64,000 nt of DNA, taken from contig JAFRKV010000048.1 of NCBI GenBank assembly GCA_017431515.1, forward strand, positions 51,928 to 115,927, given 5' to 3'. The notes beneath the pieces are model-generated. The model searched no databases and was not told where the DNA came from. It was given only the letters and a program-made list of their open reading frames with translations. The DNA comes from Lachnospiraceae bacterium (GTDB taxonomy: Bacteria > Bacillota > Clostridia > Lachnospirales > Lachnospiraceae). The position numbers and the translations under genes are program-made. This document shows positions 1 through 64,000 of the stretch, in pieces. How positions within the stretch are numbered: the stretch's first letter is position 1; the number at the start of each line of letters is the position of its first letter.

Positions 1-2
1 GG

Positions 3-131
3 GCCATCGTGACCATGGACGAGGTCAGGACGCATCTGACCAATCGTGAATGCTGCGGACGGATCGTGATCGATGATGCGATCAGCGCTGCGATGGATGA
101 ATATTACCGGCAATATGGAATACAACAGTGA
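3..131 (+). CDS. C-terminal end of an unidentified protein (partial)
   Basis: An open frame enters from the left edge and ends at a TGA at 129-131, giving 42 residues that finish ...DEYYRQYGIQQ. Its last bases overlap the GTG start of the VanZ gene (GTGA arrangement), which suggests translational coupling and one operon. The residues do not match a family I can name, and the start is outside the window. Confidence 0.55.
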   Translation, partial: AIVTMDEVRTHLTNRECCGRIVIDDAISAAMDEYYRQYGIQQ

Positions 132-619
132 AAAAAGTATCTAAGAAAAAGATTGCAGCGCGGATCGTTTTTCTTGTGTATCTCGCGGTGCTCTTTTACC
201 TTTTGTTTTTTTCGGTGTTCGCGGGACGCACTGAGATCTACGACGAATACCATTACAACTTGATCCCGTTTGAGGAGATCCGGCGGTACCTTGGGTTGTC
301 GAAGTCCGGCGGTACTTTTGTACGGCTTATTAACATTGAAGGAAATGTGCTGGCGTTTCTGCCCTTCGGATTTTTCCTTCCGTTTTTGTGGAAAAGATTT
401 CGGCGGATCTATAGGACGGTGCTCTCCACCGCCTGCTTCAGTATCATCGTGGAGGTGCTGCAGCTCATCACCCGGGTGGGGAGCTGCGATGTGGATGACG
501 TGCTTTTGAATACGCTGGGCGGTGTCATCGGCTATCTCCTGTTTATGGTGGTGCGGTATTTCACGGAACGGCGCGCGAAAAAGAACGCTGTCCAGGAGAC
601 GGACGGCACCGGACAGTAG
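128..619 (+). CDS. VanZ family membrane protein
   Basis: A 163-residue integral membrane protein with about four hydrophobic segments. The conserved VanZ features are visible: NLIPF near residue 45, the motif around GNVLAFLPFGFFLP in the middle, and the acidic DVDDVLLNTLGG segment before the last membrane helix. Members are widespread in Firmicutes; one confers low-level teicoplanin resistance, but for most, including this one, the function is unknown. The GTG start overlaps the stop of the upstream partial gene. The family call is firm, and a resistance role is not implied. Confidence 0.85.
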   Translation: MKKVSKKKIAARIVFLVYLAVLFYLLFFSVFAGRTEIYDEYHYNLIPFEEIRRYLGLSKSGGTFVRLINIEGNVLAFLPFGFFLPFLWKRFRRIYRTVLSTACFSIIVEVLQLITRVGSCDVDDVLLNTLGGVIGYLLFMVVRYFTERRAKKNAVQETDGTGQ

Positions 620-637
620 CGTTTTTTCGGAGGATGC

Positions 638-955
638 ATGGCAAAGAGAAGGATTCAGTTTACGGAAAAGACCCAATCCAAGCGGGCGATGATCGCGCTG
701 CTGTTGTCCGGCGGCAGTCTCGCCGGGTTGATCCTTTGTGTGGGCATTTCCGCGAAGAATGAAGGCACCAGCAGCGCTTACATCGGGTCGGCGGGCATTT
801 TTCTGTTTCTGCTTTCCCTGGCGGGGCTGGTGGTTTCCATCGTATCTCTCCGGGAAGAAAACAGTTTCCCGGTGCTGCCGCGGGTCAGCTGTTTCCTGTC
901 GGTGCTGGTATGCGCGGCATGGGTCGGCTTGTACGGCTGGGGATTATCCCATTAA
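638..955 (+). CDS. small three-helix membrane protein (DUF6142-like)
   Basis: A 105-residue protein starting 18 bases after the VanZ gene with GGAGG just upstream of the ATG. A basic N-terminus (MAKRRIQFTEK) is followed by three hydrophobic segments at about residues 18-38, 47-68 and 80-102. The pattern resembles the short DUF6142-type proteins of Clostridia, but that assignment is from memory of the N-terminal motif. No function is known. Its position suggests co-transcription with vanZ and the aminopeptidase. Confidence 0.65.
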   Translation: MAKRRIQFTEKTQSKRAMIALLLSGGSLAGLILCVGISAKNEGTSSAYIGSAGIFLFLLSLAGLVVSIVSLREENSFPVLPRVSCFLSVLVCAAWVGLYGWGLSH

Positions 956-991
956 GGGAACGGGGAAGGAAGCTTTCCCCTGAGGAAAAAG

Positions 992-3082
992 ATGCATTAT
1001 CGTGAGATCAGGACAAAACAGAATGAAGAAATCCGGGAGCGCTATGACCTTTGCATGGAGCGGATCGGAGAAATTCCGGACGAAGCGCCGGATACGCCGG
1101 AGGGCCGGTATTTCGGCAAAATGGCAGCGGTGCTGATGCAGACGGCGGAGATTCTCTCCCAGTGGGAAGCGGATACCCTGTCCCGCCGCGACCTTGCGGT
1201 CTGCCGGGAATGGAATGAAAAGCTTTACGGCGACCTGAACGGGGCGGCCTATGACAGCTGCTATGCCAATCCGGATTTTGCGGCAAAGGAGCTGTCCAAG
1301 GACCTGGCCGGGATTCTCTGTTTTCTCGCAAGCGAGCTTTACGGTTTGATCCCGCTGGCGTTTGAAGGCCGCATGGAGAGCATCACGATCCTGGCGGAAC
1401 TGTACCTGGAGATTTACGGTGTGTTTACGGATGCGCAGGAGACCAGGGAGAAGGTTTCCGCAGAGACTTTGCAGGAGATTGTCCGGGCGCATTTTCATGA
1501 CTACAGCGAGGTGCTCTCGGAGGAGGAGATCCGCAGCAAGGTGGATCCGGCGCTGGACTTTTTTACCGGGATCGTGCGGGAAGCGGATCTTTCGGATCCG
1601 GCTTATCTCTATCAATACGGCGCCTATATCGGAGAAAACGAAGAGAAGATCGCAGCGTTTTTACAGACCTTTTCCGAAGAGGAGATCTCTTCCATGGCTC
1701 GCACCTGGACGGAAGGATTTCGGATCGGTTTTGAGGTGACGGCAAAAGATCTTTCCATCAAACAGTATGTGAGCGTGGAATATCCCATCGGGTTTGAACG
1801 GATGGTGCGGGAAGCCTTCCAGCAGTTTGAAGCGATGGGGCTGACGCCGGTGGTATCCCGCGAAGCGGTGAGTTCCTTTCAGGGGCTCGGAAAGCCCGGG
1901 CGCGGATGCTACGGGACCTCCTTAAACCGCCAGTACGGCTTTGACCACAGGAATGATCAGACCTGGTATCTGGACCGCGCGTTTACGGAGCGGCGGCTGG
2001 AAGCCATGACGGAGGCTTTCCGGAAATACCGGACCGAGGCGAAGCTGATGGCGGGGCCGGCTGTCATGGAGTCCTTCGGGGAAGCGGATTTTGACCCGCA
2101 GATCAAAGAGACGGCATCGAAGTTTACGGAGAAACAGAATGCGCTGAACGTCCGTTTCCGGAATGAAGCCGGACGGATCACCAATGAGTTCATTCCCGGC
2201 GAGGAACGATCCTTTACCATCATTGCCTATCCGCTGCCCTCCATCGGACCGCAGTTTCCGGAGATCTTTAAAGAAACGGTGGCGGTCAATACGCTGGACT
2301 ACGCGCTGTATCAGTCCATGCAGCAGAAACTGATCGACGTGCTGGATACCGGCGTCAAGGTCCGGGTGAAAGGGAAAGACAAAAACCGCACCGACCTGAC
2401 CGTAGCACTGCAGACCTTAAAGGATCCCGCGAAAGAGACCCTGTTTGAAAACTGCGTGGCGGATGTGAACATCCCCGTGGGGGAAGTCTTTACCACGCCG
2501 CAGCTCCGTGGAACGAACGGGTTGCTGCATGTCACCAGGGTGTACTTAAACGGATTCCCCTTTGAGGATCTGGCCATCACCTTTACGGACGGGGAAGTCA
2601 CGGATTACACCTGCGGCAATTTCACGAAGGAAGCGGACAACCGCAGTTATGTTTACGAAAATATCCTGGCGCGTCACGAGACACTGCCCATGGGGGAATT
2701 CGCCATCGGGACGAATACCACCGCATACCGCATGGCGCGGGAGTTTTCCATTGAAGCGAAGCTTCCCATCCTGATTGCGGAGAAGACAGGGCCGCATTTC
2801 GCGGTAGGCGATACCTGCTATTCCCATGAAGAGGATCTCGTCACTTATAACCCTAACGGGAAAGCGATCATCGCGCGGGACAACGAGGTTTCGATCCTGC
2901 GCAAAACAGATCTGGAAAAAGCGTATCGGAATTGTCATACGGATATTACGATCCCGTACGACGAACTGGCGGAGATCACTGTCATCCGCGCTGACGGGAG
3001 CGAGGAGACACTGATCAGAGACGGCCGTTTTGTCGTGCCGGGGACGGAGGCTCTGAATGAGCCGTTGGAAAGGAGGGGCTAA
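992..3082 (+). CDS. M29-type metallo-aminopeptidase with long N-terminal extension
   Basis: A 696-residue protein. The C-terminal half carries hallmarks of M29 (thermophilic) aminopeptidases such as AmpS/PepS: the NIPVGEVFTTP segment, a GEFAIGTN motif, and EKTGPHFAVGDTC with the Glu and His that usually bind the co-catalytic metals. M29 enzymes are about 410 residues, so roughly 280 N-terminal residues are additional; they are mostly helical and lack a signal peptide. The expected role is cytoplasmic removal of N-terminal residues from peptides. The stop overlaps the purE start (TAATG), so the gene probably belongs to the same transcript as the purine genes. Confidence 0.82.
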   Translation: MHYREIRTKQNEEIRERYDLCMERIGEIPDEAPDTPEGRYFGKMAAVLMQTAEILSQWEADTLSRRDLAVCREWNEKLYGDLNGAAYDSCYANPDFAAKELSKDLAGILCFLASELYGLIPLAFEGRMESITILAELYLEIYGVFTDAQETREKVSAETLQEIVRAHFHDYSEVLSEEEIRSKVDPALDFFTGIVREADLSDPAYLYQYGAYIGENEEKIAAFLQTFSEEEISSMARTWTEGFRIGFEVTAKDLSIKQYVSVEYPIGFERMVREAFQQFEAMGLTPVVSREAVSSFQGLGKPGRGCYGTSLNRQYGFDHRNDQTWYLDRAFTERRLEAMTEAFRKYRTEAKLMAGPAVMESFGEADFDPQIKETASKFTEKQNALNVRFRNEAGRITNEFIPGEERSFTIIAYPLPSIGPQFPEIFKETVAVNTLDYALYQSMQQKLIDVLDTGVKVRVKGKDKNRTDLTVALQTLKDPAKETLFENCVADVNIPVGEVFTTPQLRGTNGLLHVTRVYLNGFPFEDLAITFTDGEVTDYTCGNFTKEADNRSYVYENILARHETLPMGEFAIGTNTTAYRMAREFSIEAKLPILIAEKTGPHFAVGDTCYSHEEDLVTYNPNGKAIIARDNEVSILRKTDLEKAYRNCHTDITIPYDELAEITVIRADGSEETLIRDGRFVVPGTEALNEPLERRG

Positions 3083-3588
3083 TGCCAAAAGTAGCAATTA
3101 TCATGGGGAGTGATTCAGACCTGCCCGTGATGGGAAAAGCAGCCGGTGTGCTGGAGGAACTCGGGATCGACTTTGAGATGAGGATCTTATCCGCGCACCG
3201 TGAACCGGAGGAATTTTTCGAATATGCAAAAGGTGCAGAGGAAAGAGGACTGCAGGTGATCATCGCAGGCGCCGGTATGGCGGCGCACCTTCCGGGAATG
3301 TGCGCGGCACTGTTTCCGCTGCCGGTCATCGGTGTGCCTCTGCAGAGCGGAAGCCTCGCGGGTGAGGATGCGTTGTATTCGATCCTGCAGATGCCGCCCG
3401 GGATTCCGGTGGCGACGGTGGCCATCAACGGCGGAATGAATGCGGGACTGCTGGCGGCGAAGATCCTTGCTGTCAACGACAGCGCTTTGCTTGCAAAGTT
3501 AAAGGACTACGCGCAGCGCAAAAAAGAACAGGTACAGGAAAAAGACAACAAACTGCAGGAAACGGGGTGGAAAGCATATGGATTATAA
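3082..3588 (+). CDS. purE: N5-carboxyaminoimidazole ribonucleotide mutase PurE
   Basis: A 168-residue class I PurE, converting N5-CAIR to CAIR in de novo purine synthesis. The N-terminal GSDSDLP substrate-binding motif (residues 9-15) and the SAHR motif (37-40) are present, as is the GGMNAGLLAAKIL helix. A Lys/Glu-rich tail of about 20 residues extends beyond the usual end. It overlaps the purM start by 11 bases. No purK is adjacent, so if N5-CAIR is the substrate purK must lie elsewhere. Confidence 0.95.
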   Translation: MPKVAIIMGSDSDLPVMGKAAGVLEELGIDFEMRILSAHREPEEFFEYAKGAEERGLQVIIAGAGMAAHLPGMCAALFPLPVIGVPLQSGSLAGEDALYSILQMPPGIPVATVAINGGMNAGLLAAKILAVNDSALLAKLKDYAQRKKEQVQEKDNKLQETGWKAYGL

Positions 3589-4603
3589 AAATGCCGGTGT
3601 GGACATCGAGGCGGGATACCGTTCGGTGGAATTGATGAAACAATATGTGCAGGGAACCATGCGTCCGGAGGTGCTGTCGGGGATCGGCGGATTTTCCGGT
3701 GCGTTTTCCGTGGACCGGTTTCGCAGCATGGAGAAACCGACATTGATCTCCGGAACGGACGGCGTCGGCACCAAGATCAAGCTGGCCTTTATTTTGAACC
3801 GGCACAATACCATCGGGATCGACTGCGTGGCGATGTGCGTGAACGATATCGCCTGCGCGGGGGCGGAGCCTTTGTTTTTCCTGGATTACATCGCCTGCGG
3901 CAAAAACTATCCGGAGAAGATCGCTTCCATCGTAAGCGGCGTGGCGGAAGGCTGCAAGATGGCAGGGGCGGCCTTGATCGGCGGCGAGACTGCGGAGCAT
4001 CCGGGTCTGATGCCGGAGGAGGAATACGATGTGGCGGGCTTCGCCGTGGGCATCGTGGATGAAAAGAACATCATCACGGGGGCAGACGTGAAAGACGGCA
4101 ATGTGCTGATCGGACTGGCGTCTTCCGGGGTCCATTCCAACGGCTTTTCCCTGATCAGGAAAATCTTTACGATGAACGAGGCGACGCTGAACTCTTATCA
4201 CGAGACCCTGGGCAAATCCCTGGGGGATGAATTGCTGACGCCGACGAAGATCTATGTGAAAGCGCTGCGCGCCGTAAAGGACGCAGGGGTGAAGATCCTT
4301 GCCTGCAGCCATATCACGGGAGGCGGATTCTATGAGAACATCCCGCGCATGCTTCCGGAAGGGAAACATGCCGTGGTGGAAAAGGGAAGCTATCCCATCC
4401 CGCCCATTTTTACCATGATGGCGCAAAAAGGCAATGTGGAAGAAAAGGTGATGTACAACACCTACAATATGGGACTCGGCATGATCGTGGCAGTGGACGA
4501 AAAAGACAAAGACCGTGCCTGCGAAGCGATCCGTTCTGCGGGAGACACGCCCTATATTGTCGGTCACATTGAAGACGGAGAAAAGGGAGTGACGCTATGC
4601 TGA
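3578..4603 (+). CDS. purM: phosphoribosylformylglycinamidine cyclo-ligase PurM
   Basis: A 341-residue AIR synthetase that closes the imidazole ring of FGAM using ATP in the cytoplasm. The GTDGVGTKIKLA phosphate-binding stretch, the CVNDIACAGAEPLFFLDY segment and the GGETAEHPG motif are all intact, and the length is normal. The start lies inside the 3' end of purE and the stop inside the start of purN, so the four pur genes are translationally coupled. Confidence 0.96.
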   Translation: MDYKNAGVDIEAGYRSVELMKQYVQGTMRPEVLSGIGGFSGAFSVDRFRSMEKPTLISGTDGVGTKIKLAFILNRHNTIGIDCVAMCVNDIACAGAEPLFFLDYIACGKNYPEKIASIVSGVAEGCKMAGAALIGGETAEHPGLMPEEEYDVAGFAVGIVDEKNIITGADVKDGNVLIGLASSGVHSNGFSLIRKIFTMNEATLNSYHETLGKSLGDELLTPTKIYVKALRAVKDAGVKILACSHITGGGFYENIPRMLPEGKHAVVEKGSYPIPPIFTMMAQKGNVEEKVMYNTYNMGLGMIVAVDEKDKDRACEAIRSAGDTPYIVGHIEDGEKGVTLC

Positions 4604-5193
4604 GACTCACAGTCCTGGTTTCCGGCGGTGGCACGAACCTGCAGGCGATCATGGACGCGATCGATGCAGGGCGGATTACGAATGCCGGGATCGTTTCCGT
4701 GATCAGCAACAACCCGAAGGCTTATGCGCTGGAGCGCGCCAGAGCAAAGGGCATCCCGCAGCAGTGTATTTCGCCGAAGGATTATGAGAGCCGGGAGGCT
4801 TTTCACGAAGCGCTGCTTCAGGCGGTGACAGATTCCGCACCGGATCTGATCGTGCTGGCGGGATTTCTGGTGGTGATCCCGGCAAAGATGATCGAGGCAT
4901 TTCGCGGGAAGATCATCAATATCCATCCGTCTCTGATCCCGTCCTTTTGCGGGGAGGGGTATTACGGCCTCAAGGTCCACGAGGCGGCTCTGGCAAGAGG
5001 CGTGAAGGTGACCGGTGCCACGGTGCATTACGTGGATGAGGGCACCGATACGGGGCCCATCCTTTTGCAGAAAGCAGTGGAAGTGAAAGAAGGCGACACG
5101 CCGGAGATCTTGCAGCGGCGCGTGATGGAACAGGCAGAATGGGTGATCCTGCCCCAGGCGATCGACATGATTGCAAACGGAAAGGAAATCTAA
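4597..5193 (+). CDS. purN: phosphoribosylglycinamide formyltransferase PurN
   Basis: A 198-residue GAR transformylase using 10-formyl-THF. SGGGTNLQA near the N-terminus binds the ribonucleotide phosphate. NIHPSLIP carries the catalytic His110, and GATVHYVDEGTDTGPI carries the conserved Asp. It overlaps purM by 7 bases. The folate cofactor ties it to the thyA-dfrA pair a little downstream. Confidence 0.95.
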   Translation: MLRLTVLVSGGGTNLQAIMDAIDAGRITNAGIVSVISNNPKAYALERARAKGIPQQCISPKDYESREAFHEALLQAVTDSAPDLIVLAGFLVVIPAKMIEAFRGKIINIHPSLIPSFCGEGYYGLKVHEAALARGVKVTGATVHYVDEGTDTGPILLQKAVEVKEGDTPEILQRRVMEQAEWVILPQAIDMIANGKEI

Positions 5194-5208
5194 AAAGGGG
5201 AGTATAAG

Positions 5209-6483
5209 ATGAAAATATTGATCGTAGGAAGCGGCGGAAGAGAGCATGCGATTGCGCAGTCTCTGGCGAAGAGCCCGAAGGCGGAGAAACTGTACTGTGC
5301 GCCGGGCAATGCGGGCATCGGACAGATCGCGGAATGTGTGCCCATCGGCGCCATGGAGTTTGACAAGCTGGCGGCGTTTGCAAAGGAGAACGCCATCGAC
5401 CTGACGGTGGTCGGGATGGATGATCCGCTGGTAGGCGGCATCGTGGATGTCTTTGAAAAAGAGGGCTTAAGGGTCTTCGGACCGCGGAAGAATGCGGCGA
5501 TCCTGGAGGGTTCCAAGGCGTTTTCCAAAGACCTGATGAAAAAGTACGGGATCCCCACCGCAGCCTATGAGACCTTTGATGATCCCGAAAAAGCGCTTGC
5601 TTATCTGGAACAGGCCAAAATGCCTGTGGTGCTGAAGGCGGACGGTCTGGCGCTGGGGAAGGGTGTGCTGATCTGCAACAACCTGGATGAGGCAAAAGCA
5701 GGCGTGAAGGAGATCATGCAGGACAAGAAGTTCGGCAGCGCCGGCGATCATATGGTGATCGAGGAATTTATGACCGGCCGCGAGGTTTCCGTGCTTTCCT
5801 TTACGGACGGCAAGACGATCCGGATCATGAGCTCCGCCCAGGATCACAAACGGGCGAAGGACGGGGACCAGGGCTTGAACACCGGCGGAATGGGAACCTT
5901 TTCCCCCAGCCCCTTTTATACAGAGGAGATCGACCGGATCTGTAAAGAGAAGATCTATCAGCCCACGGTGGATGCGATGGCAGCCGAGGGAAGGCCCTTC
6001 ACAGGCGTCATCTTTTTCGGCCTCATGCTGACCGCGGAGGGACCGAAGGTATTGGAATACAACGCGCGGTTCGGGGATCCGGAGGCGCAGGTGGTGCTGC
6101 CCCGGATGAAAAATGATCTGGTGGAAGTGATGGAAGCCTGCGTGGACGGGAAGCTGGATCAGATCACGCTGGATTTTGAAGACAACGCGGCGGTCTGCGT
6201 GGTGCTGGCTTCGGAAGGATATCCGGTTTCCTATGAGAAAGGCTTCGTGATCAACGGGCTCTCTGCTTTTGACAAAGAGGATCAGTATTTCTGCTTCCAT
6301 GCGGGGACGAAGAAAAACGACGCAGGGGAATTTGTGACCAACGGCGGCCGGGTGCTGGGCATCACGGCGCTGGGAGAGACGCTGCCAAAAGCCCGGGAGA
6401 ATGCTTACAAAGCCACGGAATGGGTGGATTTCCAGGGGAAATACATGCGGCATGACATCGGCAAAGCCATCGAGGAGGCGTAA
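5209..6483 (+). CDS. purD: phosphoribosylamine-glycine ligase PurD
   Basis: A 424-residue ATP-grasp ligase that makes GAR from phosphoribosylamine, glycine and ATP. It shows the N-terminal GSGGREHA motif, the DGLALGKGV ATP-grasp loop, the GGMGTFSP signature and the EYNARFGDPE metal-binding motif. AAAAGGGGAG precedes the ATG. It closes the purE-M-N-D run; purC, purF, purL and purH are not in the window. Confidence 0.96.
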   Translation: MKILIVGSGGREHAIAQSLAKSPKAEKLYCAPGNAGIGQIAECVPIGAMEFDKLAAFAKENAIDLTVVGMDDPLVGGIVDVFEKEGLRVFGPRKNAAILEGSKAFSKDLMKKYGIPTAAYETFDDPEKALAYLEQAKMPVVLKADGLALGKGVLICNNLDEAKAGVKEIMQDKKFGSAGDHMVIEEFMTGREVSVLSFTDGKTIRIMSSAQDHKRAKDGDQGLNTGGMGTFSPSPFYTEEIDRICKEKIYQPTVDAMAAEGRPFTGVIFFGLMLTAEGPKVLEYNARFGDPEAQVVLPRMKNDLVEVMEACVDGKLDQITLDFEDNAAVCVVLASEGYPVSYEKGFVINGLSAFDKEDQYFCFHAGTKKNDAGEFVTNGGRVLGITALGETLPKARENAYKATEWVDFQGKYMRHDIGKAIEEA

Positions 6484-6486
6484 CAG

Positions 6487-7407
6487 ATGAGCCTGGCGGA
6501 TCAGATCTTTATTGAGATGTGCAAAGACATCCTGGAGAACGGCAGCAGCACGGAGGGCGAGGAAGTCCGTCCCCATTGGGAGGACGGCAGCAGTGCCTAT
6601 ACCATCAAGCGCTTCGGCGTCTGCAACCGCTATGATCTCAGAAAAGAATTTCCGGCGGTGACCCTCCGCAAGACCGCCATCAAAAGCTGCACGGATGAGA
6701 TGCTCTGGATCTGGCAGAAAAAATCCTGCCATATTCAGGATATGGGAAGCCACGTGTGGGATGAATGGGCGGATGAGAACGGCTCCATCGGAAAAGCCTA
6801 CGGCTATCAGATGAGCGTCCGCCATTTTTACAAAGACATCACGGAGGAAAAACTGCGGAAGGCCTTCGGCGATGCCTTTGCCGACCACGCGGAGAAGGCG
6901 GAGGGAGGTTACCGGATGGATCAGGTGGATCGCGTGATCTATGACCTCAAGAACAATCCCTTCAGCCGCAGGATTTTAACGAACCTGTATGTCCATCAGG
7001 ATCTTTCCGAGATGCATCTTTATCCCTGCGCTTACAGCATGACCTTTAACGTGACCCAGGAGAAGGGCAGTGACAAGCTGGTGCTGAATGCGGTGCTGAA
7101 TCAGCGCTCTCAGGATGTGCTTGCTGCAAACAATTGGAATGTATGCCAGTATTCCGTGCTGCTTCATATGATGGCGAGAGAATGTGATATGATCCCGGGG
7201 GAGCTCGTGCATATGATTGCGGACGCGCATATCTATGACCGCCATGTTCCGTTGATCAAAGAGCTGATCAGCAGGGAAACGCATCCGGCGCCGGATTTCT
7301 GGCTGAATCCGGAAAAGAAGGGATTTTACGAGTTTACCAAGGATGATGTGCGTCTGGACAATTATGTGACGGGTGAACAGATCAGGAATATTCCCATCGC
7401 GGTGTAG
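6487..7407 (+). CDS. thyA: thymidylate synthase ThyA (divergent clostridial form)
   Basis: A 306-residue folate-dependent dUMP methylase. GKAYGYQ, the Arg-rich NPFSRRI phosphate loop and the HIYDRHV motif near the C-terminus are present. The nucleophile is Cys181 in LYPCAYSMTF; the usual form is PPCHxxxQ, so the His after Cys and the Gln are replaced. QRSQDVLAANNWN stands in for the usual QRSxDxxLGxPFN. The changes are shared throughout the active site, so this is probably a divergent subfamily rather than a dead gene. It starts 3 bases after the purD stop and is followed by dfrA. Confidence 0.92.
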   Translation: MSLADQIFIEMCKDILENGSSTEGEEVRPHWEDGSSAYTIKRFGVCNRYDLRKEFPAVTLRKTAIKSCTDEMLWIWQKKSCHIQDMGSHVWDEWADENGSIGKAYGYQMSVRHFYKDITEEKLRKAFGDAFADHAEKAEGGYRMDQVDRVIYDLKNNPFSRRILTNLYVHQDLSEMHLYPCAYSMTFNVTQEKGSDKLVLNAVLNQRSQDVLAANNWNVCQYSVLLHMMARECDMIPGELVHMIADAHIYDRHVPLIKELISRETHPAPDFWLNPEKKGFYEFTKDDVRLDNYVTGEQIRNIPIAV

Positions 7408-7418
7408 GAGGTAGGAAT

Positions 7419-7928
7419 TTGATTGCAATAGTCGCAGTAGATCAAAACTGGGCGATCGGTTATCGTAACGACCTGCTTGCGCGGATCCCGGAGGATCAGA
7501 AGTTTTTTCGGGAGACCACGACCGGTGGCGTCATTGTGATGGGGCGCAATACCCTGGAAAGTTTTCCGGGGCAAAAGCCCCTCAAGGGTCGTACCAACAT
7601 CGTTCTGTCGAGAAACAGAGAATACCGGCCGGAGGGTGCGGTTGTCGTGCATGACGGCACGGAACTGAAAGAAGAGTTAAAAAAATACACGGCACAGGAA
7701 ATCTACCTCATCGGCGGAGAGCATGTGTACCGTGCGTTTTTGGATGATTGTGAAGCGGCGCTCGTGACAAAGATCGACAGCACCTTTGTGGCGGATGTCT
7801 ACTTCCCGAATCTGGATGTCGATCCGACGTGGGAGCTGGAGTCCGAGAGCACCGTACATACCTACGAAAATTACAGGTATACGTTTTGTAAATATCGAAA
7901 CAAAGGCTTTACCGACAGCTCGTACTGA
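7419..7928 (+). CDS. dfrA: dihydrofolate reductase
   Basis: A 169-residue DHFR that reduces the dihydrofolate produced by ThyA with NADPH. IAIVAVDQNWAIGYRNDL carries the Met20-type loop. VMGRNTLESFP and TNIVLSRN bind NADPH, and YLIGGEHVY is the C-terminal glycine pair. The start is a TTG preceded by GGAGG at a good distance. The 3' end overlaps the convergent ilvN gene by 20 bases. Confidence 0.94.
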   Translation: MIAIVAVDQNWAIGYRNDLLARIPEDQKFFRETTTGGVIVMGRNTLESFPGQKPLKGRTNIVLSRNREYRPEGAVVVHDGTELKEELKKYTAQEIYLIGGEHVYRAFLDDCEAALVTKIDSTFVADVYFPNLDVDPTWELESESTVHTYENYRYTFCKYRNKGFTDSSY

Positions 7929-8433
7929 TCGACTCGATCGCAACCGCACCGCCGCGGACGACTTCGATCTGACGGAAGCTTTGCTTCAGCCGGGCGATCA
8001 GATCATTGTTGCGGCGTTCTGTCATCTTACATTCCAACAGAACGGCATCTTTCCCGTCATCTACCACATCTACCACATCCGAGCCTTTATGAAAAACCTG
8101 GGCGATGTGAAACAGTTCATTTTTCGCTTCCGCATCTATCCCTGAGACCTTGACGAAAAGAATCTCTTTCATATGGATCGGCACGTCGGTCAGGTCGATT
8201 ACCTTGATGACCTCGACCATGGTGTTGAGCTGCTTTTTGATCTGCTCGAAGGTGATGTCATCGCTTGTGACGCAGATTGTCATGCGGGAGACCGTCTCAT
8301 CCTCCGTCGTGCCGACGGTCAGACTCTGGAGATTATAGGATTTGCCGGAAAACAGACCGGAGACCTTGGCGAGTACACCGACCTGGTTTTCCACATATAA
8401 GGCGATCCAGCGGTTTGTCATCTGATTATTCAT
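7909..8433 (-). CDS. ilvN: acetolactate synthase small (regulatory) subunit
   Basis: A 174-residue regulatory subunit of acetohydroxyacid synthase, binding valine through an N-terminal ACT domain (WIALYVENQVGVLAKVSGLF...). The C-terminal half is the ALS_ss_C domain. An upstream in-frame TTG exists at 8451, but GGAGGG at 8443-8448 sits correctly only for the ATG at 8433. It lies 22 bases after ilvB and is probably co-transcribed and assembled with it. Confidence 0.93.
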   Translation of the reverse strand: MNNQMTNRWIALYVENQVGVLAKVSGLFSGKSYNLQSLTVGTTEDETVSRMTICVTSDDITFEQIKKQLNTMVEVIKVIDLTDVPIHMKEILFVKVSGIDAEAKNELFHIAQVFHKGSDVVDVVDDGKDAVLLECKMTERRNNDLIARLKQSFRQIEVVRGGAVAIESISTSCR

Positions 8434-8455
8434 GAAAGTAGTTCCCTCCAAAAAA

Positions 8456-10174
8456 TTACAGGATCATATCATACATAGCGTTACCGGCCTTGACCATCGG
8501 CAGGACGAGCTCATCTGATGAGATGAGAAACTCGATCACGGTCGGGACGTCTGTATGCTGCTTTGCCGCTTTCAGCGCAGGCAGGATCTCTTCTTCTTTG
8601 GTGACCCGCAGGCCGTGCGCACCGTAGCTTTCCGCGAGCTTCACAAAGTCCGGCGTATAGGGCGGACAGGCTTCGTTCGGCCCTTTGCAGGCCTCTGGAC
8701 AGTTCCTTCTGCGACGCAGACAAGTCCCTGCGTAACGCTTGCCGTAGAAGAGCTGCTGGAACTGCCGCACCATGCCAAGGTACTGATTCTGGAAGATACA
8801 GATCGTGACCGGCACCTGCTCGATGACTGCGGTGGCAAGCTCCTGGAGGTTCATCTGGAAGCCGCCGTCTCCGGTGACACAGATCACGTCGGCATCGGGA
8901 CAGGCGATCTTAGCGCCGATCGCAGCCGGGAAGCCGAAGCCCATCGTACCGAGTCCTCCGGAAGTGATCATATGGCGCTGGTCGGAAAGGTCGGAGAACT
9001 GCGTCGCCCACATCTGATGCTGTCCGACGTCCGTCACGAGATATCCGGTCGGGAAAGCGGTATTTAACGTTTCTAAGATCATCTGCGGGTTCAGACCGCG
9101 ATCCGAACGCATCGCAAGAGGATGTTCCTCCTCCCAGAAGCGGATCTGCTCCTGCCAGGAGACCGTATCCATCTTTTCCGCCCATTCGAGCATTTTTTCC
9201 AGCGCGAGACGCGCATCGGAAACAACGGGCACATCCACCACGACATTTCTCGAGATGGAAGAGGTGTCCACATCTATATGAATGATCTGCGCTTTCGGTG
9301 CAAATTCATTCAAGTCACCGGTGATCCGGTCGTTGAAGCGCGTGCCGATGGAAAAGAGCACGTCGCATTCGCTGACGGCCATGTTGGCCGCATATTTCCC
9401 GTGCATGCCGCAGTTACCGACATAGAGCTCATGCGTGGTCGGGATCGCGCCCTTCCCTTTGACCGTCGTCACTACAGGGATCCGCATGGTCTCTGCGAGC
9501 TGCGAAAGCAGTCCGTTGGCACCGGAGAGGTTGATGCCGCCGCCGGCCAGAATGAGGGGACGACGCGCGCTCTTCAGCAGTTTGTAGGCTTTTTTGAGCT
9601 GTCCGATATGGACAGAAGTGTTCGGCTTGTATCCCCGGATCGCGATAGACTCCGGATATTCCGGACTGCCGGAGGCGAGCTGGATATCTTTTGGAATATC
9701 GATCAGGACAGGGCCTGGGCGGCCGGAAGATGCAATATAGAATGCTTCTTTGAGAATACGCCCGAGATCCTCGCGCCTGCGTACCGTGACGCCGTACTTG
9801 GTCACAGAGCGCGTCATCCCGACGATGTCCACTTCCTGGAAGGCATCGTTTCCGATGAGAGAGAGCGGCACCTGTCCGGTGATGCAGACCAGCGGGATGT
9901 TATCGTAATGTGCATCCGCAAGACCGGTGACGATATTTGTCGCACCCGGTCCGCTTGTCACGAGACAGACCCCGACTTTTCCGGAAGCGGCGGCGTATCC
10001 TTCCGCTTCGTGGATCAGACCCTGCTCGTGCCGCGGGAGCACAAGCCGGATATCGTTTTGCTTGTATAGTTCATCAAACAGATCGATCACGTATCCGCCG
10101 GGGTAGGCGAAGATCGTGTCAACCCCTTCTTCCAACAGGGCTTTCACAAAAAGTTTTCTGCCGGTGATGTCCAT
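8456..10174 (-). CDS. ilvB: acetolactate synthase large (catalytic) subunit, with cysteine insert
   Basis: A 572-residue ThDP enzyme condensing pyruvate to 2-acetolactate, or with 2-ketobutyrate, for branched-chain amino acids. The catalytic Glu is in RHEQGLIHEAEGYAAASG. The ThDP motif GDGGFQMNLQELATAVIEQ and the QNQYLGMVRQ segment are intact. Unusually, between KRYAGT and TPDFVKLAESYG there is an insertion of about 20 residues with four cysteines (Cys485, 492, 496, 503) in a basic context, where the standard enzyme has a short loop. The insert could hold a metal or Fe-S centre (inference). AAGGAAGG precedes the ATG. Confidence 0.95.
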   Translation of the reverse strand: MDITGRKLFVKALLEEGVDTIFAYPGGYVIDLFDELYKQNDIRLVLPRHEQGLIHEAEGYAAASGKVGVCLVTSGPGATNIVTGLADAHYDNIPLVCITGQVPLSLIGNDAFQEVDIVGMTRSVTKYGVTVRRREDLGRILKEAFYIASSGRPGPVLIDIPKDIQLASGSPEYPESIAIRGYKPNTSVHIGQLKKAYKLLKSARRPLILAGGGINLSGANGLLSQLAETMRIPVVTTVKGKGAIPTTHELYVGNCGMHGKYAANMAVSECDVLFSIGTRFNDRITGDLNEFAPKAQIIHIDVDTSSISRNVVVDVPVVSDARLALEKMLEWAEKMDTVSWQEQIRFWEEEHPLAMRSDRGLNPQMILETLNTAFPTGYLVTDVGQHQMWATQFSDLSDQRHMITSGGLGTMGFGFPAAIGAKIACPDADVICVTGDGGFQMNLQELATAVIEQVPVTICIFQNQYLGMVRQFQQLFYGKRYAGTCLRRRRNCPEACKGPNEACPPYTPDFVKLAESYGAHGLRVTKEEEILPALKAAKQHTDVPTVIEFLISSDELVLPMVKAGNAMYDMIL

Positions 10175-10349
10175 AGTGGTTCCTTCCTTTCATTGCACTC
10201 TATGATAAAGCAAATCAAGGGTTTCCGCAACCAAATTATGGCGAAGGATACGTTACCTTTTCCTAAGAAAATACTGTACAGAATAAAGATCCTGTTTTAT
10301 CATTTACCAGAGAACGGAACGGAACGTCCGGAAGAGAGGTGGAGGTGAC

Positions 10350-11018
10350 ATGAGGATTCTGATCGTTGAGGATGAATGTGCGCTGGCAGAGCTTGTTGCA
10401 GACAGGCTGAAGCGGGACAGATATACCGTTGACATCTCCAATGACGGGGAAGAGGGTCTTGACAATGCTCTTTCGGGAATCTATGACCTAATCATTCTGG
10501 ACATTATGCTTCCCGGTATCGACGGGATCGAAATCCTGAAAGAGATCCGGAAAAACAATCTGGATGTGAAGGTGATCATGCTGACAGCCAGGACGGAGCT
10601 GGAGGACAGGCTTCTGGGATTCGGCAATGGTGCAAATGACTATGTTCCAAAGCCGTTTCATACCGAAGAGCTGGCGGCACGCGTGAATGCGCAGCTGAAT
10701 GTCGGCAAGGCAGTCACGGACAGTATGACTTTTATGGATCTCACGCTGGACTACGGGTCTTCTTCCATCAGGAGCGAAGTGACCGGAGAAACTGTGGATG
10801 TGAATCATAAAGAATTTCAGCTGCTTGAATACTTTATGAACAACCCCGGGCGGATCCTGTCCCGGGACATGATCTATGACCGGATCTGGGGAATGGACAG
10901 CGAAGCGCTCTCAAACAATCTGGAAGCATATATGTCATTCATACGCAAGAAACTCAGGATCATCGGCACGGACGTGTCGATCAAAACTGTGCGGAATATG
11001 GGATATAAGATGGAATGA
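10350..11018 (+). CDS. OmpR/PhoB-family response regulator
   Basis: A 222-residue two-component regulator. The receiver domain (about 1-115) has the acidic pair in VEDE, the phosphoacceptor Asp51 in LIILDIMLPG, the conserved Thr in MLTA and the Lys in VPKPF. The winged-helix DNA-binding domain occupies about 125-222 and ends KTVRNMGYKME. GGTGGAGGTGAC precedes the ATG. The stop overlaps the kinase start by four bases. The gene order suggests that it controls the VTC-DUF4956-DUF4353 genes downstream. Confidence 0.93.
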   Translation: MRILIVEDECALAELVADRLKRDRYTVDISNDGEEGLDNALSGIYDLIILDIMLPGIDGIEILKEIRKNNLDVKVIMLTARTELEDRLLGFGNGANDYVPKPFHTEELAARVNAQLNVGKAVTDSMTFMDLTLDYGSSSIRSEVTGETVDVNHKEFQLLEYFMNNPGRILSRDMIYDRIWGMDSEALSNNLEAYMSFIRKKLRIIGTDVSIKTVRNMGYKME

Positions 11019-12265
11019 AACAACTACGCAAAAAAACAACACTCACGTTATTTCTTATTTTTACGATCATGCTGATTGCGGTGCTGTCGCTCCTGAATGT
11101 CCGGAATTATAACAAGGAACATGAAGGCATCGAGAGAAGTCTGAACATCTTTGAGGACGGAGGATGGGAAAAAAACGGTCTGAGACCCGGTCAGAGAGAG
11201 GGGGCTTGGGAGCCTGCATTCAATCCCGGCGAGTGGAGGAATGCCATGATCATGGATCACGAGGTCTATACCGTAGAGATCCGTGACGGGGAAGTATCTC
11301 AGATCACCACCCACGGATATGAATCGGAGGACTTTGATGTGGAAGCAATCGCAGAGAGGATCATCAGCACTGAGCAGGGAGACTGCTTTGTGATCCCGAA
11401 TCTGTATACCGGTGCGTATGCCTACAAATACCGGTATATGGATTCCATCGTGATCGTGAACAACGCAGAGCCTTCTCAAAGACTGAGGACATTGCTGCTG
11501 GAGTCGTTTCTCCTGTTTGCCATCGTCGAGGTGGGGCTCTATGTATTGTCCGGGATCATCACCAGGTGGCTGGTCGCGCCTGCGGAGAAAGCATTTTCAA
11601 AGCAGAAGGATTTCGTTGCGGACGCTTCGCATGAATTAAAAACCCCTCTTGCGGTCATCATGGCTTCGGCCGACGAACTCGATGCCGGGGCAGGGAAACA
11701 TGATCAGAACCAAAAATACATTGATCATATCCGGTACGAAACCGACAGGATGAACAGACTGATCCAGGGAATGCTCAATCTTTCCAGGCTTGAGGATGGG
11801 AACGAACAGATGTCATACAAAGAGGAAGATCTCTCCCGGATACTGGAGAAAAGCTGTCTGGCTTATGAGGGGGTTGCATTTGAGCAGGGCGTTGGGATCG
11901 CCGAAGAGATCGAGGAAAATCTGAGACTGCGATGCAGTAAAGAGGAGATTGAAAAAATGATCTCTACCATCTTGGACAATGCGGTCAAACACAGTGACCG
12001 GGATACCAGTATCAGAGTGTATGCCGCAAAGACCCGCGGAGGGATCCTGATCAAGATCATCAACACGGGAGAACCCATCCGGGAGGAGGATCGGGACAGG
12101 ATATTTGAACGTTTCTACAGGGCAGACAAGTCCAGAAACAGAAGCGAGGGCAGATACGGACTGGGACTTGCCATCGCAAAGCAGGTTGTGATCAACCACA
12201 ACGGAACTATACGGGCGTATTCAGAAGGAGGAGACACCACGTTTGAAATCGTTCTGAAACAGTAA
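11015..12265 (+). CDS. sensor histidine kinase
   Basis: A 416-residue membrane kinase. One membrane helix near residues 8-25 and a second near 155-180 flank an extracytoplasmic sensor of about 130 residues with no domain I recognise. There is no clear HAMP. The H-box is FVADASHELKTPLAV with phospho-acceptor His206. The N-box (LDNAVKHS), the G1 region and YGLGLAIAKQVV are present, and the protein ends ...TTFEIVLKQ. It is coupled by ATGA overlap to the response regulator. The ligand cannot be inferred from sequence. Confidence 0.92.
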   Translation: MKQLRKKTTLTLFLIFTIMLIAVLSLLNVRNYNKEHEGIERSLNIFEDGGWEKNGLRPGQREGAWEPAFNPGEWRNAMIMDHEVYTVEIRDGEVSQITTHGYESEDFDVEAIAERIISTEQGDCFVIPNLYTGAYAYKYRYMDSIVIVNNAEPSQRLRTLLLESFLLFAIVEVGLYVLSGIITRWLVAPAEKAFSKQKDFVADASHELKTPLAVIMASADELDAGAGKHDQNQKYIDHIRYETDRMNRLIQGMLNLSRLEDGNEQMSYKEEDLSRILEKSCLAYEGVAFEQGVGIAEEIEENLRLRCSKEEIEKMISTILDNAVKHSDRDTSIRVYAAKTRGGILIKIINTGEPIREEDRDRIFERFYRADKSRNRSEGRYGLGLAIAKQVVINHNGTIRAYSEGGDTTFEIVLKQ

Positions 12266-12293
12266 AGACTGCGATTTTTGATTATTTTTACAG

Positions 12294-12330
12294 GGCACCG
12301 CTATTTTTTTGAAAATGGCGGTGTCTTTTT
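12294..12330 (+). terminator. rho-independent terminator after the two-component genes
   Basis: The inverted repeat GGCACCGCTATTTT / AAAATGGCGGTGTC pairs over about 14 positions with G-U wobbles and is followed by CTTTTT. It separates the regulator-kinase pair from the VTC operon. Confidence 0.8.
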
Positions 12331-12334
12331 AATG

Positions 12335-12360
12335 TTCATTTAAGATAAGTGTCCTAAGAT
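12335..12360 (+). promoter_or_regulatory. possible response-regulator box (direct repeat) upstream of VTC gene
   Basis: TTTAAGAT and CCTAAGAT occur on the same strand with 14-base spacing, about 90 bases before the VTC start and just after the kinase terminator. Direct repeats a little over one helical turn apart are the usual layout of OmpR-family sites. This is inference only; the consensus of this regulator is unknown. Confidence 0.3.
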
Positions 12361-12446
12361 ATGCGCATAGAACATCCTACAGATCATCTGAACTGATTGG
12401 GACAGGGTACAAAAAGACACCCGGAATGAAGAAAGGATCGGTTGAA

Positions 12447-13235
12447 ATGGCGAAATACAGAGAGGTCTTTCAAAGAAAAGAGATCAAGTATCTCCTGAGT
12501 CAGGAGCAATACAACGGCCTGATGAGCTATCTGGAGAAGATTGCGGCTGTGGATGCGTACGGATTGTCGAGGATCAATAACATCTATTTTGACACGCCGG
12601 ACTATCAACTCATCAGAATTTCTATGGAGAAGCCGCTTTATAAGGAGAAATTAAGGCTGCGTACTTATGGGGAGACCGGAGACGATACGAATTCCTTTAT
12701 TGAGATCAAGAAAAAATACGACGGCATCGTTTATAAGAGGAGAGTATCGGGGCGGTATGCAGATGCCTACCGTTATCTGACCGGGAAACAGGGGGCGCTC
12801 GACCGGTCCCAGATCTCCGGCGAGATCGACTCATTCCTTTTGTTTTACGGGAATCTGCAGCCGGCGATGAGTATCTGTTATGACCGGATCGCAATGGCAG
12901 GGATAGAAGATCCGGAGTTTCGTGTTACGTTTGACAGCAATATCGTATGGAACGATGCCTGCACAGACCTGCGAACGGTGAGCGGCGGGAAGCCTCTTTT
13001 GAAACCGGGGCAGAGACTGATGGAGATCAAGGTTTGTAATGCGATGCCGATGGAGCTGTCTGCAAAACTAAGTGAATTAGCAATCTTTCCGGTTTCGTTT
13101 TCAAAATACGGATCCGGTTATCAGGAAATGATGCGCACCGCCGGAGTAAGAGCCGGAGCAGCGCAAAGAGCAACAGAGCGGGGAAGGATACGGACTCCGT
13201 TCGGGATCAAGGGAGGTGTGGCTTATGTTCAGTAA
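12447..13235 (+). CDS. VTC-domain polyphosphate polymerase
   Basis: A 262-residue VTC domain protein, related to the catalytic domain of yeast Vtc4 that makes polyphosphate from ATP. Typical tunnel motifs are visible: the N-terminal RKEIKYLL, the IYFDTPDY pair, KLRLRTYG, FIEIKKKYDGIVYKRR, and LMEIKV near the end. AAGAAAGGA is best spaced for the ATG at 12447, although an in-frame ATG exists at 12426. The stop overlaps the next gene. Bacterial VTC plus DUF4956 pairs are common in Firmicutes, often with a surface protein. Confidence 0.87.
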   Translation: MAKYREVFQRKEIKYLLSQEQYNGLMSYLEKIAAVDAYGLSRINNIYFDTPDYQLIRISMEKPLYKEKLRLRTYGETGDDTNSFIEIKKKYDGIVYKRRVSGRYADAYRYLTGKQGALDRSQISGEIDSFLLFYGNLQPAMSICYDRIAMAGIEDPEFRVTFDSNIVWNDACTDLRTVSGGKPLLKPGQRLMEIKVCNAMPMELSAKLSELAIFPVSFSKYGSGYQEMMRTAGVRAGAAQRATERGRIRTPFGIKGGVAYVQ

Positions 13236-13905
13236 TCTTTTTTCAACCATCATGACAGATGGAACATTAACAGGAACCGCGTTTTTATTTTCGACACTGA
13301 CGGCGTTTGTCTGCGGACTCATCATCGCAGGGGCACAAATGATCAAGGACAGGTCTTCCAAGAGCTTTTTGGTTACATTGGTACTGCTTCCTGCGATCGT
13401 AGAGCTTGTGATCATCCTGGTAAACGGAAATATCGGAGCCGGCGTGGCTGTCGCGGGTGCCTTCAGTCTGGTGAGGTTCCGCTCGGTTCCAGGAAGGGGA
13501 CACGAGATTACCGCGATCTTCCTCGCGATGGCGGTAGGCCTTGCGACAGGAATGGGTTACATCGGGATCGCGATCCTCTTCACTGTTCTCGTATCTCTGA
13601 TCAACCTGCTTCTTGGGAAACTCAGGATCGGAGAGGGCAGCGCGGCAGAACGGGTTTTGCGGATCACCGTTCCGGAGAATCTGGATTATGAAGGGAAGTT
13701 CGAAGACACGTTTGCAAAATACTTAAAGAGTTATACCTACGACGAGGTACGTACCACAAATATGGGGAGTCTTTACAGGATCACACTCAGCGTAGTCATG
13801 AAGGATCATGCATCTTCCAGAGATCTGATCGACGAACTCAGAAAGGACAACGGGAACCTTGATATCAGTCTCGGAAGAAGAATAGAAAACGGCGATTCGC
13901 TTTGA
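13225..13905 (+). CDS. DUF4956 membrane protein
   Basis: A 226-residue protein with about four membrane helices in the first 130 residues (the GNIGAGVAVAGAFSLVRFRSVPGRG motif region is characteristic of DUF4956), then a soluble C-terminal domain. A GTG lies 9 bases upstream, but GGGAGGTG is positioned for the ATG at 13225, inside the end of the VTC gene. DUF4956 proteins are usually encoded next to VTC polymerases, so a membrane partner or channel for polyphosphate synthesis is a reasonable inference. Confidence 0.88.
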   Translation: MFSNLFSTIMTDGTLTGTAFLFSTLTAFVCGLIIAGAQMIKDRSSKSFLVTLVLLPAIVELVIILVNGNIGAGVAVAGAFSLVRFRSVPGRGHEITAIFLAMAVGLATGMGYIGIAILFTVLVSLINLLLGKLRIGEGSAAERVLRITVPENLDYEGKFEDTFAKYLKSYTYDEVRTTNMGSLYRITLSVVMKDHASSRDLIDELRKDNGNLDISLGRRIENGDSL

Positions 13906-13919
13906 GAGGAGTAATCATC

Positions 13920-15227
13920 ATGAAGAAAAAAGCAGTTGTATTTTTACTGATAACAGCGATGGCTGCGACGCTTGGCGCATGCGGTCTCACGAAAGAAGTT
14001 GCGGTAAGCACAACGGAGGAAGCCGCATCAGGCACAACGGTGGAAGTCAAATCGGAAACGGTGAATGCCACGGATCTGTTTACCGACAGGGATCTGGAAC
14101 AGACAGCGGATCTGTCGGATGCTGTTACAATCGAGGTGGAGGATCAAAAAGATGTGACGATCGATTCTGCCGGTGTCTATGTACTGACCGGACAGGCCGA
14201 AGAAATGACGGTCTATGTCGAAGCGAAAGATGAGGATAAGGTGCAGCTGGTGCTTGACGGCCTCACGATTACCAATACAGACAGCCCCTGCATCTATGTG
14301 AAGAATGCAGACAAAGTGTTCGTCACCACAACGGATCAGGAAAGCTCTCTGGCTGTCACGGGAGCCTTCCGGAGCGATGGTGATACCAATACCGATGCCG
14401 TCATTTTCTCAAAAGACGATCTGGTGTTAAGCGGTACGGGAACGCTGTCGATCAAGTCCTCTGATAACGGAGTCAGCAGCAAGGATGCGTTGAAGATCAC
14501 CGGTGGGACGCTTAGGATCGACTGTGAGGGGAGTGCACTGGAGGCGCATGAGGTGATCGGCGTTTCGGACGGGCAGATCACGGTTACTTCCTGCAATGAC
14601 GGTCTTCATGCCGAGGACAGTGATGATGAAACCACCGGGTGGATCTATATCGGCGGGGGAACGCTTGATATCACCGCATCAGACGATGCGATCCATGCAA
14701 CGACGATCATTCAGATCGACGGCGGCGGTCTGACGCTGACTGCCGCGGAGGGCATCGAAGCCACATGCATTCAGATCAACGACGGAACCATAGAGATCGC
14801 TGCATCGGATGACGGCATCAATGCCGCAAGCAAGTCCGGCGCCTATACACCGGCCGTTACGATCAACGGCGGGGAAGTGACGATCAACATGGGAGAAGGC
14901 GACACCGACGGCATTGACTCGAACGGAGACATCACCGTAAACGGCGGAACGATCAGCATCACCGGAATGTCCACATTCGATTATGACGGCACAGCCAGCT
15001 ACAACGGCGGAACCATCATTGAAAACGGCCAGGAAACCAACACGATCACGAACCAGATGATGGGCGGCCCGGGCGGCATGGGATTCATGGGCGGTATGGG
15101 AAATATGAACGGCGAGGACTTCCCAAACGGTGAGAACTTCCAGAACGGTATGAATGGCCCGCTCGGCATGGGCGGACCGGAGATGAGGAACGGTCAGGCG
15201 CAGGGGAACGGGCGCATGCAGCAGTGA
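13920..15227 (+). CDS. DUF4353 carbohydrate-binding surface lipoprotein
   Basis: A 435-residue protein with a lipoprotein signal ending in the lipobox LGACG, then repeated strand-turn units with many Asp/Asn/Gly (for example DGLTITN, GGTLRIDC, GGTLDITA, NGGTISITG), as in the right-handed beta-helix Cthe_2159 family, which binds calcium and acidic plant polysaccharide. The tail is rich in Gly/Met/Asn (GGMGFMGGMGNMN). GAGAGGAG supports the ATG at 13920 rather than the TTG at 13902. It is probably the last gene of the VTC-DUF4956 operon. Its substrate is not known. Confidence 0.87.
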   Translation: MKKKAVVFLLITAMAATLGACGLTKEVAVSTTEEAASGTTVEVKSETVNATDLFTDRDLEQTADLSDAVTIEVEDQKDVTIDSAGVYVLTGQAEEMTVYVEAKDEDKVQLVLDGLTITNTDSPCIYVKNADKVFVTTTDQESSLAVTGAFRSDGDTNTDAVIFSKDDLVLSGTGTLSIKSSDNGVSSKDALKITGGTLRIDCEGSALEAHEVIGVSDGQITVTSCNDGLHAEDSDDETTGWIYIGGGTLDITASDDAIHATTIIQIDGGGLTLTAAEGIEATCIQINDGTIEIAASDDGINAASKSGAYTPAVTINGGEVTINMGEGDTDGIDSNGDITVNGGTISITGMSTFDYDGTASYNGGTIIENGQETNTITNQMMGGPGGMGFMGGMGNMNGEDFPNGENFQNGMNGPLGMGGPEMRNGQAQGNGRMQQ

Positions 15228-15228
15228 T

Positions 15229-15396
15229 TACGATTTGTTCCTGACAGCTATGCTGGCGGGAAACAAACCGGAGGAATGCATCAGACTCGCCGCTGCGATC
15301 GGTGCGTGCTGTGTGTCGGCTTATGATGCCCTGTCGGGACTGAAGCCCTTAAATGAATTAAGGGAAAGGATCAACGCAGGCTGGGAAAAGATTTGA
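15229..15396 (+). pseudogene. C-terminal remnant of a PfkB-type sugar kinase
   Basis: A 55-codon open frame directly after the DUF4353 stop has no start and encodes FLTAMLAGNKPEEC...AIGACCVSAYDALSGL, typical of the last helices of ribokinase/PfkB enzymes, then stops at 15394. The catalytic GAGD region is absent, so this is a truncated leftover. It marks the left edge of the decayed accessory region next to the insertion sequence. Confidence 0.7.
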
Positions 15397-15440
15397 AACG
15401 CTGCGTATGCGGGGGACAAGATGACGAAGCAGGGCATGAA

Positions 15441-15472
15441 CCACCCACAACCGACTAATGTCGGATGGGGTT
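15441..15472 (-). repeat. IS605 end hairpin on tnpB side (RE)
   Basis: The perfect hairpin CCGAC-TAAT-GTCGG is flanked by CCCACAA and ATGGGGTTT. Because tnpB is transcribed leftward into it, this end is expected to form the 3' part of an omega-RNA (reRNA), with the guide taken from flanking DNA left of about 15440. That role is inferred from the family. Confidence 0.7.
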
Positions 15473-15476
15473 TCTG

Positions 15477-16877
15477 CTATGCCGCTTCGCGGCATGAACC
15501 TGCGGATCCTTTGGATCCGGCAGAACAAGGCATGTCCACAATGCCTCTATCCCATTGGGTCACCTTTGGGAATACTTTTCTCAAGATGTTTCCTGCTCCA
15601 TTGATATCAGCATTGGTGATGGTGCCATCATAGTGCTTGTACAGCCCACGGCTGATCCTCCTGCCTGAAAAGAAGTGTCTTTCACCATCCTCTTTTCTGT
15701 ATTCAGGAATCTCATCCCCTGCAAGAAAGTCAGCTTTGGAGGTATAGCTCTCCTCTGTAAGCACGAACTTTATCCCATTTGCAGCCAGTTTATATCGAAG
15801 CATGCCGGCAAGTACCGCCATCGGTATCTGCACAAAGTTCTGGTTATTGACATGTCCGATATGGATTCCCTGCTTTTGGGATACATTATGCCCCATGACC
15901 ACCACATCCACATGGTTGCTCTTTGCATAATCCACAAGCTCCCTGCTGATCTTATGAAAGCAGTCTTTTATGCGCCGGTTGCGCCTGCCGGTCAGTTCAT
16001 CCATCCGTTTTGTCCTGTATCTGCCGTTGCAACGCCTGGCAGCTGATGAAAGACGGGCCAGTTCTTTGTTGTAATACCGGTTGATGGACTTTATGATGCC
16101 GCCTTTTATGACAAACGGCCTGTTCCCGAAGTTGTTTACAGCAGCTATGATATTCTCTGTTCCGGGATCAATCGCCATCACCCTGATGTCATCGACAGAT
16201 TCCACGGCTTGGAGTTCCTCAAGGAGTTTATCGTTGTCTTCCGGGATGATCCCTGTGTCTTTTGCCCGAAGGACAACATCTATCACAAAACGGCCGCACG
16301 CAGGTTTGATGCGTACCTCTTTCAGTGTGCCGCAAGCACCCTTGCCCAGATTCAGCCGCACCCTGGTCCCGGGGAGCTTTAAGAAGCGCTCCTCTTTGAC
16401 CACGCAGATCTGATTGGTAAGGATCGCAGTCTTAAGTCCCTTATCCTTGATATATCCGGGAAGACGGGGTCTCCCTGTAAATGCAGAAGCATTGTTCTGA
16501 TATGCTTTGATCGCGCAAAAGAAAGATCCGTAATCCCGTATCAGAAGTTTTAATGTCTGCTGGTTCGCCTGAGCAGGGAGCGCATAATACGCCTTGTCCT
16601 TTGTGACTTTGAGTATCCGGTCCAGAGCACCGTAGGACAGCCACTTATTGCCGTGGAGATACTTTGTCCCGCCAAGGATATCCATAACGAGATGGTATAC
16701 TTCCATCTGGTTGGAGTACAGCGGTTTCTTCGCGTCAAAAGAGTCGATCGCTGTTGCGAACTGACGCAGGATGAAATTGGCACGGTTATATAAGATGGCA
16801 GAATTCTGGCACATGATCCTGCAATAATCATAGAGCCGGCTGTTCTTTTTGACGTGGAACTGTCTCGTACGATACAT
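15477..16877 (-). CDS. tnpB: TnpB-like RuvC nuclease of IS605 element, lacking the zinc finger
   Basis: A 466-residue OrfB/TnpB protein. The RuvC catalytic residues are visible: Asp237 in MAIDPGTENI, Glu375/376 in VLTEESYTSKAD and Asp424 in NADINGAGNI. In ordinary TnpB a CxxC...CxxC zinc finger follows TS(K); here the segment reads TSKADFLAGDEIPEY...FSGRRISRGLY with no cysteines. Family knowledge: TnpB is an RNA-guided nuclease that cuts the donor site and helps keep the element. Whether this zinc-finger-free branch is active is not known, but the frame is uninterrupted. Confidence 0.88.
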   Translation of the reverse strand: MYRTRQFHVKKNSRLYDYCRIMCQNSAILYNRANFILRQFATAIDSFDAKKPLYSNQMEVYHLVMDILGGTKYLHGNKWLSYGALDRILKVTKDKAYYALPAQANQQTLKLLIRDYGSFFCAIKAYQNNASAFTGRPRLPGYIKDKGLKTAILTNQICVVKEERFLKLPGTRVRLNLGKGACGTLKEVRIKPACGRFVIDVVLRAKDTGIIPEDNDKLLEELQAVESVDDIRVMAIDPGTENIIAAVNNFGNRPFVIKGGIIKSINRYYNKELARLSSAARRCNGRYRTKRMDELTGRRNRRIKDCFHKISRELVDYAKSNHVDVVVMGHNVSQKQGIHIGHVNNQNFVQIPMAVLAGMLRYKLAANGIKFVLTEESYTSKADFLAGDEIPEYRKEDGERHFFSGRRISRGLYKHYDGTITNADINGAGNILRKVFPKVTQWDRGIVDMPCSAGSKGSAGSCREAA

Positions 16878-16968
16878 AGTTGCTTTTATCTGACCTCCTG
16901 CTGTATACTCACATTATAGCAGAAAAGTTGGGGAAAAGCAAACATATGTTTGTATTGGGTATATTTTT

Positions 16969-17436
16969 ATGGACAGTTATAACAGAGGATCTCATTCCGT
17001 ATACAAGCTCACCTATCATATCATTTTTGTGACCAAGTACAGGAAGAAAGTGATCACAGACGAGATCGGTGATTTCATGAAAAACCACGCAGCTTATCTA
17101 TGCGGCAGGATGGACTGCACCCTGATATCGGCTGAGACTGACGAGGATCATATGCATCTCCTGGTATCCATGCCGCCTGATGTGGCACCGGTCAGGCTGA
17201 TCAATTCCCTGAAGACCCAGCTGTCCAAAGAAGTACGAGCGACCTACGCCAGCCATGTGGAACACTATTTATGGAAAGATGCCTTCTGGAGTGCAAGCTA
17301 CTTCTGTGCGACGACCGGATCTGTATCCATGGAAACAGTCCGGTCTTATATCGAATCGCAACGGACAAGTGAACACAAACGCAAGTATACGAAGTCAGGA
17401 AAATACAAAAGGGCGATTCATCCCTCAACCGACTGA
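16969..17436 (+). CDS. tnpA: IS200/IS605 TnpA transposase (Y1 HUH)
   Basis: A 155-residue single-strand transposase. It has the HUH motif EDHMHLL with His61 and His63 and the nucleophile Tyr127 in METVRSYIESQ. The YKLTYHIIFVTKYRKKV N-terminus is typical of the family. Its stop codon lies inside the right end hairpin. It appears intact, so the element may be mobile. Confidence 0.93.
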   Translation: MDSYNRGSHSVYKLTYHIIFVTKYRKKVITDEIGDFMKNHAAYLCGRMDCTLISAETDEDHMHLLVSMPPDVAPVRLINSLKTQLSKEVRATYASHVEHYLWKDAFWSASYFCATTGSVSMETVRSYIESQRTSEHKRKYTKSGKYKRAIHPSTD

Positions 17437-17450
17437 TGTCGGATGGGGTT
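17421..17450 (-). repeat. IS605 end hairpin on tnpA side (LE)
   Basis: CCGAC-TGAT-GTCGG at 17429-17442 is followed by ATGGGGTTTT, nearly identical to the other end and in the same orientation. It overlaps the tnpA stop codon at 17434-17436. Confidence 0.7.
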
Positions 17451-17469
17451 TTCTCGCAGAGTTATTATA

Positions 17470-17622
17470 AAATTGATTGCGGCTTTGATGGTAATGGCGG
17501 TGTTTACGGGAGGCTGCGGAGATGTCGGAGCGAACCGGAATAGTGCAGAACCATCTTCCACGGAGACATCCGTTGGAGAAGATCAAGGTCGGAGATATGC
17601 TTTCTCTTCAGAGGGAGGATAA
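17470..17622 (+). pseudogene. 5' fragment of a lipoprotein gene cut by the IS
   Basis: Immediately right of the insertion sequence, a frame without a start codon reads KLIAALMVMAVFTGGCG and then a Ser/Thr/Glu-rich linker: a signal peptide with a perfect lipobox. It stops at 17620. The missing Met and basic residues suggest that the element inserted at the very start of the gene. The downstream part is replaced by an out-of-frame HIRAN fragment. Confidence 0.6.
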
Positions 17623-17815
17623 CAAATTCGATAGCAATGCGATCCTGATCTTAAACGAGGAAGGCAAGAAGCTGGGATATGTTCCGGAGAAGGACAACAT
17701 TGTTTTCGCAAGACTTATGGATGCCGGAAAGCTGCTGAAAGCAAAGATCAGCAGCATCAATCAAAAGGGTAGTTTTACCCAGATTGGTGTAGGGATATAT
17801 CTGGTAGATCTATAG
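17522..17815 (+). CDS. HIRAN-domain protein (probably a rearranged fragment)
   Basis: A 97-codon frame. From about residue 18 it matches a HIRAN domain: PLEKIKVGDMLSLQREDNKF, then DSNAILIL, KLGYVP and AKISSIN. HIRAN domains bind DNA 3' ends in helicase-like proteins, but short stand-alone versions occur in bacteria. The first 17 residues are an out-of-frame reading of the lipoprotein fragment that overlaps it, and no ribosome site precedes the ATG. The gene was probably longer and its original start is lost. Confidence 0.5.
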   Translation: MSERTGIVQNHLPRRHPLEKIKVGDMLSLQREDNKFDSNAILILNEEGKKLGYVPEKDNIVFARLMDAGKLLKAKISSINQKGSFTQIGVGIYLVDL

Positions 17816-18080
17816 AATAGTTGGAGAGTTGTTGACGTGGAAGATAGCAAATCATATAAAAGACGATTTTAGACCCCATAAAAGGATGTTTTGTCGGCGG
17901 AGTCTCTCGGAAATATCAACGGAGCCTGTGACAGCTGCATGGCCGGTCTCGCAGAGATGTATCAGGACTACATCGACGGGAAACCCCAGCCGACGATAGT
18001 CGGTTGTGGGTAGTTCTTCTAATTTGAGTGTTTTATTCAGCGGTGAACCCCTCAGATTATCAATTGACCGCCAAATAAAA
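17816..18080. other. gene debris with an unidentified short open frame
   Basis: This gap carries a plus-strand stretch reading ESLGNINGACDSCMAGL and on to DYIDGK (about 17903-17985), ending in the solo IS605-like end. It looks like a protein remnant but I do not recognise the family. Nothing else is supported here. Confidence 0.35.
17980..18016 (+). repeat. solo IS605-type end, inverted relative to the intact element
   Basis: AAACCCCAGCCGACGATAGTCGG followed by TTGTGGGT matches the reverse complement of the tnpB-side end at 15441-15470 apart from the loop and two other bases, keeping the perfect CCGAC/GTCGG stem (17990-18003). No transposase gene accompanies it, so it is a scar or a minimal non-autonomous end. 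Confidence 0.65.
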
Positions 18081-18173
18081 GTGGAGATAACGCTCCTAGC
18101 ACCCACGGCGATCAACCAGCAGAAGTTTCTGATCCGGCTGAATGAAGACGGGAGTGTGATAAAGTTCCCTTAA
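18081..18173 (+). pseudogene. C-terminal remnant of a nitroreductase-like flavoprotein
   Basis: A 30-codon tail reads LLAPTAINQQKFLIRLNEDG and stops at 18171. APTAxNQQKF is the usual C-terminal FMN-site motif of clostridial nitroreductase-family proteins. Everything upstream is missing or replaced by debris, so it is a fragment. Confidence 0.6.
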
Positions 18174-18185
18174 AAACCTATAATC

Positions 18186-18202
18186 ATGCTATAATATAGC
18201 AT
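18186..18202 (+). promoter_or_regulatory. palindrome overlapping the -10 box of the WYL regulator gene
   Basis: ATGCTATAATATAGCAT is a perfect 8-bp inverted repeat around a central A and contains TATAAT at 18190-18195, 24 bases before the WYL start. A palindrome centred on the -10 box is a likely autoregulatory operator. No good -35 box is seen. Confidence 0.5.
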
Positions 18203-18225
18203 ATTTCAATCGGGAGGGAAATGCC

Positions 18226-19215
18226 ATGCCAAAGGGAGCCAATCAGAAACTGAAACTATATTATCTAAGCCGCATCATGATCGAAAAGACCGATGATGAG
18301 CATATGATCACCATGGAAGAGATCAAGGCGGAACTGGAAGGATATGGTGTCACCGCTGACCGGAAAAGCCTTTATGACGATCTGGAAGCGCTTCGGGTGC
18401 TGGGGATCGACGTGGTCGGTGAAAAGATCGGCCGCAACTACTACTATCATGTAGGCGGCAAGCAGTTTGAGATTGCGGAGCTTAAACTCCTTGTAGACGC
18501 GATCCAGTCCTCCAAGTTCATTACGGAAAAGAAATCCAATGAGCTCATCAAAAAGCTGACCGGCATGGCAAGTGAATATGAGGCTGCCCAGATGAAGCGG
18601 CAGGCGGTGGTGCAGGGCAGGGTAAAGACCATGAATGAGAGCATATACTACTTCGTGGACGATGTGCACCGTGCCATTGCAGAGAATAAGCAAATCCGCT
18701 TTGAATACATGAAATGGAACACGGAGAAGAGAATGGTACGCCATCGGGAGGCGGAGTATGTGGTCAGCCCCTGGGCGCTCACCTGGGATGATGAGAACTA
18801 TTATCTCATCGCCTATGACGGGGAAGCAGATTCCATCAAACATTTCCGGGTGGATAAGCTAAAGAACATCCGTGTCCTTGATGAGAAACGAACAGGACGC
18901 CAACAATTCAAGGACTTTAACCTTGCCCGGTATGCAAAGATGAGCTTTGGAATGTTCGGCGGTGATTCGGTGAAAGTGAAGATCTCCTTTGCGGATGAGA
19001 TGGTAGGCGTTTTCATTGATCGTTTCGGGAGAGATATCACGATCCGTCCGTCAAAGACGAAGGGATGGTCGGAGATCAATGTAGATGTGGCCTTGAGTGA
19101 CCAGTTCCTCGGATGAATCTTTGCACTTGGTTCGAAAGTAAAGATCTTGGGTCCGAAGAATGTAGTAACGAAGATTAAGAAGGAACTGGATGACAGAAGG
19201 AAGCTATATGGATGA
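18226..19215 (+). pseudogene. WYL-domain transcriptional regulator interrupted by one TGA
   Basis: The N-terminal winged helix-turn-helix covers about residues 1-80 and the WYL domain about 140-230 (FEYMKWNT..., VSPWALTWDDENYYLIAYD). The frame runs 296 codons to a TGA at 19114-19116 and then continues in the same frame for 32 codons (IFALGSKVKILGPKNVV...) to a second TGA. WYL proteins normally read FLGWIFALG here, so the TGA replaces a conserved Trp codon (TGG). The C-terminal helices of the WCX extension would be lost. A GGGAGGG site precedes the ATG. It is probably a recent pseudogene or a C-terminally shortened regulator; a base error is also possible. Confidence 0.8.
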
Positions 19216-19264
19216 GATGGATAATATTACTGGAAGATTATAAAAGATGACGAGGAGGTTTGTA

Positions 19265-19882
19265 ATGAAGGTACTGATTATTAACGGAAGCCCTAGAACG
19301 GGCGGCAACACAAGCATTGCATTAAACGAGATGAAAAAGGTGTTTGAAGCGGAGGGCGTGGAGGCAGAGGTTGTCCAGATCGGGAACAAGGATATCAGGG
19401 GATGCATCGCCTGCGGATCCTGCTTTACGAAGGGGAAGTGCGTATTTGACGATATTGTAAATGAACTCGCCCCGAAGTTTGAAGCAGCGGATGGCCTTGT
19501 AGTCGCGTCTCCTGTCTATTACGCATCTGCGAATGCGACGCTGATCGCATGTCTCGACAGATTATTCTACAGCACACGCTTTGATAAGACCATGAAAGTG
19601 GGAGCAAGCGTGGTTGTTGCCCGCAGGGGCGGATGTTCTGCTACATATGATGAGCTGAATAAGTATTTCACGATAAGCGGTATGCCGGTCGCGTCCAGCC
19701 AGTACTGGAACAGCATCCATGGCAGAGAAAAGGGGGAAGCCGGACAGGATCTGGAAGGTTTGCAGACCATGCGTACTCTTGCACGGAACATGACATTTCT
19801 CATGAAGAGCATCGCTTTAGGAAAAGAAAAGTACGGTCTGCCTGAAAAAGAAGAGTGGCAGCCGACACATTTTATCAGATGA
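19265..19882 (+). CDS. flavodoxin-family NAD(P)H:FMN reductase, iron-sulfur flavoprotein type
   Basis: A 205-residue protein with the FMN-binding NGSPRTGGNTSIAL motif near the N-terminus, a GCIACGSCFTKGKC cysteine cluster (about 46-59) and ASPVYYASANATLIACLDR. The GCxxCxxCxxxxxC spacing resembles iron-sulfur flavoproteins. GAGGAGG is correctly spaced from the ATG at 19265; an ATG 18 bases upstream overlaps that ribosome site and is unlikely. It follows the broken WYL regulator, which may once have controlled it. Confidence 0.86.
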   Translation: MKVLIINGSPRTGGNTSIALNEMKKVFEAEGVEAEVVQIGNKDIRGCIACGSCFTKGKCVFDDIVNELAPKFEAADGLVVASPVYYASANATLIACLDRLFYSTRFDKTMKVGASVVVARRGGCSATYDELNKYFTISGMPVASSQYWNSIHGREKGEAGQDLEGLQTMRTLARNMTFLMKSIALGKEKYGLPEKEEWQPTHFIR

Positions 19883-19923
19883 GGTGGGGAACGCCTTCAA
19901 AGACGGAATGGCGCTGAAGTAGT

Positions 19924-20544
19924 ATGCTAAATCGTGAAGATCTATTAGAACTTACCCGCCGCATGACACCGGCAAGGAACTGCTTTGCCAGAACCGCGGG
20001 AGGATATATGGATGCGGAAGGCTTTGTGGATCAGAGCTTTAACGTGCATTTTGGGAAGCTCTCTCCAGCCGAAACAGAGCAGATGCTTACGATCGCAAAG
20101 GCTGTTCCTTTTGCAGAGACCAATCGTGCGCTGAAGGAGTATCCCTTTGATAAGACGCAGGAGTCCATAAAGATCCGGCAGCTTCTGACAGTCCTGATCC
20201 AATGTGGGTTGAAGAACGATGCGCTTCTCATGAATCTCTATGAGATCATCGGAGAAACATATCAGACAGAGTCTGATTACGCTATCCTTGTTTTTCAAGG
20301 GAATTATGACATTCCAAGAAAGGGCACGGACAAAGCGGAACAATGGGAATCCGAAGAGGTATATCAGTTCCTGATCCTTGCAGTCTGCCCGCAGATAGAG
20401 CCAAATGTACCGGGAGAGCCGGAATGCGGGTTCCTATACCCGTCCTTTTCAGGGAGGAGTGCAGATATAGATCATATCGCGGTGTATCAGTCGAGCATAG
20501 AATCGACGCATCCGGAAATGCTAGAAATACTTGGGTTGAATTGA
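19924..20544 (+). CDS. DUF4317 protein, short form
   Basis: A 206-residue protein. The start (LNREDLLELTRRMTPARNCF...GGYMDAEG) and the motif SEEVYQFLILAVCP with later ECGFLYPSFSGRSADID match the N-terminal half of DUF4317 proteins of Clostridia, which are usually near 400 residues. The frame ends at ILGLN just after this half, so it is either a natural short form or a truncated gene. The function is unknown. It lies 3 bases before the phosphoesterase gene, so the two are probably co-transcribed. Confidence 0.7.
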   Translation: MLNREDLLELTRRMTPARNCFARTAGGYMDAEGFVDQSFNVHFGKLSPAETEQMLTIAKAVPFAETNRALKEYPFDKTQESIKIRQLLTVLIQCGLKNDALLMNLYEIIGETYQTESDYAILVFQGNYDIPRKGTDKAEQWESEEVYQFLILAVCPQIEPNVPGEPECGFLYPSFSGRSADIDHIAVYQSSIESTHPEMLEILGLN

Positions 20545-20547
20545 ATT

Positions 20548-21297
20548 ATGAGTCTATTTGCGATTGGCGATCTGCATTTACATTATCAATCCACGCTGAA
20601 GTCATTTGAACAGCTTCATGGTAAAGTTTGGAAGAATCACGAGAAGATTTTTCTGAAAAGCTGTACCAAGGTTGTAACAGAGAACGACACGCTTGTCCTT
20701 GTCGGGGATCACAGCTGGGGAAGAAATCTTTCCGAGTGTGAAAAAGATTTTCAGTATATTGCTGATCTCCCGGGAAGAAAGATATTGACACGCGGAAATC
20801 ATGACATGTTCTGGGATGCAAGGAAGACAGCGCGACTGAATGAACAGTACCAGCCGGACTTAACCTTCTTGCAGGACGGTTATGAGAGTTACCTTGATTA
20901 TGCCATTGTCGCCACAAAAGGATTTACGTTTGAAGGCCCATTTTACCTTGATTATACCGGCAAGATTATGGGGTGGGATGAAGAGTCGGAGAACCATGCG
21001 AAGAAACTGGTGGAAAGAGAGATTAAACGACTTCGACAGTCTTTCGAAAAAGCAAAGGGTGATGGTTACCGGAAATTTATACTGTTTTTGCATTATCCAC
21101 CTACAAATATTTTGGAAGAGAGGAGCCGTTTTACGGATCTGGCCGAGGAATACGATGTAGAGCACGTGATTTATGCGCATTGCCATGGGGAAAGCCGCTT
21201 TCACGACAGTATCCAAGGAGAATTCAGAGGAAGAACGTACCATCTGGTCTCCGGAGATTATCTGCGATGGATTCCGCTAAAAGTAATAGGAGAATGA
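20548..21297 (+). CDS. calcineurin-like metallophosphoesterase
   Basis: A 249-residue cytoplasmic phosphoesterase. The five metal-binding blocks are in order: GDLHLHY (start), VGDHSWG, RGNHDMFW, FLHYPP and YAHCHGES. It resembles the predicted phosphohydrolases of the YfcE/SbcD-like superfamily, but the second block reads GDHSWG. The substrate is unknown. It lies three bases after the DUF4317 gene. Confidence 0.88.
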   Translation: MSLFAIGDLHLHYQSTLKSFEQLHGKVWKNHEKIFLKSCTKVVTENDTLVLVGDHSWGRNLSECEKDFQYIADLPGRKILTRGNHDMFWDARKTARLNEQYQPDLTFLQDGYESYLDYAIVATKGFTFEGPFYLDYTGKIMGWDEESENHAKKLVEREIKRLRQSFEKAKGDGYRKFILFLHYPPTNILEERSRFTDLAEEYDVEHVIYAHCHGESRFHDSIQGEFRGRTYHLVSGDYLRWIPLKVIGE

Positions 21298-21298
21298 C

Positions 21299-21436
21299 CT
21301 GACAAAAAGGATTCTTGTAGATAGCCAGATACCGTTCGAAGTCATCGCAGATGACGAGTTACGGGTTGCTGCCTGCCAGTGGCAGGCGTTTAGCAACGAC
21401 CGAGTCGGCAGACGAGACGGGTCAGTACGGTCGTAG
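21299..21436 (+). other. unidentified 45-codon open frame with a strong hairpin
   Basis: After the phosphoesterase stop a frame without a usable start encodes ILVDSQIPFEVIADDELRVA and CQWQAFSNDRVGRRDGSVRS before a TAG. It looks protein-like but I cannot name the family. Inside it, GTTGCT-GCCTGCC-AGT-GGCAGGC-(GTTT)-AGCAAC (21365-21397) forms a stable hairpin without a T-tract. Confidence 0.3.
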
Positions 21437-21441
21437 TCAGA

Positions 21442-21460
21442 TATAAAACAGTGTTTTATA
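21442..21460. repeat. AT-rich perfect palindrome
   Basis: TATAAAACAGTGTTTTATA is a perfect 9-bp inverted repeat around G, 30 bases before the lipoprotein gene. It could be an operator or a weak promoter element. Confidence 0.4.
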
Positions 21461-21490
21461 GATGAGAAGACAGTATTATGGAGAAAAAGC

Positions 21491-22402
21491 ATGATGAAAA
21501 GAATAATGATATTGCTTAGCGCCTGCGGAGCGGCAACTAATGCACAGGAACAGACGGATGTAAATGGAGTGACGGAAGCGAATGCATCCGGGACGCAGCA
21601 AGTCGCAACCCCAAATACTGCAGGTCAGGACACAGGGGATACACAGAGTCTCGTGGCGGTAAGGATCAAAGATGATACGCATGCAGATTTTGTCTTTTAC
21701 GGGGATGGGCAGGAGCCGCTTTCCGACGTGACGGTCTTTGCGGTTTCCTTTGGCGGTTACAAGGTTGTGCTGAATGATTATGACCGTACCGGTGAGTTTC
21801 AGTGCGGTGTATGAACCGATGACGGGAACGGCGGCGGATCCCTTCTTGATACAGGAAAGGCGGACTATCAGATCAATGATGACGAGATTGTGATCATTGC
21901 AGATATGACCGGTGTGAGCGAAGCAACCGGTTTTTCCTTCGCAAACAGATTTGGAGATAGTGAGGTGCATTATGAATATGGAGACAACGGTGGTCCGATC
22001 CTGACATTTCCGTGGGATGACATTGCCGAGCGGAGTGATTCTGTACCCGATACGGAGACTGCGGAAGTTACAACGGAGCAATCCGAGACGGAACAGGAGA
22101 AAGACTCCTACTGGTTTATGGGAAAAACGCTGGACTCTCATGGCGGGAATTGGGGCGCTTCGCATATCACGTTATCCGCTCCGGACGCCAACGGGCTTCC
22201 CACCAAAGTCACGGTGACAGACAGCGGCTTGGATGCGATGGGAAATCCCTTGGACGGTGAATATGAGATCTCAATCGACACCTTTGATGAATCCGAAGAT
22301 ATGGACTATCTGATCGGAACCTACACCGGAACCATCGGTGCCGGGATCAAGGGCGAGTTCTACGATGAAAATGACAGGGCACTGACATTGGAAATCGATT
22401 AA
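21491..22402 (+). pseudogene. lipoprotein interrupted by an in-frame TGA
   Basis: One frame runs from an ATG at 21491 through a TGA at 21812-21814 to a TAA at 22400. The N-terminus (MMKRIMILLSACGAA) is a shortened signal peptide with lipobox LSACG. The part after the TGA reads TDDGNGGGSLLDTGKADYQI and on without another stop, ending in a beta-rich domain (GKTLDSHGGNWGASHITLSA). No family is recognised. The shortened signal and the stop argue for decay; a GTG at 21890 could give a cytoplasmic C-terminal piece. Confidence 0.6.
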
Positions 22403-22424
22403 GAAGTATCAGGGAAAACAACCC

Positions 22425-22553
22425 ATGACAAAACAGCAGCAGATAGAAAAACTGGAACAGGAACTTCGCGAAACTTATGATACGATAGAGAAGCTTCGAA
22501 AGGATGCGGACAAAGGATTTCTTTCCTCACCGGAATACAACCGTATGAACTAA
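22425..22553 (+). CDS. short coiled-coil peptide (42 aa)
   Basis: An ATG frame of 42 codons reads [20 protein letters not shown]..., a charged helix with heptad spacing, ending PEYNRMN. Only a weak ribosome site is present (AGGGAAAAC). It may be a real micro-protein or the end of a lost gene. Confidence 0.35.
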
Positions 22554-22581
22554 CACATTTCATCAGATAAGGAGGGAGATA

Positions 22582-22743
22582 ATGATGAGCAGAGTAAACT
22601 TTGGAGCAAAGCCGCTGATGTATCCGCAGCCGGTGCTGATCATCGGCACATATGACGAGAACGACGTTCCCAATGCCATGAATGCGGCATGGGGAATCAC
22701 GACGGATTTCAAGGAGATCACGATCAGTCTTTCGGATCAATAG
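22582..22743 (+). pseudogene. N-terminal fragment of a flavin reductase-like protein
   Basis: AAGGAGGGAG precedes an ATG reading [20 protein letters not shown] and [16 protein letters not shown], the start of a flavin reductase / FMN-binding split-barrel protein. It stops after 53 codons at ITISLSDQ, where the family continues for more than 100 residues. The next gene begins 2 bases later, so a deletion fused the two genes. Confidence 0.65.
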
Positions 22744-22744
22744 T

Positions 22745-23344
22745 ATGGCAATTGGGAACATGAAATGGACAAGAGAGCCGTCTGACTATGTGATCCATCC
22801 GGATCGTGTAGTCATTACGACAGATCCGCATACGGATCTGTGGCAGAGAACCTATTATCACTTCCGGAATGATAATGCGCCTGTGCTACAGATGGAAACG
22901 GAGGATAAGTACTTTTCTTTTACCGTAAAGACAGATTTTTCCGATAGCCACCATCGGTTTGATCAGTGCGGGATTGTGATGTATCTGGACAGTGAAAACT
23001 GGCTGAAAGGCTCCGTGGAGTATGAAAACGAAACATTCCAGCATCTTGGATCCGTGGTGACAAATCATGGATATTCTGACTGGGCGACAACTGAGATTCC
23101 TTCTGATGTGAAGATCATGTGGTATCGTTTCAGTCGCAGGGAAGACGATTACTGCATTGAGTGTTCAAGAGACGGGAAGACCTACAGCCAGATGAGAGTC
23201 TGTCATATGTGGGAGGGAGCAGGGAAGATCCGATTTGGAATTTATGCCTGCAGTCCGGAAGAATCCAGTTTTAAGGCTATTTTTACCGATATGAGCATTA
23301 CGGAATGCATGTGGAAAGCGCATGACGGACAGCAGCCGGACTGA
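22745..23344 (+). CDS. DUF1349 (regulation-of-enolase-like) protein
   Basis: About 199 residues, with KWTREPSDY at the start, HTDLWQRTYYHF, FDQCGIVMYLDSENWLKGSVEYEN and a C-terminal GIYACSPEESSFKAIFTD, typical of the concanavalin-like DUF1349 domain. Start choice is uncertain: ATG at 22745 or 22760, neither with a good ribosome site because a deletion lies just upstream. The family function is unclear; it may bind carbohydrate. Confidence 0.75.
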   Translation: MAIGNMKWTREPSDYVIHPDRVVITTDPHTDLWQRTYYHFRNDNAPVLQMETEDKYFSFTVKTDFSDSHHRFDQCGIVMYLDSENWLKGSVEYENETFQHLGSVVTNHGYSDWATTEIPSDVKIMWYRFSRREDDYCIECSRDGKTYSQMRVCHMWEGAGKIRFGIYACSPEESSFKAIFTDMSITECMWKAHDGQQPD

Positions 23345-23371
23345 CAATTGAGGTTTGCGGAGGGGGATTCT

Positions 23372-23457
23372 ATGGCTTTAATACAAGTAAACTATATGTC
23401 AAAGGCATTATTTTAGGTCGTGCCAATGAATGTTATTCTTCCGGTGGACCGATTTGA
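23372..23457 (+). pseudogene. N-terminal fragment of a putative esterase with in-frame TAG
   Basis: GGAGGGGG precedes an ATG reading ALIQVNYMSKALF, then TAG at 23414, then in frame VVPMNVILPVDRFEW. The start (QVNxxSxAL...VxMNVILPV) matches the first residues of D-esterase-like proteins that hydrolyse ester substrates. The homology ends at about 23456, where DUF3800 sequence begins. Confidence 0.55.
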
Positions 23458-23856
23458 ATGGTCTTCCATGATCAAAGTGAGGATATCCAGCCTTCAATCT
23501 CAAAGCTGAATCAGGAGCTTTCATATCTTCATTTGGACAATCTTTGCATACATACCGGTCCCATAATCCGCAAAGAAGAAATCTATGAGGAAATGGAAAT
23601 TGATGAACGTCGCCGTATATTCAACAAAATGGTGGCTTTAATTCGCCAAATTAACATCAAATATAAATGCTTTACTACCAAACCCAATATTTAGGAAAGT
23701 TATGCCCACAGAATATAAACTATTTCAAGCAGCAGATTTGCTGTGTACCATGGGCTTGTTCGTCTGAAGCTCGAAAACAATCTCTTCTCAAAGCACTGCT
23801 TCTTTAGCAGATGCTTTGAAAACAATTATTCAATGGGTATTACAACCCACCATTAA
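23458..23856 (+). pseudogene. decayed DUF3800 protein
   Basis: The frame from 23458 encodes VFHDQSEDIQPSISKLNQEL and later HTGPIIRKEEIYEEM with RRRIFNKMV, the central part of DUF3800 proteins. It ends in TAG at 23692. Beyond it, PTEYKLFQAADLLCTM (the family's C-terminal motif) and, after a one-base shift, LVRLKLENNL are still readable up to a TAA at 23854. The N-terminal Asp motif is missing. DUF3800 genes are often tied to mobile elements or defence. Confidence 0.6.
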
Positions 23857-24165
23857 GCATTTTCATTACGCTTTTATAATCGGATCCATATCCACCGAAC
23901 TTATATGTGTTATCCCTTGTCATGGATAAGTGGGCACGTATACCATATTGTTCATAGAGAATACTTTCCGCTTCCTCAATACCCTTTATATTCAATGGCA
24001 ATCCTAACTTGGCAAGAATTTTATGCGTCTCATATGTATTTCCGCCGCTCACGTTCTCAAGTTCTTCATCCGTTAATTCCATCCCAGCATTCGCAATCAT
24101 TTCCTTTGCCTGTTCTTTCGTTTCTGCTTTTCCACTATCTCTTTCAGCTCTTTGCTCAGTTCCAT
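23840..24165 (-). pseudogene. Nif11-like leader peptide gene 1 (frameshift in leader)
   Basis: AGAAGGAAACGGT precedes an ATG at 24165 that reads MELSKELKEIVEK. The rest of a Nif11-type leader (AETKEQAKEMIANAGMELTD, ending ELENVSGG) is in another frame because one G is missing in GTGGAAAAGCAG (about 24127-24137). The core of about 66 residues (NTYETHKILAKLGLPL... to MLNGGL) is long and free of Cys. A GTG at 24196 opens the shifted frame but would give a non-leader N-terminus. It is most likely an inactivated precursor, unless the base is an error. Confidence 0.6.
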
Positions 24166-24223
24166 ACCGTTTCCTTCTCAATTCACACTGTATCACTACC
24201 GCTTACAATCATTCCGGGAAGCA

Positions 24224-24460
24224 TTAAGCCAGTCCTGAACCCGCATTTAAATTCCCGCTCAAAGAATCATAGATATCTTCCCTATTATAATCGACGTGGA
24301 AAGCACTATGCCGCTTATGTCCGTCAGAACCTGCACCACCACTTACCTGATCCAGCTCAGCGTCGTCAAGGATCATGCCGGCTTCCTTGATCGTCTGCTT
24401 TGCTTCTTCTTTGCTTTCCGCCTTTTCTACCTTATCTTTCAGTTCTCCGGTGAGTTGCAT
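24224..24460 (-). CDS. Nif11-like leader peptide gene 2 (RiPP-type precursor)
   Basis: A 78-residue peptide. The leader MQLTGELKDKVEKAESKEEA... ends in ELDQVSGG, a double-glycine cleavage site near residue 43. The core is AGSDGHKRHSAFHVDYNRED followed by a Ser/Gly/Asn-rich tail. GGAGGAAC is placed for the ATG at 24460. Family knowledge: such leaders direct modification and/or export with cleavage after GG by C39-peptidase ABC exporters. No such genes are nearby. The core has no Cys. Confidence 0.75.
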   Translation of the reverse strand: MQLTGELKDKVEKAESKEEAKQTIKEAGMILDDAELDQVSGGAGSDGHKRHSAFHVDYNREDIYDSLSGNLNAGSGLA

Positions 24461-24537
24461 ATACTGTTCCTCCATATTTTTGACAGTTCTGGTGCTTTGC
24501 AAAGTCCTCCGGATTAGTACCGTCCATTTACACTATT

Positions 24538-25104
24538 TCAATCCCACGCCCGCAGCGTGACCGCTACTCTTTTCCCATCCAGCTCCAGCACCGTACCATT
24601 CGCAGGTCCGATGCCCATCATATCGTTCACCGGATTCGCAAGCAGCTGCTCCGCTGTCATCTCATCCAGCATCAGAAAATCCTCGTCCCAGAAGAGCGTG
24701 GAATCATAGTTCCGCAAGTCTTCGTATTCTGCCACCGTCTCTGAGTCGAACGCCTCGATAAGTTCTGCCCGCTCCTTCTCCAGAAATCGCGCTGATGCCA
24801 AGTGCAGACATGGCTCATCTGTGTCGTCCGTATCGTCCGTATCGATAGCGATCTGGATCAGCGAATACATTAAGTACTCACCCAGAAGTTCCGGCGTAAA
24901 TGCCTTCTCGTGCTGTAAGAGTTTCCTCAGCGAATCAAATTCATACCTCGCCTGTTCGAGACCGACGTACTCCGGGAACAGACCTGCTTCTTCGCCGTCA
25001 GCCATAGAACCGTCCTTGTTGGCGTGACAGTCCAGCAGCGCGATGATGCGTTCCGACATTAATCGTTGGAGTGTGTTACTCTCTATGTTTGGTAATCTTA
25101 ACAA
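24538..25104 (-). CDS. unidentified acidic protein between leader-peptide genes
   Basis: A 188-residue protein starting at TTG with GGGAGGA upstream. It is acidic and helical at first (RLMSERIIALLDCHANKDGS), has a repetitive DTDDTDDTDEP stretch near residue 95, and ends with a small beta domain (GTVLELDGKRVAVTLRAWD). No signal peptide or membrane helix is seen, and I do not recognise the family. It is transcribed in the same direction as the flanking leader peptides, so a role tied to them (immunity or processing) is possible but unproven. Confidence 0.6.
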   Translation of the reverse strand: MLRLPNIESNTLQRLMSERIIALLDCHANKDGSMADGEEAGLFPEYVGLEQARYEFDSLRKLLQHEKAFTPELLGEYLMYSLIQIAIDTDDTDDTDEPCLHLASARFLEKERAELIEAFDSETVAEYEDLRNYDSTLFWDEDFLMLDEMTAEQLLANPVNDMMGIGPANGTVLELDGKRVAVTLRAWD

Positions 25105-25290
25105 GTGTTTTGTCCTCCCTTCCGTCCGATCCCCTACGCCACGATGGCATAGTTCGTTGGACGCTAGCTTATATAACCGTACATGGGAGGTTTAATCAAG
25201 TTGATTTATTGTACGAATTGTAGGAAGGTTGTTTGGTAGGTTTATGGTTCCCCATCATCATCACCGAACGCCTCCATTTCCGCGTCTTTT

Positions 25291-25524
25291 CTAATCAATA
25301 AAAAAACTATGTCCTATACATGGGCTATCATTTATTGGGGTGATTGGGGTGCTAACACTAATAGACAGACTCCCAGTAAATATTGGGCAATCCCCTTGGC
25401 CGCCAGCCACCTGATCCAGCTCTGTATCCGACAGTTCCACGCCTGCATCCTTGAGGATCTTCTTTGCTTCTTCGGCGCTCTTTGCGTTTTCTACCTTTTC
25501 CTTCAGTTCTCCTGTGAGCTGCAT
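25291..25524 (-). CDS. Nif11-like leader peptide gene 3, Ser/Thr/Cys-rich core
   Basis: A 77-residue peptide. The leader MQLTGELKEKVENAKS... ends in ELDQVAGG. The core (QGDCPIFTGSLSISVSTPIT plus about 15 residues) has two Cys and about ten Ser/Thr, the composition expected of a lanthipeptide-like product. AAGGAGGAAAC precedes the ATG. It is the best candidate in the window for a modified peptide. No LanM/LanB-type enzyme is in the window. Confidence 0.78.
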   Translation of the reverse strand: MQLTGELKEKVENAKSAEEAKKILKDAGVELSDTELDQVAGGQGDCPIFTGSLSISVSTPITPINDSPCIGHSFFID

Positions 25525-25602
25525 TTCGTTTCCTCCTTCGTAAACCCCTTAATGTGAAGCGCCCTTGCTGGGCACATGGCTCTCGTTAGTTTTGGCTCTC
25601 TT

Positions 25603-25870
25603 TCAACCAAACCAAAGCTTTTCTTCGGGCCCATTACACACTATGCGAGGTGGACCGTCCTTCTGACGTTGTATTTGAGCAACGCCCTTGATTATTTTGT
25701 AACGGTTGGCTTCCTGCGCGGATTCTGAACTGATCCACGATTGTCCACCAGAAACCATATTCATTTCTTCATCGGTAAGTTCCATTCCGGCATTAGCGAT
25801 GAGTTCTTTAGCCTGTTCTTTGTTTTCTGCTTTTTTCAACGTTTTCTTTTAATTTGCCTGTAAGTTTCAT
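25603..25870 (-). pseudogene. Nif11-like leader peptide gene 4 (frameshift in leader)
   Basis: AGGAGGAGATACCCT precedes an ATG at 25870 reading MKLTGKLKENVEK. An extra A in the run GAAAAAAGC (25831-25836) then throws the frame; the conserved AENKEQAKELIANAGMELTD and MNMVSGG continue one frame over to a stop at 25603. The core is about 46 residues with one Cys. A TTG inside the run opens the shifted frame but lacks the first dozen leader residues. The position of the shift matches that in gene 1. Confidence 0.65.
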
Positions 25871-25900
25871 AGGGTATCTCCTCCTGAGCAGATTTCATTG

Positions 25901-26143
25901 TCAGAAATAAACGCCGCAATACTTGCACACCTTTCTTCCGTCTATTCCCTCCTCAAATACATGATCGCTGCCGCCCGGGTTCCATTGGCATTTTGTGTTA
26001 TCATAATCGTCTCCGCTGCCGCCTGAAACCATTTCCAGTTCGTCATCATGAAGGAGCGTTCCTGACATTTTGATGGCGTTCCTTGCGTCTGTCTTTCTCT
26101 GTGGGTTCTCCGGTTTTTCTTTCGGTTTACTTGTAAGTTTCAT
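25901..26143 (-). CDS. Nif11-like leader peptide gene 5, zinc-ribbon-like core
   Basis: An 80-residue peptide. The leader is degenerate (MKLTSKPKEKPENPQRKTDA) but ends ELEMVSGG. The core SGDDYDNTKCQWNPGG... then HVFEEG and KVCKYCGVYF holds three Cys and a His in a C-x(9)-H-x(9)-C-x2-C order that could bind zinc. It is the first gene of a minus-strand run with genes 4 and 3, probably read from the TATAAT at 26181-26186. Confidence 0.72.
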   Translation of the reverse strand: MKLTSKPKEKPENPQRKTDARNAIKMSGTLLHDDELEMVSGGSGDDYDNTKCQWNPGGSDHVFEEGIDGRKVCKYCGVYF

Positions 26144-26171
26144 AGGGCATTACCTCTTGCAGATTTGATAA

Positions 26172-26290
26172 TTCTACCTTATTATACGATGAAATTGTCG
26201 ATGTGGCAGTTCTTTTTTTGTGTCTGCATAAAAAGAAATACAGAATAAAGGACGGCGAAAAAAGACCCATTTCATGATATAATGTCCTCT
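26172..26290. repeat. duplicated divergent promoter block, copy 1
   Basis: Bases 26172-26234 and about 26259-26290 are identical to 29722-29813. The block carries TATAAT on the minus strand (26186-26181, towards leader gene 5) and the extended -10 TGATATAAT on the plus strand (TATAAT at 26278-26283, towards preA). Copy 1 has an extra segment of about 26 bases between AAAAAG runs. Confidence 0.75.
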
Positions 26291-26374
26291 ATAAAGAAGC
26301 GTATCGAAAATCTCGATGTCATCTGCCAGAACTTTCATGACGGGACGGCAATCCCGATAAAGAGGTAACAAACT

Positions 26375-27910
26375 ATGGGAAATAATGCATATGGTCTTCA
26401 AACAATCATAAAACGATCAGATATGATCTCCTGCGCACTGTGCAAGGATGCGCCCTGCACAGCCGCATGCCTGAGTATGGATCCGGCCGGATTGCTGCGC
26501 AGTATCTGGTTTGAAAATGAAAAGACGGCAGCGGCAAGGATCCCGGAAGAAAGCCCCTGCAGGGACTGCCCGGCGCCATGCGAGAAAGCCTGCGCCCGTC
26601 CGGGTCAGGTTCCGGTGAAAAAGCTGATGGAAAGGCTCCATGACGAGGTAAAGCCTGCGCTGGAAGTGGCGTATCCGGATGATGAGGACAGATTGAAAAC
26701 AGATCTTTGCGGAATCCCGCTGGAGAATCCGTTTTTGCTTTCGTCCTCTGTGGTGGCAAGCACTTATGATATGTGTGCCAGAGCTTTTGAGGCAGGGTGG
26801 GCCGGCGTGGCCTTCAAAACAGTCTGCACGCTGGATATTCATGAAGCGTCCCCTCGTTTTGCGGCTCTCACAGGAGACAATGGAAATATCATTGGTTTTA
26901 AGAATATCGAACAGCTTTCCGACCACAGTGTGGCTGAGAATATGAGCATCTTCCGGCGCCTGAAAGAAAACTATCCCACGAAGTTCATTCTGGCCTCCAT
27001 CATGGGACAAAACGAAGAAGAATGGGAAGAGCTGGCGAGGATCTGCGGGGAGAACGGAGCAGATGCAGTAGAACTGAATTTTTCCTGTCCCAATATGATG
27101 GAAGGGGGGCTTGGCTCTGACATCGGGCAGGTGCCGGAGTTGGTGGAGAGATTTACCGCGGCGGCAAGGAGAGGAACGAAAATCCCGATCCTTGCAAAAC
27201 TTACACCGAATGTGGCGCAGATGAGTCCTGCTGCAGAAGCCGCGAAGCGGGGCGGGGCAGACGGGATCGCTGCGATCAATACCATCAAGAGTATCATCGG
27301 GGTGAATCCCCATACCTATATCACAGCTCCGGCGGTTCATGGAATGTCCGCGGTCGGCGGATACAGTGGCAAGGCGGTCAAGCCCATTGCGCTCCGCTTT
27401 ATTGGAGAAATGGGAAAAAATCCGCAGCTCCATGACATGCATATCAGCGCCATGGGAGGGATCGAAAACTGGATCGACGCACTGGAATTCATCCTTCTTG
27501 GCGCGGGCAGTGTGCAGGTGACGACAGCAGTGATGCAGTATGGCTACAGGATCATTGATGATCTGAAGACCGGGCTGAATGATTATCTTGCAGAAAAGGG
27601 ACTCCAACATGTGAAGGATGTCAGAGGATTGGCACTCGATACTGTCAGTGATACCACGGATGTGATCGAGCGTGATACCGTGATCTTTCCCAAATTCCAG
27701 AGAGAGAAATGTATCGGCTGCGGCAGGTGTGAGATATCCTGTGCGGATGGAGGTCATCAGGCAATTCGATTAAATGAGAACAGGCAGCCCGTTTTTGACG
27801 GGAAGAAATGTGTGGGATGCCATCTCTGTGTTCTTGTATGTCCGCAGGAAGCAATCGCATCATCAAGGAAACGCATCGTGGTGCAAAGAAAGCAAAAGCC
27901 GGTAAACTGA
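26375..27910 (+). CDS. preA: PreA-like dihydropyrimidine dehydrogenase / dihydroorotate dehydrogenase-family protein with Fe-S ends
   Basis: A 511-residue flavoprotein. An N-terminal Cys cluster (CALCKDAPCTAACLSMDP and CRDCPAPCEKAC) resembles the Fe-S domain of glutamate-synthase-like subunits. The TIM barrel (about 110-430) has NPFLLSSSVV, ELNFSCPNM with the catalytic Cys region, and AMGGIENW. Two C-terminal 4Fe-4S motifs (CIGCGRCEISC and CVGCHLCVLVC) complete it. It probably reduces uracil/thymine or a related pyrimidine with NAD(P)H, normally with PreT; no PreT is adjacent. The N-terminal Cys domain fused to PreA could replace part of PreT. Confidence 0.85.
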   Translation: MGNNAYGLQTIIKRSDMISCALCKDAPCTAACLSMDPAGLLRSIWFENEKTAAARIPEESPCRDCPAPCEKACARPGQVPVKKLMERLHDEVKPALEVAYPDDEDRLKTDLCGIPLENPFLLSSSVVASTYDMCARAFEAGWAGVAFKTVCTLDIHEASPRFAALTGDNGNIIGFKNIEQLSDHSVAENMSIFRRLKENYPTKFILASIMGQNEEEWEELARICGENGADAVELNFSCPNMMEGGLGSDIGQVPELVERFTAAARRGTKIPILAKLTPNVAQMSPAAEAAKRGGADGIAAINTIKSIIGVNPHTYITAPAVHGMSAVGGYSGKAVKPIALRFIGEMGKNPQLHDMHISAMGGIENWIDALEFILLGAGSVQVTTAVMQYGYRIIDDLKTGLNDYLAEKGLQHVKDVRGLALDTVSDTTDVIERDTVIFPKFQREKCIGCGRCEISCADGGHQAIRLNENRQPVFDGKKCVGCHLCVLVCPQEAIASSRKRIVVQRKQKPVN

Positions 27911-27987
27911 TTTTGCGATCAAACACGCACCCGACTATTGATTTAATCGCAAAACCATGTTAGATTTACATCGGAGGAAGATGACAA

Positions 27988-29244
27988 ATGTACATAAAAC
28001 GAGACATAGAAAACGTGATTCTTGATGCTGCGGCTTCGTTTCAGGTTATTACTGTTTACGGAAGCAGACAGGTGGGCAAGACCACGACAGCGGAAATTCT
28101 GTTTGGGGGAGAATTTGAGTTCGTTACGCTGGATGATTCCGATGAATTTATCTTGGCGCAGACAAACCCCAAGGGATTTCTTGAGTCGCATCCCTGGCCG
28201 CTTGTGATCGACGAGGTTCAAAAGGCGGTCGGTCTTCTTAATGAGATCAAGATAATAGTCGATGAGCAAAGAAGGGCATGGATGAGAAACGATGAACCAC
28301 GAAGACTTATGTATGTTCTGACAGGCTCCAATCAGTTTGAACTACAGGAAGGGATAGCTGAATCACTCGCAGGCAGAACAGCGATAATAAACATGGCGGG
28401 ATTGACTCAGGTAGAAAAAAGAAACAAAAGAGGATCAGTTTTTGAAGTAGATTTCGAAAAATCGATACAAAAGCAAAGGGACAACTCAGGCTATTACCAA
28501 AACAACAACGAGATCTTTGCGGAGATTTTTCAGGGCGGTATGCCGGATGTATGCACGGGAGAATCCGAAAGGGATCTGTATTACAAGTCGTATATAGACA
28601 CATATATAGAAAAAGATGTCAGGAAACTAATCAGTGCATCCAGTGAAATGCAATTCCGAAGGTTCATTTCGCTGATCGCTCTAAGAACGGCTCAGGAACT
28701 GACATATAGTGAAATATCCAACTCTTTAGGCATAAACGTCGATACATGTAAACGCTGGATCTCGATCCTGCAAACATCCGGGATAATCTATCTACTGCAG
28801 CCATATATGGCGAATGCATCCAAGAGGATAATCAAAGCTCCCAAGTTTTATTTTATGGATACCGGACTATGTGCCTATCTTTGTAAATGGCCTACCGCAC
28901 AGATGCTTAAGGACTGCGCGATGAACGGGGCTTTTTTTGAGACTTACGTTGTGAGCGAAATAATCAAAAGTTTTTATAATGCAGGTATTGATCCCGGACA
29001 GTATCTGTATTATTACCGGGATATAGACAAAAAAGAGGTTGATATACTGCTTGTCAAAGAAGGAAACCTGTATCCGGTTGAAATTAAGAAGAGCGCTAAT
29101 CCCAGCAAACCAACCAAGAACTTTCATGTATTGGAAAAATACAATATGCCGATAATGCGTGGGATGATAATTGATAATGCAGAAAAAGTACACGTACTAA
29201 ACGATAAAGCATTTATCTTCCCGGTTTCTTTACTGGGCTATTGA
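27988..29244 (+). CDS. AAA ATPase with DUF4143 domain
   Basis: A 418-residue protein. It has Walker A GSRQVGKTT near residue 25 and Walker B LVIDEVQK, then sensor VLTGSNQF. A helix-turn-helix-like segment (YSEISNSLGINVDTCKRWIS) lies in the middle. The C-terminal DUF4143 part has EVDILLVKEGNLYPVEIKKS, a nuclease-like fold. This is a widespread accessory family of uncertain function, often multi-copy and linked to mobile regions. GGAGGAAG precedes the ATG. Base composition is more AT-rich than the flanking housekeeping genes. Confidence 0.9.
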   Translation: MYIKRDIENVILDAAASFQVITVYGSRQVGKTTTAEILFGGEFEFVTLDDSDEFILAQTNPKGFLESHPWPLVIDEVQKAVGLLNEIKIIVDEQRRAWMRNDEPRRLMYVLTGSNQFELQEGIAESLAGRTAIINMAGLTQVEKRNKRGSVFEVDFEKSIQKQRDNSGYYQNNNEIFAEIFQGGMPDVCTGESERDLYYKSYIDTYIEKDVRKLISASSEMQFRRFISLIALRTAQELTYSEISNSLGINVDTCKRWISILQTSGIIYLLQPYMANASKRIIKAPKFYFMDTGLCAYLCKWPTAQMLKDCAMNGAFFETYVVSEIIKSFYNAGIDPGQYLYYYRDIDKKEVDILLVKEGNLYPVEIKKSANPSKPTKNFHVLEKYNMPIMRGMIIDNAEKVHVLNDKAFIFPVSLLGY

Positions 29245-29384
29245 AGAGAGAAGGCTTCATTTCAGCACGGAAATACAATAGAAAAAAGGATCCATGAACT
29301 TGAAAATCTCTAAAGGCTGAAGCATCCAAGAATAAGCTCTGTAAGCAAAGCGGGCTGGCTATATCTTGCTATATCACACGCTCA

Positions 29385-29603
29385 CTATCGCCAAGACGAA
29401 TTGAATTCAAGCTTATATTCGACGCCAACGTCAATACCCTCTTCGTCAAGTTCTGTAAGTGCGCTATTCACACCTCCCGCCACCTGATCCAGATCATCGT
29501 CACTGAGGATCATGCCGGCTTTTGAGATGAGTTCCTTTTCCTTTTCCTGTTCTTTGTTTTCTGCTTTTTCGTCTTTCTCTTTCAGTTTTCCTGTTAGTTT
29601 CAT
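29385..29603 (-). CDS. Nif11-like leader peptide gene 6
   Basis: A 72-residue peptide. The leader MKLTGKLKEKDEKAENKEQE..., slightly longer than the others, ends DLDQVAGG. The core VNSALTELDEEGIDVGVEYK then LEFNSSWR is acidic and free of Cys. AGGTGAAG precedes the ATG. It lies downstream of the truncated leader 7, and both would be read from the minus-strand TATAAT of promoter-block copy 2. Confidence 0.72.
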   Translation of the reverse strand: MKLTGKLKEKDEKAENKEQEKEKELISKAGMILSDDDLDQVAGGVNSALTELDEEGIDVGVEYKLEFNSSWR

Positions 29604-29630
29604 GATTACTTCACCTTTGAAAGCAATTAA

Positions 29631-29693
29631 CTATCGCTCTGTCAGTTTCTTTTTTTCTTCCACGTTATCTTTCAGTTTCCCTGTAAGTTTCAT
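29631..29693 (-). pseudogene. truncated Nif11-like leader peptide gene 7
   Basis: GGAGGTGTAGC precedes an ATG reading MKLTGKLKDNVEEKKKLTER and then TAG: only the first half of a leader, with no GG site or core. It sits between the promoter block and gene 6, so it may now act only as a short upstream frame. Confidence 0.55.
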
Positions 29694-29721
29694 GCTACAC
29701 CTCCGCTATTGCTGTATGCCG

Positions 29722-29813
29722 TTCTACCTTATTATACGATGAAATTGTCGATGTGGCAGTTCTTTTTTTGTGTCTGCATAAAAAAAGACCCATTTCATGA
29801 TATAATGTCCTCT
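29722..29813. repeat. duplicated divergent promoter block, copy 2
   Basis: An exact copy of the 26172-26290 block except that about 26 internal bases are absent. TATAAT points left (29736-29731) to leader genes 7/6 and TGATATAAT points right (TATAAT at 29801-29806) to the M13 peptidase. Identity over about 92 bases in non-coding DNA implies recent duplication or conversion. Confidence 0.75.
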
Positions 29814-29869
29814 AAGGAGATCAGGACTCTGACACCAACTTCGTTGGCGTGAAGTATGGAGGTAACCGT

Positions 29870-32029
29870 ATGAAAAAATCCCATACAAAAAGAATGATGA
29901 TTGTGCTTCTTGCGGACATACTGATTTTTTCCTCCGGATGCGCTACGGCTGAAATCAAAGAGGAACCCCGCACGATTGCGGCAGACGAGGCGGTATCGGA
30001 CGAAACCGAAAAGATGGCGGAGGATGAAGCCGCAGCCGATCATGAAGATGAACTTGCGTCCAATGAGGGGCAAACCTTCGCAGGCGGGATCCCATGGACC
30101 GATTCGAATCTGAAAAGCAATATAAAAGCCGATGACAAGCTTTCCCCGGAGGATGATTTTTACCTTTACGCGAACCATGACTGGCTTCTCGCAACGGAAC
30201 TCAAAGAAAACGAATCTGCATTCGGTCCCGGGTTTTTATCTGAGGAAAAGACAGAGGAGAAGGCGAGGCTTCTTTTAGAAGACGATTCGCTGAAGAGTCA
30301 TGATGCGGAACTGGTACAGTCACTCTATTATGCGCTGATGGACTGGGATGCGAGAAATGAAGCGGGAATGAAACCTGTGATGAAGACGGTTCGGGATATT
30401 CAGGGCATCGATAATATGGAGGAACTGTCCGAGTTTATCTGTGATCCGGTAAGAAGCAGATTTGTACCGGTATTTCTTAGTATAAACAATGACATTTCTT
30501 ATGATGATTCAAGCCGGTATATCACGTGCATACAACTGTCTCCTTTCACTCTCATTGATGCAGCTGAATATGCAGACAGGACAGACGTGGGAGACCGCTA
30601 TTACGAAGCGAGGGCTTTTTTGGCAAAAGCAATGCTGACCAGAGCGGGTTTCAGCGAAACGGAAGCGGAGCAGATGTTTTCGGATATGATAAGTCTCGAG
30701 GGGAAGATTGCGGAAAAGTCGCTGACCAGTGCTGACAAAATGAGCCCGGATTACATGGAGAGGTCAAACAACATCTATTCGCCGGAGGAGGTTGCCGGAC
30801 TTACAAGCTCCTATCCCCTTGCCCGTATGCTGAAAGGGCGTCAATATGATGATGCAGAGCGGTATCTGGTATTGGAACCGGAAGCCGTGAGGCGCATCGA
30901 CGAATTATATGACGAAGAGAATCTGGATGTCATCAAGGCTTATATGATAATCGGTTATTTGAATCAAATGGCATATTGCCTTGACAGAGAGTCTTATGAT
31001 GCCATGGTCGAGAGCTATCATATCATGGATGGTTCCACGGGCGATCCGGATTATAAAAATGAAGCTTTTGAGGTTGTAAAGGCAAATCTGTCTACACCCC
31101 TTTCCAGGCTTTTTCTGGAAAAGTATGATCAGACCGAAAAGAAAGAGCGGATCACGAAACTATGCGAGGAGTCCGTCGAAGCGTACCGCGAGATGCTGAA
31201 AAAAGAGGACTGGCTATCGGATGAGACAAAAAACAAAGCGATCGAAAAACTGGATGCTATGAGAATCCATGCAGTATATCCCGAAGAATGGGAAGATTAC
31301 AGCAGCCTGAGTCTGAAGGGGCTTTCTCTCTATGACCAGGTCGTGGAAATGGGGGAATATAAAAGAACCTTGGATCGTGCAAAAACAAATGCTGCGGTCA
31401 ATCCCGAGATCTGGAGCAACGAATTTGACATACTGACTTCCAATGCATTTTATCATCCGTCTCAGAACGCCATAATCATCTTACTTGGTATCCTTGACGA
31501 GCCGAATTATGATGACGACATGTCCGAGGAAGCTCTTCTTGGCGGCATCGGTACGATGATCGCTCATGAGATCAGCCATGCGTTTGATACAGCCGGAGCG
31601 CAATATGACAAGGATGGTAATTTAAGGGACTGGTGGACCAAAGAGGATTATGAGGCTTTTCATGAAAGAGCGGATAAGCTGATCGCGTATTATGACGGTA
31701 TGACAGCCTGGGCCGGACAGAAGATCCCGGGGGAGAATATCCAGATAGAAGCGATCGCTGATATGGCGGGTCTGAAGGCAATGCTTAAGATCGCCGAAGA
31801 AAAGGATGATTTTGATTATGATGCGTTCTTCCGTGCGTATGCGGCATTTTGGAGACTCCTGTTAACCCCTGAGGAGGCAGCCAATTGTATTATATGGGAT
31901 ACACATCCTCCCTATTATTTAAGAACGAATGCAACGCTTCAGCAGTTTGATGAATTCAATCAGACCTATGATATCAAAGAGGGCGACAATATGTATCTCG
32001 AACCGGAGGTTCGGGTCTCTGTTTGGTGA
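29870..32029 (+). CDS. M13-family (neprilysin-like) zinc metallopeptidase lipoprotein
   Basis: A 719-residue surface peptidase. A signal peptide ends at lipobox FSSGC and is followed by a Glu/Ala-rich linker. The gluzincin motif IAHEISHAFD gives His566, Glu567 and His570, and EAIADMAG gives the third ligand Glu627 and Asp631. The C-terminal DTHPPYYLRTN and the terminal W are typical, and the length is full for M13. GGAGGTAACCGT supports the ATG at 29870. It probably degrades oligopeptides outside the cell. It is driven by the duplicated promoter block. Confidence 0.93.
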   Translation: MKKSHTKRMMIVLLADILIFSSGCATAEIKEEPRTIAADEAVSDETEKMAEDEAAADHEDELASNEGQTFAGGIPWTDSNLKSNIKADDKLSPEDDFYLYANHDWLLATELKENESAFGPGFLSEEKTEEKARLLLEDDSLKSHDAELVQSLYYALMDWDARNEAGMKPVMKTVRDIQGIDNMEELSEFICDPVRSRFVPVFLSINNDISYDDSSRYITCIQLSPFTLIDAAEYADRTDVGDRYYEARAFLAKAMLTRAGFSETEAEQMFSDMISLEGKIAEKSLTSADKMSPDYMERSNNIYSPEEVAGLTSSYPLARMLKGRQYDDAERYLVLEPEAVRRIDELYDEENLDVIKAYMIIGYLNQMAYCLDRESYDAMVESYHIMDGSTGDPDYKNEAFEVVKANLSTPLSRLFLEKYDQTEKKERITKLCEESVEAYREMLKKEDWLSDETKNKAIEKLDAMRIHAVYPEEWEDYSSLSLKGLSLYDQVVEMGEYKRTLDRAKTNAAVNPEIWSNEFDILTSNAFYHPSQNAIIILLGILDEPNYDDDMSEEALLGGIGTMIAHEISHAFDTAGAQYDKDGNLRDWWTKEDYEAFHERADKLIAYYDGMTAWAGQKIPGENIQIEAIADMAGLKAMLKIAEEKDDFDYDAFFRAYAAFWRLLLTPEEAANCIIWDTHPPYYLRTNATLQQFDEFNQTYDIKEGDNMYLEPEVRVSVW

Positions 32030-32057
32030 ATAAGGATTCTATCAAAAGTAAAAAACA

Positions 32058-32088
32058 CAGCCCGGGAAAACCGGGCTGCTTTTGTTTT
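32058..32088. terminator. bidirectional terminator between M13 peptidase and transaldolase
   Basis: CAGCCCGG-GAAAA-CCGGGCTG is followed by CTTTTGTTTT on the plus strand and by TGTTTTTTAC on the minus strand, serving both convergent genes. Confidence 0.85.
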
Positions 32089-32118
32089 ACAGATTCCTGA
32101 AGCATTTGATGGAAGATG

Positions 32119-32772
32119 TCAATCGCCGAATACTTCTCTGTAATCCTTCTGGAATTTTTCGATCCCCTGGTCTGTCAGAGGATGCTTGGTCATCTGCATC
32201 AGAACCTTAAAGGGAACGGTAGCGATATGCGCACCAGCCAGAGCCGAGTCTGTGACATGGATCGTGTTGCGGATCGAAGCAGAGATGATCTGCGTGTTGT
32301 AGCCATAGATATCAAATATCTCAGCGATGGTGCGGATCAACTCCACGCCGGTTTCGTTGATGTCATCCAGCCGTCCCACAAAGGGAGAAACATAAGTGGC
32401 ACCGGCTTCTGCTGCCAGCAATGCCTGATTCGCGGAAAAGATCAGGGTTACATTCGTCCGGATCCCTTCGGAAGAAAGAATCTTTACCGCCTTTAAGCCC
32501 TCTGCCGTCATCGGAATCTTGACAACCATGTTCGGATGGATTTTTGCAATTTCACGACCTTCTTTGATCATGCCGTCGGCGTCCACCGTGGTGGCTTTTA
32601 CTTCACCGCTGATGGGACCGTCAACGATGGCGGTGATCTCTTTGATCACTTCCTGAAAATCACGACCCTCTTTGGCGATCAGGGACGGATTTGTGGTCAC
32701 ACCGCTGATGATCCCCATTTCATTTGCAATACGGATCTCTTCTACATTTGCTGTGTCGATAAAAAATTTCAT
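32119..32772 (-). CDS. tal: transaldolase / fructose-6-phosphate aldolase-like
   Basis: A 217-residue short transaldolase (TalC/FSA subfamily). The Schiff-base Lys85 is in MVVKIPMT, with FFIDTAN at the start, [13 protein letters not shown], and IISASIRN near the end. It takes part in the non-oxidative pentose phosphate pathway. Whether it is a true transaldolase or an F6P aldolase cannot be told from this sequence alone. GAGGATCATC precedes the ATG. Confidence 0.92.
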
Positions 32773-32784
32773 GATGATCCTCCT

Positions 32785-33585
32785 TTACAGATTCCTTGAC
32801 TTCTCCGCGCAGACGCGCTGCGCTTCGATCACAGCGCCACGGAAACCGTCTGCTTCGAGAGAGGCGACAGCCTCGATCGTCGTACCGCCGGGGGAGCAGA
32901 CCATGTCTTTTAACTGCCCGGGATGCTTTCCGGTTTCCAGTACCATCTTGGCAGAGCCGTAGACTGCTTGCGCTGCGAATTTCAGTGCCTTGTCCCTTGG
33001 CATGCCGTCAAGGACCGCTGCATCTGCCATGGCTTCGATCAGCATAAAGACCATCGCCGGTGAGGAACCGCTGACAGCCGTGACTGCGTCCATCATAGAT
33101 TCCGGCACCTCCTCGCTTTTTCCGAAGCTGTTCAAGAGAAGTGCCGCATCCGCAAGGTCATCCGGCAGTACGGAACTGCTCGCACAATAGGCAGACATCG
33201 CTTCGCCGACCAGAGCGGGGGTATTCGGCATCACGCGGATCAACCGCAGCGTTTTGCCGAACGCTTTCTCCAGAGCACCGATTGGCTGTCCCGCCACAAT
33301 GGAGATCACCAGCGTCTTTTCGCTCACGACGGGCGCGATCTCTTTGATCACCTCGTAAACGAACTGCGGCTTCACTGCAAGGAAAAGGATATCTGCCTCT
33401 TTCGCAGCCTGCCTGTTATCCGTCGTGGTTCGGATCGAAAACTGTCCGGAAAGTTTTTGCAATGCTTCTTCTGATTTGTCTGCGGCGAGAATCTGTTCCT
33501 TTGCAAGCAGACCGGCGGAAAGAATTCCGCCGATCATTGCACTTCCCATATTTCCGCCGCCGATGAAACTGACTTTTTGATTCAT
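32785..33585 (-). CDS. proC: pyrroline-5-carboxylate reductase
   Basis: A 266-residue enzyme for the last step of proline synthesis. It shows GGGNMGSAMIGG (NADPH loop) at residues 9-20, LAVKPQ, VMPNTPALVGEAM, and the C-terminal MVCSPGGTTIEAVASLE signature. Its length is normal. It lies 12 bases before the transaldolase start and could be co-transcribed with it. Confidence 0.95.
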   Translation of the reverse strand: MNQKVSFIGGGNMGSAMIGGILSAGLLAKEQILAADKSEEALQKLSGQFSIRTTTDNRQAAKEADILFLAVKPQFVYEVIKEIAPVVSEKTLVISIVAGQPIGALEKAFGKTLRLIRVMPNTPALVGEAMSAYCASSSVLPDDLADAALLLNSFGKSEEVPESMMDAVTAVSGSSPAMVFMLIEAMADAAVLDGMPRDKALKFAAQAVYGSAKMVLETGKHPGQLKDMVCSPGGTTIEAVASLEADGFRGAVIEAQRVCAEKSRNL

Positions 33586-33610
33586 GGCGTTTTACTCCAT
33601 TAGATCCGAT

Positions 33611-33656
33611 GACACTAAACTCGCCTGCGTACTTCGTACTTGCCTCGTTAAGTGTC
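33611..33656 (-). other. imperfect hairpin in the proC leader
   Basis: GACACTAAAC...GTACTTCGTAC...GTTAAGTGTC forms an imperfect inverted repeat just upstream of proC and downstream of the terminator-like hairpin at 33666. A role in proC expression is possible but not shown. Confidence 0.3.
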
Positions 33657-33665
33657 CCTGTATCG

Positions 33666-33715
33666 AAAAGTCTAAGAAAATCTGCGCATTTCATGCTTGA
33701 TTTTCTAAGGCTTTT
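33666..33715 (-). terminator. long hairpin after the crotonase gene
   Basis: AAAAGTCTAAGAAAATC (33666-33682) pairs with GATTTTCTAAGGCTTTT (33699-33715) at 15 of 17 positions around a 16-base loop. It starts in the crotonase stop codon. On the minus strand it ends CTTTTC, a weak terminator tail. Confidence 0.5.
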
Positions 33716-34512
33716 CAGAAATCCGTAAAGTTCTTTTCTTTTCTGCCTTCGATGAATGCCGTCATGCCCTCTGTCTTGTCATGCGTGGAGCAGGTAATGC
33801 CGAAGAGGTTTGCTTCGTATTCGACGGCGTTCTTGATGTCCATGTCGTAGCCGTTGTTGATGGCTGCCTTTGCGATGGAAACAGCAAAGCTTGCGTTGGA
33901 AGCGATCTTGCCTGCCATCTTCTTGGCGGTGTCCATAAGCTCCTCGTTCGGAACAACCTTATTGACAAGACCGATGCGGTAAGCCTCCTGCGCGTCAATA
34001 TTGCTGCCGGTGAAGATCAGCTCTTTTGCGCGGCCCATGCCGACGAGACGCGCCAGACGCTGTGTGCCGCCGAAGCCCGGGATGATGCCCAGTCCTACTT
34101 CAGGCTGACCGAACAGTGCGCTTTCGCTTGCGATACGGATGTCGCAGGCCATTGCGATCTCGCAGCCGCCGCCAAGCGCAAATCCGTTTACAGCCGCAAT
34201 CGTCACCTGACGCATATTCATCAGTTTGAAGAACGGAACCGCTGCGCGCATACCGAAAGCTCTTGCTTCCGCTGCGGTGAAATTGACCATTTCCTTGATA
34301 TCCGCGCCTGCCACGAAGGATTTGTACGGATTGTCCTTTTTATCCGGTCCACCGGTCAGGATCAGCACCTTTACATCATCGCGCGCTTCCACCTCGGTAA
34401 GCACCTGAGTCAGCTCATCCAGCGTCTCACTGTTCAGCGCGTTCAGCGCTGCCGGTCTCGCGATCTGCAGAACCGCGATCTGACCATCGACATCGAGTTT
34501 TAAATTGTTCAT
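33715..34512 (-). CDS. crt: enoyl-CoA hydratase/crotonase family protein
   Basis: A 265-residue crotonase with oxyanion-hole motifs FVAGADIKEM and NGFALGGGCEIAMACD, and both catalytic Glu in GQPEVGLGIIPGFGGTQRL. This is the short-chain 3-hydroxybutyryl-CoA dehydratase type found in butyrate producers. Unlike the usual thl-hbd-crt-bcd-etf cluster it stands alone here, so the pathway role is inferred only. Confidence 0.9.
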   Translation of the reverse strand: MNNLKLDVDGQIAVLQIARPAALNALNSETLDELTQVLTEVEARDDVKVLILTGGPDKKDNPYKSFVAGADIKEMVNFTAAEARAFGMRAAVPFFKLMNMRQVTIAAVNGFALGGGCEIAMACDIRIASESALFGQPEVGLGIIPGFGGTQRLARLVGMGRAKELIFTGSNIDAQEAYRIGLVNKVVPNEELMDTAKKMAGKIASNASFAVSIAKAAINNGYDMDIKNAVEYEANLFGITCSTHDKTEGMTAFIEGRKEKNFTDF

Positions 34513-34592
34513 GTTGGTTCACCCTCCTACTACGTTGTTTTATGAAAAAGCCTTTCTTATAATAACATCCGAAGACTGTTTTCTCAACTGTT

Positions 34593-35693
34593 TCACAGAA
34601 TAATAATGCTCGCGCAGTTCAGGTCGTGGGACAGATCGTAGACCCTTCCGGATTCGATGCTGACGACAGTCGGACGCATCGGATAATCAGGATCATTTTC
34701 GACGACCTTTGCCTTTTCGCCATTGGACAGTTCCACGATGGCATCCACCGGGAACAGAATGACAGACCGCATAAAACTCTGGATCACAGCGACGTCCAGA
34801 TCCTGTGAGGTAGCGAGTACCATTTCCATAGCGGTGCGCTTTGAAAATGCCTTTTTATAAGGACGGTCAGTCACGAGCGCGTCATAGATATCGGCGACGG
34901 AAATGATCTTTGCATAGATATGAATCTTATCACCCTTGAGACCGACCGGATAGCCATTCCCGCCGACTTTCTCATGGTGCTGCAGGACGCCGAGCAGGAT
35001 GCCTTTTGAAAAAGTGCCTTTTTCCTGAAGGATCCGATAGCCTAAGGTAGAGTGCATCTTCATCTGCTCGAATTCCGCATCGGTCAGCTGCGATGGCTTA
35101 TTGAGGACTTCGTTCGGGATCTTGGACTTGCCGACATCATGTAGAAGTCCTGCGGTCCCGAGCTCATGGACTTCCTCCCTGCCCAGACCGTATTTTTTGC
35201 CGACGATCATGGCGATCGTGGCGACATCCACGCTGTGTCGGAAGGTATATTCATCGCTGACCTTCAGCATGTTGATATCCACGGCCACTGCGTCGTCCGA
35301 CATGATGGTGTCCATGAGGTCGTTGGAAATGCTTTCGGCGGCTTCCGAGAAACCCTCTGCATCCGGATTGGTAAAGACATACTGTATGCCTTCTCCGACA
35401 CGCTTCTTGACATCTTCGGACAGCGTCACTTTGGAGCGATCCGGAACGCGCGTTTTTTCGATGACTTTTTGCGTATGCTCCGGGATCTGGATCGCTGCCA
35501 TCTCTTCCGGATCAGCCTCGCCTTCGACGATATAGATCCCGCCGATCCCCTGACCTTGCAGATATTCGATCTGAAAATCGTCCAGTTGCGCGCCGCGCTT
35601 GATCAGGTGACGGCCTGTCTGATCGATGATGGCCTGGTCGATCTTCATCCCGGGTTTTAATGTTCTGGTACTGATAAATTTTCTTTTTTGCAT
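34593..35693 (-). CDS. HD-GYP domain cyclic-di-GMP phosphodiesterase-like protein
   Basis: A 366-residue soluble protein. An N-terminal segment of about 70 residues (TRTLKPGMKIDQAIIDQTGR) is DUF3391-like. The HD-GYP domain has His185-Asp186 in GLLHDVGKSKIP, HHEKVGGNGYP and VADIYDALVTDRPYK. All metal ligands and the GYP loop are visible, so it should hydrolyse c-di-GMP or a related dinucleotide. It may counterbalance the GGDEF protein at 50-51 kb. Confidence 0.9.
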   Translation of the reverse strand: MQKRKFISTRTLKPGMKIDQAIIDQTGRHLIKRGAQLDDFQIEYLQGQGIGGIYIVEGEADPEEMAAIQIPEHTQKVIEKTRVPDRSKVTLSEDVKKRVGEGIQYVFTNPDAEGFSEAAESISNDLMDTIMSDDAVAVDINMLKVSDEYTFRHSVDVATIAMIVGKKYGLGREEVHELGTAGLLHDVGKSKIPNEVLNKPSQLTDAEFEQMKMHSTLGYRILQEKGTFSKGILLGVLQHHEKVGGNGYPVGLKGDKIHIYAKIISVADIYDALVTDRPYKKAFSKRTAMEMVLATSQDLDVAVIQSFMRSVILFPVDAIVELSNGEKAKVVENDPDYPMRPTVVSIESGRVYDLSHDLNCASIIIL

Positions 35694-35878
35694 ACCCTGA
35701 TTTTACCACAAAACAAAGAAAAAAACACTTGACATTTTGATGTGCGATTTATTAAACTTGGATTGCATTTTTGCCCAAAACCGCGGTTTTTAGCAAAATG
35801 CGTGAGGAGAGAAGGTTATGAGGGGGTTGTTTAAGATTATGTAAGTAAGTGGTTGAAAGGGAGCTGAGTGGAAAAGCC

Positions 35879-36045
35879 GACGATGTGATGGTGGTAGAGT
35901 TGCAAGTGCCATGCGATGAAATCGCATGTGCACTTTGCGTGAAGAGGCGTTCTGACGTGCTGGCACGTCAAGACGCCTCTCCACGCAAAGGTCACAATGT
36001 CACTTCGTGAAATGTGACTTGCAACCCTACCATCATCACATCGTC
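35879..36045. repeat. 167-bp cloverleaf-like inverted repeat with three internal hairpins
   Basis: A 29-bp closing stem (GACGATGTGATGGTGGTAGA... at 35879-35907 with its complement at 36017-36045) has only one A-C mismatch and one G-U. Inside are three hairpins: 35908-35931 (ATGCGAT-GAA-ATCGCAT), 35934-35989 (TTTGCGTG...GCACGTCA...CACGCAAA, two-part stem with TG loop), and 35991-36018 (GTCACA...TTC...TGTGAC). It is in the 369-base gap between the HD-GYP and flavin-reductase genes. No protein frame explains it. It could be a non-autonomous mobile element or a structured RNA. Confidence 0.75.
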
Positions 36046-36062
36046 CGCTCTGAGAAATCAAA

Positions 36063-36575
36063 TCATCTGGCGCCCAGTTGGATCACTCCGCCCACGTACA
36101 TCGTGTGGTAGTCTCCCTTAGGATAGTTGACGGAGAGAAGCCCCGGCAACAGAATATTATCTTTTTCAATCGGCACGGCAGCCAGTTTTTTACAGATCAT
36201 TACGGTATCCGCTTCATTAATGTAGGGGATGCCGTCCACGTAGTCGTAATGCATCTTGGCATTTGCGACCTTGTCTTCGCTGCGCCCTGAAACAGAGCCG
36301 AAATACTTCAGCATGGCGCGGTTTTCTTTGCCGAAAAAGGTGCAGGAAAATCCGTCTGTCTGATCCAGAAACTCCTTGGTATAGCGGGACTCCCGCACAA
36401 AAATAAATACGACGTCTTCATTCCAGAGCGTGCCCATCCCGCCCCAGCTTGCGGTCATGGAATTGGCTTTTTCCTCGGTACCGGCGGAGATCACCATCCA
36501 ATCCTCGGAGATCTTGCGGAAGGGGTTGATCTCGTAGAGATCCAGGGGTACCGGCTGAAACACGTGATGCTGCAT
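36063..36575 (-). CDS. flavin reductase-like FMN-binding split-barrel protein
   Basis: A 170-residue protein: WMVISAGTEEKANSMTASWG at the front, FVRESRYTKEFLD, FSCTFFG in the middle and GLLSVNYPKGDYHTMYVGGV at the end, matching flavin reductase-like proteins of anaerobes. GAGGAGG is placed for the ATG at 36575; the frame is open further upstream but without a ribosome site. It is probably an FMN-dependent reductase with unknown substrate. The truncated relative at 22582 belongs to the same broad family. Confidence 0.82.
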   Translation of the reverse strand: MQHHVFQPVPLDLYEINPFRKISEDWMVISAGTEEKANSMTASWGGMGTLWNEDVVFIFVRESRYTKEFLDQTDGFSCTFFGKENRAMLKYFGSVSGRSEDKVANAKMHYDYVDGIPYINEADTVMICKKLAAVPIEKDNILLPGLLSVNYPKGDYHTMYVGGVIQLGAR

Positions 36576-36680
36576 AAAAAACCTCCTCGACAATACGAAT
36601 AATCTGATATAATTGACAGGAAATCCATTCGTTTTCTTTATTATAATGCTTTTTACATCAGAAAGAAAGAAGATATTTCC

Positions 36681-38402
36681 ATGAAAAAGGAAGACAGTGT
36701 TTGGCTGGAACGGCGAAAGAGCGGGGACTTCGGGGAGATTGCAAAGCGGTTTTCCATCACCCCGATGCTGGCGCGTATGATCGTAAACCGGGAGGTCTGC
36801 GGGGAAGAGGAGACGGAAGCCTTTCTGCACGGGGGGAGGCTTTACGACCCGCACCTGATGAAAGATCTGGACAAAGCGGTTTCGATTTTAACGGAGAAGA
36901 TCCGCGGAGGGAAAAAGATCCGCATCATCGGGGATTATGACATTGACGGCGTCAGTGCCACCTACATTTTACTGCAGGGGATCCGCAGGGCAGGGGGGAC
37001 AGCGGATATGGCGATCCCGGACCGGGAAAAGGACGGCTATGGGATCAACGTGCATCTGATCGATCAGGCGGCGGAAGCCGGCACGGACACCATCCTCACC
37101 TGCGACAACGGGATCTCGGCCGTGGATGCGATCCGGCACGGAAAAGACCTTGGACTGACCATGATCGTGACGGACCATCATGACATCCCTTACATCGAGG
37201 ATGCGGAGGGGAGGCGCGAAGTGATTCCGCCGGCGGATGCCGTGGTGAACCCGAAACAAAAGGACTGCCCTTATCCCTACAAAGGCCTTTGCGGCGCTGT
37301 GGTGGCATGGAAGCTGATCCAGGCGCTGTATGAAGCCATGGGGATTCCGGCGGAGGAAGCGGAGGTGTTTTATGAGAACGCAGCCTTTGCTACTATCGGC
37401 GATGTCATGGACCTGACCGGAGAGAACCGGGACATTGTACGGACGGGGCTGCAGGCGCTGAGAAAGACCCAAAACCCCGGCCTGCGTGCGCTGATCCTGC
37501 AGAGCGGGCTTGGGGACAGGGCATTGACGGTCTATCATGTGGGGTTTGTGCTGGGCCCCTGCATCAATGCCAGCGGACGGCTGGACACGGCAAGGCGCTC
37601 TCTGGAACTGTTCCTGGCGAAGGGGGAGGGGGAAGCCGCCGGCATCGCGACGGAACTGATCGCATTGAATGAAAGCCGGAAAGAGCTGACCCGGCGCGGC
37701 GTCCAGGACGCCGAAGAAATGGTGGAAAAAGAAGGACTCTTATCGAAACGGGTGCTCTGCGTCTATCTGCCGGACTGCCATGAAAGCCTGGCCGGCATCA
37801 TCGCGGGACGCCTCCGGGAACGCTACCACCGCCCGACGTTTGTGATGACGAAGGGGGAGGACTGCGTCAAAGGAAGCGGGCGCTCCATCGAAGAGTATTC
37901 CATGTATGAGGAGCTGACTAAGGTGTCCGATCTCCTGTTGAAGTTTGGCGGCCATCCCATGGCGGCGGGGTTTTCCCTGGAGGAAAAAAATGTCACTGCC
38001 TTTGTCGAGAAACTGGAAGAAGGTTGCACGCTGACAGAGGACGAACTGCGGGAGAAGATCCGTTTTGACATGGTGCTGCCCTTTGCCTATGTGAGCGACC
38101 GGCTGGTGGAAGAGATCTCCTTACTGGAGCCCTTCGGAAAGGGCAATCCGAAGCCGCTGTTTGCCCTGTCCAAGGTCCGGGTCCTTGAAAAGTCCCTGGC
38201 CGGGAAAAACCGCAACGTGTTAAAGCTGGCCCTGTCGGAAGGAGGCAGGACGTTTCCGGCGATCTGTTTTTCACAGCCGGAGGAGCGGTTTGCCTATCTG
38301 GAAGCAAAGGATGGTCAGGAGATTTCCATCCTCTATTATCCGCAGTTCAATGAATACCGCGGGGAGCGCACACTGCAGCTGGCGCTGGAGGATCTGCGGT
38401 AG
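36681..38402 (+). CDS. recJ: single-strand-specific 5'-3' exonuclease RecJ
   Basis: A 573-residue DHH nuclease. Motif I is DYDID (Asp85-Asp89), motif III is DHHDIPY (165-167 DHH), NPKQKDCPYPYKGLCGAVVAWK follows, and the DHHA1 part carries GGHPMAAGFSLE. Its length is normal for short RecJ. It acts in recombination and mismatch repair in the cytoplasm. It appears monocistronic. Confidence 0.95.
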   Translation: MKKEDSVWLERRKSGDFGEIAKRFSITPMLARMIVNREVCGEEETEAFLHGGRLYDPHLMKDLDKAVSILTEKIRGGKKIRIIGDYDIDGVSATYILLQGIRRAGGTADMAIPDREKDGYGINVHLIDQAAEAGTDTILTCDNGISAVDAIRHGKDLGLTMIVTDHHDIPYIEDAEGRREVIPPADAVVNPKQKDCPYPYKGLCGAVVAWKLIQALYEAMGIPAEEAEVFYENAAFATIGDVMDLTGENRDIVRTGLQALRKTQNPGLRALILQSGLGDRALTVYHVGFVLGPCINASGRLDTARRSLELFLAKGEGEAAGIATELIALNESRKELTRRGVQDAEEMVEKEGLLSKRVLCVYLPDCHESLAGIIAGRLRERYHRPTFVMTKGEDCVKGSGRSIEEYSMYEELTKVSDLLLKFGGHPMAAGFSLEEKNVTAFVEKLEEGCTLTEDELREKIRFDMVLPFAYVSDRLVEEISLLEPFGKGNPKPLFALSKVRVLEKSLAGKNRNVLKLALSEGGRTFPAICFSQPEERFAYLEAKDGQEISILYYPQFNEYRGERTLQLALEDLR

Positions 38403-38432
38403 TGAAGGCAAATGGTTTTTCAATGCCGTCAG

Positions 38433-38460
38433 TTGACAAGCGGCCGGGAAACCGTACAAT
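38433..38460 (+). promoter_or_regulatory. promoter of the DUF4163/DUF3298 lipoprotein gene
   Basis: TTGACA (38433-38438) and TACAAT (38455-38460) with a 16-base spacer form a near-consensus sigma-A promoter about 125 bases before the ATG, leaving a long 5' leader. Confidence 0.75.
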
Positions 38461-38583
38461 GAAAGAAACGTAACATGCACAGCCGGGGGCTGTGAGCGGC
38501 AGCAAAGAGACGGACTGAGACAAGAGACTTTGATGTAACGGGAAACAGTTCATAACAGCAGTTATGAGAGGAGGAATACACCT

Positions 38584-40299
38584 ATGAAAAAATGGAAAAA
38601 AGGAGCAGCGCTGCTGATGGCGGCAGGACTGATGTCCACCAGCCTGACGGGCTGCGGTCAGCTTCTGCAGAATGCGGTTTCGGCAGTGCAGGAAGCAGCA
38701 GAGAGCACGGAAGCATCTGCGGTCACCAGAGAAAACACGGAAAAAACGGAAACGCCGGCGCAGGAACCGGCCGTCGCACAGCCGGCGCAGACCGCTACAG
38801 GCCTGCCGGTTCTGGAGAAGGTGTTTACCGTTGCTTATGAGACGTCAGAGGACTACGGCGCCTGCCTCGTAACCGGGAGATGCGAAAGCCCGATCCTGGC
38901 GCCGGCAAGCGCGGAACAGTATCCGGCGCTTGCGACCTCGTTGGATGCGTACACGAAGGAACAGATGAAGAGTTACAATGACACGATTGCGGATTATAAG
39001 GAGCAGGCGGAGCAGGAATACAAAGACGCGCCGGAGCGCTTTCAGGACGGGATGTATTACAGCACCAATTATAAGGTGCTGCCGCAGCGGGTGGATGACA
39101 CCGTCGTCAGCTTTTTCTCTTCTTATAACGATTTCACCGGCGGAGCCCACGGGATGTACGGCATGCAGGGGGAAAACTTCAACACCCAGACCGGTGAAAA
39201 GCTGATGCTTTCCGATGTGCTGAACGACCTCAGCAACCTGAACGGACTGATCAAAACGGAGCTTCTGGCCAATTACGATCCGGAGCAGTTTGATGATCTG
39301 GATAATGCCCTTTCCTATTATGATGTGGCTGTCACGGAATCGACGGCGACTGCGGATAACGACATGGGTTACGTGTTCCCATATAACTGGGCGCTGACAC
39401 CGAACGGCATCGCGTTCTACTTTGGTCCGTATGCGCTGGCTGCTTACGCGGCAGGAGACCAGATGGTCACGCTGTCCTATGACCGCTATGCGGATATTTT
39501 CAATCCGGACTATCTGCCTGTGAGCGGCAACGGATGCATGGTTCCCTTTGACTGGACGCTGACAGGTTATGACATCAACGGTGACGGCAAGCCGAATACG
39601 ATCACATTGGATTATGATTATGATGAAAACTATGAGGCACGGGAAGCGCTCCGAATCAATGTGGACGGCATGGGATCCGCGGCAACGGAAGAAGGATTGT
39701 TCGGGACGGATTATGAAGTGACGGGCTACTATGTCCGTACCGGAGACGGCAGACAGTATATTTACGCGACGGAAAACATGGAAAATGATTATCAGGACTG
39801 GTATGTCTTTGACCTGAACGGTTCGGAGATCACTTACGTGGACACCACATGGTTTGTCCGCACGGTGGAGGTGGATTCGGAAAACAATGTCGCGGAGCGG
39901 ATGCTGACGAATCCTGATGATATGGTGCTGGCAAAACGATTTGACTTCCTGAGTTCCTTCTCGGCAGTGAAGGATTATTATGCGGGATCGGACGGAATGC
40001 CGGTGTCGGATGATCCGTATTATGTCGTCTACTCCGATGCGGCGCAGGAGCCGCTTGTTGCAAAGACGCAGCTCGCATATGTTGTGCTGGACAGCAACGG
40101 AGAAGAGACCGGGGAAACCGGTGAGCTGAACCCGGGAGACACCTTCAGGGTGTACCGCACCGACGGAGAGAAGGTTCTGGACGTGACCCTTTCCGACGGC
40201 ACGCTGGGGAGACTGACCATCACCAGCGCGGATTACCCCTGCAAGATCGACGGCATCACGGATGAAGACTGCGTCGAGCAGCTGTGGTATGCGGGATAA
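38584..40299 (+). CDS. lipoprotein with DUF4163/DUF3298 (RsiV-like) domains
   Basis: A 571-residue surface protein. A signal peptide ends in lipobox SLTGCG, then an Ala/Glu/Pro/Thr-rich linker to about residue 75. Residues of about 80-300 resemble PdaC/DUF4163 plus DUF3298: FFSSYNDFTGGAHGMYG, FNTQTGEKLMLSDVL, and YFGPYALAAYAAGDQ. The rest is an Asp/Gly/Tyr-rich region with an EF-hand-like DINGDGKPN loop. Possible lysozyme or cell-wall sensing is suggested by RsiV, but no anti-sigma part exists here. GAGAGGAGG precedes the ATG. Confidence 0.78.
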   Translation: MKKWKKGAALLMAAGLMSTSLTGCGQLLQNAVSAVQEAAESTEASAVTRENTEKTETPAQEPAVAQPAQTATGLPVLEKVFTVAYETSEDYGACLVTGRCESPILAPASAEQYPALATSLDAYTKEQMKSYNDTIADYKEQAEQEYKDAPERFQDGMYYSTNYKVLPQRVDDTVVSFFSSYNDFTGGAHGMYGMQGENFNTQTGEKLMLSDVLNDLSNLNGLIKTELLANYDPEQFDDLDNALSYYDVAVTESTATADNDMGYVFPYNWALTPNGIAFYFGPYALAAYAAGDQMVTLSYDRYADIFNPDYLPVSGNGCMVPFDWTLTGYDINGDGKPNTITLDYDYDENYEAREALRINVDGMGSAATEEGLFGTDYEVTGYYVRTGDGRQYIYATENMENDYQDWYVFDLNGSEITYVDTTWFVRTVEVDSENNVAERMLTNPDDMVLAKRFDFLSSFSAVKDYYAGSDGMPVSDDPYYVVYSDAAQEPLVAKTQLAYVVLDSNGEETGETGELNPGDTFRVYRTDGEKVLDVTLSDGTLGRLTITSADYPCKIDGITDEDCVEQLWYAG

Positions 40300-40327
40300 A
40301 AAGAAACACATCCGACAGGAGACAGAA

Positions 40328-40359
40328 GGGTGCGCACAATCGTGCGCATCCTTTTTTTT
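40328..40359 (+). terminator. rho-independent terminator
   Basis: GGGTGCGCA-CAATCG-TGCGCATCC followed by eight T. It separates the lipoprotein gene from the metal-efflux operon. Confidence 0.9.
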
Positions 40360-40370
40360 GAAAAAACCGC

Positions 40371-40408
40371 TTGACATTTTCTTTTACATATGATTACATG
40401 TTCATATG
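40371..40408 (+). promoter_or_regulatory. promoter and ArsR-type operator of the metal-efflux operon
   Basis: TTGACA (40371-40376) lies 17 bases before a weak TTACAT. Over the -10 and start region sits the inverted repeat CATATGA (40387-40393) / TCATATG (40402-40408), the ATATGA...TCATAT pattern bound by SmtB/CzrA/CadC proteins. Binding of the ArsR protein encoded next would block the promoter until metal is bound. Confidence 0.75.
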
Positions 40409-40439
40409 AAGATAAAGACATTTGGCTGGAGAACGAAAC

Positions 40440-40760
40440 ATGACGCAAACAAAAATCCATCGCAACCAACGATATGAGACCAACGAAGAAATGCTGCTGG
40501 ATCTTGCCACGCTGTTTCGGGTGTTCGGGGACGGGACGCGGCTGCAGATCATGATGGAGCTCCTGAAGGGGGAGCGGAACGTGTCGGATCTGACGGAGGC
40601 GCTTTCCATGCAGCAGTCGGCAGTTTCCCATCAGCTGACCGTACTTCGGAATATGAAGCTGGTAAAGACGCGGCGGGAAGGCAAAAACGTGTTTTATTCC
40701 CTGGCGGACGGACACGTGGAGAGCATTTTGGAAATCGGACTGGAACATGTGAATGAGTGA
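40440..40760 (+). CDS. ArsR/SmtB-family metal-sensing repressor
   Basis: A 106-residue winged-helix repressor. The recognition helix is VSDLTEALSMQQSAVSHQL. The C-terminal helix carries Asp90-x-His92-x10-His103-x2-Glu106, matching the alpha-5 zinc site of CzrA/SmtB. No N-terminal Cys site of the CadC type is visible. It therefore probably senses zinc (or cobalt) and derepresses the downstream pump. GGAGAACG supports the ATG at 40440 rather than the TTG upstream. Confidence 0.9.
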   Translation: MTQTKIHRNQRYETNEEMLLDLATLFRVFGDGTRLQIMMELLKGERNVSDLTEALSMQQSAVSHQLTVLRNMKLVKTRREGKNVFYSLADGHVESILEIGLEHVNE

Positions 40761-40773
40761 GGAGGAACTACAA

Positions 40774-40995
40774 ATGAAAAAAACTTACGGAATCGAAGTG
40801 GACTGCGCAGCCTGCGCACAGAAAATGGAGGATGCGGCCAATAAGGTGAACGGCGTAGCACAAGCGACAGTGTCCTTTATGACCCAGAAGATAAAGGTGG
40901 AATTTGCGGAAGGAGCGGATCCGGCAGCAGTGATGCCGGATGTGGTCAAAGCATGCAAGAGGGTGGAATCGGACTGTGAGATCGTACTTGAATAA
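40774..40995 (+). CDS. heavy-metal-associated (HMA) domain protein
   Basis: A 73-residue ferredoxin-fold metal carrier. The CxxC motif is Cys11-Ala-Ala-Cys14 in VDCAACAQKME. It looks like the detached N-terminal domain of the P-type ATPase encoded next, which lacks one. GGAGGAAC precedes the ATG; the ArsR stop lies just before it and the ATPase start inside its end. It probably hands metal to the pump. Confidence 0.88.
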   Translation: MKKTYGIEVDCAACAQKMEDAANKVNGVAQATVSFMTQKIKVEFAEGADPAAVMPDVVKACKRVESDCEIVLE

Positions 40996-42880
40996 GAAAC
41001 AACAGAAAAACCTGATCAGGATCCTTCTGGCGACGGCGATGACCGTGGCGCTGATTTTGATCGGGCATTTCCTGCCGGTGCCGAAAATGGTGATGAACTT
41101 CCTGTTTTTGGCACCATATTTCATCGTCGGATTTGATGTGTTAAAAAAAGCCGCCATCGGGATCGTTCACGGACAGATTTTTGATGAAAACTTCCTGATG
41201 ACCGTGGCCACCGTCGGCGCCATCATCCTCGGGGAAAACGCGGAAAGCGTGGCCGTGATGCTGTTTTATCAGGTGGGCGAGCTGTTTCAGAGCGTGGCGG
41301 TGGGCAAGAGCCGTAAAAATATCGCGGCGCTCATGGACATCCGCCCGGACACCGCGACGGTGGAAAAGGACGGAGCCCTTGAAACCGTGGATCCGGATGA
41401 GGTGCCGGTGGGGAGCATCATCGTGGTGAAGCCCGGTGAAAAGATCCCGCTGGACGGGGTGATCGTGGAAGGGAATGCTTCCCTCAACACCGCGGCGCTG
41501 ACAGGAGAGAGCATGCCCCGGGAAGTATCCGCGGGGGATGATGTGATCAGCGGCTGCGTGAATATCACGGGCATGCTGCGGATCCGCACCACCAAGGAAT
41601 TTGAAGAATCCACGGTTTCCAAGATCCTGGAGCTGGTGGAGAATTCCAGCATGAAAAAAGCCCGCACGGAGCAGTTCATTACGCGGTTTGCGCGTTATTA
41701 TACCCCCATCGTCTGCCTCTGCGCATTGGCGCTGGCGGTGGTGCCGCCGATCATTCTGGCGATCCTGGGACATGACCCGATGATCAAAGCCTGGGTGATC
41801 CGTGCGTTGACGTTTCTCGTGATCAGCTGCCCCTGCGCGCTGGTGATATCCATACCGCTGTCCTTTTTCGGCGGGATCGGCGGCGCCGGTTCCAAGGGAA
41901 TCCTGATCAAGGGATCGACTTATCTGGAAGTGCTGGCAAAGGCCGGCACCATGGTATTTGACAAAACGGGGACACTGACCAGGGGCGTGTTTGAAGTGAC
42001 GGAAGAGGCGCCCGCCCCCGGCTTCGGCAGCGGAGAACTGTTATATTACGCGGCGCATGCCGAGCAGTATTCTAACCACCCCATCAGCAGGAGCATCCGC
42101 GAGGCATACGGGAAAGAGCCGGCCCGCGAAAACGTGTCTGACGTGGAAGAGGTGGGCGGACACGGCGTCCGCGCAGTGGTGGATGGAAAAGCCGTGCTGG
42201 TGGGGAACCGAAAGCTCATGGCGGAAGACGGGATCGACTGCATTGCGCCGGAAGCGCCGGGCACGGAGATCCATGTGGCGGTGGACCACGTTTACGCAGG
42301 CTATCTTTTGGTGGCAGATCGCGTGAAAGAAGAAGCGAAGGATGCGATCCTCCGGCTGAGGGCGCAGGGCGTGGCGCGTACGGTCATTTTGACCGGAGAC
42401 AATGCCAAGACCGCAGAGGTGGCGGCGAAGGAGACCGGCGTGGATGAGGTAAAGAGCAATCTGCTGCCGGAGGATAAAGTACGCGAAGTGGAGCGGCTGC
42501 TCGATGAGAAGCCGGCGAATACCTCCCTTGCCTTTGTGGGAGACGGCGTGAACGACGCGCCGGTGCTGTCCCGGGCGGATATCGGGATCGCCATGGGGGC
42601 ACTGGGATCGGATGCCGCCATTGAGGTGGCGGATATCGTCCTGATGGATGACGATCCGCGCAAGATCGCGCTGGCCATGAAGATTGCCCGCAAAACCCTT
42701 GCCATCGCAAAGGAAAACATCGTGTTTGCCCTTGGGGTAAAGATCTTATTCCTGGCGCTGGGGGCACTGGGGCTCATCGGGATGTGGTGGGCGATCTTTG
42801 CGGACGTGGGGGTTATGATCCTTGCGGTGCTGAACGCAATGCGCACTGTGTTCGCAAGCCCTTCGGATAGTGGTTCTTGA
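40988..42880 (+). CDS. zntA: P1B-type Zn/Cd/Pb-exporting ATPase
   Basis: About 630 residues. Membrane metal-site motif Cys281-Pro-Cys283 (VISCPCALVIS), phosphorylated Asp325 in FDKTGTLT, the TGES loop, the HP motif (YSNHPIS), and GDGVNDAPVL are intact. CPCALV with SIPLSFFGG and the last helix FADVGVMILAVLNAMR are typical of the ZntA/CadA group. The start is uncertain: the TTG at 40988 fits homologues and overlaps the HMA stop; an upstream GTG at 40976 is also possible. The 3' end overlaps the convergent rsmF by 68 bases. Confidence 0.92.
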   Translation: MNKKQQKNLIRILLATAMTVALILIGHFLPVPKMVMNFLFLAPYFIVGFDVLKKAAIGIVHGQIFDENFLMTVATVGAIILGENAESVAVMLFYQVGELFQSVAVGKSRKNIAALMDIRPDTATVEKDGALETVDPDEVPVGSIIVVKPGEKIPLDGVIVEGNASLNTAALTGESMPREVSAGDDVISGCVNITGMLRIRTTKEFEESTVSKILELVENSSMKKARTEQFITRFARYYTPIVCLCALALAVVPPIILAILGHDPMIKAWVIRALTFLVISCPCALVISIPLSFFGGIGGAGSKGILIKGSTYLEVLAKAGTMVFDKTGTLTRGVFEVTEEAPAPGFGSGELLYYAAHAEQYSNHPISRSIREAYGKEPARENVSDVEEVGGHGVRAVVDGKAVLVGNRKLMAEDGIDCIAPEAPGTEIHVAVDHVYAGYLLVADRVKEEAKDAILRLRAQGVARTVILTGDNAKTAEVAAKETGVDEVKSNLLPEDKVREVERLLDEKPANTSLAFVGDGVNDAPVLSRADIGIAMGALGSDAAIEVADIVLMDDDPRKIALAMKIARKTLAIAKENIVFALGVKILFLALGALGLIGMWWAIFADVGVMILAVLNAMRTVFASPSDSGS

Positions 42881-44180
42881 TCACGCTGTTTACGGCTTTG
42901 CCGAAACCGAGAGAGTAATCGGCAAAGGTGAGCAAAGTCCAGCCGTTTTCTGTTTCCCGGGAGATCGTGTTTCCCAGGAGATAGGAGACGGCTTCTTTTT
43001 CGTCCAAGGAGACAACGCAGCGCGCTTCCTCCGGACGCAGAGCAAGGGCCAGGGCGTGATCCGGTTCAAAACGGTCTTTTTTCCATTCTCCGAGGCAAAG
43101 CCCGGGGCGCAGGATCTTGAGTCCGTCCGTAGAAAAGGCTCCTTCCGGCAGCAGATACAGGTGATTGCCGAAAGAAACCGTCCTTTCCGGTGCGGGTTCA
43201 TTTTTCCAGAGCGCAGTGAGTTCCTCCGGCCAGACAGGGGAGGCGGCGTGTCCGGAGCCGCGGCGGCCGGCTTTTTTTGAGGCCGGATCAAAGGCAGCTC
43301 CGGGCAGATGATCGTCGGGGACGAAGTCCCCGCCATTGCGGGACAACACCGCCGCAAACTGACCATCCCCGCAGACCTTGTGGGGCAGGAGCTTCTCCAT
43401 ATGGGAAAGGGTAAAATCCGGATGACGGGAGAGGAAACGGGATACGGCCTCCTCGTCCTCCTCCGGGGAAAAGGTGCAGGTGGAATAAACGAGCCTTCCA
43501 CCGGGGCGCAGCATGACGGCTGCGTGGTCTAAGATCTCATCCTGTCTGGCGGCGCAGAGGGTGACGTTTTCCGGGCTCCACTCCCTGACGGCCTCGGGGT
43601 TTTTACGAAACATGCCTTCCCCGGAGCAGGGCGCATCCACCAGGACCTTATCAAAAAAGGCGGGGAATCTTGCTGCCAGGCGTGCAGAGGTTTCATTGCA
43701 GATGATGGCGTTGCGGATACCGCAGCGCTCTGTGTTTTCGGATAAAATTTTCGCCCGGGCGGGGTGGATCTCATTGGAGAGGAGCAGTCCTTTGCCGTCC
43801 AGTTGGCAGGCGAGCTGAAGGGTTTTGCCGCCGGGGGCAGCGCAGAGATCCAGGACTTTTTCACCGGGGCGCACCGCCAGCAGCGTCGCAGGCAGCATCG
43901 CCGAGGGTTCCTGAATATAGTAAGCGCCGGCTTCATGCAGCACCAGCTTTCCCGGCTGCGCCAGGGTTTCATCATAAGAAAAACCCTCCGGCTCCCAGGA
44001 CACCGGAGAGAGGGGCAGATCATAAGCGTCCTGCAGCTGGGAGAAGCACCCTTTTAAGGTGTTGACACGAAGCCCTTTTGGCGCAGGCCCGTCATAAGAG
44101 GAGAGAAACGCTTCCCATTCTTCCGGGGGCAGCAGGGCTTTCATTTTATTCAGAAATGGTAAGGGAAGATCTGTTTTCAT
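42813..44180 (-). CDS. rsmF: RsmF/NOL1-NOP2-Sun family RNA cytosine-5 methyltransferase
   Basis: A 455-residue SAM-dependent m5C methyltransferase, probably acting on 16S rRNA. Motifs: LDLCAAPGGKTLQLA (SAM), VDAPCSGEGMF with the first Cys, and YSTCTFSPEEDE with the nucleophilic Cys. An N-terminal RNA-binding segment (GLRVNTLK) and a C-terminal PUA-like domain (LYLLPEG... LGEWKKDRFEPDHALALAL) complete it. Its last 68 bases overlap the end of the ATPase gene on the other strand. Confidence 0.93.
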   Translation of the reverse strand: MKTDLPLPFLNKMKALLPPEEWEAFLSSYDGPAPKGLRVNTLKGCFSQLQDAYDLPLSPVSWEPEGFSYDETLAQPGKLVLHEAGAYYIQEPSAMLPATLLAVRPGEKVLDLCAAPGGKTLQLACQLDGKGLLLSNEIHPARAKILSENTERCGIRNAIICNETSARLAARFPAFFDKVLVDAPCSGEGMFRKNPEAVREWSPENVTLCAARQDEILDHAAVMLRPGGRLVYSTCTFSPEEDEEAVSRFLSRHPDFTLSHMEKLLPHKVCGDGQFAAVLSRNGGDFVPDDHLPGAAFDPASKKAGRRGSGHAASPVWPEELTALWKNEPAPERTVSFGNHLYLLPEGAFSTDGLKILRPGLCLGEWKKDRFEPDHALALALRPEEARCVVSLDEKEAVSYLLGNTISRETENGWTLLTFADYSLGFGKAVNSVIKNHYPKGLRTQCALRSAPQGS

Positions 44181-44218
44181 GTCATCCTATACGGTGTGGA
44201 AAAGAGGGAACAAATTGG

Positions 44219-45031
44219 TTACAGTTTCAGAAACGCCGGGTTGCGGTCGCGGAACACCGTATAATATTGAAAGCCGCAGTCTTTTAAGATGGCGGCCGCT
44301 TTGTCAAAGTCGTAGCCCAGATGCCGGGACTCATGGGCATCAGATCCGGTGGTGATAATCTCGCCGCCCAGTTCCCGGTACCGCTTCAGAATGTCCTCCG
44401 TCGGGTGGGGATGGCCCAGCCCGAACTTGAAACCGGCGGTATTAAGCTCCAGCCCCTTTCCGAGCCAGACCAGCTTTTTCAGGATCTCATCGAGGATGTC
44501 CGCATACGCGGCATAGGAATAGTTGGCGTTTCGGTTCGGGCCGTAACGCACCACATAATCCAGATGCCCGTACACATCAAAATCCTCAAAGACCTCCAGA
44601 TTTTCCAGAATGGAAGCAAAGTATTCCCCGTAAGCCTCCTGTTCAGAGCGCCCCTCGTAATACTGCGGAAAGTATACGTCGCGTCTGTGGGCGAGATGAG
44701 AAGAACCGATCACAAAATCAAAGGGGGTGTTGCGCATCAGTGTTTTCAGGCGGTCCGCAAGGTGGGGCTGCAGACCCAGCTCGATCCCGCAGCAGACCTC
44801 AAGCTCTCCGATGTACTCATATTTGCACGCCAGGATCTTCTCCCGATAGGACGGAATCTCCAGCTCCCAGTTCAAAGACGGCGTGCCGTCCGGATTCTCC
44901 GGATAATCATAGTCGCAGTGATCCGTAAAGCAGATGCCGTCCAGACCGAGGTCTATGGCCCGCCGGATCTGCTCCTCGGGCGTCGCTTTCCCGTCCGAAG
45001 AAAATGTGCTGTGCAAATGCATATCCCACAT
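44219..45031 (-). CDS. hisJ: PHP-domain histidinol-phosphatase family protein
   Basis: A 270-residue metal-dependent phosphatase. MWDMHLHSTFSSDG supplies the first His pair, FTDHCDYDYP the next ligands, GIELGLQP the Glu, VIGSSHLAHRRDVY another His, and TTGSDAHESRHLG the C-terminal Asp-His. It matches the HisJ family, which dephosphorylates histidinol phosphate, but no his genes are near, so the substrate is open. It lies 38 bases downstream of nothing in its own direction and appears monocistronic. Confidence 0.88.
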   Translation of the reverse strand: MWDMHLHSTFSSDGKATPEEQIRRAIDLGLDGICFTDHCDYDYPENPDGTPSLNWELEIPSYREKILACKYEYIGELEVCCGIELGLQPHLADRLKTLMRNTPFDFVIGSSHLAHRRDVYFPQYYEGRSEQEAYGEYFASILENLEVFEDFDVYGHLDYVVRYGPNRNANYSYAAYADILDEILKKLVWLGKGLELNTAGFKFGLGHPHPTEDILKRYRELGGEIITTGSDAHESRHLGYDFDKAAAILKDCGFQYYTVFRDRNPAFLKL

Positions 45032-45165
45032 GATGGTATACTCCTTTTCTGTTTACGGCGGTTTCATTGCCTTCTCCCCTCCGCCGGAGGAGAAATTTTT
45101 GTCGACAGGCTGGGAATTTCGACACAATCATAGCACATTCGATGCTTAAAAGATAGGAAATCCCC

Positions 45166-45194
45166 TTGATATTCTTGCAGAATTTTAGTAGAAT
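45166..45194 (+). promoter_or_regulatory. promoter of the gap gene
   Basis: TTGATA (45166-45171), a 17-base spacer and TAGAAT (45189-45194) give a strong promoter about 58 bases before the gap ATG, which has TTAGGAGGAAG as ribosome site. Confidence 0.8.
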
Positions 45195-45251
45195 GTCTCT
45201 AGTTGGGCGCATTGTCCAAACAGAATAACATCATTTAGGAGGAAGAGATTT

Positions 45252-46271
45252 ATGGCAGTAAAAGTTGCAATCAATGGATTTGGCCGTATCGGACGTCTTG
45301 CATTCCGTCAGATGTTCGGTGCAGAAGGATTTGAGATCGTTGCGATCAACGACCTGACTTCTCCCGAGATGCTTGCTCATCTTCTGAAGTATGATTCCAC
45401 GCAGGGTCGTTATGAGCTTTGCGACAAGGTCAGCTTCGGTGAGGATTCCATCACGGTAGACGGCAAGAAGATCACGATCTATGCAAAGGCAGACGCAAAG
45501 GAGCTTCCGTGGGGACAGCTCGGTGTGGACGTAGTTCTGGAGTGCACCGGCTTCTACACCAGCAAGGACAAAGCACAGGCTCACATTGATGCAGGTGCAA
45601 AGCATGTCATCATCTCCGCACCGGCTGGCAATGACCTGCCGACCATCGTATACAACGTCAACCATCAGACGCTGACCGCAGATGACAAGATCATCTCCGC
45701 AGCTTCCTGTACGACGAACTGCCTTGCTCCGATGGCAAAGGCACTGAACGACTGCAAGCCGATCAAGACCGGTATCATGTGCACGATCCACGCTTACACC
45801 GGCGACCAGATGACTCTGGACGGCCCGCAGAGAAAGGGCGACAAGAGACGTTCCCGCGCTGCAGCAGTCAACATCGTTCCCAACAGCACCGGCGCTGCAA
45901 AGGCGATCGGCCTGGTTATTCCGGAACTGAACGGCAAGCTCATCGGCGCTGCACAGCGTGTGCCGACCCCGACCGGTTCCACCACGATCCTGACCGCAGT
46001 CGTTGAGGGTTCTGTGACGAAGGAAGAGATCAACGCAGCAATGAAGGCAGCAAGCAACGAGTCCTTCGGCTACAACGAGGACGAGATCGTTTCCTCCGAT
46101 ATCATCGGCATGAGATACGGCTCTCTCTTCGATGCGACCCAGACCATGGTTCTGCCGCTTGACAACGGCACCACGCAGGTACAGGTTGTATCCTGGTATG
46201 ACAACGAGAACAGCTACACGAGCCAGATGGTTCGCACGATCAAGCACTTCGGCAAGCTGCTTGGCGCATAA
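45252..46271 (+). CDS. gap: glyceraldehyde-3-phosphate dehydrogenase
   Basis: A 339-residue NAD-dependent GAPDH of glycolysis. [13 protein letters not shown] binds NAD, the nucleophile is Cys153 in [12 protein letters not shown], and [14 protein letters not shown] closes the C-terminus. The codon choice is noticeably more biased than in neighbours (many CTG, GCA, AAG, ATC codons), as expected of a highly expressed gene. It has its own promoter and terminator. Confidence 0.97.
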
Positions 46272-46299
46272 GCTGTCGGACGAACATACGGGTTCCTAT

Positions 46300-46334
46300 G
46301 GGGTCCGGTCTGGAATGGACCGGACCCCTTTTTT
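46300..46334 (+). terminator. terminator between gap and pgk
   Basis: GGGGTCCGGTC and GACCGGACCCC form a perfect 11-bp stem followed by TTTTTT. It would uncouple gap transcription from pgk-tpiA or allow partial read-through. Confidence 0.92.
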
Positions 46335-46363
46335 CACAAATCAACAGGATGGAGGTTTTTGGT

Positions 46364-47587
46364 ATGTCATTAAACAAGAAATCAGTGGACGATTTCAACG
46401 CAAAAGGAAAGAGAGTCCTCGTGAGATGCGACTTCAACGTGCCGTTAAAGGACGGACAGATCACGGACGAGACCAGAATCGTGGCAGCGCTTCCGACGAT
46501 CCAGAAGCTGATCAATGACGGCGGCAAGGTGATCCTTTGCTCCCACCTCGGCAAAGTCAAAAACGGACCGAACGAGGGTGAGTCTCTGGCTCCGGTGGCT
46601 AAGCGCCTTTCCGAGAAGCTGGGCAAGGATGTGAAGTTCATCTCCGATTATAATGTGACCGGCCAGGCTGCTACGGATGCGGTGGCAGCGATGCAGGAAG
46701 GGGATGTGATCCTCCTTCAGAATACCCGTTTCCGCGGTGCGGAAGAGACCAAGAACGGCGAAGAGTTCAGCAAAGAGCTGGCGGATCTGGCTGACGATTA
46801 TGTCTGCGATGCGTTCGGTTCCTCCCACAGAGCGCATGCTTCCGTGGAAGGCGTGACGAAGTTCATCCGCGAAAAAGGCGGCAACTGCGCAGTCGGCTAT
46901 CTGATGCAGAAAGAGATCGACTTCCTCGGCAACGCGGTGGAGAATCCGGTGCGTCCGTTTGTGGCGATCCTGGGCGGCGCGAAGGTGGCTGACAAGCTGA
47001 ACGTCATCGATAATCTGCTTGAGAAAGCGGACACGCTGATCATCGGCGGCGGCATGGCATTCACTTTCCTGAAGGCAAAAGGATATGAGATCGGAAAATC
47101 CCTGGTGGATGATGAGAAGATCGATTACTGCAAGGAAATGATGGCAAAGGCCGAGAAGCTCGGCAAGAAACTGCTTCTTCCGGTTGACACGGGTATCGCG
47201 ACTTCCTTCCCGGATCCCATCGACGGCCCTGTGGACGTGCAGTACGTAGATTCCGACAAGATCCCCGCAGATATGGAAGGCCTGGACATCGGACCGAAGA
47301 CTCAGGAGCTTTTTGCAAATGCAGCCAAGGAAGCGAAGACCGTGGTTTGGAACGGACCGATGGGTGTCTTTGAGAATCCGACCCTTGCAAAAGGAACCAT
47401 TGCTGTGGCAAAGGCACTGGCAGAGACGGATGCGACCACCATTATCGGTGGCGGCGATTCCGCGGCAGCCTGCAACCAGCTTGGCTTCGCAGACAAGATG
47501 AGCCACATCAGCACCGGCGGCGGTGCATCCCTCGAATTCCTTGAGGGCAAAGCCCTCCCGGGTGTAGTTGCAGCAGATAATCGATAA
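46364..47587 (+). CDS. pgk: phosphoglycerate kinase
   Basis: A 407-residue kinase making ATP from 1,3-bisphosphoglycerate. [15 protein letters not shown] and SHLGKVKNG at the N-terminus, then [25 protein letters not shown] and the C-terminal [14 protein letters not shown] are intact. GGATGGAGG supports the ATG at 46364; an upstream in-frame codon lies in the terminator. It is followed 15 bases on by tpiA. Confidence 0.97.
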
Positions 47588-47602
47588 GAAAGGAAAAATA
47601 CT

Positions 47603-48349
47603 ATGTCAAGAAGAAGAATCATCGCAGGAAACTGGAAGATGAATAAGACGCCGAGCGAAGCGGTTGCGCTTTGCAACGAGCTGAAGGATCTGGTGAAAAA
47701 CGACGCGGTAGACGTGGTGTATTGTGTGCCGGCGATCGATATCGTACCGGTGGTGGAAGCCGTGAAGGGCACGAATGTCAAGGTCGGCGCAGAGAACTTC
47801 TACATCGAGGACAAGGGCGCGTTTACCGGCGAGATCTCCGCTCCGATGCTGAAGGAAGCAGGGGTGGAGTACATCATTATCGGGCATTCCGAGAGAAGGG
47901 ACATCTTCGGCGAGAATGATATCCTGATCAACCAGAAGGTGCAGAAGGCATTTGCATCCGGCCTGAAGCCGATCCTCTGCTGCGGCGAGTCCCTGGCGCT
48001 GCGCAAGGCCGGCACGTACAAAGAGTGGATTGAGCGTCAGATCACCTGGGATCTGTCCGGCGTGACGGCGGATCAGGTGAAGGAGCTGGTGATCGCGTAT
48101 GAGCCGATCTGGGCCATCGGCACCGGCGAGACCGCGACGGCGGACCAGGCGGAAGAAGTCTGCAAGCTGATCCGTGAACTGATCGCAAAGCTTTATGATC
48201 AGGCAACGTCAGATGCGGTGCGCATCCAGTACGGCGGCTCCATGAACGCAGGCAATGCGGCAGAGCTGCTTTCCAAGCCCAACATCGACGGCGGCCTGAT
48301 CGGCGGCGCGAGCCTGAAGCCTGATTTCGGCCAGATCGTGAACGCATAA
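47603..48349 (+). CDS. tpiA: triosephosphate isomerase
   Basis: A 248-residue enzyme interconverting DHAP and [16 protein letters not shown] with the catalytic Lys, [13 protein letters not shown] with the His, [14 protein letters not shown] with the Glu, and [11 protein letters not shown] are all present. It lies 15 bases after pgk and is clearly in the same transcript. Confidence 0.97.
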
Positions 48350-48401
48350 GGGAAATCGCGCGGTTCAAACCCGCGTCCCGCACAGCTTTACAAGTCTTAT
48401 G

Positions 48402-48433
48402 GAACCGGTATCCTTGTGATACCGGTTCTTTTT
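48402..48433 (+). terminator. terminator after tpiA
   Basis: GAACCGGTAT-CCTTGTG-ATACCGGTTC has a perfect 10-bp stem followed by TTTTT. Confidence 0.92.
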
Positions 48434-48443
48434 GTGGTATAAT
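48414..48443 (+). promoter_or_regulatory. promoter overlapping the tpiA terminator, possibly leaderless
   Basis: TTGTGA in the terminator loop and TATAAT (48438-48443) are 18 bases apart. The start point would fall near 48450, only about 5 bases before the CapA-like ATG at 48455, and no ribosome binding site is visible there. Confidence 0.45.
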
Positions 48444-48454
48444 AAATTTCAACT

Positions 48455-49909
48455 ATGAAAAAAAACAGATGGGCGATCTTTTTGGCCCTGCTGCTGGCGT
48501 TTTCCGTTACCGGCTGCAGCGTGGACTGGAACAAGCTCGCGTATGAGAATGTCTTTGAACTGAACCGTGATGAACGGGATGCGATGTCCGCCGAGGAGAT
48601 CATCCGGCAGCGGAGGGAAGCGGAACGGGAAGCGATCACGCACAACCCTGTGGATGATCTGGAGGAAGCGTTCACGATCATTCTGGAGCAGTGCACGGGA
48701 GAGTTTATCGGGAACCATCCGATTGACGAGACCTTTCTGCTGTGGATGTACGCGAAATACGGCGAGCAGATCATCGAAGAGATCGCGACGGCAGTGAAAA
48801 ATGAATACAAGGATCCGACGGTCTGGTATCATCTGACCGGCAATTCGATCCAGGTGCTGTGGCTCCTCTACTGTCAGGATTCCGGCTTCCAGCCGGAGGA
48901 GCTGGAGGGGGTCTACTGGTGTGAAGCGGCATCCCCGGATGAAGCAGTCTTTGATTTTACGGGAGATGTGAATTTTACCGACGGCCTGGGCAATATGCGG
49001 CACATGCGTGAGACTGCGGGCGGTATCGAGGATTGCTTTTCCGATGACCTCCTGCTGGAGATGCGGAGCGCGGACATCTGCATGATCAACAATGAGTTTA
49101 CCTACAGCCTCCGGGGCGAACCGCTGAAGGGCAAGCCTTTTACGTTCCGGGCGGATCCGTCCACGGTGGGGATGCTGGAGGACCTGGGCGTGGACATTGT
49201 GGGGATCGCCAATAACCATGTCTATGATTACGGGCCGGACGCGCTGATCGACACCATCGATACGCTGGATCAGGCGGGGATGCCTCATGTGGGCGCCGGC
49301 AAGAATCTGGACGAAGCCATGGAACCGGTCTATTTCATCCTGAACGGGCGGAAATTCGGCATCGTTGCGGCGACGCAGATCGAGCGTTCCCTTAATTACA
49401 CAAAAGAAGCCACGGAGGACAGCCCCGGCGTGCTAAAGACCCTGGATCCCGCGAAGTTCGTCAAGGTGATCGAGGAGACCAAGAAAAACGCGGACATGGT
49501 GTTTGTTTTCGTCCATTGGGGGACGGAGGGCAACAGTTCCTACGGCTCCGATCAGGCGGACCTGGCCCGCAAATTCGTGGATGCGGGCGCGGATGTGATC
49601 ATCGGCGGACATACCCACTGCCTGCAGGGGATCGCTTATGTGGAGAATACACCCGTGATCTACAGCCTCGGCAATTACTGGTTTTCCAGCACGCCGACGG
49701 ACGGACAGCGGGCAAAAGAAACCGGGATCGCCCAGGTGCGTGTGGATTATGAAGGCATGATCAACTTCCGCTTCCTGCCCTGCGAGATGGCCAACTGGGA
49801 GACGAGGCTGCTTACCGACCCCTCCGGATCCTCCCGTGTGATCGCCTATGAAGAAAGCCTGTCGAATGGTGTCACGATCGACCAGGACGGGTATGTATCC
49901 AAAAAGTAA
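48455..49909 (+). CDS. CapA-family (poly-glutamate synthesis-like) metallophosphatase lipoprotein
   Basis: A 484-residue exported protein with a lipoprotein signal (FSVTGCS). About 160 residues without recognised domains precede the CapA domain: FDFTGDVNFTDGLG, INNEFTYS, GIANNHVYDYG, FVHWGTEGNSSY, GGHTHCLQG and YSLGNYWFS. These are the metal-site blocks of the calcineurin-like CapA/PgsA superfamily. No capB/capC genes adjoin it, so polyglutamate synthesis is not implied. Its mRNA may be almost leaderless. Confidence 0.88.
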   Translation: MKKNRWAIFLALLLAFSVTGCSVDWNKLAYENVFELNRDERDAMSAEEIIRQRREAEREAITHNPVDDLEEAFTIILEQCTGEFIGNHPIDETFLLWMYAKYGEQIIEEIATAVKNEYKDPTVWYHLTGNSIQVLWLLYCQDSGFQPEELEGVYWCEAASPDEAVFDFTGDVNFTDGLGNMRHMRETAGGIEDCFSDDLLLEMRSADICMINNEFTYSLRGEPLKGKPFTFRADPSTVGMLEDLGVDIVGIANNHVYDYGPDALIDTIDTLDQAGMPHVGAGKNLDEAMEPVYFILNGRKFGIVAATQIERSLNYTKEATEDSPGVLKTLDPAKFVKVIEETKKNADMVFVFVHWGTEGNSSYGSDQADLARKFVDAGADVIIGGHTHCLQGIAYVENTPVIYSLGNYWFSSTPTDGQRAKETGIAQVRVDYEGMINFRFLPCEMANWETRLLTDPSGSSRVIAYEESLSNGVTIDQDGYVSKK

Positions 49910-49951
49910 GGGAACTTTCAAATGCATAGAGTGACGATAGGGGGAGCCAAC

Positions 49952-51424
49952 ATGAAAAAACCAACCGTACGAATGTCTTTGAAAACCAAGCTTGTATTGA
50001 TCATATTCCTGATCGCAGTGATCTTAAGTACGATGACATTGCTTGCGAGCAGCCGTGTGATCCGTGATATGATCAATAATCGCTATAAGGAGCATGCAGA
50101 AGCGCTTGCCGCCACGGCAGCCTTAGAGCTCCCGGAAGAAGAGGTCAAGGCGCTAAGGGAAGCGACCTATGAGATCTATCAAAAGACGCCGGATAAGGTG
50201 ATGAGCGACGATTGGGGCAGCCCGGCGTTTGACGCTTATGTCGCGCAGTTTGCCGGGGTAGAGGAGTTGCCGGCATATCAAAACCTGCTGACAAAAATCC
50301 GCGCGATTCAGGACATTAATGATGCGGATTGTGTCTACCTCGGCATGGTGGTGCCGGAGGATGAGGTACTGATGTATCTTGTGGATGCGGATCTGGATGA
50401 TCCCTGTCCACCGGGATGCCTTGATCCGATCTTTGAAGTGAACCGCCCGATCCTTAATGATCCGATGCGCGGGTTTCCGTCGTACATTACCGATACGGAA
50501 GAGTACGGCTGGCTTGCGACTGCAGGCGTGCCGGTCGTCGGATCGGATGGGGAAGTCGTCGCCTACTGCATGGTGGATCTGACCATGGAGGACATCGTGG
50601 CGCAGCAGAACCGGTTCATCCTGATCACGGCGATCCTCCTTTTGATCGCGACAGTTTTGATCGGCATCATTTTCAGCCTCGTGGTGAACCACACGATCGT
50701 ATCCCCCATCAAGAAGATGTCGGAAGCCGCGAAGAAATACACCGGGGGTGATATTGATCAGGATATGCGCGAGTTTGCGAATCTGGACATCCACACCGGA
50801 GATGAGATCGAGGAACTGGCGGAGACCATGAAAGAGATGGAGCAGGATGTGCACCGGTATTTTACGAATCTGATTTCCACGAAGGCCGAGCTTCAGGTCA
50901 AGAGCGATGAAGTGGAGACCATGAATAAGCTCGCCAACATGGATGCGATGACGGGCGTGCGCAACAAGCGCGCTTTCCAGACACAGACGGAGCGCCTGAA
51001 CGACTGGATCCAGAGCAAGGACGGCACCCGCAGATTCGCCATTGCCATGGTGGACCTAAACGATCTGAAAAAGATCAATGACGAATACGGGCATGAAAAG
51101 GGCGATGAGACCATCATTTCCCTCTGCAATACCATCTGCGGCGTGTTCATGCACTCGCCGGTGTTCCGCGTGGGCGGGGATGAGTTTGCCGTGATCATGG
51201 AAAAGGGCGATTTCAAACGCCGTGAAAAACTGGTGGAGCTTTTCCAGAAAAAGATCTTCGAGCTGCAGTCGGATCCGATGCTGGAGCCGTGGGAGCAGAT
51301 CTCGGCCGCGATCGGCTATGCGGTGTATGATCCGGATCAGGATAAGACAGCGGAAGATGTGCTGGCCCGGGCGGATGCGGCGATGTATGCTTGCAAGAAA
51401 GAGATGAAAGCGGGAAGGGAATAG
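49952..51424 (+). CDS. membrane-bound diguanylate cyclase (sensor-HAMP-GGDEF)
   Basis: A 490-residue protein. A first membrane helix (about 12-33), an extracytoplasmic sensor of about 175 residues, a second helix (about 215-240), a HAMP linker and a GGDEF domain with intact GGDEF at residues 408-412. No RxxD inhibitory site is seen five residues before it. It should make c-di-GMP from GTP in response to an external signal. GGGGGAGCC supports the ATG at 49952. It precedes the calpain-like gene in the same direction. Confidence 0.91.
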   Translation: MKKPTVRMSLKTKLVLIIFLIAVILSTMTLLASSRVIRDMINNRYKEHAEALAATAALELPEEEVKALREATYEIYQKTPDKVMSDDWGSPAFDAYVAQFAGVEELPAYQNLLTKIRAIQDINDADCVYLGMVVPEDEVLMYLVDADLDDPCPPGCLDPIFEVNRPILNDPMRGFPSYITDTEEYGWLATAGVPVVGSDGEVVAYCMVDLTMEDIVAQQNRFILITAILLLIATVLIGIIFSLVVNHTIVSPIKKMSEAAKKYTGGDIDQDMREFANLDIHTGDEIEELAETMKEMEQDVHRYFTNLISTKAELQVKSDEVETMNKLANMDAMTGVRNKRAFQTQTERLNDWIQSKDGTRRFAIAMVDLNDLKKINDEYGHEKGDETIISLCNTICGVFMHSPVFRVGGDEFAVIMEKGDFKRREKLVELFQKKIFELQSDPMLEPWEQISAAIGYAVYDPDQDKTAEDVLARADAAMYACKKEMKAGRE

Positions 51425-51510
51425 GTTCGTTTCCTGCCGCAGGATTGCCACATCGGAAAGCTGTTCGTATCAACAGATGAACGGTTGTTTTAGAATGGAG
51501 GAAAGCAGAC

Positions 51511-54500
51511 ATGGATACGCAGTTTTATTTATTTGACGAACAGAAGCAGAAGACAGAACAGGTTTCGGCAGAGGAATACCGGCGGATTCATGATGTGCGT
51601 TTCGCGAATGCGGAAAATGCGGCTGAGCAAAAGAAAGCGAATCTGGACTATTTCACCGGGATCCGCACCAAGACCAATGCGATCCTGCCGCAGTATATGC
51701 AGGTGGAAAGGGAGGCCGGCGAAACCTACGCGGACAGGCTGACGGATGAGGAAAGAAAGAAACAGATCAAGACCTCCGGTACAGAGATCCATGCCAAGCA
51801 TGAAAATGCCGCAAGGATCACAAAGGCGCAGCAGAAACTGAAGGAAGATGCGGAGAAACGGTGTAAAGCCACCGCAAAGGTTCTGCGCGTTTCCAAGGAG
51901 GACTTAAGCGCCATCGGTTCTTTCTTTGGGAGCAGCAAGAGCGAAAATCAGCGGCTGGCGAGATCCTGGATGAACAGGGGCAACCGTCCGAAAGAGATGT
52001 TCACTACGATCTTCAATGCATTTCTGCAAAATTCCTTCGATGATCTGGATCTTTCCTCGGACAGAAAGCTTTCCCAAAATGCAGAACGGATGGAGCGGAT
52101 CAGCGCCCAGTATGATATGGTGCTCCATATGCTTACGGAGTATCGGGAGCTTTATGATGTGTTGCCGGAAAAATCAAAAAATCTGGTGGACAAAAAGCTT
52201 GGGGAGGTCAACGGGATCATCAATTATTACCGGCTCATGAGGGCTGTGATCACGGACTCGTATTACATGAGTCACGAGAACCGTGAGCTTGCCGTGAAAA
52301 AATCCGATCAGGACAGCGCGCAGCAAAAACGTCTCGTCAGGAAGTTGTGGCTTGCCAAAGGCGGGCTCAAGGCGCTGACGGATTATGGCGTGAAGGCTCT
52401 GGACGAGCGTCTTGATGCGCTGTGCGGCAGGATGTCCACCGGCGTGGTCACGGAAGAACAGTTGAATGTTCAGAAAGAGCTTGCCGAGAGGGAGGACGAG
52501 ATCGAGAAGAGAGGGCTGTCTGCGCATCTGGACAACATGAGCGCGAAGAAGCAACTGGACGGGATCCGTGATAACGGGAGCAACAAGAGCATTCTTTTCC
52601 GCGCCAGACATAGCGTGAAAGAGCTGCATCTCCCGGAGCGGGTGGAAGACGCAGTCGGATCTGTTTCCAGGATCCTCGATCAGCTGGCTTTTCTGGAGGC
52701 TTTCTCGAAGGAAAAGATCAACAGCAGAAACTCCTACCTGATGGAGCACAATTACCGTGACATTGCGGTCATGGAACAGGTGGAATCCTTGAGCGGGCCA
52801 TTGAAGGAGATAAAAGAGGCAGTTCTTTCCATCGTCCGGGTGTCTGACAAGGGGCTGATGAGGTCCGGCAGGGTATCAGGCGCTGCCTTTCAGGAAGCAC
52901 AGAGGAAATACGCGGAGGCATGTGAAAATTACCGTGAAGGGATGAGGCAGGTTGGTCTGCTCAATACCGGCTACCTGCCGCCTGCTCCGGATCCCGGAAT
53001 GACAGACCTGCTGGCATCGGCGGATAAGGTCAGGAAAACGTTCAAAGACCCTAAGGAGAAAGCGACGGAACAGCAGAAGGAGGTCACGCGCGAGAAGATA
53101 AGGAACATGACACTGAAGCTGGCCGGCGCGCGCTATTCAGACGCCGCCATCTATGAAAACGCCAAAGAGATCATGGAACTCATGAAGGAAAAATACCGGG
53201 CGTTCGGTACTTCCGTTGAGTTCTCCGAATTTAACCACATCTGCTTTCTCGCGGAATATCTGTATGCAACCAAACGCCGGATGGATCTTGCAGAGGCGAA
53301 AAAACAGCAGGATCTGCCGGACGAGCTACGGAAAACGCTGGATGCGGAAGAGAAGGCGCTGGAGGTCTACGTACAGGATAAGAAAGGGAAGCCTCATCTG
53401 TCGCTCGGGACTGCCAGAGGCATTCAGAACAATCTGCGGATGAAGGCAGAAAAAGACAGTCATGATCTGGAAGATCTGAAGGCAACGGCAGCTCATTATC
53501 TCTTCCAGGAGGAATGGGCAAAGAACTCCAGAAGGGAAAAGACGACTTTTCTGGAAGGTGCAAGGAAATCGGTTTTCTCCGGGCTCACCAGATTTCTGGG
53601 ATGGATCTTCAGCAAGCCGAAGACCACGGAGCATGGCAGGGTGCTCTATGAGGACTCCAAGCAGAAGCTGAATCAGCTTCCCCAGGGGATCGAGACCTTC
53701 GGGAATGAGGGCGCCGATCATCAGATACGACACGGAGACGGGACATACGCACCCCCTGTGGAGCTGAATAAGTACTTCAAGGATCCCATGAAGCTTACCC
53801 TCGCAACAGGTTGCAACGACATCCTCTCGTCCATGGATGCAAACACAGCATATCCGCAGTGTATCAAGGATGCGGTGGATGCGCTTTCTTCCTATAGCAG
53901 AGTGCGTGGGATCGTGACCCGGGAAACCTTCGAAATGGAACAGGCTTTTCTGGACAAGTTCCGTGTCAGCATGGATGAGATGCTTTCCGGAGAAGGCAGC
54001 GTCTTCAATGAGCATCCTGTGCTCTCACAAAAGCTTTTGAAGACATACAAGGATATGCTCTCCCTTTCCAACGGCAATCTCCGCAAACAGATGACAAAGG
54101 CGGAGTTTGAGGCTGCAAAGGAGCAGAAAGCCATCTATGTCATGGATACCTATGTGGGCGACATGAAGGAAAGCAATATGCGCGATCTCCCCCTGTTTCC
54201 TCATGCGCCGAATCTGAACGACGTCAAGCAGGGAACGGTAGGAGACTGCTATCTGGCGGCGGCGACGCAGACTGTTCTGGCAGAGAATCCGGATGCCATC
54301 CGGGATATGTTCTGTGACCTCGGAAACGGCGAGGTGCTGGTGCGTCTCTATGCGGCCTACGATGAGGTGTCGAATCCGGACGGTTCAAAAGAATTCCGCA
54401 GGGTGGATGATCAGGCTCAGCTGGATAAGCTGGCTCTGCGCCCCGTCTATGTGAAGGTCAAAAAGCAGTATACCACCGGTGAAGCGCATTGCTCGGACTG

Positions 54501-55719
54501 CATGTGGATGCAGCTGTTGGAGGTGGCTTATGCGGCGGCCGGTTTTTCGCATGGGGAAGCGGAAGTCAAAGAAGATGGGGAACTGGTGGATCTGAACAAA
54601 GAACTGACGGATGGTCGTACTTATCCGGCTCTGCTTCATCTGACCGGAAAGAAGTATGAGTCTATAGTGCCATCGAAGATGACGACCCATACCGTGGAGC
54701 AGTCAGAAATCGAGAAGAGGCAATCCGGGCTCTATCTGCAGAAGCATAGCCTGCTGAGCGGGGTGGATGGCTATCTGCGCGATCATATTTACCAGCAGCT
54801 GCAGATTGCAAAGAAGCATGCGCTGAAAAACGGCGCCAACATCGATGCGGACTGGGAAAAAAATGCGATCAGGAGCGCAGTCAGGAAGGGGCTTGAGAGT
54901 TCCTACAAATCGAGGACGGACTGGAAAAAAGATCTGGAAACGCTGGTCGAACAGGGGAGATTGACGACAGAACAAAAGGAGACACTGACAAAGACCATAG
55001 AGAAGCGCTATGATACCAGCGATAAACGGGTGGAAAAAATCACAAAGAAGATTCTGCAGAATCTGGTCGATCCCGGGAATGTGCTGCAAAAGCAGTCGAA
55101 GTCCTATCGTCCCATTCCGGTGATCGCAAGCGAGATCCATCGGTTTGCGACGGAGGGACCGAAGGAGGGAGAGGTACCGGACTCTGTGTTTAAGGACGTT
55201 GAGAAAATGATCAACAAGAAAACCGAAATGTCGGCCGGTGCACCACTGAAAGCTCCCACAGAAGAAGAATCTGCCGCAATCAAATATTCCGTGAAGACTT
55301 TTATGACCCTCAATCCGGATAACCGTTATACACAGAAGGAGCTTGGGGTTCTGACGCTGATCAGGAGACAGGTTGTAAAGGGCAAGGCGGTATGTCTGGA
55401 AGAAATGGGGCATTGCCGTACGGCGCTGGATGTCAAATTCCATAACGGGAAATGGTTTATTCTGATCCGGGATCCCTTTAATGTGTACCGCAATGAATAC
55501 ACGGCGCAGGGGAATGCGCTGAAAACGAAGTCCTATGGTCTTGGCAGTACGCTGACTGAGCACTTTCACGTAAGGACTCTCTCTCCGGATCTGAAACAGG
55601 GGTTCCTCGGCACCTGCTGGTATGAACTGAAAGACATTGTAAAGGAAATACGGATCATGCAATTCACACCCGGAAAGAAACGCAGTTTGGGAGACGATTT
55701 TGGTAACGAGGAGGATTGA
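51511..55719 (+). CDS. giant calpain-like (C2-type) cysteine protease protein
   Basis: A 1402-residue protein without signal peptide or clear membrane helix. The first 870 residues are helical and highly charged with no domain I recognise. The papain-fold core is recognisable: KQGTVGDCYLAAATQ with Gln907 exactly six before Cys913, as in calpains; EEMGHCRTALDV with His1301; and LIRDPFNVY with Asp1321 where calpain has Asn. The Cys-His distance of 388 is far larger than in calpain, so about 230 residues are inserted. GGAGGAAAGC precedes the ATG. Substrate and role are unknown; cytoplasmic location or unconventional delivery is possible. Confidence 0.75.
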   Translation: MDTQFYLFDEQKQKTEQVSAEEYRRIHDVRFANAENAAEQKKANLDYFTGIRTKTNAILPQYMQVEREAGETYADRLTDEERKKQIKTSGTEIHAKHENAARITKAQQKLKEDAEKRCKATAKVLRVSKEDLSAIGSFFGSSKSENQRLARSWMNRGNRPKEMFTTIFNAFLQNSFDDLDLSSDRKLSQNAERMERISAQYDMVLHMLTEYRELYDVLPEKSKNLVDKKLGEVNGIINYYRLMRAVITDSYYMSHENRELAVKKSDQDSAQQKRLVRKLWLAKGGLKALTDYGVKALDERLDALCGRMSTGVVTEEQLNVQKELAEREDEIEKRGLSAHLDNMSAKKQLDGIRDNGSNKSILFRARHSVKELHLPERVEDAVGSVSRILDQLAFLEAFSKEKINSRNSYLMEHNYRDIAVMEQVESLSGPLKEIKEAVLSIVRVSDKGLMRSGRVSGAAFQEAQRKYAEACENYREGMRQVGLLNTGYLPPAPDPGMTDLLASADKVRKTFKDPKEKATEQQKEVTREKIRNMTLKLAGARYSDAAIYENAKEIMELMKEKYRAFGTSVEFSEFNHICFLAEYLYATKRRMDLAEAKKQQDLPDELRKTLDAEEKALEVYVQDKKGKPHLSLGTARGIQNNLRMKAEKDSHDLEDLKATAAHYLFQEEWAKNSRREKTTFLEGARKSVFSGLTRFLGWIFSKPKTTEHGRVLYEDSKQKLNQLPQGIETFGNEGADHQIRHGDGTYAPPVELNKYFKDPMKLTLATGCNDILSSMDANTAYPQCIKDAVDALSSYSRVRGIVTRETFEMEQAFLDKFRVSMDEMLSGEGSVFNEHPVLSQKLLKTYKDMLSLSNGNLRKQMTKAEFEAAKEQKAIYVMDTYVGDMKESNMRDLPLFPHAPNLNDVKQGTVGDCYLAAATQTVLAENPDAIRDMFCDLGNGEVLVRLYAAYDEVSNPDGSKEFRRVDDQAQLDKLALRPVYVKVKKQYTTGEAHCSDCMWMQLLEVAYAAAGFSHGEAEVKEDGELVDLNKELTDGRTYPALLHLTGKKYESIVPSKMTTHTVEQSEIEKRQSGLYLQKHSLLSGVDGYLRDHIYQQLQIAKKHALKNGANIDADWEKNAIRSAVRKGLESSYKSRTDWKKDLETLVEQGRLTTEQKETLTKTIEKRYDTSDKRVEKITKKILQNLVDPGNVLQKQSKSYRPIPVIASEIHRFATEGPKEGEVPDSVFKDVEKMINKKTEMSAGAPLKAPTEEESAAIKYSVKTFMTLNPDNRYTQKELGVLTLIRRQVVKGKAVCLEEMGHCRTALDVKFHNGKWFILIRDPFNVYRNEYTAQGNALKTKSYGLGSTLTEHFHVRTLSPDLKQGFLGTCWYELKDIVKEIRIMQFTPGKKRSLGDDFGNEED

Positions 55720-55745
55720 CGGAAAGCGTTTTTTTGTGCTATAGT
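55716..55745 (+). promoter_or_regulatory. promoter of the amino-acid ABC operon
   Basis: TTGACG (55716-55721), an 18-base spacer and TATAGT (55740-55745), overlapping the stop codon of the calpain-like gene. The resulting leader of about 100 bases holds the hairpin below. Confidence 0.65.
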
Positions 55746-55760
55746 CATAAACGGTTAAGC

Positions 55761-55790
55761 AAAGGGGCGGAGCTTAGGTTCGGCCCCTTT
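55761..55790 (+). other. GC hairpin in the ABC-operon leader
   Basis: AAAGGGGC (55761-55768) pairs with GCCCCTTT (55783-55790). There is no T-tract (GTGTGT follows), so it is not a standard terminator. It could shape leader stability. Confidence 0.4.
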
Positions 55791-55851
55791 GTGTGTAAAT
55801 TGGCATGACTGTACCGGCGCGGGACCGGGGCGGTCGGAGAGGAGTGTTATT

Positions 55852-56754
55852 ATGAAAAAAAGAATGATGGCGATTCTATGTGCGGCAGGGATGCTTGTTT
55901 CCATGACAGCATGCGGCGCTGCTAAGCCGGCTGATGTGGCGGGCGCTGCAACAGATGCAGCTGCAACAGATGCAGCAGTTGCAACCGATACTTCAGCTGC
56001 GACGGATACGGCAGATGCGGCAGGAGCAACGATCGATCTCGGCGATGCAAAATTCCTGACGGAAGGCGTACTCAATGTCGGCGCCGAAGTAGGATATCCG
56101 CCGTTTGAAGATTTCGCAGAGGACGGGACGACCCCGATCGGCTATGACATTGATATCATTACCGCAGTTGCGGACAAGCTCGGGCTCGACGTGAACATCA
56201 TCAATACCGCATGGGATGGCATTTTCGCAGGGATCGGCGTGAACTATGATGTGGCCTGCTCCGCAGTGACCATTACCCCGGAGCGGAAGGAGACCATGCT
56301 CTTTTCCGACCCGTATATCAACAACTATCAGGCAGTGGTGCTGCCGGCGGATTCCGACAAGACCATCAGCTCTTTCAACGACCTGGACGGCATGACCATC
56401 GCGCTGCAGAAGGAGACCACCTCCGACATTCTGATGAGCGATTACAAGTCTACCGGCACCATCGACATCCAGATCGTCGCCAATGAAAAGATCACCAGCT
56501 GCTTTACCCAGCTGCAGAACGGCGAAGTGGACGCGGTCGTTGTGGACAGCACCGTGGCGGACGGCTTCATCAACAGCTCCGATGCCTTCAAGATCGCTTA
56601 TGAGGACCAGGAGGAAGCGGAGCAGTTCGGCATCGCCATGGCAAAGGAGAATACCGGTCTGCAGAAGGCCATCAACCAGGCCCTGAAAGAACTGGAAGAA
56701 GAAGGATTCATTGAGGAAAGCTACAACTACTGGTTCGGATCGGCTGCGGAATAA
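55852..56754 (+). CDS. amino-acid ABC transporter substrate-binding lipoprotein
   Basis: A 300-residue family-3 solute-binding protein. The signal ends at lipobox SMTACG, followed by an Ala/Asp/Thr repeat linker of about 45 residues (ATDAAATDAAVATDT). The binding domain has GYPPFEDF, GYDIDIITAVADKLGL, and AWDGIFAGIGVNYDVACSAVTITPER, the signature of polar amino-acid binders. GAGAGGAG supports the ATG at 55852. The exact ligand is not deducible. Confidence 0.93.
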   Translation: MKKRMMAILCAAGMLVSMTACGAAKPADVAGAATDAAATDAAVATDTSAATDTADAAGATIDLGDAKFLTEGVLNVGAEVGYPPFEDFAEDGTTPIGYDIDIITAVADKLGLDVNIINTAWDGIFAGIGVNYDVACSAVTITPERKETMLFSDPYINNYQAVVLPADSDKTISSFNDLDGMTIALQKETTSDILMSDYKSTGTIDIQIVANEKITSCFTQLQNGEVDAVVVDSTVADGFINSSDAFKIAYEDQEEAEQFGIAMAKENTGLQKAINQALKELEEEGFIEESYNYWFGSAAE

Positions 56755-56787
56755 CCGGCCGGGGATCAAAGATCCCGGAGAAAAGTC

Positions 56788-57798
56788 ATGAAATTTTTGA
56801 AAAAGTATAAAAAACCGATCATCGTGATCGCGGTCATTGTGGCCGTGATCATCGTGCTCGGTGCGTTACTGCCCACAAAGCAGGAGCTGCTTTCCTGCGC
56901 CTCCCCTGAGATGCAGAAGATGATCGAGGAGGATGCGACCCGGTCCAGGAAACGGGTGACGGAGACCTATGAAAGCCTGATCGTCATCAATTACCTGTCC
57001 CTGTCCACTTCCGGTGCCCAGGAGGTCAGCGAGCATTATGTCGGGTTCGTCCGGAATGTCTATCCGGCGGATGAAGGCCCCATGAAGGTGGTGGGCCAGA
57101 TGGTGAACTACACCTACCGGATGCTGGGGTGCGGCGAGAACTGGATGCATGGCGCCAAGCTGACGGTGCTTTTGACGACGCTGACGGTGCTCTTCGGCTT
57201 GCTGCTGGGAACCGTGCTGGCGCTCGGCAAGATCAGCAAGAATAAAGTCTTATCCAAGATCTCCAGCGGCTATATCTTCTTTTTCCGGGGGACACCGCTT
57301 TTGATCCAGCTGTTTGTGGTTTACTTTACGGTGCCCGGGATCTTCGGCTTTGCCTGGAGGGACATCTTCCCGGCCTCGGATGCGGAAGCTGTGTACAAAG
57401 GCGCCTTTACGGCGGCGCTGATCGCCTTTGCGCTGAATTCCGGCGCCTACTGCGCGGAGATCGTCCGCAGCGCCATCCAGTCCATTGACAAAGGCCAGTT
57501 TGAGGCGGCGAAAGCGCTGGGCATGACCTACGGACAGACCATGGGGCGGATCGTGATCCCCCAGTCCATCCGGCGCATGATTCCCAATGTCAGCAACGAA
57601 TTTATCATGATCTTAAAGGACGCGTCCCTTGTTTTTGCGATCTCGCTGATGGATATCACCACGATCTCCAAAAACATCATGACCTCCGAAGGGTCTTACC
57701 TCGTGTTTATCCCGGCGCTTGTGATCTATCTTGTCATCACCGCGTTCTTCGGGTTCATCTTCAACAAGCTCGAGAAGCGGTTCTCGATCTATGAATAA
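56788..57798 (+). CDS. amino-acid ABC transporter permease with extra N-terminal domain
   Basis: A 336-residue HisM/GlnP-type permease. The typical core is at the C-terminus: GAKLTVLLTTLTVLFG, FFRGTPLLIQLFVVYF, GAYCAEIVRSAIQSIDKGQFEAAKALGM (EAA loop). Ahead of it lies an N-terminal membrane helix and about 95 extracytoplasmic residues not found in the roughly 220-residue standard permease. A single permease gene implies a homodimer. Confidence 0.91.
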   Translation: MKFLKKYKKPIIVIAVIVAVIIVLGALLPTKQELLSCASPEMQKMIEEDATRSRKRVTETYESLIVINYLSLSTSGAQEVSEHYVGFVRNVYPADEGPMKVVGQMVNYTYRMLGCGENWMHGAKLTVLLTTLTVLFGLLLGTVLALGKISKNKVLSKISSGYIFFFRGTPLLIQLFVVYFTVPGIFGFAWRDIFPASDAEAVYKGAFTAALIAFALNSGAYCAEIVRSAIQSIDKGQFEAAKALGMTYGQTMGRIVIPQSIRRMIPNVSNEFIMILKDASLVFAISLMDITTISKNIMTSEGSYLVFIPALVIYLVITAFFGFIFNKLEKRFSIYE

Positions 57799-57819
57799 GA
57801 ATAGAGTGAGGAGACGACT

Positions 57820-58599
57820 GTGAGCGAAAACTACGAATACATACTGAAAACCGAGCATGTGAGCAAACGCTTCGGAACGCTGGAGGTGCTGAAGGACATC
57901 AACCTTTCCGTAAAAAAAGGAGAGGTGATCTGCATCATCGGCCCCAGCGGCGCCGGGAAGTCCACTTTTCTGCGGTCCTTGAACCAGCTGGAAAAGATCA
58001 CCAGCGGCAAGATCTTTATCCGGGACGAACTGTTTCTCCACAGGGAGCACGACCATACCGTGGACAAGCTCCCTCATGAAAAGCAGCAGGAGCTGCTGCT
58101 GGAGATGGGGATGGTGTTTCAGCGGTTTAACCTGTTCCCCCATATGACCGTGCTGCAGAATGTCTGTGAAGCGCCTGTGGTGGTCAAGAAACAAAAGAAA
58201 AGCGAGGCCGAGGCCCAGGCGAGGGAGCTGCTGGAAAAGGTAGGCCTTTCCGACAAGGCGGATGAATACCCCAGCCGCCTCTCCGGCGGGCAGCAGCAGC
58301 GGGTGGCCATCGCAAGAGCCCTTGCCATGAATCCGGAGATCATGCTCTTTGACGAGCCCACCTCCGCGCTGGATCCGGAGCTGGTGGGGGATGTGCTGAA
58401 CGTGATGAAAGAACTGGCGGAGTCCGGCATGACCATGCTGGTGGTGACCCATGAAATGGGATTCGCCAAGGAAGTGGCGGACCGGGTGCTCTTTATGGCA
58501 GACGGGATCATCGCGGAGGAAGGAACGCCTGACCAGATCTTTACGAACCCGCAGGTGGACAGAACCAAGAGCTTCCTGAACGCGATCCTGGAAACCTGA
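57820..58599 (+). CDS. amino-acid ABC transporter ATP-binding protein
   Basis: A 259-residue GlnQ/HisP-type ATPase. Walker [10 protein letters not shown] is at residues 41-49, the Q-loop is [11 protein letters not shown], the signature [15 protein letters not shown] and Walker [15 protein letters not shown] are present, as is the switch His in VVTHEM. It starts with GTG preceded by GTGAGGAG. It completes the three-gene uptake operon. Confidence 0.94.
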
Positions 58600-58610
58600 G
58601 AGGCGATCCT

Positions 58611-59540
58611 ATGTCGAAAACCATGCGTTATTCGCTGGTGCTGCTCCTGACGGCGGCGATCTGGGGATTTGCATTTGTGGCCCAGTCTGCCGGCGGAGAC
58701 GCCATCGGACCCTTTACCTTTAATTCCGTCAGAAACCTCCTGGGAGCAGTGGTGCTTTTGCCCGTGCTTCTGATTTTGGAGCGCATAGGAGCGGGACGTG
58801 AAAAAAAGAAACCGCGCAGCAAAACCGCGCGGAAAAAAGTGCTATGGCAGGGAGCCGTGATCGGCTTCCTGCTTTTTGCTGCCACCAACCTCCAGCAGCT
58901 GGGCATCACCTACGGCCGGAGCGCCGGGAAAGCCGGTTTCATCACGGCGTTTTATTTGGTGCTGGTGCCGATCCTGGGGCTTTTCTTCGGGAAAAAATGT
59001 CCGGTCGTGATCTGGCTTGCCGTGGCATTGGCCATGGCGGGGATCTACTTTATCAGCATCTCGGAGACTGCATCGCTGTCCTGGCCGGATATCCTGCTGC
59101 TGCTTTCCGCCCTGGGCTTTGCAATCCAGATCCTTTTTGTGGACCGGTTCATGGCAGACGCAGAGGACCCGCTGCATGCGGTGAGACTGGCTATGATGGA
59201 GTTCCTGGTCTGCGGGATCTTGTCCGGGATTCCGGCGCTTTTTCTGGAACGGCAGTACTGGAGCGGGGGGATCGCATCCTTTCTGCAGCCGGACGCCCTG
59301 ATTTCCATCCTGTACGCCGGCATTCTTTCCTGTGGCGTGGCCTATACGCTGCAGATCGTCGGGCAGAAAAATGTCCCGCCGACTCTGGCGTCCCTCCTGA
59401 TGAGTTTCGAATCCGTCTTTTGCCTGCTGGGCGGGTGGCTGCTTCTCGGCGAGGTCTTAACGCCCCGCCAGATCTTCGGGTGCTGCCTGATGTTTGTGGC
59501 TGTCCTCACAGCGCAGCTTTCGGATCATTTCGCCCACTGA
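58611..59540 (+). CDS. EamA/DMT-family transporter
   Basis: A 309-residue protein with two EamA repeats of about five helices each, separated by a basic loop (REKKKPRSKTARKK near 65-80). The FVAQSAGGDAIGPFTFNSVRN start and ENVPPTLASLLMSFESVFC-like second half (here QKNVPPTLASLLMSF) are typical. It probably exports metabolites or amino acids. It is 11 bases after the ABC operon and probably co-transcribed. Confidence 0.9.
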   Translation: MSKTMRYSLVLLLTAAIWGFAFVAQSAGGDAIGPFTFNSVRNLLGAVVLLPVLLILERIGAGREKKKPRSKTARKKVLWQGAVIGFLLFAATNLQQLGITYGRSAGKAGFITAFYLVLVPILGLFFGKKCPVVIWLAVALAMAGIYFISISETASLSWPDILLLLSALGFAIQILFVDRFMADAEDPLHAVRLAMMEFLVCGILSGIPALFLERQYWSGGIASFLQPDALISILYAGILSCGVAYTLQIVGQKNVPPTLASLLMSFESVFCLLGGWLLLGEVLTPRQIFGCCLMFVAVLTAQLSDHFAH

Positions 59541-59688
59541 TACAGCTATTTTCTTTCATTTCCTGCACTCCGCACCGCGGCTCCTCTTGGCATCGTGATC
59601 CGCGATTTTGCTTTGCTATATACCAGGAGACGCATGATTGCATTGGGGAGAGGGAAGGGGTATGATGGGGAAAAGGAGGAATCGCACA

Positions 59689-59991
59689 ATGGTAAAACAT
59701 GTGATCGTATGGACACTGAAAGAAGAACTATCCGGGGAGGAAAAGGAAAAAGTCAAGCAGGGGATCAAGGAAGGCCTGGAAGGGCTGAAGGGCAAGGTGC
59801 CGGGGATTGTGGAGATCAAAGTATACACAGAAGGGCTGGCGTCCTCCAACGCGGATCTCATGCTGGATTCCACATTTGAAGATGAGGATGCCCTGAAGGG
59901 ATACGCCGTGCATCCGGACCATGTGGCCGTCGCGGACACGAAGGTCAGACCCTATGCCAAAATCCGCAGCTGCTTTGATTTTCAACTATAA
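59689..59991 (+). CDS. Dabb (stress-responsive A/B-barrel) family protein
   Basis: A 100-residue ferredoxin-like barrel: VKHVIVWTLKEEL at the start, KVPGIVEIKVYTEG, SNADLMLDSTFEDEDALKGY and AVHPDHVAVAD in the second half, the Dabb consensus. AAAGGAGG precedes the ATG at 59689. Function in bacteria is unknown. Confidence 0.88.
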   Translation: MVKHVIVWTLKEELSGEEKEKVKQGIKEGLEGLKGKVPGIVEIKVYTEGLASSNADLMLDSTFEDEDALKGYAVHPDHVAVADTKVRPYAKIRSCFDFQL

Positions 59992-60137
59992 ACGAGAAAT
60001 ATGTCTGCCAGAAGCAGTATTTCATCGTATAAAGAGATAGGGTACAAAAAACTGCGAAAGGGTCTGCCCTACCGGCGCGATCTACGCCATCTGAGGGAGA
60101 TCCGTTCATCCATCATCACAACACGAAAGGGACGGTT

Positions 60138-60353
60138 ATGAAACTCACAGGAAAGTTGAAAGAAAACGTAGAAAAAGCCCAAAATAAGGAGCAGGCAAAA
60201 GAACTGATTGCGCATGCAGGCATGGAACTGACCGACGAAGAGATGGATATGGTAAGCGGGGGCTTTGATATAGGGAGTAAAATGACCACCATTTACCGCC
60301 ATGCTCCTGGGACAAAAGGCAAGGATCATCAAAGCGATCAAAGCGATAACTGA
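60138..60353 (+). CDS. Nif11-like leader peptide gene 8
   Basis: A 71-residue peptide. The leader MKLTGKLKENVEKAQNKEQA... ends MDMVSGG, nearly identical to that of gene 4 at 25.8 kb. The core FDIGSKMTTIYRHAPGTKGK plus DHQSDQSDN is polar without Cys. It lies some 35 kb from the main cluster on the opposite strand. Confidence 0.75.
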   Translation: MKLTGKLKENVEKAQNKEQAKELIAHAGMELTDEEMDMVSGGFDIGSKMTTIYRHAPGTKGKDHQSDQSDN

Positions 60354-60371
60354 AGAAGGAGGTACGAAACA

Positions 60372-60578
60372 TTGGATGAGAAATTAAATGAAGCAAAGGA
60401 AGCGATTCGGGAAAACCTTACGGATCAACAGAAGGAAGGTGGGGAGATTTCCGATGATTTGGCGGCTCTTTGTGCCGGCGGCGTACAGGCGGGAGATATC
60501 CTGGACTATCGTAAAATACGCCATGAAGAGTTTAAAAAGTTCCAAAGTTCACTTCCCCCAAAAAAAGAATATCTGTGA
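60372..60578 (+). CDS. leader-like peptide gene 9 (divergent)
   Basis: A 68-residue peptide starting TTG after AGAAGGAGGTACGAAACA. The N-terminal part (MDEKLNEAKEAIRENLTDQQ) is amphipathic and ends ISDDLAALCAGG, which resembles the ELEAVAGG cleavage region. The core VQAGDILDYRKIRHEEFKKF and a basic tail follow. It lies 18 bases after gene 8 and is probably a divergent member of the same family. Confidence 0.55.
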   Translation: MDEKLNEAKEAIRENLTDQQKEGGEISDDLAALCAGGVQAGDILDYRKIRHEEFKKFQSSLPPKKEYL

Positions 60579-60593
60579 TATGGCGGGGGGTGT

Positions 60594-60718
60594 TTAGCCC
60601 CCCACCCGCAGAACAATTTCTCCGGCTCTCCCGCCGATGAACGTACCGTTTTCCACCACGAGCCGGCCGTTCACTGCCACAACGATCTGTTTCTGCAGCA
60701 AAATCTGTTTGAGATCAG
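60594..60718 (-). pseudogene. C-terminal remnant, possibly of an amidohydrolase
   Basis: A minus-strand frame directly following the lipoprotein stop reads ADLKQILLQKQIVVAVNGRL, then VVENGTFIGGRAGEIVLRV and GG before TAA. The VNGRLVVENGxxxGxRAG pattern is seen at the ends of several amidohydrolases and urease-like enzymes. No start or catalytic part exists. The CCCCCC/GGGGGG hairpin at its end (about 60583-60602) has no T-tract. Confidence 0.35.
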
Positions 60719-60721
60719 CTT

Positions 60722-61897
60722 TCAATTGAGACGGAAGCTCTTAAGCATGGGAGCAAAGAGCTGAGCCAGGTCATCCATGGTCATCTCATTCACGCCCTCC
60801 TGATAAATGGTCTCCAGCCAGACGCAAAGAGTGTCATCTCCCATGGGTATCGCGTATCCGATATAGTAATCGCTCTCGCCGTTATCCTGATCTAGCTGAA
60901 ACTGCGTCGTGATGCATGCAAGATCATTGCCGATGGTTGCGTCTGTGATCTCTGCATCAGTAACGTTGAACTTCTTCATCTCATCTTTGAGCACTGTCTC
61001 GGGATCAGCGGATGCCCATTTTTCGACCACCAGGAACGTCCCTGTATTCGGATTATCCTCATCTATTTTCCCATAAATGTCCATCTTCTCATCCAGCAGG
61101 ATTTCTCTGAGGTCATAGGTCAGGCTGTATCCTTTTGGGCTTTCAAATGTATAAAATTCGTCCGTTTCTTTTGGCTCCGGTGCATTGAGCACAACGACCG
61201 GCGGTTGCAAGGCATCCTGCCACTGATCGATATGCAGACCGTTTGTGTTGACATACTCTGCGATCGCGGTGGCGCGCGCCTCTGTGAAATCCTCATCGGT
61301 CAGCGACTTGATTTTGTCATAGGCATTCCGGGCAGAAGAAAAGAGTTTTTCGGTTTCGTCATCGGTTTCCGGCAGTTCCGCTTTGACAACCGTCACGGTT
61401 CCGTCGTCGGCTTTTTGCAGATGGAAAATACCACCGTTCCGTGCGCCGCAGATCCTGATCAAAGTCGTATTCCTCAGGTCATATCCGTAAAGAGCATATT
61501 CGCCGTAGACCAGAATGTCGTCCGGGTTGGAATCATCCGTTTCTACCACGATGCTGTAAGGAATGAACACGCTCACTTGTTCAGGATATTTCTTTGCATA
61601 CTCTGTGACCATATACTCGCTGATCACATCGAGGTAATCCTCTGTCCCCGTATAGGTATAGGTCGGGAGCCCCGACGGATCTTCATATTCCGCTGATGCC
61701 GTTTCTTCCGTCCCATCTTCTTCGACTGCTTCCACCTCTGTCTGCGCATCCGCTGTCTGCGCCTCCGTTGCAGGAGATACGGCTTCGACTGCTTCGGATT
61801 CCGCGGGCTGCGGAGCAGGCGTGCTTTGCGTGCCGCATCCTGCGGTCAGGATGACAGCGGTCAGCAAGACTGTGATCAAAAACACCTTTTTTTTCAT
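60722..61897 (-). CDS. lipoprotein of unknown function
   Basis: A 391-residue secreted lipoprotein (signal to lipobox ILTAGCG). A Glu/Ala/Thr-rich linker covers about 25-75. A middle domain contains DYLDVISEYMV, YSIVVETDDSNPDDILVYGE and IRICGARNGGIFHLQK, followed by a C-terminal domain (FYTFESPKGYSLTYDLREIL... MDDLAQLFAPMLKSF) like PsbP-type/DUF1795 stress proteins. No firm family call. GGAGGAAACA supports the ATG at 61897. Its leader contains a hairpin also found in the 36 kb cloverleaf. Confidence 0.75.
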   Translation of the reverse strand: MKKKVFLITVLLTAVILTAGCGTQSTPAPQPAESEAVEAVSPATEAQTADAQTEVEAVEEDGTEETASAEYEDPSGLPTYTYTGTEDYLDVISEYMVTEYAKKYPEQVSVFIPYSIVVETDDSNPDDILVYGEYALYGYDLRNTTLIRICGARNGGIFHLQKADDGTVTVVKAELPETDDETEKLFSSARNAYDKIKSLTDEDFTEARATAIAEYVNTNGLHIDQWQDALQPPVVVLNAPEPKETDEFYTFESPKGYSLTYDLREILLDEKMDIYGKIDEDNPNTGTFLVVEKWASADPETVLKDEMKKFNVTDAEITDATIGNDLACITTQFQLDQDNGESDYYIGYAIPMGDDTLCVWLETIYQEGVNEMTMDDLAQLFAPMLKSFRLN

Positions 61898-61917
61898 TGT
61901 TTCCTCCTCGTGCAGAA

Positions 61918-61943
61918 TGCACATGCGATTTCATCACATGGCA
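61918..61943 (-). repeat. hairpin shared with the 36-kb cloverleaf, in a 5' leader
   Basis: The minus strand reads TGCCATGTGATGAAATCGCA-TGTGCA. It differs from bases 35907-35932 at a single position of 26. Here it stands alone, next to the ribosome site of the lipoprotein gene (61898-61910), so it could influence its translation. Confidence 0.6.
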
Positions 61944-61962
61944 TTTTTGGTGTGCTAATCAT

Positions 61963-61991
61963 ACTATACGAATAAGCGGCAAATGCGTCAA
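61963..61991 (-). promoter_or_regulatory. promoter of the 60.7-61.9 kb lipoprotein gene
   Basis: On the minus strand TTGACG, a 17-base spacer and TATAGT give a good promoter. Transcription would start near 61956, producing a leader of about 60 bases that includes the shared hairpin. Confidence 0.75.
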
Positions 61992-62186
61992 CAAAAAGTG
62001 TTCGGGAAAGCCCCGGCTGGGACAAAAGGCTCCTTTGGAATCGAGCATTAGTTCGTTCCTCCGGGCGTCCAGTAACTGTTCCGCGTAAACGTAAAATGAA
62101 AAAGATGGCTGGAGGGTGACAGGACAATCACAGCATCGTATTATATAATAGAACCATAAACCCGACATTCGTAAGGAGGACTTCAA

Positions 62187-62369
62187 ATGAAATTTACAGA
62201 TGAACTGAAAAGCAGGCTGGAAAAAGCGCAAACCAAAGAAGAGGCAAAAGCAGTTTTTGAAGAGGCGGGATTTGTCTTAAGCGACGATGAGATCGAAGCG
62301 ATATCAAGCGGCAAAGACGGATCCGTCGATTGGAAGAAAGCAGGTAAGGATACAAATTGGATTTGGTGA
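62187..62369 (+). CDS. Nif11-like leader peptide gene 10, short core
   Basis: A 60-residue peptide after AAGGAGGACTTCAA. The leader MKFTDELKSRLEKAQTKEEA... ends EIEAISSG, so the first Gly of the usual GG is Ser. The core is only about 18 residues: KDGSVDWKKAGKDTNWIW. TATAAT at 62144-62149 is a plausible -10 box. Confidence 0.65.
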   Translation: MKFTDELKSRLEKAQTKEEAKAVFEEAGFVLSDDEIEAISSGKDGSVDWKKAGKDTNWIW

Positions 62370-62474
62370 GGGACTGTCATTCAGGACTACGCCTGCCTCC
62401 TCAAGGATCTTCTTGGCTTGTTCTCTGTTTTCTGCTTCTTCAACGTTTTCTTTCAGTTTTCCTGTCAGTTTCAT
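62304..62474 (-). pseudogene. truncated, inverted Nif11-like leader gene 11
   Basis: AGGAGGCGCCCT precedes an ATG at 62474 reading MKLTGKLKENVEEAENREQA and AKKILEEAGVVLND. The frame then runs antisense into gene 10, without a GG site or true core. An inversion or deletion near 62378 removed the rest. It is convergent with gene 10. Confidence 0.6.
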
Positions 62475-62507
62475 AGGGCGCCTCCTCATAAGCAGATCTC
62501 ATTAGCC

Positions 62508-62705
62508 CTCTATGAAAATGATGGTAACGGATGGCAGGAAGCCATCCGGGAACCATCAGGAACTGATGACAGCAGTATGAGCAGTCTCGTGACAACTCGC
62601 GCGATCAACACGGAGACAATCCGAAAGGTCACTAACACATTGATCAAAAGTGATGCTTACCCGGATATTCATTTTGGTATAAAACCGATTGATGGGCTGG
62701 CATAA
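62508..62705 (+). pseudogene. C-terminal fragment of an unidentified protein
   Basis: A frame without its own start reads LYENDGNGWQEAIREPSG and later SLVTTRAINTETIRKVTNTL ... HFGIKPIDGLA, ending in TAA. It is clearly protein-like and begins right after the inverted leader, so its 5' part was replaced. I do not recognise the family. Confidence 0.45.
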
Positions 62706-62932
62706 CATCTGTGGTCTGATGACGGAAAAATGGCAACTGGAGGCCTGTGAGTTTACAATGTCCCGATTCGCTGGATTATATGGCTTTGACTATAAGGGCA
62801 TGGTGCGGCACCTGATTCATGGTTTTCGCATCTTGCGATAGAAGTTCCTGGCGAAGAAGCAAGTACAGAGTGGTGCGAAGGCATTTCTGATGAAGATTAT
62901 GAAAAACTAAGGTAGAGAAGGAGGACATCAAA
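62706..62932. other. debris with short protein-like tail
   Basis: No intact gene. A plus-strand tail HLAIEVPGEEASTEWCEGIS then DEDYEKLR ends at a TAG (62913-62915). Its family is not recognised. An AGAAGGAGGACATC ribosome site follows at 62916-62929. Confidence 0.35.
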
Positions 62933-63154
62933 ATGAGCAGAGGGTCAATTGAAAAACTGATATGTAATGACCTTTGTCAAGATGTAAATTTAGCCAAAGA
63001 CCATCACAGACTATTTTGTTTTTTTCTGAAAGCATCTTGGCAGAGCTGCGGGTTATCAGTTCCCTGTATTGGCCACTCTGATATACGTGGATTCGGGAGA
63101 TTGCTCTCCCTACCGACAGGTCAATGGTCCGCCGTGAGCACTACCGTCTATTAG
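62933..63154 (+). CDS. doubtful small protein with strong ribosome site
   Basis: A 73-codon frame starting MSRGSIEKLICNDLCQDVNL with AGAAGGAGG well placed. The first 25 residues look plausible, but the rest (rich in Cys, Trp, Phe and Ser) looks like chance translation, so the gene is probably truncated. No family recognised. Confidence 0.3.
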   Translation: MSRGSIEKLICNDLCQDVNLAKDHHRLFCFFLKASWQSCGLSVPCIGHSDIRGFGRLLSLPTGQWSAVSTTVY

Positions 63155-63231
63155 CGTGGATCACAGATTGCTCCGTGCCGACATAGATTGATCGTAGGTT
63201 GCTCGAACCTTGAATGAACCTTAGCCCTACC

Positions 63232-63817
63232 AGGATGTTTTCAGTTAATCCTGCATATGATTATAACCACGGTGAGTATGCTTATGGCGGCGTGGATGAG
63301 AGAGCAGATGTGTATAAGAGATGTGAAAAGCTGGGTGTAGGCATATCAGTTATGAAGCCTTTCTCCGGAGGACAGCTATTAAGCGATAAGACATCGCCTT
63401 TCGGAAAGGCTCTTACACAGTATCAGTGCATAAAATATGCGCTCGATAAGCCGGGAATCCTTACTGTATTGCCCGGTGCGCAGAGCGTAGCGGAGACAGA
63501 TGCTCTTTTGGAATACTATGAGAAATCTGAGGAAGAGCTTGACTACAGTTTTTGCACCGCCGGAAGCAAGCGGTAAGTGCGTATATTGCAATCACTGTGA
63601 ACCTTGTCCGGCAGGAATAGATATTGGGGCGGTGAACAAGTTCTGTGATCTTGCCCGTATCGGAGACGAAATGGCAAGAGAGCATTATCTGGTACTTGAA
63701 AAGAATGCCTCTGATTGTATCAGCTGCGGACATTGTAACAGCAGATGTCCGTTCTCGGTGGATCAGATGAGCAGGATGCAGGAGATAAAGGAGTTTTTTA
63801 GCAATGGAGCTGCCTGA
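63232..63817 (+). pseudogene. aldo/keto reductase with Fe-S tail, truncated and frameshifted
   Basis: The C-terminal half of a large AKR: FSVNPAYDYNHGEYAYGG, GVGISVMKPFSGGQLLSDKT and LPGAQSVAETDALLEYYEKS. An extra T in AGTTTTTGC (about 63549-63553) shifts the frame; APPEASGKCVYCNHCEPCPA and DCISCGHCNSRCPF (two ferredoxin-like clusters) continue in the next frame to TGA at 63815. The catalytic N-terminal half (Asp-Tyr-Lys-His) is missing. It is a non-functional remnant. Confidence 0.8.
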
Positions 63818-63876
63818 ATGCACCAAATCCGATCTTGTACTCCGTGACCTTGAACTTTTAAAGGAGATCAACATTT

Positions 63877-63957
63877 ATGAAATGGCATAAGTTTTTCGCA
63901 TGGGCGACCGTAATCTGCTTCTTTATGACAATGATTACCGGATATAAGAAAAAATGA
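63877..63957 (+). CDS. 26-residue membrane micro-protein (DUF6219-like)
   Basis: AAAGGAGATC precedes an ATG reading MKWHKFFAWATVICFFMTMI and TGYKKK: a short basic-flanked membrane helix, like the small DUF6219-type proteins seen beside aldo/keto reductase genes in Clostridia. The frame stays open past the TGA (WVHRWFYANIGKLC) to the window edge, so it could also be the broken start of a longer membrane protein. Confidence 0.4.
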   Translation: MKWHKFFAWATVICFFMTMITGYKKK

Positions 63958-64000
63958 TGGGTGCATAGGTGGTTTTATGCGAATATCGGAAAGCTGTGCA

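Follow-up and report, generated by a model that had tools for sequence, protein, structure and literature searches.

The 64-kb stretch of DNA analysed here (the window) carries several copies of a conserved peptide leader, and we conclude from the sequence evidence that these copies belong to a dispersed family of genes, probably co-regulated, that quite probably encode precursors of small exported peptides. In the explanation that we favour, the leader of ~42 residues would mark the product for an ABC exporter with a C39 peptidase, of the NHLM/LahT kind, whose gene lies in another part of the genome, with cleavage of the leader and export of the core, and the dispersed genes would arise, duplicate and decay. 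The role of the peptides would most likely be in communication or competition with neighbouring bacteria. This explanation draws on the leader family and its low dN/dS, the divergence of the cores, a shared promoter, and the genes for exporters and an ECF sigma factor.

An earlier sequence-only reading of the window had described a cluster of seven minus-strand leader genes at 23840-29693. Seven copies of one leader are present in the sequence, with ATG codons at 29693, 29603, 26143, 25870, 25524, 24460 and 24165, but only four of them (29603, 26143, 25524 and 24460) are intact, and the leader length given in that reading, about 42 residues, holds generally, with 44 residues in one intact copy and a diverged sequence in 26143. 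The four intact open reading frames encode a 44-residue leader ending in QVAGG with an acidic 28-residue core (29385..29603, minus strand; profile E 8e-22), the diverged leader ending in MVSGG with a 38-residue core containing CxxC (25901..26143, minus; E 4e-24), a QVAGG leader with a Ser/Thr-rich 35-residue core (25291..25524, minus; E 2e-22) and a QVSGG leader with a 36-residue core (24224..24460, minus; E 3e-24). The copy at 29693 is a relic that stops after 20 codons (29631..29693, minus; one TAG; weak profile match, E 0.043). Copies 25870 and 24165 go out of frame after MKLTGKLKENVEK and MELSKELKEIVEK, respectively; the former consists of a part running up to the stop (25808..25870, L021) and a second part in another frame with MVSGG and a 46-residue core (25603..25839, L011), and the latter of the corresponding parts at 24097..24165 (L027) and 23840..24133 (L012), with NVSGG and a 66-residue core, all on the minus strand. 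The sequences after GG are unrelated, as had been claimed. The region is not one operon, since copies 29693 and 26143 are each preceded by 63+34 identical, promoter-like bases and unrelated genes lie in between. Three further copies in the window lie outside this region: an intact MVSGG leader with a 29-residue core (60138..60353, plus strand; profile E 4e-23), a leader with an SSG end and an 18-residue core (62187..62369, plus; profile match) and a broken copy whose GG end is lost (62376..62474, minus, L014; profile match).

The leaders had been called Nif11-like, and formal membership could not be upheld: the best of six window pieces scored 17.9 bits against the TIGR03798 cut-off of 32.3 and 16.6 bits against the PF07862 cut-off of 23.8. 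An end of the ELxDxELxxVxGG type is present in the leader sequences and is a putative site of C39 cleavage. Since the TIGR03798 search of the own genome gave no matches (the control matched in 1 of 14 genomes, none above the cut-off), a profile was made from the window copies instead, with six window pieces as rows, the four intact copies described above among them. This profile recovers copies that are absent from its rows, namely 60138 and those on contig C62 (E 4e-23 to 1e-22) and 19 in a second species, which excludes chance. At E ≤ 0.001, the own genome, from a gut bacterium belonging to a rumen-associated group, contains 20 leader places on ten contigs, of which 6 are broken by our reading, and the 29693 relic makes a seventh; the frequency of broken copies would follow from birth, duplication and decay of leader genes. 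At the same threshold 19 and 4 places were found in two genomes of the same genus and 1 in a fourth genome, with no match in the other 57 of the 61 genomes searched. The family is also found in 44 public loci. The sequence-only reading had named absence or non-conservation of the frames in close relatives as evidence against itself; the leader recurs in two of three other same-genus genomes and in the public loci, with low dN/dS. From the own genome and relatives, mostly Lachnospiraceae, 98 distinct leader-plus-core peptides were assembled after dropping 24 partial leader hits, removing duplicates (102 to 99) and dropping one core of fewer than 7 residues (99 to 98). Mean leader identity is 59% (n=89), and the median leader dN/dS is 0.14 over 755 non-independent pairs, excluding those with pN ≥0.25, identical leaders, or dS undefined or ≤0.05. 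All 98 leaders end in GG or SG, in a set of full-length profile hits that favours such ends.

Scattered leader copies in several genera are preceded by the same promoter, TGCCA-N15-TCGTATAA, which is new here; no description of it or of the leader family was found in the portions of the literature searched. In the window, the pattern scan located it at 29732..29758 (minus; the same 63 bases also stand before 26143), 26182..26208 (minus) and 60006..60032 (plus), together with a near-match ending in CGTATCA at 51446..51472 (plus), and the scan of upstream regions gave a variant, TGACA...CGTAT, at 62117..62141 (plus). The promoter is found in 31 of 97 leader upstream regions, where 0.2 were expected and the maximum in 300 simulations was 3; the count of 66 regions that lack it includes later genes of arrays. 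As the pattern was derived from G000 and G001, only 40 public loci are independent, the 4 of the 44 that come from RUG12461, already counted as G001, being left out. These contain 12 strict matches against 1 for the reversed control, all 12 in sense and followed within 350 bases by a leader-family gene. Over 37 genomes, matches versus control were 22 vs 3 and 16 vs 3 in the two leader-rich genomes and 26 vs 55 in the other 35, and in the leader-poor G003 (1 vs 1) and G026 (0 vs 0) matches did not outnumber the control. These two genomes and the 66 regions that lack the promoter speak against the favoured explanation. The same promoter on many scattered copies suggests that the genes are probably switched on together.

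In agreement with the sequence-only reading, the exporter is not local: the genome search with PF03412 gave no place in the window. Two NHLM-type C39 exporter loci are found elsewhere in the genome, both passing the ABC1 model TIGR03796 (896.4 and 894.7 bits; cut-off 853.3) and the ABC2 partner model TIGR03797 (741.5 and 711.7 bits; cut-off 709.4); a third C39 protein fails TIGR03796 with 517.6 bits. For the HlyD-like third component, TIGR03794, the single candidate tested, the exporter neighbour L061:9144-9623, matched no NCBIfam model. The C39 domain of one exporter is closest to LahT (6MPZ; E 6.5e-61 over 132 residues), with Cys27, His101 and Asp117 of LahT aligned with identical residues, and all 98 leaders have hydrophobic residues at the LahT recognition positions -4, -7 and -12. 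NHLM ABC1 scored above the cut-off in 8 of 61 genomes, among them all 4 with leaders (Fisher p 1.3e-4). A leader gene adjoins an ABC1 homologue in 3 of the 44 public loci (L135, 64% identical; L142, 66%; L139, 41%), the criterion being resemblance to the ABC1 of the own genome, not the NCBIfam model, and in the own genome no leader-family place is near the exporters. Four of the eight NHLM genomes are without such a leader, an observation that runs against the favoured explanation.

The design of a conserved leader with a variable core, claimed for the window, extends to the whole set, in which only 0.4% of 4753 core pairs exceeded the 99.9% level of shuffles. The cores are ≤40 residues long in 76 of 98 peptides and ≤16 in 35, their median net charge is 0 and they are mostly hydrophilic (n=98). 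The 35 shortest cores, the charge and the hydrophilicity would fit a narrower form of the favoured explanation, which we consider possible though somewhat doubtful, that the peptides are signals (pheromones) and not weapons, the short cores acting as a private code for neighbours or self. The 7-residue core APRPTLD, identical at three loci of three genomes, and the core SSA...APKFH, found twice, point in this direction, whereas no receptor or immunity gene was recognised, short of a systematic search, and the few cores that resemble metal-binding domains would be odd for signals. A zinc ribbon was rejected as a general core theme, as no more than 2 of the 98 cores carry two CxxC pairs (0.46 on average and at most 4 in shuffles). 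At least one CxxC pair is found in 13 of 98 cores, more than in any shuffle (4.5 on average, at most 10), and the minority of cores with Cys pairs is real; this excess is unexpected under a purely random-core view.

Modifying enzymes are likewise not local, with no place in the window in the PF05147 and TIGR04085 genome searches. PF05147 found no LanC-like protein in the own genome (82% complete), and of two SPASM radical-SAM proteins one is the SCIFF maturase and the other falls below all 25 cut-offs shown, the enzyme searches covering LanC-like and SPASM-domain proteins only. We find it improbable that the precursors are RiPPs on which a promiscuous enzyme, encoded at a distance in the genome, acts in trans, in the manner of prochlorosins. 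The leader/core architecture is alike, a solitary promiscuous enzyme modifies prochlorosins (PMC10783134, in the part available), and the two SPASM proteins, together with the limited span of the searches, speak for it; the lack of a LanC-like protein, the identity and scores of the SPASM proteins, the 63 of 98 cores without Cys and the 35 with ≤16 residues speak against it. The prochlorosin analogy drawn earlier, one LanM for all, does not hold, with no PF05147 match in the 82%-complete genome. Absence of LanC together with the Cys-free cores argues that the peptides are likely exported unmodified, the second alternative of the sequence-only reading, which the two C39 exporters and the SPASM results also favour.

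Also improbable is the view that the genes are decaying selfish duplicates, in which leader-promoter cassettes spread and fuse to downstream DNA and most cores are functionless. It would account for the broken places, for the identical promoter blocks before differing coding regions and for core pairs that are almost never alike, but not readily for a leader dN/dS of ~0.14, for the few cores that recur across genomes, or for two short-leader peptides under the shared promoter whose cores, by eye, are similar in both species. A cytoplasmic small-protein family with a coincidental GG is very unlikely: the peptides and their export are predicted from genes, but the GG/SG ends and C39 recognition residues in all 98 leaders (full-length hits, a selection that favours this) and, in 3 of 44 public loci, a neighbouring exporter homologue argue for export.

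Returning to the proposed export of co-regulated peptides, an ECF sigma factor gene adjoins one exporter and is a candidate driver of the shared promoter that may activate the genes together, although the evidence is only suggestive. ECF/promoter co-occurrence was 8/2/2/6 over 18 genomes (p 0.054), with G066 and G073 scored as lacking ECF because their only match is 31-32% identical; some ECF match at E ≤ 1e-15 was found in 12 of 18 genomes. Of 15 ECF homologues, the own one included, only 4 have an exporter homologue in their flanking ~1.5 kb. Control of the ECF gene by the shared promoter was rejected, as the ECF-exporter operon has no copy of it upstream. The promoter also stands before genes for very large proteins (962 to 2520 aa) in which no signal or membrane segment is evident; one has a kinase-like domain, and for three a sister species has a counterpart that the same promoter also precedes. 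The full frame of the 1878-aa protein at C61:42264 matches no Pfam family. A possible further member in the window is a 1402-aa protein with a calpain-like (C2) peptidase domain (51511..55719, plus; ORF; PF00648 24.0 bits, cut-off 23.8). We also rejected the idea of a further target in the contractile-injection-like cluster of contig C15, since the sole strict match, C15:109272, sits inside an AAA ATPase frame and the 38 kb before it, which holds the sheath-like and first baseplate genes, has no strict match. We put forward as speculation, with rather low confidence, a genome-wide ECF-type regulon in which changing unmodified hypervariable peptides, exported via LahT-like exporters, and the very large proteins, perhaps with the calpain-like protein, would together serve social or competitive behaviour in rumen Lachnospiraceae as one coordinated programme.

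Among known systems, LahA1-9/LahT of Lachnospiraceae C6A11 likewise combines conserved GG leaders, diverse cores and a LahT-type C39 exporter in a Lachnospiraceae host, but the LahA genes lie in one cluster with lahT whereas ours are dispersed, their leaders are called Nif11-type whereas ours fall below the Nif11 cut-offs, and the available text makes no mention of a shared promoter (PMC6363468). Nif11-derived/NHLP precursors with NHLM exporters share the GG leader, paralogous expansion and association with TIGR03796/TIGR03797 (Haft et al. 2010, PMC2887384), but their models do not match our leader family above the cut-off; 'sigma' occurs 0 times in the available text of that paper, as do Nif11, AD3010 and AC3007 in that of PMC13289728. 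Prochlorosins (ProcA/ProcM) are alike in conserved leader and variable cores and unlike in the LanC and Cys content discussed above. In class II (unmodified) bacteriocins and ComC-type pheromones, a GG leader is cut by a C39 exporter and no modification takes place. Our peptides resemble these in the GG leader, its proposed removal by C39 and the likely absence of modification, and differ in a longer leader, near-neutral and very diverse cores, and no immunity or receptor gene recognised short of a systematic search.

Mining for RiPPs and bacteriocins usually starts beside enzymes or exporters, so dispersed precursors are easily missed, and the leader profile and promoter motif together locate such precursors anywhere in a genome. 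Leader genes are carried by two rumen strains, AD3010 and AC3007, which we take to be cultured isolates, and the role of unmodified GG-peptides in the gut community thereby becomes testable.

The sequence-only reading had proposed seven minus-strand leader genes between 23840 and 29693. Seven ATGs do open one and the same leader, but only four of the copies are intact when their sequence is read (ATG 29603, 26143, 25524 and 24460, all on the minus strand). Copy 29693 (minus) runs into a stop after 20 codons, and copies 25870 and 24165 (minus) change frame at the same point, directly after V-E-K, in opposite senses when compared with the intact copies, one carrying an extra base and the other lacking one. 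Decay is the likeliest explanation of these frame changes, slippage or an assembly error being less likely alternatives. The proposed leader of about 42 residues with a V(S/A)GG end was confirmed, with 42 residues in the window copies and 44 in one, and the window cores are indeed unlike one another in length, charge and composition. Further copies lie outside this region at 60138 (plus), 62187 (plus) and 62474 (minus, broken). The window also contains two divergent transposase genes at 15477-17436 (PHROGs transposase matches), presumably in an IS200/IS605-like arrangement.

A profile, A2, was built from six window pieces and located 20 places on ten contigs of the own genome (E ≤ 0.001), which were read individually as 13 complete leaders, one variant with another start (contig C51, 38065) and six broken copies, with the start half missing, the GG end missing or a frame change; counting the relic at 29693 (E 0.043), seven copies are broken. 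As far as sequence can tell, these places are a picture of birth and decay. The own genome and 60 relatives were scanned and the leader family was found in four of the 61: the own genome, two of its three congeners and one genome of the wider taxonomic family. A scan of GTDB contigs gave 44 leader loci, of which 33 are Lachnospiraceae by title (with Butyrivibrio and Acetatifactor counted in) and 11 carry another family name or none; the source samples named for many were rumen, ruminant or horse gut, and the strains AD3010 and AC3007, which are not labelled as MAGs, are among them. In the own genome, a related leader is followed by a core of NGM repeats (L018, C18:14299).

Scattered leader copies are preceded by TGCCA-N15-TCGTATAA. 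The promoter patterns were drawn from the own genome (G000) and a relative, G001, and 40 public loci (315 kb) provided an independent test. TGYCAN{11,17}TCGTATAA matched 23 times in the own genome and 19 times in G001, compared with 0 and 1 for the reversed pattern; the relatives G002, G003 and G026 gave 0 vs 1, 1 vs 1 and 0 vs 1. Reading by eye placed 15 of the 23 own-genome matches before long- or short-type GG-leader genes (some broken), and three before large unknown proteins, leaving five as unclear or due to chance. Of the 19 matches in G001, 10 lie before GG-leader genes. Across 37 genomes, TGCCAN{14,16}CGTATAA gave 22 vs 3 and 16 vs 3 against the control in the two leader-rich genomes; summed over the remaining 35, the counts were 26 vs 55. 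When leader genes were found by protein profile, TG[ACT]CA-N14-16-CGTA was present in 31 of 97 upstream regions (simulations: mean 0.2, maximum 3). In 27 of these 31, the distance from the end of the site to the start codon is 30-65 bases, and a T follows CGTA in all 28 sites whose spacer is 15 bases long, although the pattern does not demand it. The 40 public loci held 12 strict matches, against one for the reversed control. Each of the 12 lies in sense upstream of a gene of the leader family, at a distance of at most 350 bases; a different short frame is listed as the nearest in L144 and L159, and L168 has a broken leader. Within the window, blocks 26172-26291 and 29722-29814 are identical over 63+34 bases before leader genes with diverged coding parts, as if promoter cassettes had recently been copied.

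For comparison of leaders and cores, 102 full-length genes (24 partial hits excluded) were reduced to 99 distinct ones, 98 of them with a core of at least 7 residues. Mean leader identity is 59% (89 leaders of exactly 42 residues), and 0.4% of 4753 core pairs score higher than the 99.9% level obtained with shuffled pairs. The median leader dN/dS of 0.14 over 755 pairs is a rough value, the pairs being non-independent and the synonymous sites near saturation (mean pS 0.62). The 98 cores span 7-186 residues (median 21), have a median net charge of 0, are hydrophilic for the most part and lack Cys in 63 cases; the 7-residue core APRPTLD occurs as identical copies in three genomes. Ten cores, nine from the family and one with a short leader, were searched against Pfam. 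Among the nine, one is a C2H2 zinc finger that passes the cut-off, two resemble zinc ribbons without reaching it, one has a weak unrelated match and five have none. The short-leader core (L068:4893-5150, contig C43 of the own genome) is ferredoxin-like with two 4Fe-4S motifs, lies directly after a short GG leader and has the shared promoter.

Three C39 proteins were found in the own genome with PF03412, on contigs C41, C51 and C40. The C41 and C51 proteins, each with a partner ABC protein, score over the cut-offs for NHLM ABC1 and ABC2, and the one on C40 falls below them. The C41 C39 domain matches that of the exporter LahT (PDB 6MPZ) with an E of 6.5e-61, compared with 1e-14 for the next solved relative, and the same residues stand at the positions of LahT Cys27, His101 and Asp117. 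At the LahT recognition positions -4, -7 and -12 the leaders carry V/A/I, L/M/V/I and L in 98 of 98, a count favoured by the selection of full-length hits. A leader gene adjoins a homologue of the own exporter in three of the 44 public loci: L139 has two leaders, an HlyD-like protein (read by eye) and an ABC1 (41% identical); L142 has a leader, an ABC1 (66%) and a short protein similar to that encoded before the C51 exporter, with an ECF homologue ∼4.5 kb before; and in L135 the leader gene is oriented divergently from ABC1 (64%) and ABC2. NHLM ABC1 exceeds the cut-off in eight of the 61 genomes, namely all four leader genomes and four without leaders.

The CGTA near -10 is reminiscent of ECF promoters, and the C41 exporter is immediately preceded by an ECF sigma gene, whose 76% relative stands just before an exporter in G001. 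ECF homologues (E ≤ 1e-20) occur in five of the 61 genomes, own included, all five having NHLM exporters; only 4 of 15 ECF homologues have an exporter homologue within ∼1.5 kb flanks, and co-occurrence of promoter and ECF over 18 further leader genomes was 8/2/2/6 (p 0.054). The element can alternatively be read as a sigma-A promoter whose -35 resembles TTGCCA and whose spacer is 17 bases. The evidence is suggestive of the candidate ECF sigma reading the shared promoter.

The non-GG genes sharing the promoter with their sister-species counterparts include those for a 113-aa protein (81% identical) and for very large proteins of 2520 aa (contig C15, L110:9475-17392; 52%), 962 aa (L111:5543-8431, contig C15; only the first ∼250 residues align, at 31%) and 1878 aa (C61:42264, L115:6265-11898; 68% over a 1629-residue alignment with the G001 counterpart). 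A kinase-like domain of the ABC1 type is present in one of the three large proteins. In the window, a near-match at 51446-51472 (plus) precedes a 1402-aa protein at 51511-55719 (plus) whose calpain-like C2 peptidase domain is just over the Pfam cut-off. A hydropathy scan revealed no evident signal or membrane segments, the 1878-aa protein being represented by its first 579 residues and a 1621-residue counterpart, and the promoter is the sole link of these non-GG proteins to the peptides. Elsewhere on C15, 79000-110000 (L118, L109) holds a contractile-injection-like cluster with baseplate J, Tail_P2_I and an AAA ATPase (Pfam) and a sheath-like protein by eye.

No LanC-like protein was found in the own genome with PF05147. 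Its two SPASM radical-SAM proteins are a SCIFF maturase (775 bits, cut-off 425) and a protein over no cut-off among the models listed. Because most cores lack Cys, the simplest reading is that the peptide product would be unmodified.

The leader had been assigned to the Nif11 type; it does not reach the Nif11 cut-off, and on these comparisons it forms a separate leader family whose genes are dispersed and linked by the promoter. By analogy, the peptides are predicted to work like LahA/NHLM GG-peptides. NHLP/Nif11 precursors without identified modification enzymes were noted in 2010 (PMC2887384), and to that extent the kind is already known. As far as literature searches show, the novel features in these gut bacteria are the scattering of the genes, their promoter and the diversity of the cores.
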